A stretch of 64,000 nucleotides of DNA from Artocarpus heterophyllus (Eukaryota; Streptophyta; Magnoliopsida; Rosales; Moraceae), in contig JAJQZP010000045.1 of assembly GCA_025403435.1 (NCBI GenBank), forward strand, positions 558,001-622,000, read 5' to 3'. The position numbers were made by a program, and so were the translations under genes. Below, in pieces: positions 1 through 64,000 of the stretch; positions within the stretch are counted from its first letter, which is position 1, and each line of letters opens with the position of its first letter. Under the pieces are notes generated by a model. That model had not been told where the DNA came from. It saw only the letters and a list, made by a program, of their open reading frames with translations, and ran no database searches.

Positions 1-1569
1 ATACTTGAATAAATCAATTCACTTTAGACAATCATATATATTACATCTTAATCCTAAAATGAATTAATAAGTCTGTATTCGTGACTTGTGTCTTTTGATA
101 TACTTAGGGGTGACATCCTCAATTATATGAAGGTACATACTAACATTGGAGACATCCCTTTTGATTGATGTAGACTAGTTATTTATATATATGGAATTCA
201 TAGCTTTATTATAGAGTTAATGATATTCTCTTGTAGGCATTATCCTGTAATTAGATACTAGAGCACTCAACCATTTGGATATATGTATGTAACCAAATGG
301 ACCATTTGAATTGGTTATAAATAGTAATATTTCAATAGTGAGATAGTAGAATATAAGACAAATATAATTGGGAAGGTAAAATAGAATTTATCCTTAAGCC
401 GATTATGGATATCCTTATGGGGATGTTGCATATTACGATATATCATGGACTTATAACTTATTGGAGCTTCGTAATTTTTATATAGTTCAAGAGTGCAGCT
501 CTAGCCTTTTAATGAAATAGCTTAAAAGTTCTTAATTATATAATGTAAGTGTCGAGAGCATATCATTTTAGGATTATAGGAGCTTGATTGATATATGTTC
601 ATTGGGTCTCTTTTACTGGCTCACATATTTTCTTATACTGATACGACGTGTTTTTTTCCTACAAATTAGTAATTTATGTTAATTCTTAGATTGGTTTAAA
701 TTTTGTTGATTGGATTTAATAATTCATGATTAGTTTATTAGTTGAATTAATTTTATAAATTAATTCAAAATAAACATGTTGAATTGCTTGAATATATTTT
801 ATATGGGATCATTTGTATATGACTGTTTTAATTAGAAAACTTTTCAATTGGTTTATTTAAATTAAAACTAAAGCTTTATCTAAGATTTTCATGTAAAATA
901 ACATATAAAAACTTCTAAAAGGGCTAGACCGATAGGCCGGTGACTAGGACTGGCCAGCTGATGAGTGTAAATTAAGTTACCCAAGTCAGTGCAATCGATA
1001 GGCCAGGGCTCAGGACTGGCAGGCTTATATGCGTAATCAAGTTATGTGTTTTTTACGCATTTTGACACAGATTTTGATCCAGTTACAAATTTCAAAGCCT
1101 TATCTACATAGAATAGAGGTCCTACCAGCCATTATAAATAGGATAACTGTTTCTATTGATAATATATATATATATATATAAATATATATATATAATTAGA
1201 GAAGTTTAAAGAGAGTTTTTTAGAGAGAGAAACTTTGAAACTCTATGGAATTATTGTTCAACATCTAGGGCGATAAATCTTGGTTTTTTCTTGTGGTTAT
1301 GGGGAGAAGTTGCAATAGGATAATTGAACAACATGTGCCCCCTCACACTCCGGTTGTGGAATAAAGAATAGCAAAAAAGATCCATTGATTAAGGCTCTTC
1401 TGGACATAATTCTTAGTAGAAATTTGTCAACGATCTTCTATTAGAAGTGTGGTTCGATTCTATGAAGGTGTGAATGATCTTTCATTACTTTATGTTACAT
1501 AGCATGTCTAACTCGTTTTATGGAAAAATGCTTTTATTAAAATTTTTTAAAATTTCTTGTTTTCCAACA
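1..1569 (+). mobile_element. Ty1/copia LTR, 3' part (cut by window start)
   Basis: This stretch aligns by eye with the two LTRs of the copia element at 44881-46815 and 60111-62271 (shared blocks around the AATCAATTCACTTTAGA start, the GTAGACTAGTTATT block and the AGCATGTCTAACTCGTTTTA block near the end). It ends in TTTCCAACA, the expected CA terminus. The following bases are CACTA transposon sequence, so this is the 3' LTR of a copia element inserted in a CACTA element. A TA microsatellite lies at about 1163-1182. The 5' part is outside the window. Confidence 0.85.
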
Positions 1570-3545
1570 TATAGACATTGCCAAGTGGGTGGAGATCAAT
1601 GGAAAGTGCCTCGTTCAGTTTGACAGGATGAACGACAAGATATAAGTTATGGGGGTCTTTGGCGTGTGGTTTGATAGTGGTGTTAGGCTTCATATGAGGG
1701 ATTCTGTGGCCCTTTTCTATAATACTTTTGTTCCATCTTGCTAGAGGATATAAACAAGACCCCTGGCCGGATGCTATAACAGTTTTTTTACCAATTCAAT
1801 TTCTTATGTTTTTATGGAACATGTAAGATAACTTATTTTTAAAAATGTAGGAATGGTTTTGGATTAAGCTGATGGATGAGATGATTGCTTACATCAACCA
1901 AGAGGCTCAAAGTACTACCAAGCCTAGAAGAACGACCTCAACATGCACCATAAAAAATATGGTCTAGATGTTATGCCTAAAATTGTTTAAGAATAGGGAG
2001 CACTGGCAAAGATGTTGTGAGCTGTTTACCTCACCAAAATTTTTTATTTGTTTACCCATCAGTATTTTTTCTCCAAATTGACTTAGTCAAATGCATTGTA
2101 AAAGGGTAACTTTTCTTTTTATAGCCTCGATTACAAACAGATGTAACAAACCATAAAGAAGTAAGATGATTAACCTATCAGGGGGCAAGCATCTTATTAG
2201 CAGCATCGACACAAAAAGGTACGATACTCTATGCAATTTTATTAGATAATCATTTTTATAAACAAAATGTCAGTAATTGAACTCTAACATCAATTCAACA
2301 TTAGATGAACCCTAAGACACACCAACCACAATCCTTGATCGATAACTAGCATGACCAACATTTGAGTCAAGGTAGGGGTTGGGTGAATGAGGCTGTGGAG
2401 GTCGCATATCTAAATAAAATATATTCATCTCTTCAAATAAAATCTTTTTGATAACTATTTTATTTGTTACTTAATAATGTCTTCTTCATTATTAATTATA
2501 AGGCCAGATGGTTTAGGAGAGACAAACGCAGGCAACATAGGCTGCATCTAGCTTTTCTGCCCTTGTAATTTACAAGATTGCCATAGTTGTAAATGTGCTA
2601 GGGATTTGAAGGGGTCATTGAATCAGAGTGAGACCTAGACTGAGTTAGAGACAGTCGGGTTCTAGTTCCACTTCTTCTGGTTTCCAGTGCAAGCATACCC
2701 AGTTGTCTTCAGAGGTGCAAAATTGGCTCACACAAATGTATACCAATAACGTAGAGCTAGTTAATCAATTGAGGCAAAACAACCCCAAGCTCAATGTTTA
2801 TATACCTCTACCCCTGATGTCTATATCACCTCGTGCTAAAGAAAAAGAGGAAGAAGATGAAGAAAATGTAAACTTAGGGGATTAGACAATTTGTATACTA
2901 TTAAACTTTGACTATTTTATTTTATTTTATTTTTACATGCTATTAAGCCATGTAGTGTGTTTTATTTTATTTTATAAATTGTATGTGGTATTTTGTGTTA
3001 TATTACTTGATATTAATTATAAGATTTTTATTAATTATTATTGCATTAAGTCATTTTAACCACATAATTTCAAATAATATTTAATTTTACAAAATTAAAA
3101 ATATTTTTAATAAAAAATTAAATTAAAATAAAATCAATTATTTAATTTTAATTAAATCTATATTTTTTGTATTTAAAGAAAATAAAAAAAATTAGTGATG
3201 ACATTTGTTGTCGCTAAAGATTTATGCGAAAAAATTTTAGCGACAATATGTTTCAACTTAAATTTAAAAATTTTCAAAAATTTAGAAGCATTTAGTGATG
3301 ACAATTTTAAAATAGATGTTGCTTAATATAGATGATGACATCATCAGCTTAGATTCATGACTTTTGAAATTGGCGATGATATGTCATCCCAAAAAATTAG
3401 TGTCATTGCTAAAAACTTTTTAGCGACAAATTTTTTACGACAATTTATTAGTGATGACATGTTGTCGCTAAAAGTTCTTTAGTGACAACATGCAGGCTTT
3501 TAGTGACGACTTTTGTCCTTGCTAAAGTCTTCGCTTCTTATAGTG
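1570..3545 (+). mobile_element. CACTA (En/Spm) remnant, 3' half (copy 1)
   Basis: The stretch right after the copia LTR matches the TNPA-like (plant transposase 24 type) region of copy 2 at about 4960-6250, including the block that begins near the KWVE/KWVA codons and the block around 1850-1960 matching 5250-5340. A short open segment at 2703-2885 encodes the acidic tail of that protein. From about 3190 to the end there are repeated subterminal motifs (TTAGCGACAA / TTGTCGCTAAA). The element ends with TTCTTATAGTG, an imperfect complement of a CACTA terminus. The coding sequence has many stops and is not functional. Confidence 0.75.
3190..3545. repeat. CACTA subterminal repeats, copy 1
   Basis: At least eight direct and inverted copies of a motif close to TTTAGCGACAACA occur here, for example near 3230, 3290, 3420, 3455 and 3500. 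Subterminal repeats of this kind are the usual transposase-binding sites of CACTA elements; that role is known for the family and inferred here. Confidence 0.7.
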
Positions 3546-4176
3546 GAAGCCAAAAAAAAAAAGAAGCAAAGTGGTATATACTAAACAATTGTATAGAAGT
3601 TGAAAAAACATCAAGTATGTTCTATGTATTTAACTTGTTCCTTTATAATAAATTTTCTTGCTTGATGTATATTAAGCACATTAAATTATATATGTAGTAA
3701 GCATATGGGGAAACAACAAGTGAGTAATCATCAAAACTAGAACAAAGTTAAAAAAAAAGAGTTCCTCAAATGGTTCTACAAGAAGGTAACTACACCTACC
3801 ATATTGCATTTTAGTATGCAAAATTTAATAACCTAGATATAGTATCACATTAAGAATTTTTTGTGCAAATAGTTATAGATGTATGATCTCCGCCAAATTA
3901 ACTCACCGGAGGCCACCTATGAGTTGTTTGCTTTGGCATCAAGATCAAACATTTTAGTACTATCATATTGAAGTTGTGTGGTGAATAGGTTAAGTTTCTT
4001 GTGCTTGATAGTGATGTAAGGCGTAAAACACAAAATAACAATGAATATGTATTGGATTGGAAGATACCACATTTTATAGGTAGTTGGAGGCAATAATTGA
4101 ACTTTCATACATACATAAATATCCTGTGGTGTTATTCAGGTGCAAATTGTTTGATACAAAACTATTGTGAAGGAAA

Positions 4177-4611
4177 ATGCAAGTGTACAACAATAAAATA
4201 TGTATTTTTATAAATGCTAAGGGTATAAATATGATCCTTTCAAACTTGCATCTCAAGCATAAAAAGTTTTTCTACACCGATGATGTTGTTGAACACTTTG
4301 GGCATCAATATATTTGGAATCTACTTAATGACATTGAAATGAAGTTTATGTATTACAAGACAACAAATTTTCCAACTTTCAACTTGGAGGTCAAGCAACT
4401 TGAGTTGGACTCCTTGATATTTAGTCAACCTGATGCTAACTCCAATGTTCTTGAAGATGTAGAAGCTATCTTTGTCAACAACACAAGGGATGACACGAGT
4501 TTCATTGACGATGATGATACGGTAAAGATTGTTGACACATTAAAGGAGTATATTGATGATAGGATATCCGAGCATGAAGTTAAGGAAAAAGATGAAAAAA
4601 AATTCTTCTGA
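4177..4611 (+). pseudogene. TNP2 transposase C-terminal fragment (DUF4216-like)
   Basis: An open segment of 144 codons reads through a KFFYTDD / HFGHQYIWNL block, followed by a very acidic tail (FIDDDDTVKIVD, EYIDD, EHEVKEKDEKK). The paralogous fragment at 44090-44565 preserves more of the ancestral pattern (YDPFIIASQAQQVFFIDD), which is the hallmark of the C-terminal DUF4216 region of CACTA TNP2 transposases. It has no catalytic core and upstream frames are broken. The ATG that opens the ORF is probably fortuitous. Confidence 0.65.
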
Positions 4612-6589
4612 CAATACTGCTTGCACAAGTAGTGATAATGATTGAATCTTTTTATATTATGTTCATCTTATAAACTTCTAAACTCATAATTAATTGCCAT
4701 TTCAAAATATGATGCATGAATTAATCTTATTTTTTACTGCCGACGTGCAACATATCTAGACTAGTTGCCACTTACGCTGGATTAGCTAGGGGAGCTGAAC
4801 CCCCATAGGAGCATTCTGCCATGTCACCATCCTGGTATCAGTCAAGTATGAATTTCAAAATTTACATTTTTTTCCATTTTTAGTACTATATTTTAATTAA
4901 TAAACCTTAAATATGCAGCACTGGTACCCTTGGGCGATAGGGATAAAGGGAAACTAGGGGGATATACATGGCCAAATGGGTGGCTATACATGGCAAATTA
5001 TTTGTTCAGTTTGACAAAACAAATGACACTATGAAGGCTATTGGCGACAATGCAGCATAGTTTGAAAGTGCAGTAGGTGTACACATGATGGATTCTATAT
5101 CACCTTATTATAACACCTAGACATCTATCCCAGCGCATGGAAAAAACAAGATTTCCAATCGGATGATGGTAATAACCTTTTTATCATTTCAATTTTTTAT
5201 GTTTATTGTAAAGCATTTTATATTTAAACTTATATATGGAAATGCAGTAATGGTTTGAGATTAACCTCATGGATGAACTGGTTGCATATATTATGCATGA
5301 GGCCCAAAAATGCAATGGAGACTAGAAATGCGACCTCCATGGCCACTTCAAAAAATATGGTAGAGCCATAATACCTAAAACTGTTAAGGATCCTAACCAT
5401 TGGACTATTTTGATCAGTTTGACTCGCTGCAATTTTAGGTTTATTTCCCATCAATATTTTTTAATATTGTTGATATAGTAAAATATATTATAATACTACA
5501 ATCTTTTTTTCTTTATAAGGTAAATCCTAAACGGATTCAGCAAATCGCAACCTATCAGGGGCAATTATCTTAGTCCCAACATCGATATAGAGAGGTAAGA
5601 TACCATATATATATATATATATATATATATGTTAAATAATACTTTTTATAAAAAAAATCAATAATTGAACACTAATTCAATGTTACAGATGAACCTTAAG
5701 ACAAGTCACCCGTGGTCATTAATCAACAATTGGCATGACCATCATTTTCACGAGGGTAACCAGGTTGTGGAGGCCGCATTTGTAAGTATATTTTAGTCAT
5801 CTTTTTAAATATGATATTATTTTATAACTATTTTATTTTTTTATTAATAATTTTCTTTACTTCTAATTTTAGGCCAAATAGTTGATGGGAGGCAAACTTA
5901 AGTGTTGCAGTCCAGATCAAGTTCTTCTACCCCTACCATTGATATCGTTGCCATACTTGAACACATGATTGGGTCGTATAAGGGTTGTCAAAAGGGAATG
6001 GGACCTACATTAAGTCAACGACAATTAGGTTCTCATTCTTTCTCTTAGCTCAGGTTCCAGCATACACAATTACCTCCTAATCTGCAACAGTGACTTGCAC
6101 AAATGTACATCAACAACTTGGAGATGCGTGCTGCAATGAGGCAAGTAAACTTGGAGATGCATGTTGCAATAAGGCAAGTAAATCTAGGAGTTAATGTTGA
6201 CGTCCTTCCATCCTCGCCAAGAATTTTGCCTCCTACTAAATAAGAAGAATAATATAATAAAAATGTAAAATTAAGGGATTAGATATTGTGTATTTTATTA
6301 GACTATTAGATCTTAGTGTATGTTTTATTTTATGTTATGTTATTTGACCTAAATTATAGGATTTTTATTAAATATTATTCCATTTATGTTATTTTAATTA
6401 AATTACGACTAATATTCATAAATAAATATATTAAATTAAATAATATATTATTTACAAAACAAATAGAAATATTTTTATTAAAAAATTTAAATTCAAATCA
6501 AATAATTGATACAAATAAATCTAATTTAAATTAATTATTTAATTGTAATCAATTAATTATTTTTTGTTCTTTTATAAAAAACTTAAAAA

Positions 6590-6850
6590 GATTTAGCGAC
6601 AATATGTTTGTACGACAAAACATATACATAAAACGTTAAAAAATTTAAAACTTATAGTGACAACAAATTTTAAATTGTCATTGCTATAACTATTGCTAAA
6701 GTTATGTTGGATTTGTTCGTCGTAACATGGAATAGTTGTCTTAGCGACAACATGATGTCATTGCTAAAATATTTTTAGCACAATTTTGAAGCGACGAAAC
6801 CTATTTTAGCGACAACAAAGTTGTCATTGAAGGCGCTTTTTGTTGTAGTG
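6590..6850. repeat. CACTA subterminal repeats and 3' terminus, copy 2
   Basis: Repeated TTAGCGACAA / TTGTCGCTAAA-like motifs occur near 6592, 6735, 6750, 6785 and 6806. The terminus TTGTTGTAGTG at 6841-6850 is followed by unrelated sequence. The motifs match those of copy 1, showing that both belong to one CACTA family. Confidence 0.7.
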
Positions 6851-7793
6851 AATAGAAGTTAAAATTTTCACGAGCAATGAGATTATTCAGATGAAAAAGT
6901 TGGGACATGAAGTTTAAAAATCTATAAGAGAGAGCAATGAAGTTGAGAAAAAAGTGAAAATAAAAGAGGGATAGAAAGGGGAAAAAAAGAGTGTAAACAA
7001 ATAGAGGTAATAAAAGGGAAAAAAAGCGTAAAGGAAAGAAATAAAAAAAAAGAAGAAAGATAAACCACCAAAAAAAAAAAAGAAAGGAGGATAAGGCCCG
7101 AATTGTAGGGGACAACAACAAATAAAAAAGGTACATAATGAAGTCTAAAAAAGGAAAGAAAAGAATAGAAAGAAAAATAATGGGACAAAATGAAAAAAAA
7201 AGGGAAAAAAATAAGGGCACCAAACGGTGCACGTAGGACGGATAAGGAGGCAACACTAGAGCAAACATTAGCTCTTTTATTATAGTCAAGGAAACTAAAA
7301 TACTAAAAAAAGAAAGAAGATATAAAGGTGTGGGAGAATGAAATAACCTTTATAAAAACCTTAGGTAGCAGAATGTAATGAACAAAAAGAAAAAATAATG
7401 GATTAGAAAAGGAAAGTAAAATATGTCCATGAAATCATTGATTCTCTTCTTAGCTTGTACTCAAAGAAGGTAGAGTGAAAAATAATTCAATACCTTTTTT
7501 TAAACACAATAAAGAAAATTGTATTCCAAATTAAGAAAATACATATATTAATTCTGACTCAAACGACCTTAATAATAAGTAAATTTGACCATTATCATTA
7601 CAAATCGATTTACCAGTAAATTCTAACGAAGTACATAAAGAGAAAGCTGGTATACCGAATTCCAACACTAAGAAGCTGAAAAACTAAATTCATATTGCAA
7701 GTGCAAACTTGGCTTATTACAACAACAAAATTCATATGTAAAACTTCCAACTTGAAGAGCCATCATCTTATACGTCTAATAGATTTTATACAG
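6851..7793. other. Gene-free stretch with a purine-rich tract
   Basis: From about 6890 to 7330 the plus strand is almost entirely A and G (runs such as AAAGGAAAGAAAAGAATAG), giving long shadow reading frames rich in Phe and Leu on the other strand. No protein family is recognisable. The last ~300 bases should hold the 3' UTR of the SDR gene that ends at 7794. Confidence 0.5.
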
Positions 7794-10700
7794 TCAAAAC
7801 GAGGACACTTCTGACCGAACAAAGAAGAGACCTGAAGGGCCGTCATTTGGCAGCAATGCTAACCTTACCGAACTTGCAGCACCTTCTTCGACAGATAAGA
7901 ACCCCGTGTTGAAGTTTATGTCTGTCTTCACAAAGCCAGGGCAGACACAGTTAATGAGAAAATTAGGGTGCTTCTTGGCCAGAATTCTTGTGTAAGCATT
8001 CATGGCAGCTTTTGAGATGGTATACGCAGACAAAAAAGTTGGCCAGCCTTTGCTTTCTAATGAGCCTTCTTTGAGATCTTTCATAAACTCTCTCAGAAAG
8101 TCCTCTATTTTATCCTCCGTTAGGCTTTCAGCATCACCAAGAACATTTTTAGCCCAATCATTTGATATCCTCTGAAAAAAACAAGACAACAAGTAGTGGC
8201 TAATTAGAGACTTTATCCCTGGAGTTCTTAAAATCTTCGCAAGTTTCCCATGTGTTTTCGATGGCTTAACCTAAGTAGATGAACCTTTTTTAGTACTCAT
8301 TGATGTGTCGTCTTTTTAAACACTAGTCAATGAAATAATGGCGGCAACTCACAGGACACTTCAATTGGCATGAAAAAGTATAGACAAAAGTTGAAATCTC
8401 TAGCATTATTTGTTAACCTAACTGTCAAACCATTGAGAAGCTAGAAGATCGTCCATATTCGTAATCTAATAAATAGCTCGATGTAAGATTAAAAAAGCTT
8501 CTCAGCACACTAATAATTTATTTGTTAAGGAAGCTACATAATAGCTCGCCAAGTTGCAATACCTCTAACTTTCCCGCGGCTGATGAAACATTGACAACCC
8601 TTGGTGAATCAGATAACTGGAGGAGAGGAAAAAGCGCTTCAGCTGTTCTTTTGGCACCATAGTAATTTATTTGCAGGCATTCTTCGGCCGATTCATAAGT
8701 TTGAGTCACTGTTCTGCTCACATGATCAGCTTGTTCTTGTGCCTTCATCAGCAGGAATGTATGTGTAAAATGTTAAAGATCTTAAATCTAAAAGATAGCG
8801 AAGGAAATTACACACTTATATAATGACAGGATAAGAATTTTCTTAAGACTATGCAATTTATGGATTACTAAATGAGAAAATAACAAGCTTATTCGGAAGC
8901 GTCACATTTATAACTGCATTTTACTGCAATTTAAAATTATATTAAAATCCTTTAGAAGATGATTGTTCTCTTCAAGCCTTTGAAAGTGGCCTTTTGTTAT
9001 TTTGCCCTTCACGGTAAGGCTTTTATTATGTTTATAAGATCCCTATTTGAATAAAAACAACAACAACAATAACAACAATATTAATATTAATATTAATATT
9101 AAGGGTCGATCTCGTTGGCACCCTTGAAGTTTGGAGTCATTTTTGGTTTGTCCCTTAAACTTTAAAAACCCCTACTTTACTTTTTGGATTACACTTTTAG
9201 TCCCACTTAAACCTTTCTCTTAGAATTTCACATAAAATTAGGCTAAATCTATTTATTTTTAACAGAATTTCTAATTGGAAGGTCACGTAATCACTTTACC
9301 CTTTTTTAGTATGATTTTAACAGAAATTCTAACCAAAAAAGTTAAGTGGAGCTAAAATCAAATTTAGAGACAAAGTAGGAGTTTTTAAAGGCAAACTAAA
9401 AACGACCCAAAGTTTAGGAAGCACCAGTAAAATTAATCCTCCTAATATTTCTACTACTATAATAATAACAATAATAATAATAAGTTCGTTGTTTGCATGT
9501 TTATAGGAAAAGAAGTCACTTCTCAAAGACTAACCCCATTAGAATTTAGTATAGCTAAAAATGTATCAATATCGGCTCTGCTAGCTCCCGTCCCTGCATT
9601 GTTCACCTGCACAAAGTTAAAAAATAAAATAGAATAAAATAAACAACAACAGCAGCAGCAGTTCCTTCTGTTAGGAAACCCTATTTTTAAGTGGTACGAG
9701 TCTACACTGCAGTAAAATATAACATGGTAAATGGCTTGCTATCTAATTCTTCCAAAAGCTTAAAGAAAAATAGCAGAGAAATTGTAATAAATGTTACTAG
9801 CAAAGTTTGAAAATATTTATAGTTAATAACAACTTTATAGTATGAATAATTCTTACTATATTATCAATCTATTATTTACTATAAATATTTTCAAAATATG
9901 ATATTTACTTTAAAAAGTTGTAAAAATAAGCTATTTCGCTTATTCTCCCCTTAGAGTTGTTTGGATATTGACCAATAATAGTTTTAATTTTACAAAAAAT
10001 ACACAATATGGATTTTTTTGAGAATGGAGTTGAAATATATAAATTTTTCTTTTTAGAAATATTACGAATAGCAAAATTATATAATAGTTATTATAGTACT
10101 ATTCACATTTTATACTACAACAAATACAGTAATTATTTTAATAATTTTATTTTTAGCTATTTATAGAATATTTCAAGTTGTTTGATATATTCAACACGAC
10201 TAGTAAACTTCTGTTATATTTTTTACTTGGGAAAATTTCATAAAATGTCTCTTATGAGCACATCTTATTAAAAATACCCTTCTTTTTTTGACTTTTTAAA
10301 ACTACTCTTTTAAACTTTATTTTTTAAAATTTAATTTATTAATTAACTTTTTTATCCTGATTCAAAAACCAAATTAAAAAAACCCTAACCATAATTTTTC
10401 TTATTTCTCTCTCTACTTTCTCTTTCAGTCTATTCCTATATCTCTCTAACTCCTCTGTTTATCTCTCTCTCTCCAGATTCTTTCTTTCTCTCTTCTCGTC
10501 TCTCTCCTATTCTCTCCTTTTTCTTTTTTCTCACATAAACCTGATCACATATGCCCAACTGGATCCATCGCCGGCACTAGCATGAAAGCAAATCTGTTGT
10601 CTCCACGCCCATCCACAACTCCAAATCCTTTAACTTCTTTGCTGTTAGATCACTGGCCGCCTTACCAGATCCTACCTAATCATCGCCGCCTTGTCGTTGA

Positions 10701-13345
10701 GTTGACTCAGAGCCTTCTCCATTAGATCTCAGCGGTCGCGAGTCATTGCTGTCGAAGTTCATCATCACTGTCGAGTCACAAAGCTCCTTCGTCGGCCAAG
10801 GATGACAACGTTGTCTAGGTCACTGTCAGAGTTTATCGTCTCTGTCGAGTCGTGAAGCTCTTTCGCCAGTCAAGGACGACAACGTTCTCTCCATCACTGT
10901 CAGAGTTCATCGTCGTTGTTGAGTCGCGAAACTCCATCGCTATCGAGTCAGACACTCCTTCACCAGCTGAGGACAACGCCGTCATTTCCGTCGCTGCTTT
11001 TCTTCCTTCTCTCTGATCTCCGAACTTTGATCTACGATGGAGGATCTTGCCATCGGTTCTAGTTTTTATTTTTGTTCTTTTTCTTCTTCCAATTTTGATA
11101 CTTGCTATTTTTTTCTTTAGGTTTTAGTTTCTTTAAGTAACTGTTGGATATATATTCTTTGGAATTTTAAAATGTGAAAATTTTTGGAATTCTTTTTTGT
11201 CTTGTTTTTTTGCTGTGATGTTTTTTTGCAAAGTTTCTGTGAGTTCCGGCTAGTTTTGGCCAGTTTCAGGGTGAAACTTGGCGAGTTCCTACGGGCTTTA
11301 GTGGGTCCTATGTTGGTACATATTGGTTTTAAGATAGAATATGGTGGATTTCAATAGATTTTGAGACAAAATTTAGTAGGTTAAAAAAAATATGTAAAAA
11401 TCTAATAAATTTTAAGTTAAAATTTAACAGGTTACAACCCCGACACCTGAGCCGACGATCGAAGGCAGTTGGCATATTTTTGTTTCAAAAAATATGTTAG
11501 AATCTAGTGGGTTTTAAATTAAAAGCTAATAGGTTACAATCTGATCCCTACGCCGGCAACTAGAGGCGGTTGGTCTTTTTTTGTTTAAAAAAAATATTAA
11601 AATCTGGTAAGTTTTAAGTTAGAATCTAGTAAGTTACAATATGACGCTCCGTTTTAACGACCAGAGACTGATTCAACGAGTTCTACAACGGAACCTGAGA
11701 ACCAGGCAGGTTCTATTTTAGAGAAAGAGCAACTTAATTATTTAATAAATCCTCAATTTCTAATAATAAAGCAGTTGTATTATATGATTTGCTAGAGGGT
11801 ATTTTTAATAGAGTGGTGCATCTGGGGATATTCTTGTGAGCTATTCTTCTAACTTTTTCTGAGTTTTATATTCTAAACTCTCCTACATATGTGGGAGCCC
11901 GAACACATTAAAAGCCTAACATATCATGGCAATTTTAAAGGACGCAACAAGAGGAAAACCTTCTTCTTTGAACTCTAACTTCTTTTCTATCCCTTATGCC
12001 AAACACATTCTAAAAGCATTAAGCTATAGAGAGGTGGGCCAAAAAATTGATTAATAGTGCAATATAGACAAAAGAACATATAAATACTAGGGCAATTTTG
12101 TATTTTTGCATAGTTAATTTTGATTAAATACGGCATCATGCATGAATTTTAAGCGATTAAAAAATACATTAGTGCATTTTGACTTGTTAAAACCTCAAGT
12201 GATAATCTTAAAGTTTTAAACAAAGGCTTAGTTTCAAAATATGAGGTTGTCTCACTTTGCCCTTCTACAACTCAAAATGGCCAAAACTAACCCCTTTAGT
12301 TAATCATTAATTGCAACTTTAGTACTTTAATTAATGAAAATAATTTTTAATTGTCAAAAACATGCGCAGTTTATGTAACTTTTTAGCAAAGAGAAATGTC
12401 ATAATTTCAAACAAAATAGACTTTAAAGTTTTGAAAAATTCAGAAAAGAAAATCACAGATCGCCTCCTCTTTTATTTACAACCTTCAAGTTATCATTGTC
12501 CTTTGATATTGTCTTTTACAAATGAGTCACATAACCTACACGTGTTTAAAACATTAAAGAATCAATGTCTCATTGATGGAAGCACCACATTGTAACTTCT
12601 GATAAGTTTGAGGACAGTTTTGTACCACTTTAAGGTAAGGGGGCAAAGTAAGATAATCCTTATTTTTTATGACCAAGTTTGAATTAACCAAAACAAAAAC
12701 TATATTCCTCATCAAGATAAAACCCAATGGAAATTTTTTTAATCATTTTTCTGTAGTATTGCAAAACTAAGCACGATTAACAAAAGTAAAAGGAAGTCAA
12801 AGAAAATAATACTAGCAGAGTAAGATTAGTAATTGTCAAGACAACAATCAAAGATGCCTGTACGATAGCATTAAGTAGGAAAGAAGCAAGAGAAAATGAA
12901 AATATTAAAGGTCAGATTTTACAATTTTGGATAATTTGTAGAAAATTAGGCCAATATGATATATATATATATATATGTATGTATGTATGTTTGTTTTTGA
13001 GAAGAGACTTTTTTCAGATGTTACCTTATATTTTTTCACATGTGTCACTTCAATTATCTCAAATAACACACTTGATAAGGTCTTTTTTTTTTTCAACCAT
13101 ATTTACAAGAGTGTTATTCTTTCTTTTAACCCATGTTTCATACGTTTTTCTTCATTTGTTTTTTTACAAACATGCCCCTCTTTTTTTACTCATCATTTAC
13201 AAGATGGCCACCTATGTTTGCTCTAAGTCAATTGTATTGTCTTATTATATTTTCTTGCTAGTCTTAAGTCTCATATATTCTTTTTTTTTTTTTTCTTTTT
13301 TGAGTACCGTAAAGAGTAAGATCAACATTTGAAGTTCAAAAGTGT

Positions 13346-13377
<32 letters not shown>

Positions 13378-15068
13378 TTTCGAGCTCGTTCTTATATAGA
13401 CCTAAATTCAAACTCTTTTACAAATAATATTAAAATCTTCTAATATGTGTCATCTTAACTTTCTCAAAAATCTAATAATAAGTCTTCTCTTTTAAACTTA
13501 TTTATAGGTGTCTCAGTTCCTTATTCACTCTATTTATACACATTCTCTTTCACAATATAGGATTACATCATTTTTCAATTAAAATTAAACTTTTTTTTTT
13601 CTCTAACCACTATTTGCAAGATTGGCTTCAGATCTATGACTTAACACATTCCACCAAAAACAAACCAAAAAGTGAGGGAGAAGAAGTCAGGTAATGCTCT
13701 AACTCATCTACGTTGACGTTTATCTTTTTTTTATTCTTTTTTCTGCTGAATAAAAGGTGTGATCATGTTGATGTTGAGCCACGTGCAGATAAGAGTGGAT
13801 ATTCGCCTCCCTGATCTTTTTATCTTATAAAATTTTATTTAAAGTTGAATTCTACCCCTCTAAAATAATTCTGACCCTTCTCCCCCGAAATTGATCTTTT
13901 TATCTTATAAAATTTTATTTAAAGTTGAATTCTACCCCTCTAAAATAATTCTGACCCTTCTCCCCCGAAATCAATTTCGCCTCTCATGTATGTAGTGACC
14001 TTTCTTTCTTTCTTTATTTCTTTCTTTTTTTTAACCAGTGAACTTTAGTTACGATCTCATAATTATAGGAAAAGGAAAGGAAATGACGTGCTAAGAGGAG
14101 TTGGGAGAGAAAAACGGAAATGCTGCAAATCTCATAAATTGTAGGAAAAAAATAGGAAAATATCAACATAATAAGGAGCAGTCACTAATTGGCTCATGCA
14201 AAATCTTTGTTTCCGTATCTTAAAAACGACAACAACAACCACCAATAACTTAAATGTGAGAGGAAAAAAAAAGTGGGAGTGACACCTTCGTAAATAAGCT
14301 TAAAAAAAAAAAAAAAGAAGCTTATTATTAGATTTAGGTGAATTTGCTTGAAAAAGTTGAGATAATATGTGTCAAAATATTAGACTAATATTTGTAAAAA
14401 AGTCCGAAATAGAGTTTGTATTTAACACTGCCCATATATATATATATAGCAATTCTATGGGTGGCCTTATGGCAATCAACTCTGTTTCCAACCTAAGAAA
14501 AGCCAAAAAGGCAAAATTTTGTGAACCCCTTATTCTGATGTATTTTGGACAAGACATCTCGATTCTACATTCTAAGGACAAAAAAAGAAACAAAAGAAAC
14601 CCGAATGGGGAAACAAGATTTTTAGTTCATTTACATGTTATAAGTCCATTAGTCTGCAATCTTAAAATCTAATTTGGAATAAAATTTAACTATAGGTTTA
14701 GATATTACCAGGATATCAAGTTTCCCGAACTGGGTCTTGACAAAATCTGCCAAAGAAGCGATGCTAGTAGGATCTGCCACGTCTAGCTGATGAAAAAATA
14801 GTTTATCAGAGAGGCCTTTCTCTTTCAATTTCTCAAGCGCTTCAACACCCCTTTTCACATCTCTTGCTGTTAAGATCACAGTAACTCCATTTGAGGCCAA
14901 CTGTCTAACTGTCTCAAATCCAATTCCCTTATTTGCCCCTGTCACAACAGCATATCTAAAAGAAAAAGAAATAAAATAAAATATATGAATCACCAAAATA
15001 ACTAAAAAAATAAAGCCAGAAACAGAGTAACAAACTGTTAGCTACCTTTCTGTACTAGCTCCTGACAT
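7794..15068 (-). CDS. Short-chain dehydrogenase/reductase, neomenthol dehydrogenase / carbonyl reductase type
   Basis: Five exons on the minus strand splice into a 299-aa protein: 15068-15046, 14955-14709, 9606-9535, 8742-8563 and 8171-7794 (stop TGA at 7796-7794). All introns are GT/AG and all phases close. What is seen: the Rossmann cofactor motif TGANKGIG (residues 13-20), VNNAG (91-95), the catalytic serine region NVSS (165-168) and the active-site YTISK (Tyr224, Lys228), with the long insert between Ser and Tyr and the C-terminal FVRSEVSSF typical of the plant SDR114C group. Family members reduce carbonyls with NADPH (menthone, salutaridine and aldehydes are known substrates); the substrate here cannot be told. 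The start MSGASTER lies in a 23-nt coding exon. Exon 4's acceptor (AAG) is the least certain junction. Intron 2 is 5.1 kb and intron 3 is 0.8 kb, both swollen by foldback elements. Confidence 0.9.
9101..9443. mobile_element. Foldback MITE in SDR intron 3
   Basis: The two ends are imperfect inverted repeats of about 120 bp: the left arm (GGCACCCTTGAAGTTTGGAG, then CCCTACTTTACTTTTTG) matches the complement of the right arm (GGTGCTTCCTAAACTTTGGG, then CTCCTACTTTGTCTC). It is non-coding and flanked by AAC/AAT/TTAATA-type microsatellites (about 9056-9100 and 9448-9482). The class cannot be assigned without a transposase. Confidence 0.65.
10235..11850. mobile_element. Non-autonomous TIR element in SDR intron 2
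   Basis: The left end (CATAAAATGTCTCTTATGAG, then CTTATTAAAAATACCC) matches the complement of the right end near 11790-11850 (GGGTATTTTTAATAGAG and the following GGGGATATTCTTGTGAG). Between them are a CT-rich stretch (10400-10520), a GC-richer block without an open frame (10550-11050), and three diverged copies of a ~110-bp unit containing GGTTACAAYCNGAYNCC (about 11330-11650). No transposase is visible. Confidence 0.5.
12228..12685. mobile_element. Foldback MITE in SDR intron 2
   Basis: The left arm (TGTCTCACTTTGCCCTTCTA) matches the complement of the right arm (ATCTTACTTTGCCCCCTTAC) near 12630-12660, with further matches inward (AACCCCTTTAGTTAATC against the complement of GTACCACTTTAAGG). 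It contains no credible gene; the 77-codon frame at 12362-12595 has no recognisable domain. Confidence 0.5.
12950..13380. repeat. TA microsatellites and T-rich low-complexity DNA in SDR intron 2
   Basis: TA dinucleotide runs occur at about 12959-12975 (followed by TATG repeats) and 13345-13371, with long T tracts between them. The long ORFs here on both strands are low-complexity shadows. Confidence 0.6.
13812..13971. repeat. Perfect 80-bp tandem duplication
   Basis: An 80-bp unit beginning TGATCTTTTTATC and ending CTTCTCCCCCGAAAT occurs twice in direct succession (13812-13891 and 13892-13971) with no difference seen. It lies in intron 2 of the SDR gene. Lack of divergence implies a recent slippage or unequal exchange. 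Confidence 0.9.
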
Positions 15069-15257
15069 TATTGGTGATGGAAATGAGTGCAAGAGTTGGG
15101 TTTTCGGTTTTTATTGCTAAGTTTGTTGGACGGTTTGCTGGGTTTTTTCTAGAAAACACAAGTTTAGACAAGTGGTTAAAAAATTTCTCTTGTCGCTTTC
15201 AATATTTGTGAACTAATTGTGGGCTACAGAAAATCATGAGATAATTCGTAGATCGAA

Positions 15258-15692
15258 AGCTCTCTTGTGGAAAGTGCGAAAATTGAATGGACCAAGAAGA
15301 AGAAGTAACTGACTTGTCTTTGTAAAAGCCTTGCCTAATATGCGTTTAATACGTCCATTAAGTTAAGGTAAAAAGACTATTATATCCTCAAAAAAAAAGT
15401 ATTAACAAATTATAAATAAATGTAGTATAATAATTAATAGCTCTCTTGTGGAAAGTGGGATTATTGAATAGACCAAGAAGAAGAAGTAACCGATTTGTCC
15501 TTGTAAAAGTCTTGCATAACATGCGTTTAATATATCCATCAAGTTAATATCCTCAAAAAAAAGTATTAACAAATTATAAAAAAATGTAGTACAGTAATTA
15601 ATAGCTCTCTTGTGGAAAGTAGGATTATTCAATGGACCAAGAAGAAGAAATAACTGACTTGTCTTTGTAAAAGTCTTGCGTAACATGCACTT
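15258..15692. repeat. Triplicated ~165-180 bp repeat upstream of the SDR gene
   Basis: Units start with AGCTCTCTTGTGGAAAGT at 15258, 15439 and 15603. The first two are 181 and 164 bp; the third is cut at about 15692 by the FolD fragment. Each contains GACCAAGAAGAAGAAGTAAC and AAGTATTAACAAATTATAAA-type blocks. The array lies just upstream of the SDR start codon (15068), so copy number could affect its promoter. Confidence 0.85.
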
Positions 15693-15693
15693 A

Positions 15694-15838
15694 ATGGTTG
15701 GAGACGTGTGTTATGATGAAGCCAAGAGCATTAGCTTCGGCAATCACTCCCGTCCCAGGGGAAGTTGGTCCAATGACAATAGCAATGCTTCTCTCAAATA
15801 CACTCATCTCGGCAAAGAGGGCATGCGACTTCCAGTAA
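15694..15838 (+). pseudogene. FOLD: FolD (5,10-methylenetetrahydrofolate dehydrogenase/cyclohydrolase) 3'-end fragment
   Basis: Reading the plus strand gives [13 protein letters not shown], then after a one-base frame change [20 protein letters not shown] followed by [14 protein letters not shown] and a TAA stop at 15836-15838. This is the strongly conserved C-terminal signature of the bifunctional folate enzyme FolD, which oxidises methylenetetrahydrofolate and hydrolyses the methenyl form to 10-formyltetrahydrofolate. Only about 46 codons remain. A usual Gly after PVPG is Glu here, and the frameshift lies between Ile and Ala. No upstream exons were found before the repeat array that abuts it. 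It is a pseudogene scrap; the longer minus-strand frame across it (15691-16029) is a shadow. Confidence 0.8.
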
Positions 15839-17300
15839 GACTGTAAGAACTCGTAACTAAATGCAAATGCAGCTCCAATAACCATCTGGCCCATTACACT
15901 GAGCACATCGAAATTATTATTATTATTATTATTATTTTTTGCGGGATGGTAACCTTGGTGGAATATGGAATTATGTAAATGACAAGATGGCAGTTGCAAA
16001 TTTTGACGCAAACAAGTTGCATGTGCCACACGATATCATATTTAGGACTCGAATCCAAAACTAGTGAAAAGTTGGGTGCTGATTTTCTAGGGTTCTAGTT
16101 TAACAGAACTGTGCAAGTTTGAAGAAAATGAGAATTATTATCTGCTTCTGTTTTGTCCCCTCTCTCTTCCTATTCTTTGTTTTTTTTTTCTTTTTTAGGA
16201 AGTTGGAGAACTAACCTGTATGCTTGATTGGTTAGTGCACCATCCACTCTTCAATGCATTCATGGTTTACATTTTCTCGTCTTTTAAGCTCTACTTGTAT
16301 CTTTGGTGCAGTTCACTCTATGTTTCAAGAATTGTGCATGACCATTATTTCTTTTTTTGAAAGTGTGCATGACCAGTATTTCGGCTGAAGGACAATTGTA
16401 TTTTTTTCCCGCACAACTAATCTGCCCAAATCAAATTGTCTAAATAAAAAAACAGATGGGTGAATTTATTTGATTAGAAAAACATACAAGACCCAAAAAA
16501 AAAACACACACAGACGCGCGAGCGCACACGAGACAATGTCAGAATTTTGGAAAACGCATGGTAAGTTCTTACATTTCAATTAAGGCTTTTGACATTAAAA
16601 AAATTTACAATAGATGCCCAAATTATTGTTATGAAATTGAAACTCAACACAATACTCCAAATTTCTTTAAAACATCCTTTATTAATTATCTTAATAATAC
16701 ACATTTTGTATTTAATTTTATCATTTTAAGATGTATAAAACATTTACAAACTAGTCGTATTTAATTCAACAAACATAATTCTGTTATTTATCTCATTAAC
16801 CATAACACAATTTCTTATGGACGTCTCTAGGTTCATTTGGAAACTTTTCCTCAAAATGAACGACAAAATCACCGTAGATATAAAGACAAGAGGAAACTCG
16901 TAGTACAACGGCAACAGGGCCTTCTTGCGATATGAATCTGGATTCACTCCAAACATAAAAATAACGATTCCGTATGAAACTAATAACTTGAACTAATTTG
17001 TGAAGTAATCGAATCATTTGACATTGATATAATCAGTTTTTTATACAGTTTGAAGGCTTGAGGTGCAAATAAATGCAATTTCCGCCACTCATCGGGATAA
17101 ATAAAAACCTTTCCTTCGACGTATGAAGTCAATAATTTGTAGCAGCAACGCCCGATCATTTGAGAAACCAGCTTCCACACGTACTGAATCTTCTTTTTCT
17201 GTTGGAAACTTAAAGAATAAAAGCTTAACTCATCCTTCACGGAACTGAAAAATTTGGTCACAAGATGCCGTTGTTTTACATGGACAATGTTGCATTCGTA
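15839..17300. other. Intergenic region with an unassigned coding-like block
   Basis: An ATT trinucleotide repeat lies at about 15909-15935. From 17261 down to about 16796 the minus strand has two overlapping frames (for example the segment VWKLVSQMIGRCCYKLLTSY and, after a frame change, SFIRNRYFYVWSESRFISQE) with non-random amino-acid content. I recognise no family. This block would lie in or just after the 3' UTR of the threonine aspartase gene. Nothing else is visible. Confidence 0.35.
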
Positions 17301-20300
17301 TCACTTTTGATTAGAAAGATCAATTCGTGCTTCAAAATGGTCTAATCCTGTTCTACTTTGCTCATTTTTACTCCTTAGGATTGAAACCTGAAATAATAAA
17401 TTGTAAATTATGTTATGGTTCTTGCAGTCTTGTTAGAGATCAATGTGTTGACAAATAAAACCACACAATGCAGCACTTAATTTTGTAGGTTGTCATAAAA
17501 CTGAAAAACTCCCCACTTCGTAGCACTTAATTTCATGTGTAATATATGCATTCATTCATAAAAAAAAGAGTGAAACAACTATAAAAGTGATGGAACAAGG
17601 ACAGACAGATAACTTAGTAACAACTGGTTTTCAGAGTGCAGTGAAGATTGTGAAAGCAAAGCTATACCCTTCTACCTATCACAGGGCTCTTTTTAGTCAA
17701 GCTAACATCATGGAACAGCCCTGCTGCCATCTAAATCATGGCATTGATGATCATTTCCAATAATAATTCTTGATGGATCTCCATGTGTTGATTTAAATCC
17801 AAATTAAGCCACAGACAAAACTATCAAGTGAACTTTCTTTCTCAAGAAGAGAAACTGAAAAGGAGATAAAATAACACAGGTAGATTACGACTGAAAAAGT
17901 ACCTTGGGCCGCTCCATAGAGCTTCCAAAATAGCCTATTCCAAAGGATAAAGAAGAATAAGCAGCCGCCATCTCTACAGCTTTCAGCTTTAGAGAACTTC
18001 CCGAAACCTAAAGCAAGATCTGCTATATCAGTTTTTCTAGACAAGCTAACATAAAAAAGCTTCAGTCAGGACAGGACTTGGGAACTCACCACAGGAGTGT
18101 CCGCTTGCACGAGTAGAATACCAGCACTTCTGTCAGTACCATTGTGATTGCTGTCTTGAACAAAAGACCTTAACACTTTCTCGCAAGATGAGGCAGGACC
18201 AACCTGTGAACTGTGTTGTATAAAGCTGTGTTAGCTATATAAATCGTATATCTTTTGTGCTCTCAGGCATATTTTTTGTTCCAAAAGTTGCTCTCTTCTA
18301 AGAACTCAACTTAAGAGATGGAGAGTAGCTATCTTAATACTAAATACTCAGTCTAAGGGAAGCATGCATGTCGTGAAATCAATGAAGCTAAACAATACAT
18401 GGATGAAGAGACAAACATACATGGATGAAGAGACACAGCACTCACGAGCGGCAAATCCTTTCATTAAATATTCACCAGCACCACTTACACAACAGCCAAC
18501 TATAAATGGAGCTCCAAAAGGGCCTTTAGAGGATGCCCGACAACCTGAACCATAAGTTGCTGCTAATCCCACACGTCCTCTGACCTGTACTTTTTTAATT
18601 ATAAAAGAAGAAATGTAAGTTTTCCAAAACAGATGCTAACCAGAATAGCAAAATTATAACCCATTACCTTCAGAGCAATTCCCCCACTCGAGGCCCCAGA
18701 TGCTATATGTCCTTCGGTGTCAACACAAATCACTCCGACCGTGTCCATGACACAATATTCTTCAGGCACACCCCTTTTTGACCGATAACATGGTTGAGCT
18801 TCCTTTTCTAACATGCAAGTATAATAAGTGAAAGAAAATATCAGTTCAATAATTTTTATAAATAAGAAGCTCGCCGTATCAACCATCAAACGACAAATAG
18901 AACAAGCACAAATTGTTGGAAGGACAAAGGCTTGATAAGAAAAAAGTTTAGCAGACACCAAACCAAGAAAACAATATAGACAACGACCTTGGAGAAGACG
19001 ATATGTCGCCAAGCTATTCCTAGGTCAGGAGTCAAGACTCAGCATAGCACACAAGTAGCATATTCTAAATGTAGAGATTGGTGAGCTAAATAATATTTCC
19101 TTTTACCAGAAAAAACAAGACATGCAAATTAATTTTCAGTGAAAAAGAGTTTACTGCTAAACAATGATGCAATACCTAACTTTTCAGCAGTCTCTTGGGG
19201 ACGACTTTGATGTTCAATAGATGAGTTATCGATCTTGGCTTTAGCATCACTGATCATCGCTTTGAATTTTTTCCATTGCACTTTCGCCCTTTCAGTCACC
19301 AGCCACTGTTTCAAGACAAGCAAGATCAATGGATAATACTCAGACATAGGAGTAAACCTCCTATAAAAATGAAACTTTAACATGTTATAGAATATATCTC
19401 AATAACACAAATTTTATTAGCATAAATTCTCATAAAGGAAAAATATAGAACTAAACAAATGGCTCAGAAAGTTAGGAAAGATATTGTATAAGGACGAACC
19501 TCATCGGCCTCTTTTGCAGTTGCCAGGACAGCGATACCCTTGGACTTTGCCCATTCATAGGCACCTTCACCAACCAAGAACCTAGGTAACGGAAATTTTC
19601 CCTATGAGAAAAGCTAAGAAGAGTATATAACGATAGGGATGCCTATGCGTTTGTTATTTGCAAGCACACAAGATGTCATTAGACAAGTAAACATTGATTC
19701 TTTTTTCTTTTTCCTTCATTGCCCGTTGGTTCTATTAAAGTTTCAAATAACTAATGTATGCAAAGAATTAAAGGGATGACATGAAAATATCAGATAGAAA
19801 AATTTACTTCAAAAAGAAAAAAAAGAATGGCAGCTTTTTAAGTCATACACAAAATTGTTTGAATGGAATCAAATTAAATATGGGTGTGAAATATACAAGA
19901 ACCAATCCTATAACTTTTCAAGGGACATCAATAAAACAACAAAAGATAATACAAAAATGATTTAATAGAAATTCATAATCGTCCAACAAATTCAAAGGGA
20001 GGAGCAGTCATTACATGGGAGGTATTAGGCCCAGCAAAGAAGGTCCCATAATTTGCTCCTTCAACAATAAAGCAGCAATCTGAATGGCATTTTTCATGCC
20101 TGGTCTAGAGCATATGCAGTGGATGTTCAGTAACTTTATAAAAAAGTTGTGTAAAGAATAAATATGAGATATCCAACATATTGACATAATAAAAAAGACA
20201 GACCAGTTACTACAATAACACAAGGATATTGTTATTCACAGTAAAGCATGAAATAATTCAGCCATGAGATTACCTGGAACCGCTCCGATTGCTCCAAATG

Positions 20301-21026
20301 CTCCGGTATCACCACTCATAACGCTGGCATCACATTCTACATGCCCATCTTCTGTCAAATTGGAGCCTCGGCCAGCATTGGTGCTTGGATCGTCCTATAT
20401 CACATTATTGGTTAACTAGAGTTCCTTAACCATAAAAAACCTATTAGAGCACAAAGAAAGGGAGCTTCCACATTCTTTCAAGAAATGAAAATAATCAAAC
20501 ACGTTGGTGCAAACTATGAATTTGAAGATGAATAGAACTTCCACATTTTTTCGATAACCGAGATGGATGATTATTAAGTAAACTTTTCAATACTTTTAAT
20601 ATATGAAGCTTAATACAAAGTTCCACATTCTAAGAAATATACGTATCCGAAGATTTACCTCCAAAACTTGAATAGCAGCCGACACAGCATCTAAACATCC
20701 ACCAGAACCCTAAAGCAACACAAAACAGAAACCAAAAGTAATGATAAATAGTAGAAGCTCAAGTTTTTACGACCATGATATACAATCTAAAGCTATTTAG
20801 CTACATTGCATACGAGCAACTTCTTTTCAAATTTTCAATCAATTTCTTTCTTAACAAACAGGGAGAGAGAGAAGGAGACCTTGCGGAGAACAGAAGCAAC
20901 AGCGAGGCAAGCGCGTTTCATGGCGGACCTGAGAGCTTTCTGGTTGGAAGGCGCGTGGAATCCGGCGCCTACGTGAACCGCGACGAAGAAACTAGGATTT
21001 CGATCGTGCTCGACTTGGTCGCCCAT
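17301..21026 (-). CDS. TASP1: Threonine aspartase (Taspase-1 type Ntn hydrolase)
   Basis: Eleven minus-strand exons give 410 aa: 21026-20880, 20709-20659, 20394-20274, 20099-20015, 19581-19500, 19305-19176, 18807-18668, 18584-18421, 18210-18090, 18007-17903 and 17387-17301. Every junction is GT/AG and in phase. What is seen: the N-terminal block [15 protein letters not shown] (13-27), [32 protein letters not shown], and the autocleavage site [10 protein letters not shown] with nucleophile Thr228, then [11 protein letters not shown] and the [16 protein letters not shown] block. In the family the proenzyme cleaves itself before this Thr to form an alpha/beta heterotetramer that cuts after Asp in target proteins (MLL and TFIIA in animals); plant targets are not established to my knowledge. 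The length matches plant homologues. The variable linker around residues 195-225 precedes the cleavage site as expected. Confidence 0.93.
18396..18434. repeat. 22-bp tandem duplication carrying a second splice donor
   Basis: The minus-strand unit GTCTCTTCATCCATGTAT occurs twice, offset by 22 bp, at the 3' end of threonine aspartase exon 8. The upstream donor (exon end 18421, GTATGT) gives the correct frame. The second donor (exon end 18399, GTATTG) would add 22 nt and shift the frame. Confidence 0.75.
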
Positions 21027-22019
21027 GGATTCCGTGCTGTAAGATGCAAAAGAGTTAAAGTGTTCAGTTCACTGGTCGCTGGCAGAGGAAAGCAGAGTTT
21101 AATTTTGACGAAAAACGCTTCGGCTGAACTCTAGCCGGACTTTCCTGGGAAAAAAACTAAACAAAACAAAATGTAAACTAAAAGCCCTCCGCAGTCCTAT
21201 TTTGATGAAAAAGCCCCTCGGGTAAACAAGCGTTGTGTGGGCTAGCGTGCGCTAGTGTACCGCTCGAATTTATTTAGATTAATTACAAAAATTTCATCTC
21301 AAACCATCTCTATAACTATCGTAATACCGTGCCTTTCTAATTTTAAACCGTAACATGTGCCCTACTAAGGTAGGAAAATTAAGTTGGATGGCCTCTTGTC
21401 ACCAAACAACAAATTTTGTGTCGAAACTTTTCTAAAATTAGATACATGGCTGCTGGTTTCGTAATAAATTTGTGTTCTTTCAGCTTTGCCCATCGCTAGA
21501 GTTGAGGAAGAAGGCATCGCCAGAGATCTCTAGCCATGACGTTGCGACGCTTGTTCCACGCAGAGTACACCGACGAAAACACCAAAGATTTGCTTGTGAC
21601 TCTGTTCACACAATCTAGTCGTCGATTCGATCTTCGATGATGAAGAACGACGATTCTCTCTCTCCGCTTTTCTTTCACTAGTGCTCTAGGTGGCCAACCT
21701 ATGGTGTGCGGCACTGACGTATGGAGATGCTGCGCAGAAGAAAAGAAAGAGCGAGAGAAGAGAGAGAAAGTTAGAGTTTGGGTTTTTTTTTATTAGGGTT
21801 TGTTATTCACAGGTTTATCAATGATGTACTAAGGTTTTATCATTAATATATTACGGTTTATCACTGATGTATTTGGATTTATCATTGATGTTTAGAATAC
21901 ATCACTGATGTACTAGAGTTGATTAATAATTAATTACGAAGATTTTTTTTTGTCATTTTGACTTTATAATTAATAAGTAGAGGCCATTTGCCTAATTTAG
22001 AAAAAGATAGTCATTTATT
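21027..22019. other. Intergenic, no gene recognised
   Basis: The first part should hold the promoter and 5' UTR of the threonine aspartase gene. The block 21480-21790 is GC-richer and purine-rich and gives a 72-codon minus frame without a recognisable domain. At 21800-21920 short repeats of ATCANTGATGTANT occur four times. No further gene is seen. Confidence 0.4.
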
Positions 22020-22465
22020 TTAGGGTTATTAACATCAATGACTCATAAACTTTAGTGTCTTTCCCACGTTGCCCTATGAACTTTAAAAATCACCACTTTA
22101 ACCCTGAATTTTTAAAACTCCTCACTTTGCCCCCTAGACTTTAAAAATTATTACTTTACCTCCTAAACTTTCAAAACTCCTCACTTTTGTTCCTGAACTT
22201 TTAATTTTTTGTTTAAATAGACAAAATTAAGCTTACTCGAGAGTTATAAAATATCATTTTTGCCCTAATAAGTGACCTATATGCGAATCATGTAGACTTC
22301 ATTCTGTTTATTTAAATAGAAAATTGGAGATTTAAAGAGCAAAGTGAGAAGCTTTGAAAGTTAAGGAGGCAAAGTTGTGATTTTTAAAGTTTATGGGGAT
22401 TAAAGTGAGGAGCTTTGAAAGTTCAAGAAGTAAGAGACCCCAAAGTTTATGAGTAACTCTATTAA
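22020..22465. mobile_element. Foldback MITE
   Basis: The left end (GACTCATAAACTTTAGTGTC) matches the complement of the right end (TTACTCATAAACTTTGGGGT) at about 22430-22460, with inward matches between CTCCTCACTTTGCCCCC and the complement of GCAAAGTGAGAAGC. Each arm is about 150 bp and made of short internal repeats of the type CTTTAAAAATYAYYACTTT. It is non-coding. Confidence 0.65.
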
Positions 22466-23284
22466 AGAAAAAAAAAAGTCCTTTTGTCAGAACTTTTAAT
22501 AAACCTTAGTACATAATTAAGACTTGGTATATAATATAAGAATATATTGGTAACTCTATCATGTATAAAGCTAATATGAATTTAAAAAGTTGATATAATT
22601 TAAAATTTTTAATTATTGAAAATATAAACTAAAAAACCTTAGTTTTTTTTATACAAATAATCTTTTCTTTCACTTTCATGTAATTACAACAAGGTAACTT
22701 AACAGTCTAATGGTTCACTATCCCATTATTTGTGTAATTATCATTTATGCTTAAAATCATGACTCAAGAAATTTCTTTAATTCATATTTAGTAGAACAAG
22801 AGAATAAATGTTATGTGTTGAAGCTTAGGGGAGCAAATGTTACGTTTTGAAGTTTGAAGGGCAGAGTATTGCAAAGGCTACAATGGAGGGAGAATTTTTA
22901 TAATTAATCCAATTTGTTTCTATATTGTGTAGTTCATGTCCTAGTAATTAGAGTTTGGTCTTAGTTGATCAATTTTATCCATCAATGTCACACTTGTGCT
23001 AGTTTTTATGCTTCATTCTTCTTCATTGGTGGATCCAATTAATATTGAATTCTCTTATAATTGGTGATCATTTGGGACTATTTTTGAGTTTTGTATCTTA
23101 GTTTGATTTGAAATGGAATTTTTACTTCAAAAAAAGCACGAGTTCAAGTTTGATATTTGCATTTGTTTAATGATTATATGGGTGTTAGGAAAAAAATTTA
23201 TTTGGTAAGTACTTTGATGAAAACAATAATGAAAATTTAATAGAATTTAACGGTTTATGAATATGCCTAGTTTTCTCCTTCTTC
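22466..23284. other. Gene-free AT-rich stretch
   Basis: No coding frame with recognisable content, no RNA gene and no clear repeat was found here. Confidence 0.4.
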
Positions 23285-23499
23285 TTATATATAAGGAATA
23301 AATCAATGTATAGTCCTTGAATTCTTTTATCTTTTTAAAATTAGTCCTTATAATTAATTTTGTCTCATAAATAATCACTGAACTTAAAAAGTGTCTCATA
23401 AATAGCCCATATATTAAATTTTTGACGCAAAAGTTAACTTTGCTTCATAGTGGTCCTTGAACAATCTTTTCTCTCTATACATAACTATGTTAAATTTAG

Positions 23500-23855
23500 G
23501 GTAAGTTGCTCTAGTAGTCTCCAACCTTTCACGAAAGTGAACAATTAGTCCCTAACCTTTTATTTGTGATTCATCAATCTCCAATCTTTAATGTTAGTTA
23601 TCGAACAACCAATTAAATGGTCAAACAGTTAATTTTGGAAGGAAAAATATGATAAACCAGTTTTCAAACTTATCAAAAAGGTGAAAAATTGGTCTTCAGA
23701 GTTATAAAAAAGGTAACAAACTAGTCTCAAAAATTAACGATTTAATTGTTTAATTGGTCTCTCAGCAACTAAAATTAAATAAAAAAGTTAAAGACTAAAG
23801 TTATACTTTCATGAAATATTGAAGACTAATGTGGCAATTTACCTTAAAATTTATA
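23500..23855. mobile_element. Foldback MITE nested in the larger element
   Basis: The left arm (GTAAGTTGCTCTAGTAGTCT, AACCTTTCACGAAAGTGAAC) is the imperfect complement of the right arm at about 23745-23855 (TATACTTTCATGAAATATTG, AGACTAATGTGGCAATTTAC). It has no open frame of note. Confidence 0.6.
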
Positions 23856-24716
23856 CTATATTTAGTCCCTAAATTAAAAAGAAAACATATGCTAAAATTA
23901 TTAAATAAATATATAGAAAACATCAAATATGTGAAGTTGTACCAGATGTGTAGTTTTTAAACAAAAAATATATAGTGATTGATGAGAACCCCAAAGATAT
24001 GACAAAGAGACCCTCAAACAAACATTGAAAAATTTACAGAAAGCTAAATCAGATTCATTTATGAAAAAATAATTAGAACAGAAGTTAGATACAATAGTAG
24101 AATCAACAAGAAATTGGAACATATAATTTTGACCCTTTGCTTAAAGAAACAAGAACCAAAGGTATAAGAGTGGATAAGGATGCCACACTCAAGATTAAGG
24201 TGAGAAGGTGAGTGATAAGTCACAAATTAGAACACCACAAGAGAATTCTTGATAAGTTCCACAAGTTCTTCAAAGAACCAAAAAGGAAAAGTAAAACCTC
24301 AAAGAAATGGTGTTTTTTTTTTATTCAAAATGTGTATGTCTTTTTTTTATTCTTTTCAGAAACCAGCCATACTTAAAGCCTTACATGCCCATCAAAGATC
24401 TAAATAAAAAGGAAAGTTCATAATTGATTACAAGTATAAATTGATACAATTATAATTATCAAATGATTAAAATTGATTCTTGAAAAGGAAAAAAACTAAA
24501 AGATTACAATTGATTTAGCCCACATTTAATGAATGTTTCAAATGCTACCAATATTAAATTAAATTGAAATTGAATTTGGCCAGCTGTTAACAAAGTGTCA
24601 CGCCTCAAGGGATGCTTCTTGGGCTTGGATGAAGTTGATCAAGCCCAATTGGTCTTCCAAGCCTGAATTGAGATCCTTTGTATTGTTTTGGGACCAAATA
24701 TCTTCAATCAACCCAT

Positions 24717-25640
24717 TCAATGCATTTTCATCTTCTTAGCCTTGGACCTCGTAATTGGGCCTTCTTGGATGCTCAAAGGATTATTTGGACCGTTGGTGTT
24801 GTTGTCGCCTTGGATCCCATCATTCCCCCTTTCCTCAAAAGGATTTGTCCTCAAATCGTCTCCTACATCAAAAGGAGAATGATCAAAAACATTAAAGGTA
24901 GCACTTACATTATACTCACCTGGAAGATCCAACTTGTAACTATTGTCATTGATTTTGGCTACAACTTGAAATGGACCATCTCCTCTTGGCTATAACTTTG
25001 AACGCCTTTGCTCAGGGAATCTTTCCTTGCGTAAATGAATCCAAACCCAATCTTTGGGTTCAAACACAACTTTCTTGCGCCCCTTCTTGGCTTGAATTGC
25101 ATATTGCTCCGTCCTCTTCACTATGTGCTGCCTCACCTTTTCACGTAGTTGCCTAACAAGTTCAGCCTTCTTCTTACCATCCAAACTAGCCTTTTCCTCA
25201 ATGAGCAATGGTAATAAGTCCAATGGAGTTAGTGGATTAAAACCATAAATAATTTCAAATGGTGAATGGTTAGTGGCGGAATGAATGCTTCTATTATACG
25301 CAAATTCAACATGTGATAAACATTCTTCCTAATTTTTCAAATTCTTCCCAATAACAACACGTAATAAAGTAGATAAAGTTTTGTTTACGACCTCAGTTTG
25401 TCCATCGGTTTCAGGGTGACAAGTAGTTGAAAATGACAACTTTGTTCCCAATTTTTCCCACAAAGTCTTCCAAACGTAGGTTAAGAACTTTACATCTCAG
25501 ACGGAAACAATGGTTTCTGGGACTCCATGCAAACGCACCACTTCTTTGAAAAATAACTCTGCAACGTTCTTTGCATCATCAAATTTGTGGCATGGAATTT
25601 AGTGCACCTCTTTTATCTTCTTTAGCCTTGGGCCTCTTTA
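24717..25640 (-). pseudogene. Ty3/gypsy pol 3' end (integrase C-terminus), degraded
   Basis: On the minus strand the segment 25223-24990 reads LTPLDLLPL-like start, KKAELVRQLREKVRQHIVKR, then KKVVFEPKDWVWIHLRKERF. Segment 24932-24717 continues with YKLDLPGEYNVSATFNV, SPFDVGDDLRTNPFEERGND. These are the chromodomain-less integrase tail and the conserved closing region of plant Ty3/gypsy polyproteins. A stop after RRSKL and the absence of the catalytic integrase core, RT and LTRs show a dead fragment. A ~75-bp piece (about 24735-24830) is repeated at 25620-25695. Confidence 0.8.
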
Positions 25641-26699
25641 GATGCTCAAAGGATTATTTGGACCGTTGCAGTTGCTACCGCCTTGGATCCCATCAATGAT
25701 TCTACTTTTACCTATTAAACATATGAATATCCTCCAGCAAAAATATTATTTTTTATTTCTTTTTACAGTGCATAAAACAATGCTAGAAAATAATTGTGAC
25801 ATACATTTTGGTATATTAGGGAACTATTGTTCCTGAATTTGATGTTAAAAGATTTCAAAACGAGTGGTTAAGTTATATACAAGTATGGTCGTCTTAATTG
25901 AATTTTGAATGTGTTGGATTTCAACATTTTGTTTTGTTTATTATCTTTTAATTCAATTTGTTGGTAACTTTAACTTTTTACACGAATTTGATATTTTTAT
26001 TAATAAAAAAAAGTGATAGACTAGTAGGAATAAAAATTGGTTAAAATATAATACAAGATATATTTATAAATTTATAAATCTATTATATAAGATATTAAAA
26101 TAATTTAGGGATATTTATTAATATGGTGGGGTAAAATATGTTCATTTCAAAAAATAATCAAAGTTACATATTTGAATAAATGGATAAAAAAATATTAAAT
26201 ATATTTAGCAAAGAAATTAATTTTAGCATATATATATATTTTAGTTTAGGAACAATACATTTGGCACAATTTTGCATATTTAATGTTTTTTATATATTTA
26301 TTTAACATTATTAATAAGTTTCGCATATGTTTTTTTAACATAAAAACTAAATATAGTACAAATTTTAGCATATGGACTATATATAGAGAGAGGATAGTTG
26401 AAGGACTATTTATGAGGTAAAATTAGCTTTTTTCATCTGAAATTTAACAAAGGAACCATTCATGACACACTTTTTAAATTCAGAAACTATTTATGGGACA
26501 AGAATAAGTACATGGATCAATTCTAAATAGAGAAAAGAATTCGTAGACTATTCGTGAATTTATCCATATATATATATATTTATATATATATATATTAGGA
26601 AGAAAGAGCAAAATAGCATATTTAAGTTAAACCTTAGTAAATAATATGATATAGTTTAAAAATGTATAATAAATAGTATATCATGAGAAATTGAATGAT

Positions 26700-28790
26700 A
26701 TCTCATGAAAAATTGAGAACAAAAATCTTAAAATACCCCATCTTTTTATCCTTTAACTCTTACTCTCCTCCGCTGGAACCGTTACTGGCTAAGAAATACA
26801 ATATTTACCGAAAAACACCGTATTTATTATGTAATACAAAAATTCACCGATGACTTCATCGGACCGTCGGTGGCCGAGAAATACAATATTTACTGAAAAA
26901 TACAGTATTTACCATGTACTACAAAAATTTAGCGGTGACTTTACGGGATCATCGGAGGTCAAAAATATAATATTTACCAAGAAATATTGTATTTACCATG
27001 TAATACAAAAATTTACCCGCGACTTTGCAGGGCCAATGATGGTCAGAAATACAATATTTATCAAGAAATATCGCATTTATCGTGTAATATAAAAATTCAC
27101 TGGTGACTTTGCCAGACCATATGATGGCCGTGAAATACAAGACTTATCGATAATTATTGTATTTATCGTGCACTACAAAAATTCACCGGCGACTTTAATG
27201 GACCGTTGACGGTCGTGAAATACAATATTTACCTAGAAATACTATATTACCGTGTAATACAAAGATTTCACCGACGACTTCAACGAACTGCCAGTAGCCA
27301 AGAAATACAATATTTACTAAGGAATACAAAAGTTCACCTGCTACTTCGTCGGACCTCTGATGGCCGAGAAATACAATATTTCACATAAAATACTATATTA
27401 CTATGTTAATATAAAAAATTCATCGACGACTTCATAGGACAGATGACGGTCAAAAAATACAACATTTACCACGAAATACTGTATTTATCATATAAATACA
27501 AAAATTTACCAGTGATTTTGTCGGACTGTTGGCGGTCAAAAAATATAGTATTTCATTAGAAATATACTATTTTACTTGAAAATACTGTATTACTGTGTAA
27601 ATACAAAAAGTTACCTGTGACTTCACCAAACTGCTGATGGCTAGAAAATACAGTATAAACCTTGTAATATTGTATTACACTATAAATATTATATTTCACT
27701 GGTGACTTCAACGGGCTATCGACGGCCTGAAAATATAGAATTAATCTTGTAATACTATTTTTACAATGTAAATACTATCTTTCATAGGCAACTTCGACAG
27801 ATAGCAAGCATCAAGGAAGTATAATATTAACCTTGTAATACTGTATTACAATATAAATACTATATCTATATTAGATACAAAAATTTACCGACGATATCGT
27901 CGGATACCATTGGCACTGGCATCGTCATTGGTGGCCAAAAAATATGATATTTCACTTTTAACATCATTTTCCCATATTTAAAAAAAAAAAAAAACACTAC
28001 ACAAAAAATAAAACAAAAATTTGATAAAAAACAAAACAACCATATCTGATCAAAATTTAATCCAATAAACAAATCAAAGAAACAAATCAAAATTCCAAAT
28101 CTGAACAAAAACAACATAAAAACCTAGATCTAAGCCAAAGAAAAAATAAACTTCACCATTTCTCTCTCTCTCTCTCTTTCTTTCTTTAGATTCTTTTTTT
28201 TAATACCAAATTCCAGATCGAACTCTGCCCAACCATAGTCCCTTCGCCAGACCAGACCTCTAGTGCCATTCCCTTTGGTCCCTTCTACTCACCGGGCACG
28301 AACCTCTGTGGATCTCATCGTTGATTTCAATGTGAGCTTCAACAACTTCCAACAGCAACATTGACGAGGCAGATCAGGAAAATCAGAGGAAAGGGAGTGA
28401 GGAGAGAAAGAAGAAGAGAGAGAGGGAAGGAAGATCAAAAAATCAAATGAAAAAGAGAGAGAGAGATCACGAATCCGTGATGCGATACCAGATCGCAACC
28501 ATCAGAACAACGGCTTTGACGTGACTCGACGAGCTTAGCTACTCTCTTTGTCTACCTTGAGTTCATCGCTCACCATCTTCGCAGCTCCGGCAGCTCGATG
28601 ACACTGATAGCAAGAGAGACAAACGAAGATCTGGAGAGAGACGGAGACCTAGATGAGGGAAAGAAGTAAACGAAGGATAGGGAGAGACTTATCAACTATC
28701 GACATTGGTGAGTAGAGTGAATAGAAGAGGAAAAAAAATCCAAATCTATTATGAGGGTATTTTTGGGTTTTTAATAGTTTCAAAATCCTT
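26700..28790. mobile_element. Candidate TIR element carrying a minisatellite
   Basis: The left end (AAAATCTTAAAATACCCC) resembles the complement of the right end (GAGGGTATTTTTGGGTTTTT at about 28753-28775). Inside are the 85-bp minisatellite (26790-27960), an A-rich stretch, and CT/GA-rich DNA with GC-richer non-open sequence (28130-28700). The layout is like that of the element at 10235-11850, suggesting one family. No transposase is seen, so the class is unknown. Confidence 0.4.
26790..27960. repeat. Minisatellite, about 13 diverged units of ~85 bp
   Basis: Each unit has the same order of blocks: AAATACAATATTTACC, a GTATTTACCATGTAATACAAAAATT-type block, then CACCGRYGACTTYRTCGG and a GGACCGTCGGTGG-type block. 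Units begin near 26793, 26878, 26962 and so on to about 27880, with spacing between 70 and 105 bp. Units on the left are the most regular and those on the right are longer and more degenerate. Confidence 0.85.
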
Positions 28791-29304
28791 ATTTTTTAAA
28801 ATCCACTATATATATATATATATTTTACTTTTTCAAATTATTTGGCATAATTTACTATTAGCATGTCAAAATCTGACATTTGGTGCAATTTCTCTATATC
28901 TTATTCTATCAATTCTTTTTTCTCTCTCCTTTTGTCAATGTCCAATGAACAAAAAGAAATTGATAACTCTGGAGGTTGTGAATATTACTCACGAACTAAT
29001 TTTTAATGAGCTAAAATCTCTCCAATTTAAAAATTAATAAGCATATTTGGCAATTCCATTATATTAGCGTTAAATACTCACGGTTTTCATCCTCTTGAAC
29101 AAGCATAACTAGGTTGGGTCACAAGTAGCTCACAAGTCATTAACTCATGGTTGGGATGAGAATTTAAAGAGGATAATAAATAAAATCATGCACGATAGGA
29201 TGACTACATGGCCACACTACCGCTGGCTGTCACTACTGCTAGAGTGTGAAGAAAAATCTGTGGTCCTATTTACAAATGAATGATTATAAATTCCATTTAA
29301 AGAA
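28791..29304. other. Gene-free AT-rich stretch
   Basis: A TA microsatellite lies at about 28808-28823. No recognisable coding or repeat structure was found beyond that. Confidence 0.4.
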
Positions 29305-30475
29305 GGGAAATGCTATGGTGGTAGGCAAAAAGAAATTCTTCGCAGGTGGAGTATGCTATAAAGACTATTAGATCTTGATCACATGCGAGCTCCACAACTA
29401 AATTGTCTAAAACTCCATCCCTTCCTCCAACAAAGCCTACTCCGACGATAGCATCGGCCTGATCTTGCTTCCTCCCCTGACGATGACGCCGACCAAACTA
29501 CTCTTTACCGATAACGACGCGATCTCATTCCTTCTCCACCGCCAGGAAAGCGTACCTCTGCAGCCTCCTTTGACGGCGCCAGAGGAGCCCAATCACCACC
29601 TAAGTCCATCAACGGAGCTGTTGAGAGCTCTCGATCTTGAACACCCGACCCCCACACTACGTCACTGTGCTACGATCAAGTGTTGTGCCACAGTCGTTGA
29701 TTAGCTCCTCCACTGTGAGATTTGAGAACGCTGAGTGCTTTTGTGTTTTTGAAGTTGAAGAAGACGACCATAAGATCGTTTGAGCGCCCATATCTACAAC
29801 ATGGAATATTAGGTCTGTGTTTTAGTGGAAGAGATCCAATGATTGTGAGCGCGCAAGGGGTGAGATTTAAAGGCAGAAATGAGTAGGAGCCGACTTGATG
29901 CCGAGGATGGAGCGTAGTGGTAGGTTGGCCGACAATCATGGTGGATGGCAGTGGGGTTTTTCTTGGGGTAGCAGAGGGTTGGGGAGGGGTCGCAACCTCC
30001 GTTGAGAAGGTCACGTGTTGCAACATCATAGACGATAACGCGGTTAAGTTGTTGGATGAGGCGGCGACCCTTGTTGGCGGCTACAAGCGACGGGGTTGAG
30101 ATGGCCAGAGGCTCGGTGTGTGGGGTTGAAATGGCCAGAGGTTGGAAGCGACGGGATTAAGATAAGTTGGAAACGATAGGGTTGAGATGGCCATAGGCTG
30201 GAAGCCACAGGGATAAGCTTGATGGAGGTTGGGCGTGATGGCACTGGGCCGTTTAGGGGGCAGCGGCGATGGCTGGGAAGGAGGTTTATAAATGAAATTT
30301 TGTTTGTACGTTTTTAAAATATTTTTTTATTCTATTTTGGTAACAAATTGGTGTTGGAGGAACTGTGTAAACCCCTATTGAGATCTAATATTGATCATCA
30401 CATCATTCTCAACAAGTGGAGAATAAAAATTCTCCACCATAGATCTTCCAAAAAGATAGGAAATGCTAATAATTT
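29305..30475. mobile_element. Candidate TIR element with GC-rich interior
   Basis: The left end (GAAATGCTATGGTGG, CAGGTGGAGTATGC, ATTAGATCTTGATCAC) is matched by the complement of the right end (AGCATTTCCTATC, TATGGTGGAGAATT, GTGATGATCAATATTAGATCTC). The interior 29440-30290 is markedly richer in G and C than its surroundings and has ORFs on both strands (29465-29704 plus; 30029-29676 and 30244-30044 minus) with Pro-rich, low-similarity translations that I do not recognise. Short repeats of GGTTGAGATGGCCAGAGG occur at 30095-30215. Confidence 0.45.
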
Positions 30476-30864
30476 ATCTTTTCCTTTTCCCTTTTTTGTC
30501 CCTAGTTTGTCAATATAAAAAAACCAAAATAATCAACCACTTTAATAACAAGTAGTCGTTCCCATTAGTTGTCAGCCTTATTGTTATCTTTTCCTAAATT
30601 GAGATAAGAATTTCAGAATCTGAATGAAAATGGATTTATTTGATAAATATAAATTTGAAGGAATACAGGACAAAAAGTTACAGCACCAGGTTCTCAATCA
30701 ACATTCATCTGTCCTTTTTCCCCTCTCCCTCTTTTTGTTTTTTTGTTTACAATACAACTCCATAAAATAACACACTTACGCAGAGATTTCTGCTTAACTT
30801 TTATTTTCGTGCGAGTAACTGATCTCATATATCTGAAAACCAACTGATATGTTGAATCTCATAG

Positions 30865-33800
30865 CTAAGCCAAAAATAGAGCTTTACACTGCTCAGCTGT
30901 ATCGTCAGGGCTAGTAACTGCCAAAAAGAACAGTTTTTATTTTCTGATAATAGTAGTTCTTGATAAATATATTTTTGCTTGATAATAACAACCAAAAGGA
31001 GTGTATTTTCTTCAGATTAATTAATGTGATGGAATGTGGGAAAGTGGAACGTCAACGGAAGAGAGAAACGATTTTCTACCAAGCATAATTTATTAATACT
31101 CGAAACTGGTTAGTAGTTTGAAGCACTTGAAAAATCTTGGTAAGACCATATTGAGCTAGAGAATTTGATATTGTTTCATCTGAAAAGAAAATCTATCTAT
31201 TTAGATATTGACATTGAAACATGGGGAAACTTAGCGCACTTTGTTTTTATCAATTCTCTTCTCTTGATTTTTTTTTTCCACGTCGCTTCTTATGTCTATT
31301 AAAACGTCTAACCTAAGCCTTTTAAAAAGTCATAGCTTACCTGTGTGACCTACGGTTCGTTCAGATTCATAAATTTCATGGTCATTTCCACCCTGCACAA
31401 ACAATAAATAAACCTTCACAAACATGAAAAATGAAAAAGACACCAACCAGTGATTGACTACCAAAAATACAACTAGAACCAAAATAGTCTCACAGACTTC
31501 TCAAATTTCTTGGCTTGTTAATTCATAGATGAGTTCTAATAAGAAAATATTCATGCAAAGTTGAGAATATACGAGTGTTTGTTTTCCTTCATCTGCTGGA
31601 TGCTACTACCACAAAGCCAAATATTTCTTAGAACAATTATTTACGAAAGCCAAAGGTACTTAAACATGGAAAGATACAATTCAAGCATCTAATACTTGCA
31701 AATAAATTTTACTTGCAACGCCAAACAAACGGAATGCAGAAAATTAAAACATATACGACAGAAAAGCATAAGAGATAGTTTAAAAACAAGAATTAAAATA
31801 TATGGTAGCAAGTAAAAAATTAGGGTTAGAAAGAAAACCATGCTAGAGCAATGAAAAATGAAATTGCAGCTCACCTTGTAAGTTTTGTCTCCAAAGAAGT
31901 GGATTTCTTGAAAATCATCAAGGTATCTCAAGCAGTATGTTTTGTCCCAACCTTGAGGGAAGACCTATTGCAAGGAATATAAACTGAACATAACCCTATG
32001 CTAGCACTTCCAACCAATTTCACTAAACCTTTGTGTGTATGTGCTACAACATGTGTCTTGGGAAACTAAACCATAAGTATTCAGTAACTGCCACTCACAT
32101 CAAAGCTAATCTGTCCTCCTATAGAAAAAGTCAAGTTAAGATGAGCAAACCTCTCCCTGAGGACAGAAACCATTTTGGGGCGTATATTGTGAACCTGAAA
32201 AAAAAATCACATTTTTCAAGTTGCAGCAACAAATAGATGGTTTTTTTTTTGGACTCAACGAAAACTCTTTTGACATCATGGGAAAAAGGTATTTTACCTT
32301 ATCATATCTTTCAAATTCATCCCTTTCTTCTTGGCTACAATTTCTCCCAATTGGTGATACATTGATCATCCCACTTCGAAACTCTATAAATGTTCCCCTA
32401 GCGTTAAGGAAGGAAAATAAACGACTTTTACTATGATTATTATGGTTAAAAATTGAATCTAGTTGTCAGTCTGCTAACCTCTTTATTGGGATATCCAAAT
32501 CAGCAATATAATGAAGTGTAAAATTGATTAACTCCTGCACAGTCATTTGCAAAAAATCACAAACAGCAGATGAATATTTTCTACACACTATTCTAAGCCC
32601 ATGATATGATTCCAAACATAAAGATGCAACAGGATACTACCATCCCACCAAGTTTTTAATTTTAGCAACAAACATATTACACTGATGCTATTAGTAATTT
32701 GTTCGAGACTATCAGATATAGAGAAAATACATTGCTGCAGCTTTGAACATGAACAAATTATATGCTGTTGGGTCATCCTCCATGTACAATGATTTGTGTA
32801 TTTAAAGGGCTATTGCATCAATGCAACATAAAAAAAGGGGCTGTACCTTGAGCTTCTCCTCTCCAAGGAATGACTTCAAGCTCTAAACAAAGGAAAATAC
32901 AAAAATCATCAACGGAATACATATCAAATTGGAAACATGAAAGTTATCATAACAAAATATTTGTTATTTTGTCATGGATCATAAAGATAAAAGTGACAGT
33001 ACTAGTTACACAGGACTGTTTGACCACTTTATTATGCCATGGGACTATTCTTCAAGCTATACCTGGGTTCCAATAAGTTTCCCCTCTTTGTAAGCCACAA
33101 GACCATTCTCCGAAAACACATAATCATAATCATCAATAACTGCACAAAAGTCGATAAAGTTAATTGCTTAGGAATATGAATGTGGAAAATTACATAGTAA
33201 TGTAGATATATAGGACAGTCTCCACGAACAGCTTTCTGCCATATGCGACAACGTCCATAGATTGTACTTCACATTTTCAACTGAATTTGATGCCCAAGAT
33301 GTATAAGTTGTACAGGCTTATTTTTCCTCTTGTTTAGATATTAATAAACACCGACTCAAGCACCTCATGATATCAAGATTAAACATAAAACTAACCTCAT
33401 CTCCTAACAAGTACTAAAACCTGAGTTCCAATCACTAAAGTTTAAATTTATAGCTTGTAAATGCGAATATGTAATCATAATAACTAAATACTCTGCATTC
33501 TCGAACTATGCCAAAATGTCCAAATGGCCATCGAAAATACCTGTCTTCCCAAGCTGCTCTGTTATCTTACTAAGGTCAGATCCTCCCACGACGCCAAATG
33601 TGATGACCTGCAGGCCAACAATGCACTCAGCTTTTGCAAAGTAAAAACAAACCAACACAACTAGAGTTCATAATACTCTAATTGATTATACACCTTCCTG
33701 AGCTCACGCATAAACTCCAGCATCTGCGGCGTAGCCACCTAAAATTTAAGAAGTACTTAGACTCAGAAAATATTATCGCATATAAAAAAAAAAAAAAAGA

Positions 33801-33942
33801 ATTACAGACATTAAATCAAAGTAAGGAACTTTGAAGCATGATAATACAAATCAACATTTACAAAATTCTATACCTTTCTGGGAGCTGTAAGAGTCCCATC
33901 AACATCAAATAGAGCAATCACACCAGGCTTCCTCAATGCCAT
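30865..33942 (-). CDS. PMM: Phosphomannomutase
   Basis: Eleven minus-strand exons give 246 aa, exactly the usual plant length: 33942-33874, 33738-33694, 33607-33541, 33139-33063, 32882-32847, 32534-32479, 32397-32298, 32194-32099, 31964-31875, 31392-31341 and 30917-30865 (TAG). All junctions are GT/AG and phases close. The enzyme interconverts mannose-6-phosphate and mannose-1-phosphate in the cytosol, feeding GDP-mannose, ascorbate and N-glycan synthesis. What is seen: the HAD nucleophile motif DVDGT (Asp13, Asp15), [35 protein letters not shown], and the metal-binding [17 protein letters not shown] block. A probable 5' UTR intron (donor AAAG|GTAAAC near 34180) and a TATA box at 34267-34273 lie upstream. 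A second copy of the promoter and exon 1 lies at 38.1-38.5 kb. Confidence 0.96.
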
Positions 33943-34266
33943 TTGCACTTTTCAACACAATAAGATGTCGAAAACACTAGAAGATAAATGTTCTGCACAA
34001 AGTTCCATTGTAAATCTTTTAATGTTGCAAAAACGAAAAACCACACGGACAAGGATTTGTTGTTCAAATTTAGCACGAATTGAAGGAAACCAAACAGATG
34101 AATAGAAAATATGAAACGAGAAGAGATTATAAGAGGAATGATGCAAAAAGTATAAACGAAAAATGGATTTAGTTTACCTTTGTTTGATTGATGAAAGAGA
34201 AAGCCCAGAAATTGAAGCAGATCTAGTCTTCTTCAATGGCGAAAGCTGGGGAGAGTACCGACAGGG

Positions 34267-34273
34267 ATTTATA
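34267..34273 (-). promoter_or_regulatory. Probable TATA box of PMM
   Basis: The minus strand reads TGTATAAATCCC about 325 bp upstream of the start codon. It sits ~85 bp above the probable 5' UTR donor (AAAG|GTAAAC), which fits a short first non-coding exon. The same motif is kept in the duplicate at 38485-38491. Confidence 0.5.
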
Positions 34274-35268
34274 CAAGTTGCTGAGGACGGAGTTTTTTAT
34301 TTTTTATTTATTTTTATTTTGAGGAGGGAAGAAAGAAAGAAATGGGTAATTTCCGGGATGGATCACGCCGTTCGTCTTTAACATAATAGTTTTTTTTCCC
34401 TCTTTTTTCTTTTTTTAATTATTTTCTATAGAAAACTAAACAATATCAGGAAACTTTATTAATAATTATCAAAATCACAGATGCAATTGATTAAAAAAAA
34501 AAACCATACTTGCAGAACTAAGAGGTAGCTAACATTAAAGGGGATTTTGAAAAGTAACTTTAAGAAAAAATAATTTTAAGTAAATAATTTTTTTTGTAAT
34601 TTTTTAATGTAAAAAAATATACTTTTTGAACATGAAAACTGTTTTAGTTTTTTTTTTTATTTTTACTATGTTTAGGTTCATCTTCTCGTTATAGTTGTTT
34701 TCGTCTTTTTTAAAAAAAAAACTAAACTATCTAAAAAAACATGTTTTTTTATGCCTAAAAAAAATATGTTTTTTTGTGTCAAAAAAAAGAAGCCATTTTA
34801 TCAATTAAGAATTTTTTTTTGCTCTTTTGTCAAAATCTTTCTAACTTGTAAAAAAATTAGTCAAGTGAATAGCAGGTTTTGACATACATGAAATAAATTG
34901 TATATTTACTGGATAATTAGTTTATTTAGTAAGATAAAATCATTTATTTAATTATTTTAGGGGTTAAATAATTTATTTATTAGAAGAATAAATTATTAAT
35001 TTAGTATATATCTTATTTACTTCAAATATTTTAAACCTTCACTCTTTTTAATTTTTTTTTAAAAAAAAACTTTTTACCATCACTTTCCTATAAATTTGAT
35101 TATTCAAAACAAAACTCATTGGCTAGTGTTTTTTTTTTTGTTACCATACCTAATAAAAAAATAACAGTGATAGCTTTTTCGAGAGGACCAGATAACTTGT
35201 TATACAAATCTAACGACTAAAAAAGACTCATCTATATTTTTATTTTTTTCAACTCCGACCCTAGAAAA

Positions 35269-35480
35269 TCTTCAGGCTTTACACGTCAATAAGTGTGTTT
35301 TAGTTCCAAATTTTCTAATGGGATAAGTTTTACACGCATTATTAGTAGCATTAAACCAAGCAAGATTATTTAATCTTCAAGCTTAACATGTCAATAAGTA
35401 TGTTTTAGTTCCAAATTTTCTAGTGGGATAAGTTTTACACGCATTATTAGTAGCATTAAACCAAGCAAGATTATTTAATT
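35269..35480. repeat. Local ~107-bp tandem duplication within copy 1
   Basis: A block with TTCAAGCTTTACACGTCAAT and ending AGCAAGATTATTTAAT occurs twice in direct order here but only once in duplicate copy 2 (about 39136-39243). A similar local repeat of the TTGAAACTCATATAAAAGAT block occurs at about 36818 and 36930. Confidence 0.8.
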
Positions 35481-38092
35481 TAGTTTTAGTAAAAAAAAAG
35501 AATTATTTGGCTTAATTGTTGACTCCGAGAAGCAAAAACATTATTGGATTTTTTTTCCTCATGTTTAGGGTGGATTGGTGGGTATTGCAACATGTCTCTT
35601 TCTTCGTTTACAAAACCCAGACCTAAACGAATGGAGTATTGTAATGTGGACTTAACAAGTCTTATTTTTCCAAAAAAGGAAAAAACCAAGCCAGTGTGAA
35701 AACCAATCTTAGGATTCTAATTTACTTCTATTTGGCAAAAGACAAACTTTAATTAATTGATTAACCCTATTATTTACATTTGTCAATTTGTTTAAGTTTC
35801 ATTTGAAAATAATCATAGAATAAAAAAATTAATCTTTCGTTTAGCTAACCAGCTTGTCAAACATCGCCTATCATTAAGATAATGCATGAATTAAGAAATG
35901 ATGTGATGACCGGTAAGCATATCATTTAAAACACAAAGTGTGTGTTTATTTCACATCAAAGAAAAAGAGGGGAAAAAACCAAAAAATCAGATTTATTTTT
36001 CATCTAATTATATGTTTAATTACAAAATCAATAATAAAAGTTTAGTACTTAAAAACGTAAGAATGCAGTGGGTCTTATAGTTAATCATATTGATAATTAA
36101 ATCCATTTTTTTCTATTATTTTCATATCCAAAATGAGAAAAAACAAAATATCAATCTTTACATATTGTTAACATTAAATCGTTAATATGATTTTACTTAT
36201 ATGCCCCTAATAAATTTATATATTATGATCCAATAGTTACTTAATCATGTATAGAAATTTTTAGTTATTACATTGATAAAATTTTAACTATTAAATTCAA
36301 TAAATACAATATGAAGAATTATTTTTTATTGCACCGACTAATAGTTAAGAAAACAATTTCATACCCTCGAAGAAAAAAAAAAAAAGGCAAAGAAAGAGAA
36401 AACAAATCCATTCCATTCTTATCTTTTACTTTTCCTTTCCAATCTTCTCTACTCTTCTTGTTACTTTCCTACATGAATAATACTGGTTTTTGATTATGGT
36501 TCCCACAGTCCTTCGAGTGGGAAGGTCTAATGGAAGCTTTGGTATTCTGCCCCTAAAAGTTTCAAGAGTTCGAGAGTGTCAAATGTCACTTGCTTCATTT
36601 TGTCTCTCTCTTTTTTCTTTTTTCTTTTTTCTTTTTGTTTTTCTTTTTTAATCTTCTTTTTTAATTTATCCTTTTGTTTTTTCCCTTAAATTTTTTCATG
36701 TTAAAATAATTTTTCTAAAATAATGCTATTATAAATGTGGCCTCAAGTATATAAACTCTTTTTTTTCCTATTAATTTTGTTAAACATTTTTCCCACAACT
36801 TATTATTTTTGCATTTGAAACTCATATAAAAGATGTAGTGTCTAATTTTTCACCTTTTTTTTTTTTGCATATGACCTTAGGGTATTTGGCATGGTGGTGG
36901 GAACCATCAGTTTAAACTGTTTTTGTTGAATTTGAAACTCATATAAAAGATGCAGTGTCTAACTTTTCACTTTCCTTTTTTTTTTTTACATATGACCTTA
37001 GTGTATTTGGCATGGTGGTGGGAACCATTGGTAAAAACTGTTTTTGTTGAAGCATGTGAGAGTTTTATATTGTAGCAACTTTTTTCTTTTTGCTGCAGCT
37101 TGTGAGAGCTTTATATTATTTATGACTGAGATAATGGTCTAGACTGCTTTATGCAAAACACCCTATTAATTTTTAGTACTCCTTTACTAAACCAAACGAA
37201 AATACATTTATGTATAAATTTATAAGGTGATTAGGAGCATTAGTTAAAACCAATTATTAGAACCATCTTTGGTTCAAAACATTATAACATGTGAGAATTT
37301 TACATTGTAGTATATTTTTTTCTTGATATTATAACATGTAAGAGTTTTACACTATAATAACTAAAAGTTTTGGTGCCAAACTTATGTCCTCAAACACACA
37401 AATCGAATACATATATGCCCATGGATTAATAGGGTGTTTGGTATAAGATAGGAATTATTGGTTAAAACTACTTTTACTTTATCATGTGAAGCTTTACACT
37501 GTAGTAACTTTTTTCTTTTTACAATAATATGTAAGAGTTTTATACTATTTATAATTAAGACAATGATTAAATCCACTCCTTCTCAAACAGCATATAAAAC
37601 TAATGCCCACGCAAGTAGGAAGATTCCCTCAACCTTTGCAGTGCCGAGACAACTAAGCACTTGATTAGCAGGCCCACCAGTTTTGTAATTATGATTGGTG
37701 AGAGAGTAGTGTAGTTAGGAAGCACCTACTTAGTGGTTGCATCCAGCACGAAATTGAATAATCCAATTCAAGTGAGGAAGATGGCTCTAGTAGCATCTTT
37801 CAAAGCCTTTTGGCTTTATTTCCAAGGGAAACTTCTCTATGAAACATCTGTTATGTTTCTATCAAAACAATATGTATGTATATATACACACACTCTCTTC
37901 TATCAGCAACTTTATTTTCTTCTGCTCTTTTTCACCATTGACAGTTTCTATCAAAACAATAAAGTTGTTGATAAAAAAGTGTGTGCGCGTGTATATATAT
38001 ACATATAACGTTAATTACATAATTATATATTAAATCAAAGTAAATAACTTTGAAGCATGATAATACAAATCAACAATAACAAAATTCTATGC

Positions 38093-38161
38093 CTTTCTGG
38101 GAGCTATAAGAGTCCCATCAACATCAAATAGAGCAATCACACCAGGCTTCCTCAATGCCAT
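38093..38161 (-). pseudogene. PMM exon 1 duplicate (orphan)
   Basis: The 69-nt minus-strand segment encodes [20 protein letters not shown] followed by PRK: the PMM exon 1 with Thr19 changed to Ile. The splice donor has changed from GT (AAAG|GTATAG in the working gene) to GC (AAAG|GCATAG). No PMM exon 2 lies downstream on the minus strand before copy 1 begins. With its own TATA box it could still start transcripts that read into the real gene's upstream region. Confidence 0.85.
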
Positions 38162-38484
38162 TTGAACTTTCAACACAATAAGATGTCGAAAACACTAAAA
38201 GATAAATGTTCTGCACAAAGTTCCATTGTAAATCTTTTAATGTCGCAAAAACGAAAAACTATACGGACAAGGATTTGTTGTTCAAATTTGGCACGAATTG
38301 AAGGAAACCAAACACATGAATAGAAAATATGAAACGAGATGAGATTATAAGAGGAATGATGCAAAAAGTATAAACGAAAAATGGATTTAGTTTACCTTGG
38401 TTTGATTGATGAAAGAGAAAGCCCAGAAATTGAAGCAGATCTAGTCTTCTTCAATGGCGAAAGCTGGGGAGAGTACCGACAGGG

Positions 38485-38491
38485 ATTTATA
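38485..38491 (-). promoter_or_regulatory. TATA box of the duplicated PMM promoter
   Basis: The same TGTATAAATCCC context as at 34267-34273 is preserved. Whether the duplicate promoter is active cannot be told. Confidence 0.4.
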
Positions 38492-41400
38492 CAAGTTGCT
38501 GAGGACGGAGTTTTTTATTATTTATTTATTTTTATTTTGAGGAGGGAAGAAAGAAAGAAATGGGTAATTTCCGGGATGGATCACGCCGTTCGTCTTTAAC
38601 ATAATAGTTTTTTCCCTCTTTTTTCTTTGTTTAATTGTTTTCTATAGAAAACTAAATAATATCAGGAAACTTTATTAATAATTATCAAAATCACAGGTAC
38701 AATTGACCAAAAAAAAAAACCATATTTGCAGAATTAAGAGGTAGTTAACTTAAAAAAAAATTAGTCAAGTGAATAGCAGGTTTTGACATATATGAAATAA
38801 ATTGTATATTTACTGGATAATTGGTTTATTTAGTAAGATTAAATCATTTATTTATTAGAAGAATAAATTATTAATCTTGTACATATCTTATTTACTTCAA
38901 ATATTTTAAACCTTCATTCTTTTTATTTTTTTAAAAAACTTTTTACAATCACTTCCCTATAAATTTGATTATTCAAAACAAAACTCATTGGCTAGTGTTT
39001 TCTTTTTTTTTTTTTTTACTATACCTAATAAAAAAAAACAGCAACAACTCTTTTGAGAGGACCAGATAACTTTTTATACAAATCTAACGACTAAAAAAGA
39101 CTCATCGATTTTTTTTTTTCACTCCGACCCTAGAAATCTTCAAGCTTTACACGTCAATAAGTGTGTTTTAGTTCCAAATTTTCTAATGGGATAAGTTTTA
39201 CACGCATTATTAGTAGCATTAAACCAAGCAAGATTATTTAATTTAGTTTCAGTAAAAAAAAAATTATTTGGCTTAATTTGTTGACTCTGAGAAGTAAAAA
39301 CATTATTGGATTTTTTTATCCTCATGTTCAGGGTGGACTGATGGGTATTGCAACATGTCCCTTTCTTCGTTTACAAAACCCAGACCTAAACGAATGGAGT
39401 ATTGTAATGTGGACTTAACAAGTCTTATTTTTCTAAAAAAATAAAAAGGAAAAATCAAGCCAGTGTGAAAACCAACCTTAGGATTCTAATTTACTTCAAT
39501 TTGGCAAAAGCCAAACTTTTAATTAATTGATTAACCCTATTATTTTCATTTTTCAATTTGTTTAAGTTTCATTAGAAAATAATCATAGAATAAAAAAATT
39601 AACCTTCCGTTTAGCAAACCAGCTTGTCAAGCATTGCCTATCATTAAGATAATGCATGAATTAAGAAATGATGTGATGACTGGTAAGCATATCATTTAAA
39701 ACGCAAAGTGTGTATTTATTTCACATCAAAGAAAAAGAAGGAAAAAAATGAAAAATCAGATTTATTTTTCATCTAATTATGTGTTTTAATTTCAAAATCA
39801 ATAATAAAAGTTTAGTACTTAAAAAAGTGAGAATGCATTGGGTCTTACAGTTAATCATATTGATAACTAAATCCATTTTTTCCATTATTTTCATGTCTGA
39901 AATGAGAAAAAACAAAATATTAATCTTTGCACATTATTAACACTAAATCGTGCCAAAAGAAATGAATTTTTTTTTATCTTATATGCCCTTAATAAATTTA
40001 TATATTATTATGCAATTGTTATTTAATCATGTATAGAAATATTTTAGTTATTACATTGATAAAATTTTAACTATTAAATTCAATAAATACAGTATAAAGA
40101 ATTATTTTTTATTGGACCGCCTAATAGTTAAGAAAACAATTTCAAACCCTCAAAGAAAAAAAAAAAGCAAAGAAAGAGAAAACAAATCCATTTCATTCTT
40201 ATTATTTACTTTTCCTTTCCAATCTTACTACTCTTCTTGTTACTTTCCTACATGAATAATACTGGTTTTTTATTATGTTCCACAACCCTTCGACTAGGAA
40301 GGTTTAATGGAAGCTTTGGTGTTCCGCCCCTAAAAGTTCCAAGAGTTTGAGTTGAATAATGTGTAGTATTTCATCTTTTCTTTGCATACATAGAAAAAAG
40401 AGAACGCAAGTTTCGGTCTCTTTCTAATATGTGTCAAATGTCACTTGCTTCATTGTCTCTCTTTCTCTTTTTTTTCCCTCTTTGTTTTTCTTTTTTTTAA
40501 TCTTCTTCCCTTTTTTTATTTATCCTTTTGTTTTTTTCTTTAAATTTTTCATGTTAAAATAATTTTTCTAAAATAATGTTATTATAAATGTGGCCCTCAA
40601 GTATGCAAACTCTTTTTCTTTTTCCTATCAATTTTGTTAAACATTTTTCCCACAACCTATTATTTTTTTTCATTTGAAACTCATATAAAAGATGTAGTGT
40701 CTAATTTTTCATATGATTTTTTTTTTCTTTTTTTTACACATGACCTTAGGGTATTTGGCATGGTGGTAGGAACTATTGGTTAGACCTGTTTTTATTGTAG
40801 TATGTGAGAGCTTTATATTTTAGCAACTTTTTTCATTGTATTGTAATATGTGAGAGCTTTACATTATTTATAACTAAGATAATGGTTCAGACTGCTCTAT
40901 GCCAAACACCCTATAAATTTTTAGTACTCCTTTATTAAACTAAACGAAAATACATTTATGTATAAATTTAACATATGTTTGGGAGCATTAATTAAAACCA
41001 ACGGTTAAAACCAGTTTTAGTTGAAAACATTATAACATACAAGAATTTTACAATATAACATATTTTTCTTTTTTGACATTATAATATTTAAGAGTTTTAC
41101 ATTATATTAACCGAAAATTTTGGTTATAATTTACATTGAATATGCATATGCACGTGGATTAAAACTAATGTCCATGGAAGTAGGAAGATTCCCTCAACCT
41201 TTGCAGTCCCGAGACAACTCAGCACTTGATTAGCAGGCCCAGCAGTTCTGTAATTATGATTAGTGAGAGAGTATAAGCATTGACTGTACCTTGACTGGTG
41301 TAGCTAGGAAGCACCTACTTAGTGGTTGCATCCAACACAAAATTGAATAATCCAATTCAAGTGAGGAAGATGGTTTTAGCAGTACTTTTCTATGCCTTTT

Positions 41401-41588
41401 GGCTTTATTTCCTAAGGAAACTTCTCTATGAAACATTTATAATTTTTCTATCAAAATAATATGTGTGTGTACATATACACATACTTTTATCAGCAACTTT
41501 ATTTTCTTTTATTCTTTTTCATCATTGGCAGTTTCTATCAAAACAATATATATATATATAATATAAGATTAATTACATAATTATATAT

Positions 41589-42595
41589 TCTAGTTTTGAC
41601 TATTTCTCAATTTGTCTTTTTGTTCTTAGAAACTACAAAGATATCCTTAAAATTTTAAAAACTTATTTCAGAGCTATTTGTTTGGTGTACGTTTTGTACT
41701 CAATGGACTCAAATTTGAATTCGAGTATCAAGAATCTTTTGCATACCTGTTTGTTTCTCCCAAAATCCAAATCCTTTGAGTATCAAGAATCTAAGTTCTT
41801 AGAGTTTTGACTCCCCCTAAACTTTTGATACTCAGATATCTCTATTACAGTAAAAACTGAAATCTCTCTTTTATATTTAAGGAAAAAAGCATAACTTCTT
41901 TATTTGACAACCAATTGAGATAATTTTTTTTTCATTGTGTTCTTAGTAAGGAGAAGAATAAATTAAGATCTATATTATATATTTTTTAGGATCATTAGCA
42001 TTAGCATTTTATTATATTTTTTAGAAAATTAAAAACTATTTTCACTACCTCTTCAAACACAAATTTCAATTTTATTTCATACTTAGATTAAAACTTAAAT
42101 GCACATCCACATGCTAATTCGGATAACAATTCAAATCTCTAACTCAAATCCTAATTCAAATTACACTAACTCAAATCAAATCACTAATTCGAATCTCTTG
42201 ATTAAATAGACCCTTCAATTTCATCTCTATAAATAGAAAAATTGGACATAATAACATGATTACCCTTAAATAGTTATGATATATATTTTATATATTAAAA
42301 AGATATAGAAAAATCCTAAAAAAAGACATTAAATTTCAAAAAAAGATTTTAATTTTTATGACTTTTTAAATTTTAAAATATATTTTTTATATTTTCTTTC
42401 AAGAAAAAAACATATATTTCATAAACAAATCAGGTTTAGTCAAGGGTATTTTTATCTTATTTCTTTGTTTTTAAGTCAAAAAGGTCTACAAGGGATAAAA
42501 TTTAAACAAGTTTTTTAAATTCAAAGGATACCTTTGTAGTTTCTAAAAAAGAGGGATAAATTGAGAAATAATGAAAACTAGGAAGTATAGTTATA
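41589..42595. mobile_element. Foldback element, possibly with a nested MITE
   Basis: The left arm (CTAGTTTTGACTATTTCTCA, GAAACTACAAAGATATCC) is the complement of the right arm at about 42505-42590 (GGATACCTTTGTAGTTTC, GAGAAATAATGAAAACTAGG). It abuts the end of the PMM duplication exactly. A second inverted pair (GAGCTATTTGTTTGG at about 41674 against the complement of TTAAATAGACCC at 42203) hints at a nested hAT-like MITE. Confidence 0.6.
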
Positions 42596-43420
42596 CAATT
42601 AACTTTATATATATACACATACATTACTGTTGGTAGGAAACTTCCTAGTACTTGGCACCACTTTTATGTTTTAGGGTTTTCTTTGGTTCATTTACCTCCT
42701 AAACATTTTTCTTTTTTGCTATGTGGTCGTGAAACTTTTTTTTTTGTTTGTGACAATTGCGTTCTTAAGTTTAACTAAGCATGATAATCAAGTTCTAATC
42801 ACCTATTAAAATTGGGACAAAACACAATTATGTTAGACACAAATATGACCCATTTAAAAGTCTTTAGTGCTACAACCTACGAGCAGTCAACCACATGGAA
42901 GGTCGACAGTAAGACGGTCAACGGATGACAACGACCTATCGCCATGGAAGATGATAAATGATACTCTAACTATTTTATCGAGAAAATACAAAAAGTATCT
43001 TTTGTGCTTTAGCTAAATACAACATTTGTTCTTGGGTTTTATAAAATTCAAAAAGTATTCCTTATCTTTTTCAAACCATCAAAAAACCATCCATTCTTTT
43101 AACTTTTATGGTTTTTTTTTTTTTTTTAATATTCAACCCATCTTGCAAGCACAAACACAATCCAAGATATTTGTTGGATTATACTAGCTTCCAAACTCCT
43201 CCTGTTGGATTTATCATCAGCATGAATGAAATTTTCAACATCCCTTTGAATTTTTTTTGAAGGTTATATCTATTTTTTCATTTGAAGAAGAAAGTGAAAC
43301 TCCTTTTTTTTATTAAAGAAAAAAATCAAGACACGAGGGGAAGGTAACAATTGTCTTTATTCCAATCCCAATGTCATCCAATTGGGAAGGTAGTAGTTAC
43401 AACATTAGACACAGCCACAA
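42596..43420. other. Gene-free stretch
   Basis: No recognisable coding sequence, RNA gene or repeat was found between the foldback element and the CACTA fragment. Confidence 0.4.
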
Positions 43421-44880
43421 GAAACAAAGCAGAGTGGTCTATACTAAACAACTATTTAGAAGTTGAAAAATACATCAAGTATGTTCCATGTACTTAACCT
43501 ATTTCTTTGTAATATATTTCACGTCTTACTTAATGTGTATTAAGTGCTTTAAATTATATACTTGTGTAATGAGCACATGAGGGAACTACAAGCCAATGGA
43601 CATCAAAACTTGAATAAAGTCCAAGAACAAGAATTCCCTAATGGTTCTAAAAGAAGGTAAACAAACTTATTATGTTGCATTTTAGTATGCATATTTAACT
43701 TTAATAATTTAAATATAATACCACACTAAGATTTTTTTCATGCAAGTGGTCGCAAATGTATGTTCTCTGCAAAATTAACTTGCGAGAGAGCACTGATAAG
43801 TTGTTTGCTTTGTCATCGGGATCAAACATTTTGGTACGATCATACTCGGGTTGTGTGGTAAACAAAGTTAAATTTCTTGTGTTCACTGCGATGTAAGATG
43901 TATGACACAAAGCAATGGTGTATGCGTACTTGAAACAGAAGATCCTAAATTTTATGGATAGTTAGAGGAAATAATTGCACTTTCATACATACATGATTGT
44001 TTAGTGATATATTCAGGTGCAAGTGGTTCGATACCAGCTTGTTATAAAGGAGAACACAAGTGTACAAAAATAAGACAAATATTTTGTGAACGCTCAGTGG
44101 TATAAATATGATCCTTTCATAATTGCATCTCAGGCACAACAAGTTTTCTTCATTGATGATTTATTCAACAGTCTAAATTGGAAAGTTGTTGACCATTTTA
44201 GGCATCGATATGCTTGGCATATACTTGATAATGTCAAAAATGAAGTTTAAGTATTGCAAGATAAGAAGTCTTCCAACTTCAAGTTGGAGGTCGAGCAACA
44301 TGAGTTAGACACCTTAATCTTTAGTCGACTTGAAGTTGCCTATGATGTTGTCGAAGATGTCAATACTCTCTTTGTACAGTACCGAAGGGATGACATGGGT
44401 TTCATTGACAATGATGACACAATAGAGATCGATGACATATTAGAGATTGATGACATGTTTGAGGAGTATGTTGATGACTAGGTGTCTGAACATGAAGCTG
44501 AGGAACAAGAAGATGGACAAGCTTTTTCTAACCACACTGCTTACACTAGCACTAAAAATGATTGAGTCTTTTTATGTTATATTCATCTTAAAAACTTTGA
44601 GATTTATAATAACAATTATTTCAAAATGTAACACATAAATTGATCTTATTTCTTACAGCCAAACATGTTTGCCCAAGTTGCCATATGAGCTGATTAGTTG
44701 GGGGAGCTGAGCCCCCACCGGGACATGGGATGACAACACCGTCCCAATGTTAGTGAAGTATGAAATTCAATATTTACGTGTCTTTTTCACATCCTTATTG
44801 GCTTTTTTAATTCATGAACCTTAAAAATACAGTACTGGTTACCTCGAGCAGTAGGCGTCGGGGAAAGTCTATGGCAATAG
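43421..44880 (+). mobile_element. CACTA (En/Spm) fragment, copy 3
   Basis: It aligns with copy 2 from about 3556 onward. It starts at the same TNP2 position (AGAGTGGTCTATACTAAACAA) and keeps a better DUF4216-like segment, KYDPFIIASQAQQVFFIDD near 44100, then LNWKVVDHFRHRYAWHILD and an acidic tail (44254-44481). It is cut at 44880 by the copia 5' LTR. Stops and frameshifts make it non-functional. Confidence 0.8.
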
Positions 44881-46815
44881 TGTTAGACTACGTGCTCTAA
44901 GGATTAAATGATGTAATTATTTTTTAAGATATTTAATCAATAAAGAGTTTACTATTTATTTCCATATATTATATTATGTCCTCTTATATTCATTTTCGTT
45001 GAATATATGATAAACAAACAAAAAGTCTAAGACTGTTAGTCTAAACCTTTAAGATCATGTATATATTGGAAAAATTATACAAAAGACATGAATCTTAAGG
45101 TGATAATATAAATATAAAAGGTCCACAATTGAGGTAGTAAAGTTGGACGCTTTATTCATGTTAAGATTCATATGTCGTCTACATCCTTAATAGAAGATGG
45201 CTTGTCTTGGTCATCTAAGTTAGATTCAACAAGAAAAGACATTGGTATATTGTCATTGGCAAAAATATATTAGATCGTGACTAAAGTAGAATTGGTTTAG
45301 TTGATAATACCGTTTGAATAAATCAAGTCATCTTAGATAATTATATGTGTTACATCTTAATCCTGAATGAATTAATGAGTCTGTATTCTTGACTTGTGTC
45401 TTTTGATGTATCAAAGGGTGACATCTTGAATTATATGAAGGTACGTGTGCCAGTACATTAGAGACATCACTCTTGATTGATGTAGACTAGTTATTCATAG
45501 ATATGAAATCCATAGCTCTATTGTAGAGTTAATGATATTTTCTTACAGGCATTATCCTATAATTGGATACTGGAGCACTCAACCATTTGGACACATTTGT
45601 GTAACCAAATCATATACTATTTATATTGGTTATGAATAATAAGTATTCCAATGAGAAAATGGAATATACGATAAATACAATCGAAAAGGTGAAATGGAAT
45701 TTATTCTTAAGTTGATTATGCATATCATATAGGGATGTTATACATTATGATATGTCATGGACTTATAACTTATTGGAGTTTTGTAATTTATATATAGTTC
45801 GAGAGTGTAGCTCTAAACTTTTAGTGGAATAGCTTAACAGTTGATAATTATAAAACGTATGTGTTAAAGACATGTCCTTTTATATTTATGGGAGTTTGAT
45901 CTATATATGTCAATTAGGTTTGCTTTGCTAGCTCACATATTTTCATATAACGATACAACATATTTTTTTTTACAAATTGGTAACTTATGTTAATTCTTAG
46001 ATTCGCTTAAATTCGGTTGATTGGATTTAATAATTCATGATTAGTTTATTAGTTGAATTAATTTAATGAATTCATTCAAAATATACATGTTGAATTATTT
46101 GAATATATTTTATTTGATGTGGGATTTTTTGTTTATGATAATTTCTTATTTGGGTTATTTGAATTAAAACTGAGGCTCTATCTAAGATTTTCATGTAAAA
46201 TAAGACAAAGAAACTTTTAGAACTGGGCCAGACTTGCATTCCAGTGACCAGGATTGGTCAAGCAATGAGCATAACTTGAGTTATAAGTCAGTGTAATAGG
46301 CAGCCTGGTGGGCATAAATCAAGTTACGCGTTTTAATGTGGATTTTTGACCCGATTATGAATTTAAAAGCCCTATCTAAATAGAATTAAAGTTCTACCAG
46401 CCACTATAAATAGAATACCTATTCTTATCATTAATATATATATATATATTATTAGAGAAATTTAGGAAGAAAATTCTAGAGAGAGAAACTCTAAACCTTT
46501 ATAGATCTAGGACGATAATTCCTGGTTTTCTCTTGTGGTTGTGGGGAGAAGTTTCCAATAGGAGAATCGAACGACGTATGCCCATTCACACTCTAGTAGT
46601 AGAATAGAGATTAACAAAGAAAACCAGTTGGTTTTTAGACGTGATTTTCAATAGCGATTCTATCAAACAATTTCTTGTCAGAAGTGCAGTTTCGATCTAT
46701 AAAGTTACGGAATATCTTTTATTAATTTATGTTACATAGCATGTCTAACTCATTTTATAGAAAAAAAAAGATATTAATAATTTTTAAAATTTTGTTGCAT
46801 ACTTGTTTTCTAACA
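44881..46815 (+). repeat. 5' LTR of the copia element
   Basis: It runs from TGTTAGACTACGTGC to TTTTCTAACA, followed directly by the primer-binding site. It is 1935 bp and contains a TA microsatellite at about 46433-46449, as do the other LTR copies. Confidence 0.88.
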
Positions 46816-46834
46816 ATCAGTATCAGAGACATGG
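46816..46834 (+). other. Copia primer-binding site
   Basis: The sequence ATCAGTATCAGAGACATGG next to the LTR resembles TGGTATCAGAGC, complementary to the 3' end of plant initiator methionine tRNA, with a few mutations. Confidence 0.7.
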
Positions 46835-48049
46835 TTATATGGAGTTTGTGATCACGCTATGTACATAAATTATATGATCTTAATTTCTGCTATGCTTGAA
46901 TTGAATTTTTTAGGGAGTTGGTGCATTAGGGTTTCTATATTATTATGTTGCCATGAGATTATATAGTGAATGTTTTAATTAATTAATTGTTAATTAAATT
47001 TTGCTTTAATTATTATTATTAATAATTAATTATCTTGCAGGTTATGGTTCTTTAGAGGTTAGAATTTTTGTATCTAGGTTTTTAATATAATTAGATGGCA
47101 GTTTACGATCACCGTCTAGAATTTGTTATTTTATTCTATATAAATTTTGAAAGCTAGAAACTATATAAGTTCTGGTTGTAAATTTCTATCAAAATATTGA
47201 AGACAGATGTTAAAGATGGAGATGACTATGGTTCTATATATATTTTTTGTGTTTACAAAATTTTCACGTTTTTTGAATTGTTGAAAATAAATTACAAATC
47301 TACAAAATTCTATTTTAAAAGAAATATTTTGAAAACGCTGGCTCAACGTCAAACTAGTAGGCTGTTGACCCAATGATCGTTGGCCAGTTATTAACAGAAG
47401 GCATGGTTCAATATGAAATTGGCCAGTTGGTCATTACAGTTAAGAAGGCCGGTCTCAGGCAAAACTGGTCTTAAAAGCAGTAAGTTTTTCCAGAGTAGTT
47501 TTTCTTTTAGTTTTGAGACCGAGGAACATGAAATTTTTATGATAACCAGAAAATAAATTTTGATCTATATGAGATTAAAATTAAAGACAGACGTCACATG
47601 GAGAAGGATGCAACATGAAAATACAAGATAAAGAATCCATATATATTTCGATTAAATTTTGTAATCTTTATTTTCTTTTCTCTAGGGTGAAACTATAATA
47701 TTATGGTTATTTATTATATTGCTTGTAGCTTTATATACCGCATTACTTATTTTCTTCATAACATGTTTTTCCATGTATGTTGATAATATATCATGTAGAA
47801 TAGGGAGTGTCGCTCATTAAAAATTGTTCATGCATGTTTTTAATATAAAACCTTGTTTTTCAAAATATTGAATGAGAAAAAACGAAAAGAGGACGTAAGA
47901 CCTCCATCGTTAGTCCATATGTGACACATGATGGTCCTGACCCCTGGGAAGAGATACATCATGTACCGAGCTAGATCTTCGAGAGGATAATTTGCTTGAG
48001 CATGTTTTATCATTGTTCATCCCTAGATGGTGATTATAAACTATGGATC
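46835..48049. other. Copia untranslated leader
   Basis: No credible coding frame lies between the primer site and the first gag similarity. Short stops occur in all frames. Confidence 0.4.
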
Positions 48050-48917
48050 AAGTAATTAAAATGATTGTTAAATACTAAAGATTAATTTTGTTATTAATCT
48101 TCCTTAGGAGCTCTATTAATAAAATTAATGGCCAAAGAAAGCAATTATTGGTATATGTTAGACCAAGATGAGTATTAGATGGTATATAATAATCAGATGG
48201 GATCAGTATTTTTAATTGAATTTGAAAAGTCTCCTTTTGGTGGCTTATTGAATTTTGAGTTAGAAATTATCGTTTTAAGGTTGTGATTATTTCAAGATCA
48301 TGAAATTGCTCGTCAGCTCATGAATAATCTTGAAGATATGTTTGGGAGCCAAGCCTTAACAAAGTGATAGGGGCGCTTCAGAAGCTTTTTAATTGTAGAA
48401 AAAATTCAAGGCATCTGTGAAAGATCACATGATATTGGTCATGGGTTATCTTGCTGAGGCTCAAGCCCATGAAATCGACATTGATGCTGAGTTACAAATG
48501 ATTATAGGTTTTGAGACTTTTTCTAAAGAGTTCATCCCATTTATAGCTTCATACAATTTGAGCAATAGATAGGATGTAACCTTGGCTGAGTTGAGAAAGC
48601 AATTTTAGGGCTCGAAAACCTGATCAAGGAAGCTCCAACTAGTAGAGAGGCGAAATTGGCTGTTTTATCTAGTTCTAATTCCAACTTAGGATATGGAAAA
48701 AAACAAAAGGCCAACAACAGAAAGTATTTTATTCCGCCCTACTATGGGCAATAATAATAATAATAATAATAAGAGGAACCTAAAGAAGCTCAAGTGCTTC
48801 TTCAATGGGAAGTTCGGGCACATGAAGAAGAATTGCAAGGAATTCCTAGCTAAAGGTGGTAAGTGTGAACTTCTTATTGGAGAAACATGTTTAGTTGAAG
48901 AATCAAGTGACACTTAG
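48050..48917 (+). pseudogene. Copia gag remnant with zinc knuckle
   Basis: Broken frames give segments such as FEKSPFGGLLNFELEI and ARQLMNNLEDMFGSQ. The open part at 48693-48917 carries LKCFFNGKFGHMKKNCKEF, a CCHC-type nucleic-acid-binding knuckle whose second Cys is Asn. An AAT microsatellite at about 48751-48771 has expanded in the frame just before it. The protein would package retrotransposon RNA; here it is not functional. Confidence 0.8.
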
Positions 48918-49696
48918 GTTATAGATTCTGGAGCCACTAACCATGTTTGTGTTTCTTTATAGGGGTTCAAGCAAACGAGAAGCATGTTGTATGAGCACTT
49001 TACATGGTGGATGAGCAATAGAACCTTAGTATTGGTTGAAGCAGTAGGAGATGTCCATCCTTGTTTTGATTATTCTAGGAGTTTAGTTTTATGAGATTGT
49101 TTTTATATTCCTAAGCTTAAAAGGAATTAAATTTCTGTTGCTTGTTTGTTTAAAGATTCTTATTTAGTTTCTTTTAGTAATAAAGTAGTAATTCGTAAAA
49201 ACAAATCTGTTATCTATAGTGAATGGATGCAAAATAATATATATTTTATCAAACCAAAGTTATACTCACTGCTGAACATTGAGATTAATAATAACTGTAA
49301 AAAGGTTTAAAACTTCTTTCTCTAATAAAACTTATCTTTGACACTTACACTTTGGTCATATTAGTATAAATAGGATTCAAAGATTGGTAAAGGATGGACC
49401 TTTAAACCATTTAGAGATGAAATCTATACCACAATGTGAGCCGAAGGGGTTCTAAAACTTGTGCATAGTAATATTTGTGGTCCTATGAACATCAAGGCAC
49501 GAGGAGGGTACAAGTGTTTCGTCACTTTTATTGATGACTGCTCAAGATATAGGTACGTTTACATTTATGCATCATAAGAGCAAAACTTTTGACAACTTTA
49601 AGGAGTTTCAGTGGAAGTAGAGAAGCAATTAGGTAAAAACCTATAAAAACACTTTGTTCTGATTGAGGTAGAGAGTACCTCTCTAATGAGTTCTTA
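48918..49696 (+). pseudogene. Copia protease and integrase 5' part
   Basis: The frame opens with VIDSGATNHVC (48918-48950), the copia protease active-site region with its DSGA. It continues through the GAG-pre-integrase region (HLHFGHISINRIQRLVKDG near 49340) to integrase NICGPMNIKARGGYKCFVTF and IDDCSRYR near 49480-49550. Stops interrupt it, and it is cut at 49696 by the insertion of the minus-strand element. Confidence 0.82.
49692..49696 (+). repeat. Target-site duplication TCTTA, left copy
   Basis: TCTTA precedes the TGTAACGC terminus at 49697 and recurs at 57891-57895 right after the other LTR's CA terminus. Confidence 0.93.
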
Positions 49697-51662
49697 TGTA
49701 ACGCCCCTATGTGGGGGTTAACAGTTTTTAATGAGATAAAATAAAAATAAATAATAAAAGTAAAACCTTAAAAATAAAATTTGCCCGGGACTTAAATGAA
49801 AACTCTCAACTCAAAAATAAAAATATAAACGATAAATAAACCACAGTTTTAATGTAGCACCTTAAATTTAATAATATAAACTGTTGTCATCATCATTTTA
49901 ACCCTCAACACATTATAATACAGTCACAGAAAGTAACAATTGATGCTTACATTATCATGAAGAACATTCTTTACAATTGAGCAGTCCCAATGTAATATAG
50001 TTACATCACTTCCTCAACTATATTTCTCGTAGCCACCTCACACTTAGTGAGTCCTGAAAAGATATAAACATAAGGGAATGAGCAACACTATGCTCAGTAG
50101 AGAAAGCCATTACTCACCTCTATCATTACCACATTAAAATCTGCATGGTCAGTAAGTCACATCATATTCCAGATTATGGGGTTTATTATGATCACATCTT
50201 ATGGATACCGTAGTTAATCATTACCAAGTGTCATAATTACACATTTATACAAATATTACCAATCATCATTGTTCCTAGGTATCCATGTTAAATTGAGTAT
50301 CACTCAACTCATCGAAACCCAAATGGGCGCACTTGATCACCCTATAAACATTCCAAGGGTGTTCCGGTGAGGGGACATCAAGCCCCGAGTCCTCACCAAA
50401 TCGATTCCTGTACAGTGTGTTCTGGGACTTTCAACCCAAGGAAGCGTCATCGCCTTCCCCCTATTTTACCTTTTAGGGTATTCATGCCCAAGGACGTAAC
50501 CGTCGCCCTCTTCATGTCTCACAATTTCTCTATATTGAATCATTATCAATAGAGTTAGTTTTCCTAACCATGCTTCTCAATTTATAACATGTGTAAATTC
50601 ATTATGTTCCTCGCCGTACAATACAAGACGAGTCCATGTCATAGTTTCATATGTGATAATCATATAATATCAGTTCAACATAGATATATATATATTGCGG
50701 CAAAACAATCAATTTTAATTCTATAAAAACCTCACAAAAGATGAGTAATAGAATCCCTACCTTTTAAGCTTATCAACAGTCTCTTAATCCTGGAATCAAT
50801 TAACGTTAGCTCCATACTCCCTTGATCCTAAGGCGTGCATAAGGACAATTAAAACTAAAGCACAACATACAACTACATTCATAAAATTTATTTTAATTTA
50901 ATCTTAGAATTTCAAGAAATAACCACTGCCCATAGAGGTATTATAAAGTTTAACAATATAAATTTTCTGTTTAGGGCATATACACTTAGACTTCATACAT
51001 ATGCTCCAAAATAGCAACAAACATATACTTAGGTTTAAGAACGCAAATTTGAATAATCCTTTAGTATAAAAGAAAATTTATAAATGAAAGACTAAATTTG
51101 TTCATAAGATTCTAACCTCGGATTATGGTTAGTTGGAAGCTTGAAATGGCTTCAAAACAGGTTCCTTTACTTCGGTATGACTGAAATTCTTGCTCAAATG
51201 GAGGTGATGGTGGCTGATTTTTATGGCTGCCTTGAAGAAGTTCTCTAAGTATTTTGCTTCAGCAAAGAAATGAGAAGAAGAGTGTGGGAACCGTGGAAGA
51301 GAAAGGAAGAAAAGATGAAGTCTTTGAAGAGAAGTGATAGAAACAATTATAGAGGAGACATGTTGAAGCATGTCACGGAGGAAATAAAGAAAATGAGGGT
51401 CAAGAGTAGTTGGAAAAGATATCCTTATGTCTCATCTAAAGACTTTAACACACATAATGCCAATATGACATTTTTGAGATTTATTAGAAGTTCTAAGGCT
51501 TTTTAGTAATCATACTAAATAAATATAAGAGAATTTTAGAAAACTTAAAAATAGATAAAAAATAAATATTATAAAATAAATTTAAATGAAGCAATTTTTT
51601 TTTATACATTAAAAATTAATTTAATTACCTCAATACCCGTTAGGAGAATAACGGGTGTCACA
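49697..51662 (-). repeat. 3' LTR of the young element
   Basis: It is 1966 bp and identical to the 5' LTR except for one T in the run near 51595-51603. The LTR has no credible protein; its ORFs (for example 51129-51371 minus, 51270-51506 plus) are perfectly repeated in both LTRs but have no recognisable domain. Confidence 0.95.
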
Positions 51663-51676
51663 GCTCTACCCCCCTT
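51663..51676 (-). other. Polypurine tract of the young element
   Basis: The minus strand reads AAGGGGGGTAGAGC directly before the 3' LTR. This is the expected plus-strand priming site and fixes the orientation. Confidence 0.88.
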
Positions 51677-52617
51677 AAAGAAATTTCGTCCTCGAAATTT
51701 CAATTCTAGTAATACTAGTAAAAATTATGATTCCACTATGATTCCAATTCTGAGTCTAAACCGTTAATGTTGTTTGTCCTCCAAATTTAAATTATCGTAT
51801 CTCCACTTATTTACTTGCATAATAAATCTTACTCCTAAATCCCTCAATGAGAGTATTTCTGACAAGTTTCAACTTATAACACCGTATAATAGTCTAAGAA
51901 TCTGATCAGGCATACATATTGACCATATCATGATTCCAGTCCTTCATTGTCCATGGACCGTGATTTACAATCACATTTAAGGAGATTGCCAGAGAAATTT
52001 TATATACTTCATCTTTAGGTTCCTTTTCCTTTTTGAGTAAGGAAAAGTCAAATATATTTGATTTCATACCTCAACTAATAAACTAAAACATAATCATAAA
52101 ACATATATCACAAACACTTTTATTCAAAACTATACATTAAACTTACTCATAGAGATATTAAACGGAATCTCAGAGTTGCAAACATACCCGACATATTTTT
52201 CATTAAACAGCTATCCTCATGACACAAACATTCAACCCAAATAATATACTCATATTTCATATGGAATATCCCCATAACTGACTCTGGTACTTCCACATAA
52301 TATTAACAGAATATTACACATTACAAACATAATACAGATACGTTTCGAGAGTGCAAGGCACTCCGTATACCAGCTATCCATATCATGCATGCTTAGAGGA
52401 TACAAAAACATCGATAAACAAAAGATCGGACCTTAAGAAGGATGCGTTTCGAGAGCATCAAGTACTCCGTATCCAGCCATCCCGGCATTAGGCTCAATGA
52501 ATCTAAAAGATTGAACAACGACGTACCACAAGAAACGCAGAATACAAGGCAAACGGTTATTCGTAACACACGAAATACGGACACACATGCCTACATGCCA
52601 AAGATAAAACAAAAAGA
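51677..52617. other. Non-coding 3' region of the young element
   Basis: No open frame of note. A diverged repeat pair of the block TTTCGAGAG...CTCCGTAT occurs at about 52340 and 52446. The stretch separates the LOG-like stop codon from the polypurine tract. Confidence 0.5.
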
Positions 52618-53268
52618 TTACAGATGGAGATTCAAATCAATTGGCCGCTCTCGGCTTTCCCTTTCCCATTCAAGCTTGGATGTTGCAGTGTCGGATTCTG
52701 GATGTATGATTTGCATTTTATCTATCAATTCCTCAGCTGTTGAAGCAGTGACAAAGATTTGTCTCTCCGATTCTGTAGTGATGTTTTCTTCCACAGCGTA
52801 ATCTAGAAATTTCAAAAGACCGTCATAAAAACCCTTTACGTTCAGCAGTCCCAAAGGTTTGGAATAAAAGCCCAACAATTGCCCACAAGCAACTATAAAT
52901 ATTTCCTCAAGAGTACCTAGACCACCAGGTAATGCTATAAAAGCATCAGAATTATAGATTATGTCTTTAAAATTTATAGGGATACTCCTGACTCCTTCTC
53001 CCTTACCTATGGCTTCCTTACAAAGGTTTCCTTCAACTGGAATATGAGGCCAAATTCTTACATCAGTAGCGTCGCTAGACCTAGCTGCTAGTGCCATATT
53101 TACCATCATTTTTATACTACCACCCCCATAGATTATGTTAATCTTCTTGCGTGCTAGGACTTGCCCTAAGTGATTTGCAGCTTCTAAATAGGCTTTATCT
53201 TTTCCAAGGCTGGAACCACAAAAGACACAGACATTCTTTATTTTCTTCGTGGACTGGGAGGTAGACAT
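52618..53268 (-). CDS. LOG: LOG-like protein (cytokinin riboside 5'-monophosphate phosphoribohydrolase family), retrotransposon cargo
   Basis: An intronless ORF of 216 aa from ATG at 53268 (the frame stays open 13 codons further up, but without an ATG). LOG enzymes release active cytokinin bases from their riboside monophosphates. What is seen: the N-terminal VCVFCGSSLGKD (13-24), YGGGSIKMM (47-55), PGGLGTLEE (114-122, with catalytic Glu122), KPLGLLNVKGFYDGLL (137-152) and the plant-type SKLEWE near the C-terminus (197-202). The family hallmark GGGSVGLMG is altered, and the MHxRK segment with the catalytic Arg reads INFKD (98-102). The protein ends IDLNLHL, an EAR-like LxLxL pattern. Host LOG genes have several introns, so this is a processed capture. 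It lies 645 nt after the Cys-rich ORF, in the same orientation and with no stops. Enzymatic activity is doubtful. Confidence 0.88.
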   Translation of the reverse strand: MSTSQSTKKIKNVCVFCGSSLGKDKAYLEAANHLGQVLARKKINIIYGGGSIKMMVNMALAARSSDATDVRIWPHIPVEGNLCKEAIGKGEGVRSIPINFKDIIYNSDAFIALPGGLGTLEEIFIVACGQLLGFYSKPLGLLNVKGFYDGLLKFLDYAVEENITTESERQIFVTASTAEELIDKMQIIHPESDTATSKLEWERESRERPIDLNLHL

Positions 53269-53912
53269 ATTTGGTTTATAGAAGTGGTTGCTTAATGTCT
53301 GCTCCACTTAGACTTCGGGTTCTATATGAGATTTTAAAGATGAGAAATATACAAAAAGGGCTAAAGAGATAGACGAGTAGGTAATGAAAAGGTAATCCAA
53401 AGATTTAAACAAAATCTTGTGCGGATAAGAAAGTAAGATAAGGTGATTGATAGTTTACAGAAAATCTGATTCACTTTTTGAAAAAGATTAGACTCTAATT
53501 GTATAACTTTTGACAATTGAGAACAATTCGACAGAAGACCCTCATGACACGACTGTAGACTTTTTGACAAATATACACCAAGTCTAGAAATTTAATATAA
53601 ACGACAAATACTGTAGAACTTTTGAAATTTGAGACACAATCTTGAAATATCTGGATAAGCTTTTCAAAATTCAAACATATTACTGTACCGTATGTGACGT
53701 GTCTGATAAGATAATATATTTTATTATATATATGTATTTAAGAAAATCATAAATTAAATAAGATATTAACACTTACTGTATCAATCTAATAATCACAATT
53801 ATTTCAAACACAAAAGCAAATATTCTGAGAAAAAGAAAAACACAAACTGTTGAACATCAGCTAAAACTGCTTCAAATAAGCAAAGACTAAATAACCTTTA
53901 TAGAGCGATGAC
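53269..53912. other. Spacer between the two cargo ORFs
   Basis: AT-rich. A 69-codon minus frame at 53570-53361 has no recognisable domain. No splice signals of note were judged. Confidence 0.4.
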
Positions 53913-54434
53913 TTATTCCCCATCCAGTTTTCTTATGGCTTGACAAACAGGATCTAGAAATACCATATTCCTGAGGCGTTGTCTTTCTGTATAAAATTTA
54001 GGCCAGAGTTTAAAAATAGCTCCTTGAACATATCCACTAGGGTGACCGTGGAGAGGAGGATGGATGCTATCCAAGTTCTCCTTTGAAAGTCCATCCCTAC
54101 AAAACCTTATTTTATCCTCTCTATTCGTAGACATATAACCAGGTGAAGTACATTTACCGTTACAATTTTGTCTTCCACATTTGTTACAAGTGACCACGAT
54201 GGCACGAGCTCTTCTTTTCATTGCACTACGACTGGTACCCGTTCCTGGTAAACCGACATCTTGACTAAAGTCACTCGGACGGATTTTCCCCTCTATTAAC
54301 ATTCTCACATCACAAGGGATACCAAAACGCATAAGAATCCACAACCGAGTAATTCTAGCCTTATATTTCTTTCTGAGAATCTTTTGGGAGAGTGATGGGA
54401 AATACTTTCTCAGGTGTTGGTACTTTGGGTCCAT
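53913..54434 (-). CDS. Cys-rich basic protein resembling flexivirus nucleic-acid-binding proteins, retrotransposon cargo
   Basis: An intact intronless ORF of 173 aa (ATG at 54434). What is seen: a basic N-terminus (residues 1-30), a hydrophobic segment RLWILMRFGIPCDVRMLIEG (30-49), a Gly/Ser-rich GTGTSRS (64-70), a basic cluster KRRARA (73-78), and a compact finger C83-x2-C86-x4-C91-x3-C95, followed by ~78 residues without clear motifs. The order of hydrophobic helix, GTSR, arginine-rich patch and zinc finger is that of the small cysteine-rich nucleic-acid-binding proteins of carlavirus-type plant flexiviruses, which act in RNA binding and silencing suppression. The cysteine spacing is tighter than I recall for that family, and the protein is longer. 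Origin from a virus is therefore likely but not proven; a plant zinc-binding protein is the alternative. It comes first in the element's sense direction. Confidence 0.7.
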   Translation of the reverse strand: MDPKYQHLRKYFPSLSQKILRKKYKARITRLWILMRFGIPCDVRMLIEGKIRPSDFSQDVGLPGTGTSRSAMKRRARAIVVTCNKCGRQNCNGKCTSPGYMSTNREDKIRFCRDGLSKENLDSIHPPLHGHPSGYVQGAIFKLWPKFYTERQRLRNMVFLDPVCQAIRKLDGE

Positions 54435-55903
54435 GATGAGATGAAAGAAGAGTAAATAGAAAGGAAAAATTAAGATAGTAAATTGCAGAATCCTAGAATT
54501 CCTTCTTCTTTTAGAAGAAAAGAAAAATTTCTAATGAAAAAGAAGTGGATTTGCGATTTAGAGAGAAAATAACAAATTAAGAGAGAAAAAGTGAACTCAG
54601 AGAAATAAGCTCCTATGCACAGTAAACGTATATGTAAACAATGATTAAACCACTGTATATGACACGTATAGAGACCACGTGGGAGAGACAGTGTGAATCA
54701 AACTGATTTAAGATTTGAACTAGGCCCAAATGTTCTAAGTTGAAAATGGTCAGGTTGTTTCGGGCCTTAACACATTTGGAACGAGTTAAATAACAAACAT
54801 AAAATTGAAAACCAATTCGTATGAATCTTAAACCCAATTCAAAGCCCACTATAGATAAAGTTAACTATAAACAACAAATCTAATTTAACGACAACAAGGA
54901 TCTTCTTGAATGATATTTAAAATCATTTCATAACAACATAATCTTCCAGCAACTCAAATAATTTTGTTTTAATCAAAACCTTATTGAACAATACATACAC
55001 CTATATGTTATTCATAATACTTAACATCTATCAATGGATTCATCATCATTACTACCAAGGGTTTAGAATGCGACTAACCTTGAAATCAATACGATTTACG
55101 TCTTCCAACATAGACCATATCAATGAACAAAGACACTTGATGTTACTACTTAAGAACATCTACAATCCCCACAATTCTACTCATACAATATATAATTTCC
55201 TCATATAACAAAACCTTAGGTAACCAAAAGATTCACTGATACACTTAAATACAATGTACGTAACGAAATATTCCAATTTTGAGATTCATGCATTCTAGAC
55301 TTTACACAGTCTCAATAGACCAAAAGTCTAACATTTATCTCTCTCAAGATTCAATACCATGATTCCCAACTTATATCATATTCCTCAAATATATAGAACT
55401 TTTAAGAAAAGACATTGACACTTATGTGCTCCATCGAATCCACACATAATCATTACTTAGGTTTGAATCAATTACGAAAAATTTGGCATATCTATGCCAA
55501 ACTTTAAAATCAATAAATCAAGCCTTATATTTCTTATTGTTTTTCACGAGACAAGAGGCTATTAAATCCTCTTATCTATACGAATTTCTCATCGTTTATA
55601 CGAATTAAATATGCTTATAGATCCAAATATTATACGAATTTCTCATAAGCATTCTACTTATAAACTCATTCCATATAATTATCATTCTCTTATAACTATT
55701 AATACTTTCCTTCTACATAATTATTGTACTCATATAATCATTAGTATTTTCATTCTATGGCCTTTCCATGTTACATCCTTCTAGACTGTATAAATCAATG
55801 TGAAGGTTCATTTTGATGATGACAATAAAAATTCAGCTTCAAAACCATCTCAAAAATATATTTTTTTAAAGTGGTGCTACACTCCCTAGGTTAACCGAAC
55901 CTA
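54435..55903. other. 5' untranslated region of the young element
   Basis: About 1.5 kb between the primer site and the first cargo ORF, without recognisable gag. Near 54661-54682 the DNA has an ACGT-core cluster (see separate entry). The stretch just above the ORF's ATG is CT-rich on the minus strand, like a plant 5' UTR. Confidence 0.45.
54661..54682 (-). promoter_or_regulatory. G-box / ACGT-core cluster upstream of the cargo ORFs
   Basis: The palindrome CCACGTGG (54675-54682) and TACGTGTC (54661-54668) lie about 230 bp above the Cys-rich ORF, with TATA-like sequence (CATATACAG, ACATATACG) just downstream. Such elements bind bZIP and bHLH factors in plants. This may be a promoter captured with the cargo; function is inferred only. 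Confidence 0.35.
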
Positions 55904-55916
55904 GGCTCTGATACCA
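55904..55916 (-). other. Primer-binding site of the young element
   Basis: The minus strand reads TGGTATCAGAGCC, seven bases inside the 5' LTR. It is a perfect match to the common plant primer site complementary to initiator methionine tRNA. Confidence 0.93.
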
Positions 55917-55923
55917 AAAATTC

Positions 55924-57890
55924 TGTAACGCCCCTATGTGGGGGTTAACAGTTTTTAATGAGATAAAATAAAAATAAATAATAAAAGTAAAACCTTAAAA
56001 ATAAAATTTGCCCGGGACTTAAATGAAAACTCTCAACTCAAAAATAAAAATATAAACGATAAATAAACCACAGTTTTAATGTAGCACCTTAAATTTAATA
56101 ATATAAACTGTTGTCATCATCATTTTAACCCTCAACACATTATAATACAGTCACAGAAAGTAACAATTGATGCTTACATTATCATGAAGAACATTCTTTA
56201 CAATTGAGCAGTCCCAATGTAATATAGTTACATCACTTCCTCAACTATATTTCTCGTAGCCACCTCACACTTAGTGAGTCCTGAAAAGATATAAACATAA
56301 GGGAATGAGCAACACTATGCTCAGTAGAGAAAGCCATTACTCACCTCTATCATTACCACATTAAAATCTGCATGGTCAGTAAGTCACATCATATTCCAGA
56401 TTATGGGGTTTATTATGATCACATCTTATGGATACCGTAGTTAATCATTACCAAGTGTCATAATTACACATTTATACAAATATTACCAATCATCATTGTT
56501 CCTAGGTATCCATGTTAAATTGAGTATCACTCAACTCATCGAAACCCAAATGGGCGCACTTGATCACCCTATAAACATTCCAAGGGTGTTCCGGTGAGGG
56601 GACATCAAGCCCCGAGTCCTCACCAAATCGATTCCTGTACAGTGTGTTCTGGGACTTTCAACCCAAGGAAGCGTCATCGCCTTCCCCCTATTTTACCTTT
56701 TAGGGTATTCATGCCCAAGGACGTAACCGTCGCCCTCTTCATGTCTCACAATTTCTCTATATTGAATCATTATCAATAGAGTTAGTTTTCCTAACCATGC
56801 TTCTCAATTTATAACATGTGTAAATTCATTATGTTCCTCGCCGTACAATACAAGACGAGTCCATGTCATAGTTTCATATGTGATAATCATATAATATCAG
56901 TTCAACATAGATATATATATATTGCGGCAAAACAATCAATTTTAATTCTATAAAAACCTCACAAAAGATGAGTAATAGAATCCCTACCTTTTAAGCTTAT
57001 CAACAGTCTCTTAATCCTGGAATCAATTAACGTTAGCTCCATACTCCCTTGATCCTAAGGCGTGCATAAGGACAATTAAAACTAAAGCACAACATACAAC
57101 TACATTCATAAAATTTATTTTAATTTAATCTTAGAATTTCAAGAAATAACCACTGCCCATAGAGGTATTATAAAGTTTAACAATATAAATTTTCTGTTTA
57201 GGGCATATACACTTAGACTTCATACATATGCTCCAAAATAGCAACAAACATATACTTAGGTTTAAGAACGCAAATTTGAATAATCCTTTAGTATAAAAGA
57301 AAATTTATAAATGAAAGACTAAATTTGTTCATAAGATTCTAACCTCGGATTATGGTTAGTTGGAAGCTTGAAATGGCTTCAAAACAGGTTCCTTTACTTC
57401 GGTATGACTGAAATTCTTGCTCAAATGGAGGTGATGGTGGCTGATTTTTATGGCTGCCTTGAAGAAGTTCTCTAAGTATTTTGCTTCAGCAAAGAAATGA
57501 GAAGAAGAGTGTGGGAACCGTGGAAGAGAAAGGAAGAAAAGATGAAGTCTTTGAAGAGAAGTGATAGAAACAATTATAGAGGAGACATGTTGAAGCATGT
57601 CACGGAGGAAATAAAGAAAATGAGGGTCAAGAGTAGTTGGAAAAGATATCCTTATGTCTCATCTAAAGACTTTAACACACATAATGCCAATATGACATTT
57701 TTGAGATTTATTAGAAGTTCTAAGGCTTTTTAGTAATCATACTAAATAAATATAAGAGAATTTTAGAAAACTTAAAAATAGATAAAAAATAAATATTATA
57801 AAATAAATTTAAATGAAGCAATTTTTTTTTTATACATTAAAAATTAATTTAATTACCTCAATACCCGTTAGGAGAATAACGGGTGTCACA
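55924..57890 (-). repeat. 5' LTR of the young element
   Basis: It is 1967 bp, identical to the 3' LTR apart from one extra T in the homopolymer near 57822-57831. As the 5' LTR it should drive transcription leftward across the two cargo ORFs. Confidence 0.95.
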
Positions 57891-57895
57891 TCTTA
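57891..57895 (+). repeat. Target-site duplication TCTTA, right copy
   Basis: It matches 49692-49696; copia integrase sequence resumes immediately afterwards. Confidence 0.93.
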
Positions 57896-58300
57896 ATACA
57901 CTTAACTGCGCTTGGAACTTCGCAATAGAATCACGTGGCTGAGAGAAAAATAGGACCTTGTTAGAGATGGTTAGATCCATGATAAGTGACTCTACATTGC
58001 CATTATCATTTTGAGAATATGCCTTACAAACCACATATTATCTTTTGAGCAATGTGCCTTCAAAATTGGTATCTAAAACTCCTCATGAGTTGTGGACGGG
58101 TAGGAAGAACTCTTTAAATCATATTCATATATGGGAATGTCCTACTCATGTCCTGGATAAGGAAGCAAATAAGTTAAAAGCATGTTTAGAGGTTTGTGTG
58201 TTTATAGAATATCTAAAAGGGACAAAATGAGGTTATTTTTATAACCCAAAGAAAATAAAGTCGTGGTCTTTACGAATGCGACATTCCTTGAGGAAAGTTA
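57896..58300 (+). pseudogene. Copia integrase 3' part
   Basis: The frames give RTLLEMVRSMISDSTLPLSF (with stops nearby), then MSNVPSKLVSKTPHELWTGR and LNHIHIWECPTHVLDKEA (58045-58230), the closing region of plant copia integrases. It directly continues the coding sequence broken at 49696. Confidence 0.8.
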
Positions 58301-58399
58301 CATAAAGGACTTTAAGCCTTGTAGTAGCATGGTACTCAAGGACATAGTGAGTGATATGATCGCTCTAGTAGTTTCAATGGAAACTGATCCAATTAGTGT

Positions 58400-60090
58400 T
58401 GAAAAACTAACTGAATAACAACCTAGGGAGCTTTAGCGTAGTGGGAGGATCAGGCGTCAACGTAAGAGGTACATGTTCGATGGTAACGCCTACTTGGTTG
58501 AATCGGTTGAGCATGATAAGGATCCTTACAGTTGCAAAGAGGTCATGAAGGATGATAATGCAAAACTCTGGATAGACGCTATGAACTCTAAAATAAAGTC
58601 TATGAAGATTGATCAAATCTAGGAGTTGTGGATTTTTTCGAAGAGGTAAAACCAATAAGATGTAAACGGGTCTATAAGAGAAAGAGAGAAGTAGATTAAA
58701 AAGTCAAAATCTATAAGGTTAGATTAGTAGCAAAAGGATACACGCAGAAGGAAGGGGTCGATTACGAGGAAACCTTTTTGTCTGTAGTCGTGTTTAAGTC
58801 TATCTGCATTCTCTTACCCATTACTATCGTTCTCGATTACGAATATGGCAAATGGATGTTAAGACAACATTCTTGAATGGCCATTTTGGTATGACCATTT
58901 TTATGGGGCAACTGGATGGGTTTAAACCTAAGGGTCAAGAGAAAAAAGTTTGCAAGTTGCAAAAGTCTGTTTATAGACTTAAGCAAGCTTCTCGCTCTTT
59001 GAACATAAGATTTGACCAAGTGATCAAGACTTGGGTGTAAACAAAATTTAGATAAACCATATGTTTATAAACACATTACAGATGAGAATGTGGTTGTTTT
59101 ACTACTTTATGTTGATGGCATTCTGCTTATTGACAATGATGTAGGGTTTTGTCATTGGTCAAATTTTGGTTGACCAAGCAGTTTGACGTTAAGGACTTAG
59201 TGTGGCTAATTATGTTTTGAGAATCCAAATCTTTTGAGATAGGAAGAACAAAATAGTAGATTTATTTCATGCTTCATACATAGACAAATTTTGAAGAAGT
59301 GTGTAATGCAAAATTTTAAGGAAAGTAGGCAACCATCTAGGTATGAAATTATTCTTCCTAAGAAAGGCTGTCCAAAGTTTGATAAAGAAAAAGAATATAT
59401 AAAAAAAGTGCCTTATGCTTCGGTAGTGGGTAGTCTTATGTATGCTATGTTTTGCACACGAACTAGCATTATGCTATTGAAGTCAAGATTATGAGTCAAT
59501 TCTAGTCGTATCCATGATTAACCATTGGGTTATTGTCAAGTATATTTTCAAGTTCCTGAGAAGGACTAGAAGTTATATGCTAGTGTATTCCGGTGAGAAT
59601 ATAATACCTCTTGGATACACTGATTTGGGTTTTTAATCCTAGTTGGATTCGAGGAGATTAACTTCAAGGTCTATGTTTGCTCTTGGAGGAGGCACCATTT
59701 TTTTGGAGAAGTGTTAAGCAAGATTGCACTTCTGATTCAAAGATAGAGACCAGGTATGTAGTTACCAGTGATGCTTCGCAAGAAGCTGTATGGCTTCATT
59801 AGTTTCTTGGAGATTTTAAGGCAGTTTCTAATATGAACAAGCTGATAATATTGTACTATTATAATAGTGTACCGATAGCTAATACCAAAGAGCTAAGATT
59901 TTACTAGAAAAGTAATCACATACATTGGAAGTATCATGTGATAAAAGACTTCATAGAGAATAGGCATGAAGCAGTATGCAAGATTGTATCTGAAGACAAC
60001 ATAGCTTATCCCTTCACGAAGCCACTATCGACGAGGGCTTTCTAGAAGCGCATAGAGGCTATTGGGATGCGTAACATGTCACACTCACTC
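58400..60090 (+). pseudogene. Copia reverse transcriptase and RNase H remnant
   Basis: Segments in three frames match the order of copia RT and RNase H: QMDVKTTFLNGHFGMTIFM (about 58849-58905), KVCKLQKSVYRLKQASRSLN (about 58944-59003), LYVDGILLIDND near 59105-59141, YVVTSDASQEAVWL near 59755, and SEDNIAYPFTKPLSTRAF near 59990. The catalytic YVDD box reads YVDG (59108-59119), and many stops and frameshifts are present. It is inactive. Confidence 0.85.
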
Positions 60091-60110
60091 ACTTAGGGTA
60101 AGTGGGTGAT
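60091..60110 (+). other. Copia polypurine tract
   Basis: The purine-rich sequence AGGGTAAGTGGGTGAT lies directly before the 3' LTR start TGTTAGACC, as expected for Ty1/copia elements. Confidence 0.75.
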
Positions 60111-62271
60111 TGTTAGACCATGTGTCTTAAGGGATTAAATGATGTAATTGCTTTTTAGTCATTTAACTAATTAAGAATTATTATTTATGTCATTTATCAA
60201 ATATGTCCTCTTTATGTTCATTTATGTTGAATGTATAATAAGCAAACAAAATTTTGAGACTACTGTCAATCTAAACCTTTAAGATCGTGCATACGATTGA
60301 TGGATTATGCAGAAGACATAAAATCTTAAGGTGATAGTCAAAATCTAAAAAGTTCCACAATCGAAGGAATATGTCCTCTTTATGTTCAATTATGTTGAAT
60401 GTATAATAAGCAAACAAAATTTTGAGAGTATTGTTAATCTAAATCTTTAAGATCATGCATATGATTGATGGATCATGCATGCGAAAGACATGAATCTTAA
60501 AGTGATAGTCAAAATCTAAAAAGTTCCACAATCTAGAGAATAAAGTTGAGCGCTTTATTCACATTAAGATTGTTATTTGTCTACATTCTTGATGGGAGAT
60601 AACTTTTCTTAGTCATCAGAGTTGGACTCTACGAGTAGAAACATTGGTATATTGTCATTAGTGACAATATATTAGATCAGGATTAAAGTTAAATTGATTT
60701 AGTTAATAATTCTATTTGAATAAATCAATTCACTTTAGATAGTTATATGTATTATTTCTTAATCCTGAAATGAATTAATGAGTCCATATTTTTGACTTGC
60801 ATTTTTTGATATACCAAAGTGTGACATCTTGAATTATATGAAGGTATGTGTACAGGTATCTTGGAGACATGACCGTTGATTGACTAAGATTTGTTATTCA
60901 TAGACATGGAATCTACAACTCTTTTGTAGAGTTAATGATATCCTCTTATAGGCATTATTCTATAGTTGGAAATTGGAGGGCTCAACCATATATACACATA
61001 TGTGTAACTAAATGGTCTACCCTTTGTATTGGTTATGAATAGTAAGTATTCCAATGGTGAGATAATAGAACATAAGATAAATATAATTTGGAAGGTGAAA
61101 TGAAATTTATCCTTAAGCTGAGTATGCATATCCTACGAGGATGTTGCATATTATGATATGTCATGGACGGTTGACTCATTGGAGTTTCATAATTTACATA
61201 TAGTTTGAGAGTGTAGTTTTAAGCTTTTTGTGGAATAGTTTTAGAGTTAACAATTATAAAATATACATGTCTACAACATATAATTTTATAATTATAAGAA
61301 CTTTTTTATTATATCCATCGGGTCTTCTTTGCTAGCTCATATATTTTCCTATAACGATATGACGTGTTTTCCTACAAATTGGCAACTAATGTTAATTTTA
61401 TGGTTGGTTGGAATGTAATAATTCATATTAGTTTATAGGTTGAATTAATTTTGTAAATTAATTCAAGATAAATATTTTGAATTATTTGAATTTACTTTAT
61501 TTGATATGAGATTATTTGTCAATGACTGTTTTAATCAGATAACTTCTTTATTATGTTATTTGTATTAAAATTGATGCTCTATCAAAGATTTTCATGTAAA
61601 ATAAAATATAGTAGTTTCCAAAACTAGGCAGATCGGCAGGTCGGTGACTAGGTTCGGCCAGCCTGTTGAGCTTAACTAAGTTAAGCAAGTCAATACAATT
61701 GGCAATCAAGTGCTCGAGAACAACAGGCTGATGGCCTAAACCGATACTGGTAGGTTGGTGCACGTAAATGAGTTACGCATTTTGACATAGATTTTATCTT
61801 AGTTATAAATTTAGGAGCTCTATCTTGATAGAATTGAAGTCCTACAAGTCACTATAAATAGAATACTTGTTCCTATTATTTTATTCATTGACAATTAAAG
61901 ATATTTAGAGAAAGTATTATAGAGAGAGAAACACGAAGACGCCATAGAATTATTGTCCAACATTTGGAAAGATATTTCTTGGTTTTGTCTTGCGGTTGTG
62001 GGAGATGTTGCCAACAGAAGAATTGAACATGTGCCCACTTGCACTCTAATTGTAGAATATAGAATAGCAAAAAAGACTAGTTGGTTAAGACTCTTCTGGA
62101 CGGGATTTTCATTAGTGGTTTTGTCAATAAAGTTCTTGTTAGAAGTGCAATTATAATTCATGAGATACGAAAGATCTTTTATTAATTTATGTTTCATAAT
62201 AGATCTAACTCGGTTTATGGAAAAACTTTTATTAAAAATTTTAAAATTCTACTGTGTACTCATTTCCAATA
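60111..62271 (+). repeat. 3' LTR of the copia element
   Basis: It starts TGTTAGACCATGTGTC and ends near CATTTCCAATA. It is about 225 bp longer than the 5' LTR, mainly because a block of ~160 bp (ATGTCCTCTTTATGTTCA ... GTTCCACAATC) is tandemly duplicated at about 60207-60540. Confidence 0.85.
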
Positions 62272-63695
62272 AGCAAGAGGACTCGAGAACTATGGAGAGT
62301 CATCTAAGGCCAAGTCAAATCACTATGAGCATACATCAAGAGGTTTAGCAAGGCAATTTCTAAGATATTGGACATTATGGGACAACAAGGGAGGCGTTAA
62401 ATAACGGACTTTTACATTGTTTACAATTCAAGGATAACATCTGTTTGGATTACTTAAAGTCCATCCAACAGGAACTTAATTGAGGTAAAAGGTTTATTGA
62501 CCCGAAGGAGGAAAAGGAGCGATGCGAGCAAAGCTAGCAAGAAGTAGAACTACAAATAGGAGAGTGGAAAAGGCACCTTCTAAAATGAGGCCAAAATGAA
62601 GAGATTGAGACAAGAGACCATCAGGAGGAAGAAAGCGGCCTCTTTCACCACCAAAGTATGGTTTGAACAACTCTCCAATCGAGTTGATCGCTTAGCATAA
62701 AGCCAAAGACTATGTTAGATGGCCAGAAAAGATGGCCTTGAGCCAATCTCATGATAAATCTGGGTATTGCAAATTCTACCAAGACACAGGCCACCTAAAA
62801 ATTGATTGTAAGGCTCTAAGGACTGAGATAGCATAGCTATTAAAGAAAGGATATCTGAAACAGTATTTATCAAAAAAAAAGGTGTCAAAGGTATGGACTC
62901 GACTAGGAGTGGAGTGAGTAGAGGAATAATAAAGCCCAAAAGAAAACACCATCACCTCCATCAATAAGAAACAAAATTGGAGCCATTTGTAAAGGCTCAA
63001 CATTTTATGGAGACAATGCTAATCAGATCAAGGGTCACCAGATAAGGGCAAGCCATCCAATGACGAGCGTAGATCATGAGCACAAGTTTGAGGATCATAT
63101 TTTAACATTCCACAATAACAAGGCATTAGGATTAGATAGCCTGTACAATAATGCACTTGTAATCAAGCTGAACATTGCTAACTGTGAGATTAGTAATATT
63201 TTGGTGGATAATGGAAGCTTAGTAGAATTACTTTTTCTATCAACATTAAAAGAGATGGAGATCAACAAAAAGAAAATCGAGAAGACACATAAAATGCTTG
63301 TTGGGTCTAACAGCAAGTTGATTGTAGTGATAAGGAGGATTAAGCTTCCAATCTTCATTGCAGGAGAGAGTAGAATGACCAACTTCCTAGTCATTGATTA
63401 CCCATCCTGATACAATGTTATTCTTAGCAGGCCATGGATACATTCCATGAAGGCAGTCCCATCAATATATTGCCAGAGAATCCGATTCTTGACATAGCAC
63501 GACATCCATGAAATCAAAGGAAGTTAAGAAATCAATCCGAACATTATCATGCACTAGCTGAATGTCGATCCCAATCATTAACCCTTTTAGCTTGCCAATG
63601 TGTTGATTGTGTGAAAGAAAAAAGAAAAGTGGAAGATGTGCGTTGACTTCACAAATCTAAACAAGGCTTGCCCAAAAGATAGTTGCTTACTACCA
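62272..63695 (+). pseudogene. Ty3/gypsy gag-protease-RT remnant
   Basis: Segments include SGYCKFYQDTGHLKIDCKAL (near 62760-62820; a gag zinc knuckle of the kind found in plant Ty3/gypsy OTA elements) and the open frame 63060-63410 with NNALVIKLNIANCEISNILV and DNGSLVELLF, a retropepsin-like domain whose active-site triad reads DNGS. Then comes VILSRPWIHSMKAVPSIY and the RT start KWKMCVDFTNLNKACPKDS near 63630-63690. Stops are frequent, and it is dead. Confidence 0.82.
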
Positions 63696-64000
63696 CAGTG
63701 GGAGATGTCCATCTTTATTATGATTGTTCTAGGAGTTTAGTTTCACAAGATTGGTTTTATGTTCCTAAGCTTAGAAGGAATTAAATTTCTACTGTTTATT
63801 TATTTAAAGATTCTTATTTATTTTCTTTTAATAATAAAGTAGTGATTCATAAAAATAAATCTTTTATATGTAGTGGATGTATGCAAAACAATCTATATTT
63901 TATTAAACCAAAGTTGTACTCACTGCTGTACACTTAAATTAATGATAATTCTAAAAGGTTTAAAACTTCTTACTCTAATAAAACTTATTTTTGGCACTTA
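63696..64000 (+). pseudogene. Copia GAG-pre-integrase fragment (continues past window)
   Basis: From GGGAGATGTCCATC onward the sequence aligns with 49049-49345 of the copia element (segments FYVPKLRRN, NNKVVIHKNKSFICSGCMQN, LYFIKPKLYSLL). The join to gypsy RT is immediate, with no LTR or target duplication between them. Confidence 0.85.

Follow-up and report, generated by a model that had tools for sequence, protein, structure and literature searches.

Our analysis suggests that the element at positions 49,697 to 57,890 of the window (the whole stretch of 64,000 nucleotides that we analysed) is a young and abundant non-autonomous LTR retrotransposon, which lacks replication genes and probably keeps a cassette made of a Cys-rich protein (CRP), a LOG-like protein and tandem RNA hairpins. 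In the young copies that we examined, purifying selection is strong on CRP and weak on LOG.

The element and its copies in the host genome

The element is intact and reads in sense on the minus strand (Table 1). It has the marks of an LTR retrotransposon: paired LTRs with TG..CA ends, a 5-bp target site duplication (TSD; the flanks read TCTTA-TG...CA-TCTTA), a primer binding site (PBS) and a polypurine tract (PPT). Downstream of the 5' LTR, in sense, lies GAATTTTTGGTATCAGAGCC, which contains the PBS, presumably of the tRNA-iMet type. Within the interior of 4261 bp, CRP and LOG are the only sense ORFs longer than 100 aa. A tblastn search of the element with a gypsy RH/INT protein from L001 (a contig from another plant) and with the gag and protease of L065 (an element of this genome) gave no match to gag, protease or RH/INT at E<=1, and an Rfam scan gave a single match, which lies under its gathering score. 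An autonomous Ty3/gypsy or Ty1/copia element carries gag and pol ORFs; since the ORF list and these tblastn searches showed neither, we rejected both classes. The boundaries, near-identical LTRs, TSD, PBS and PPT that a sequence-only reading had described are all reproduced here, and the ORF list and tblastn agree with its account of two open sense ORFs and no gag or pol.

Table 1. Features of the element, in window positions and in sense order.
Feature	Positions	Strand	Remarks
TSD copy	57891..57895		TCTTA
5' LTR	55924..57890	-	1967 bp
PBS	55904..55916	-	TGGTATCAGAGCC; identical in 14/14 copies
Leader	54435..55923	-	1489 nt; 40 ATGs; no gag detected; G-box CACGTG starting at 54681
CRP	53913..54434	-	173 aa; basic, Cys-rich; Viral_NABP/Carla_C4 relative
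CRP-LOG spacer	53269..53912	-	
LOG-like protein	52618..53268	-	216 aa; PF03641; conserved Arg lost
RNA hairpin motif, copy a	52437..52485	-	common to element L065
RNA hairpin motif, copy b	52331..52384	-	common to element L065
PPT	51663..51679	-	TTTAAGGGGGGTAGAGC; directly before the 3' LTR in sense; identical in 13/14 copies
3' LTR	49697..51662	-	1966 bp; sole difference from the 5' LTR is one T in a poly-T run
TSD copy	49692..49696		TCTTA

Fourteen full-length copies were picked by LTR similarity from the 985-Mb host genome and are hence young. All 14 have both genes without indels (CRP 522 nt, LOG 651 nt); the reading frame is open in all 14 for CRP and in 13 for LOG, where one copy has a stop. 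The TSD is a perfect 5 bp in 13/13 testable copies, at different loci, and 9 of 13 LTR pairs have no substitutions (the maximum is 3 per pair). Because the same structure recurs in the 13 other copies, it is not a product of chance. Searching the genome with CRP gave 5822 first-look candidates; the best 150 in the ranked list, which were scored, are all identical over 173 aa. At 30 loci picked by CRP, LOG adjoins in every case and is intact in 28, with indels in the other 2. Both genes thus accompany each other in 14/14 copies picked by LTR and 30/30 picked by CRP. A recently active non-autonomous family in which the two genes are open and conserved, as the sequence-only reading had it, is therefore borne out in the copies examined; neither a single chance capture nor degenerate ORFs elsewhere, the two outcomes it had named as fatal, was seen there.

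The autonomous partner with matching LTR ends for which that reading had proposed a search was not found among the 40 nearest copies that our LTR search covered, a range that takes in partners with closely similar LTRs. By eye, none of the 86 pol matches listed for this genome stands beside a listed CRP or LOG match.

Selection on the two genes

A dN/dS-type comparison among copies had been proposed from the sequence. It gives strong constraint for CRP (14 synonymous to 8 nonsynonymous differences in the 14 copies, pN/pS 0.098, p=1.8e-5; 9:3 for variants common to at least two copies) and weaker constraint for LOG (22:42 in 42 copies, ratio 0.39, p=0.017). Against L053, from the nearest other subfamily that we saw (dS about 0.9-1.1), the window element has a dN/dS of 0.15 for CRP and 0.27 for LOG.

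Could the two ORFs be passengers of a few master copies that spread too fast for decay? LTR pairs that are nearly identical, and a LOG that is broken in 1/14 and 2/30 copies, would be in line with this. Yet the excess of synonymous changes in CRP is seen although copies diverge by as much as 2.5% in this gene, and by as much as 3.6% in the leader, the most variable region (mean distance 0.026). Furthermore, neither gene has a single indel in 91 pairs of the 14 copies, against 1.5-1.6 per kb and pair in leader and spacer. The 3' part of the element is also indel-poor (0.32 per kb and pair), so coding sequence is not the only region with few indels. On the strength of selection and the lack of indels in the 14 copies we reject passenger ORFs, an explanation that we consider very improbable.

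The cassette and its two proteins

CRP and LOG stand in the same order in a second subfamily, L053/L054, with 75% (CRP) and 62% (LOG) identity to the window element. They also occur in L065, which has the PBS TGGCGCCGTTGCCGGGGA, gag, protease, CRP and then LOG (assigned by position); no RT/INT ORF was found in L065. At least 29 LOG loci are preceded by an L065-type gag in the same orientation, and at 26 of these the distance is 4446-4657 bp; the count took in 120 of 150 LOG matches and 46 of 106 gag matches. In L001, CRP lies just downstream of integrase. The RNA hairpins common to the window element and L065 are changed on both sides in 9/52 cells (covariation); for one of the window hairpins, shuffled versions fold about equally well (z 0.07). 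The clades of both CRP and LOG hold members from several plants; two long-branched rows, P0122 and P0114, were excluded from the tree. Judged from these comparisons, the CRP-LOG pair is an older retroelement cassette.

For LOG P0067 and CRP P0149, both from elsewhere, the longest contig is 8723, perhaps one and the same, which is only suggestive; short-contig coincidences between the LOG and CRP lists also arise by chance.

The sequence-only reading had spoken of gene transduction. As a fresh capture this does not hold, since each of the two genes is part of a family that also occurs in other elements here and in other plants, and we rule it out. The same applies to a single capture of a host LOG and an integrated carlavirus gene by the window element. 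LOG does resemble a host enzyme and CRP a viral protein, but their clades span several plants and the gene order recurs in two or more further element families of this genome. A cassette common to other families already contradicts such an event, and we give it next to no credence.

It is less easy to dismiss a recent internal deletion, in which an autonomous gag-pol-CRP-LOG parent with the same LTRs lost gag-pol and still mobilises its derivative, the low pN/pS being a memory of parental selection. Such parents are plausible because this genome has a gag-protease-CRP-LOG family and CRP follows pol in L001; the weak constraint on LOG would fit as well. However, neither the ORF list nor tblastn turned up remnants of gag, protease or INT in the element. 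Compared with L065 by blastn, it is similar in CRP only, not in LTR, leader or 3' part. LTR pairs are nearly without differences, and therefore most differences between copies would have arisen in active lineages already devoid of gag and pol, where CRP still changed mainly at synonymous sites. The distance to the nearest other subfamily also speaks against it. We regard a deletion of this kind as unlikely.

Athila elements carry gag-pol and a PBS of their own type, to which we assign the TGGCGCCGTTGCCGGGGA of L065; the window element has TGGTATCAGAGCC and no LTR or leader in common with L065 (blastn), which led us to reject Athila. From its PPT and LTR ends we suspect a Tekay chromovirus affiliation. 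Tekay chromoviruses have a pol with a chromodomain.

CRP is kin of the carlavirus nucleic-acid-binding proteins. The window CRP scores under the Pfam gathering cut-offs (16.3 vs 23 bits for Viral_NABP, 13.0 vs 20.9 for Carla_C4); the L001 CRP passes PF05515 (34.2 bits, cut-off 23), and 14 of the 15 closest relatives of the window CRP carry a precomputed PF01623 label. Like the carlavirus and trichovirus CRPs (PF05515/PF01623), the window CRP has a basic stretch ahead of a cluster of Cys residues; unlike them, it is encoded by a retroelement. Its C-terminal module, NREDKI...HPSG...KDPVCQ..RKLDG, is kept among the plant relatives and may set these apart from the viral proteins. The predicted structure is weak (pTM 0.37). 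In a BFVD fold search with this model the best three matches are betaflexivirid proteins at non-significant E values of 0.35-0.74, and two of the best matches are named RNA silencing suppressor. Among the viral contigs scanned with CRP and LOG, no matched stretch encoded a relative.

LOG clearly belongs to its family (PF03641, 77.4 vs 27 bits), and the PGGxGTxxE motif is present as LPGGLGTLEEI in 41/42 copies. The conserved Arg of the MHxRK motif has a role in the catalytic competence of LOG proteins. It is found in canonical LOG rows, in most mobile ones and in the LOG of L053, and is replaced by Asn in 42/42 copies. In addition, 40/42 copies read GGGSIKMMV where canonical LOG has GGGSxGLMG. 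Both changes make activity doubtful. We do not class the protein as a catalytically competent LOG, and it may lack cytokinin enzyme activity. Of the claim that the element spreads a cytokinin-family enzyme, the family stands and the activity is in doubt.

How the element might persist

We propose that Gag and Pol act in trans to package, reverse transcribe and integrate the element RNA; they would come from an autonomous element with matching ends. CRP, as kin of betaflexivirid RNA-silencing suppressors, would bind nucleic acid and either dampen small-RNA silencing by the host or escort element RNA. If it acts mainly on its own RNA or in its own cell, copies with a good CRP would spread best. 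Without the conserved Arg, LOG could be a nucleotide-binding or cofactor protein instead of a normal cytokinin-activating enzyme. As 40 ATGs lie before CRP, expression of both proteins would rely on internal promoters or on splicing. The cassette, being modular, may have come to sit between LTRs of another lineage, a move suggested by a PBS and a leader unlike those of the gag-protease carrier.

More tentatively, plant retroelements may share a movable accessory cassette of a virus-type silencing suppressor (CRP), a LOG-like protein and tandem hairpins. Passing between lineages, its counter-defence would keep alive a copying parasite without gag and pol, and betaflexivirid and retroelement CRPs would have one ancestry, one taken from the other. 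We offer this as a possibility that we ourselves hold to be rather less probable than its opposite.

LOG in a retroelement is not new. A YgdH (LOG) domain is published in LTR-retrotransposon consensuses of Citrus and Populus (PMC9289625, citing Steinbauerova et al. 2011). These share a LOG-family domain with the window element; the passages of that paper that we consulted mention no carlavirus-like CRP partner, no carrier without gag and pol and no selection test. The same paper describes orchid Ty3/gypsy elements with an additional ORF for an ALKBH5-like m6A demethylase. There, too, an accessory RNA-related protein is kept over several replication rounds and has related domains in plant viruses, but it is another gene, an extra ORF in a Gypsy-type family, whereas no gag or pol was detected in the window element. 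The passage on extra ORFs in PMC6317226 counts those with 250 or more codons, a threshold that would pass over ORFs of 173 and 216 codons. Our search of titles and abstract starts in open-licence PMC found no report linking a carlavirus-type NABP to retrotransposons.

Non-autonomous LTR elements are regarded as non-coding hitch-hikers. LARDs, which have long LTRs, and TRIMs lack gag and pol, have intact LTRs, PBS and PPT and are mobilised in trans. The window element is like them in the absence of gag and pol and in its intact LTRs, PBS and PPT, but it has two genes under purifying selection where their interior is non-coding; we therefore do not call it a LARD.

Here, an abundant and recently active non-autonomous LTR element encodes two selected proteins that do not serve replication. 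This makes it a testable case of retrotransposon-encoded counter-defence in plants. It also bears on the exchange of genes between retroelements and RNA viruses, and on why retroelements of several plants took up LOG, a member of a hormone-enzyme family.

Structure of the element and its copies

The structure proposed by the sequence-only reading, an LTR retrotransposon with near-identical LTRs, a target-site duplication (TSD), a primer binding site (PBS) and a polypurine tract (PPT), was borne out when we reread the sequence. The only difference between the two LTRs (1966 and 1967 bp) is one T in a poly-T run, the PBS is GAATTTT-TGGTATCAGAGCC, and the PPT is TTTAAGGGGGGTAGAGC. The 4261-bp interior contains two long sense ORFs, one for a basic Cys-rich protein related to carlavirus NABPs (CRP, 173 aa) and one for a LOG-like protein (LOG, 216 aa). 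Queries with the gag and protease of L065, a host element with both genes, and with the RH/INT protein of L001, a foreign plant-type contig, found no match in the element at E≤1. Because its target resembles, by eye, an older Ty1/copia element, we regard it as a nested insertion.

Coordinates of features in the window and in other host elements
Feature	Position	Strand	Remarks
LTR retrotransposon	49697-57890	minus	TSD TCTTA
Flanks of the element	49400-49696; 57896-58200		resemble integrase region of older Ty1/copia element (by eye)
Tandem hairpins after LOG	52331-52485		no Rfam match
Short-chain dehydrogenase gene(s), exons	7797-8267; 14652-15041	minus	PF00106; first just below cut-off
Asparaginase-type exon	18602-19024	minus	PF01112, 30.4 vs 27 bits
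L015, copy of the element	G000:C26:11895000-11904260		TSD AAAAG
L065, gag-protease-CRP-LOG element	G000:C4:25718165-25727442		hairpins at about 395-510 (sense)

Of 846 first-look candidates for the LTR in the host assembly (985 Mb, 334 contigs), 40 were scored, and 13 more LTR pairs fetched among these 40 make, with the window element, our sample of 14 copies. CRP (522 nt) and LOG (651 nt) are present in all 14, which contradicts the possibility that all other copies lack the ORFs. The CRP frame is open in 14/14 and the LOG frame in 13/14. TSDs are perfect in all 13 testable copies (L016 is cut), and nine of 13 LTR pairs show no substitution, the maximum being 3 of 1967. A search with the CRP protein yielded 5822 first-look candidates, and the 150 scored (the best 150 of 5822) were all identical over 173 aa. 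At each of 30 loci taken from this search LOG lies 639-649 nt downstream of CRP; it is intact at 28 and has indels at the other two. The stretch fetched for L015 starts within the LOG of another family copy. The 3' part of that copy breaks off at 595 of 955, where the L015 LTR begins with its TSD, and so one family member sits inside another.

Selection on the two genes

Selection was checked across copies, with variants taken as independent and mutation bias ignored. CRP has 14 synonymous and 8 nonsynonymous variants among the 14 copies, where 79% nonsynonymous would be expected (pN/pS 0.098, p=1.8e-5). For LOG the numbers are 22 to 42 (ratio 0.39, p=0.017) in 42 copies, a set from which two loci with indels were dropped. 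Among variants found in at least two copies the ratio is 9:3 (p=9e-5) in CRP and 11:13 (p=0.009) in LOG. Neither gene has an indel in the 14 copies (mean divergence 0.0114 for CRP and 0.0099 for LOG). The leader is the most divergent region (mean 0.026), and indels per kb per pair are 1.59 in the leader, 1.52 in the spacer and 0.32 in the 3' part. The LTR distance of 0.0079 is biased downward because the copies were selected by LTR.

CRP and LOG in other elements

L053 and L054, which surfaced with a foreign CRP query, form a second subfamily that has the same gene order and strand (CRP 75% and 73% identical to the window protein, LOG 62%). Both genes are open in L053, whose LOG retains GLMG and the conserved Arg, and both are broken in L054. 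In the LOG tree the window LOG and L053 group together with 100/100 support, on the side opposite the canonical LOGs; that split has only 92/97, with two long rows omitted.

Another LOG class surfaced with the foreign LOG query. L065 is a 9.3-kb unit between two LOGs of this class. Its PBS is TGGCGCCGTTGCCGGGGA, which we take to be Athila-type. It encodes gag (PF03732, 1e-22) and protease (PF13650, 5e-6), contains no RT/RH/INT ORF, and continues downstream with a CRP (57% amino acid identity, frame broken) and then, by position, LOG. When 120 of 150 LOG matches were compared with 46 of 106 gag matches, L065-type gag lay upstream on the same strand of at least 29 LOG loci, at a distance of 4446-4657 bp in 26 of them. 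This even spacing suggests one pol-less gag-protease-CRP-LOG architecture across these loci, L065 being the sole unit read. Among the gypsy frames scored in the host (86 of 19549 candidates), which reach 1788 aa, none by eye adjoins the listed CRP or LOG matches. L001 (DAIEQH010000041.1, 3.3 kb) has an integrase and then CRP. It is a gypsy contig, evidently from a plant, that was assigned to a Candidatus Nomurabacteria genome in binning, and is likely contamination of a public MAG.

Two tandem hairpins follow LOG in both the window element and L065, and are thus common to otherwise different retroelement families. Their internal loops are similar (GCUG... / ...UYGAAACG), and their outer stems covary. 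Across the four sequences compared, 96% of cells are paired, against 33-64% when slid, and 9/52 are changed on both sides. With four sequences and folding z-scores of 0.07, -2.98, -2.11 and -1.10, the structure rests on covariation.

Predicted proteins, literature and persistence

The window LOG matches PF03641 at 77.4 bits (cut-off 27), and its best solved relative is At2g37210 (E 7e-43). P0016, which represents 12 public-data contigs, possibly of the same species, differs by one residue; further multi-copy relatives occur in Populus and Xanthoceras (best 120 of 5283). The window protein reads GGGSIKMMV, against GGGSxGLMG in relatives, and the Arg of the canonical MHxRK motif is Asn, as in all 42 LOG copies. 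Since this Arg is lost, the protein may be non-catalytic or a changed enzyme. The core of its model is mostly confident (mean pLDDT 75.8, pTM 0.76), and prediction is poor at residues 79-86 and 89-97, which directly precede the lost Arg.

Pfam matches of the window CRP to Viral_NABP and Carla_C4 are weak, under both cut-offs. PF01623 is the precomputed label on 14 of its 15 closest relatives, and the L001 relative matches PF05515 at 34.2 bits (cut-off 23). A profile search found 855 proteins, with named relatives in Populus, Xanthoceras, Acer, Hibiscus, Rhamnella and Orobanche (best 120 of 855). The three best viral matches to the predicted fold (pLDDT 73, pTM 0.37) are proteins of Cherry mottle leaf, Cowpea mild mottle and Helleborus mosaic virus, none significant (E 0.35-0.74). 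Judging from this kinship, CRP could be a silencing suppressor or an RNA chaperone.

Published work (PMC9289625, citing Steinbauerova et al. 2011) already describes LOG (YgdH) domains in the consensus sequences of LTR retrotransposons from Populus and two Citrus species. On a carlavirus-type CRP in retrotransposons our search of the openly licensed literature, which took in carlaviruses and NABPs, found no paper. The survey of additional ORFs in PMC6317226 was broad and set a lower limit of 250 codons.

The leader of the window element (1489 nt) contains 40 ATGs, with 33-40 in the four copies counted, so that ribosomes are unlikely to reach CRP by plain scanning. In the window element a G-box (CACGTG) is found 247 nt ahead of CRP, and CACGTGG occurs in 12/14 leaders. 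Together these features point to internal promoters or splicing, which would likely serve CRP and LOG expression. The replication proteins would have to be supplied from elsewhere, by a putative helper. For a non-autonomous element to retain protein genes, either cis-preference or a benefit at the level of the cell would be needed, and both are candidates here.
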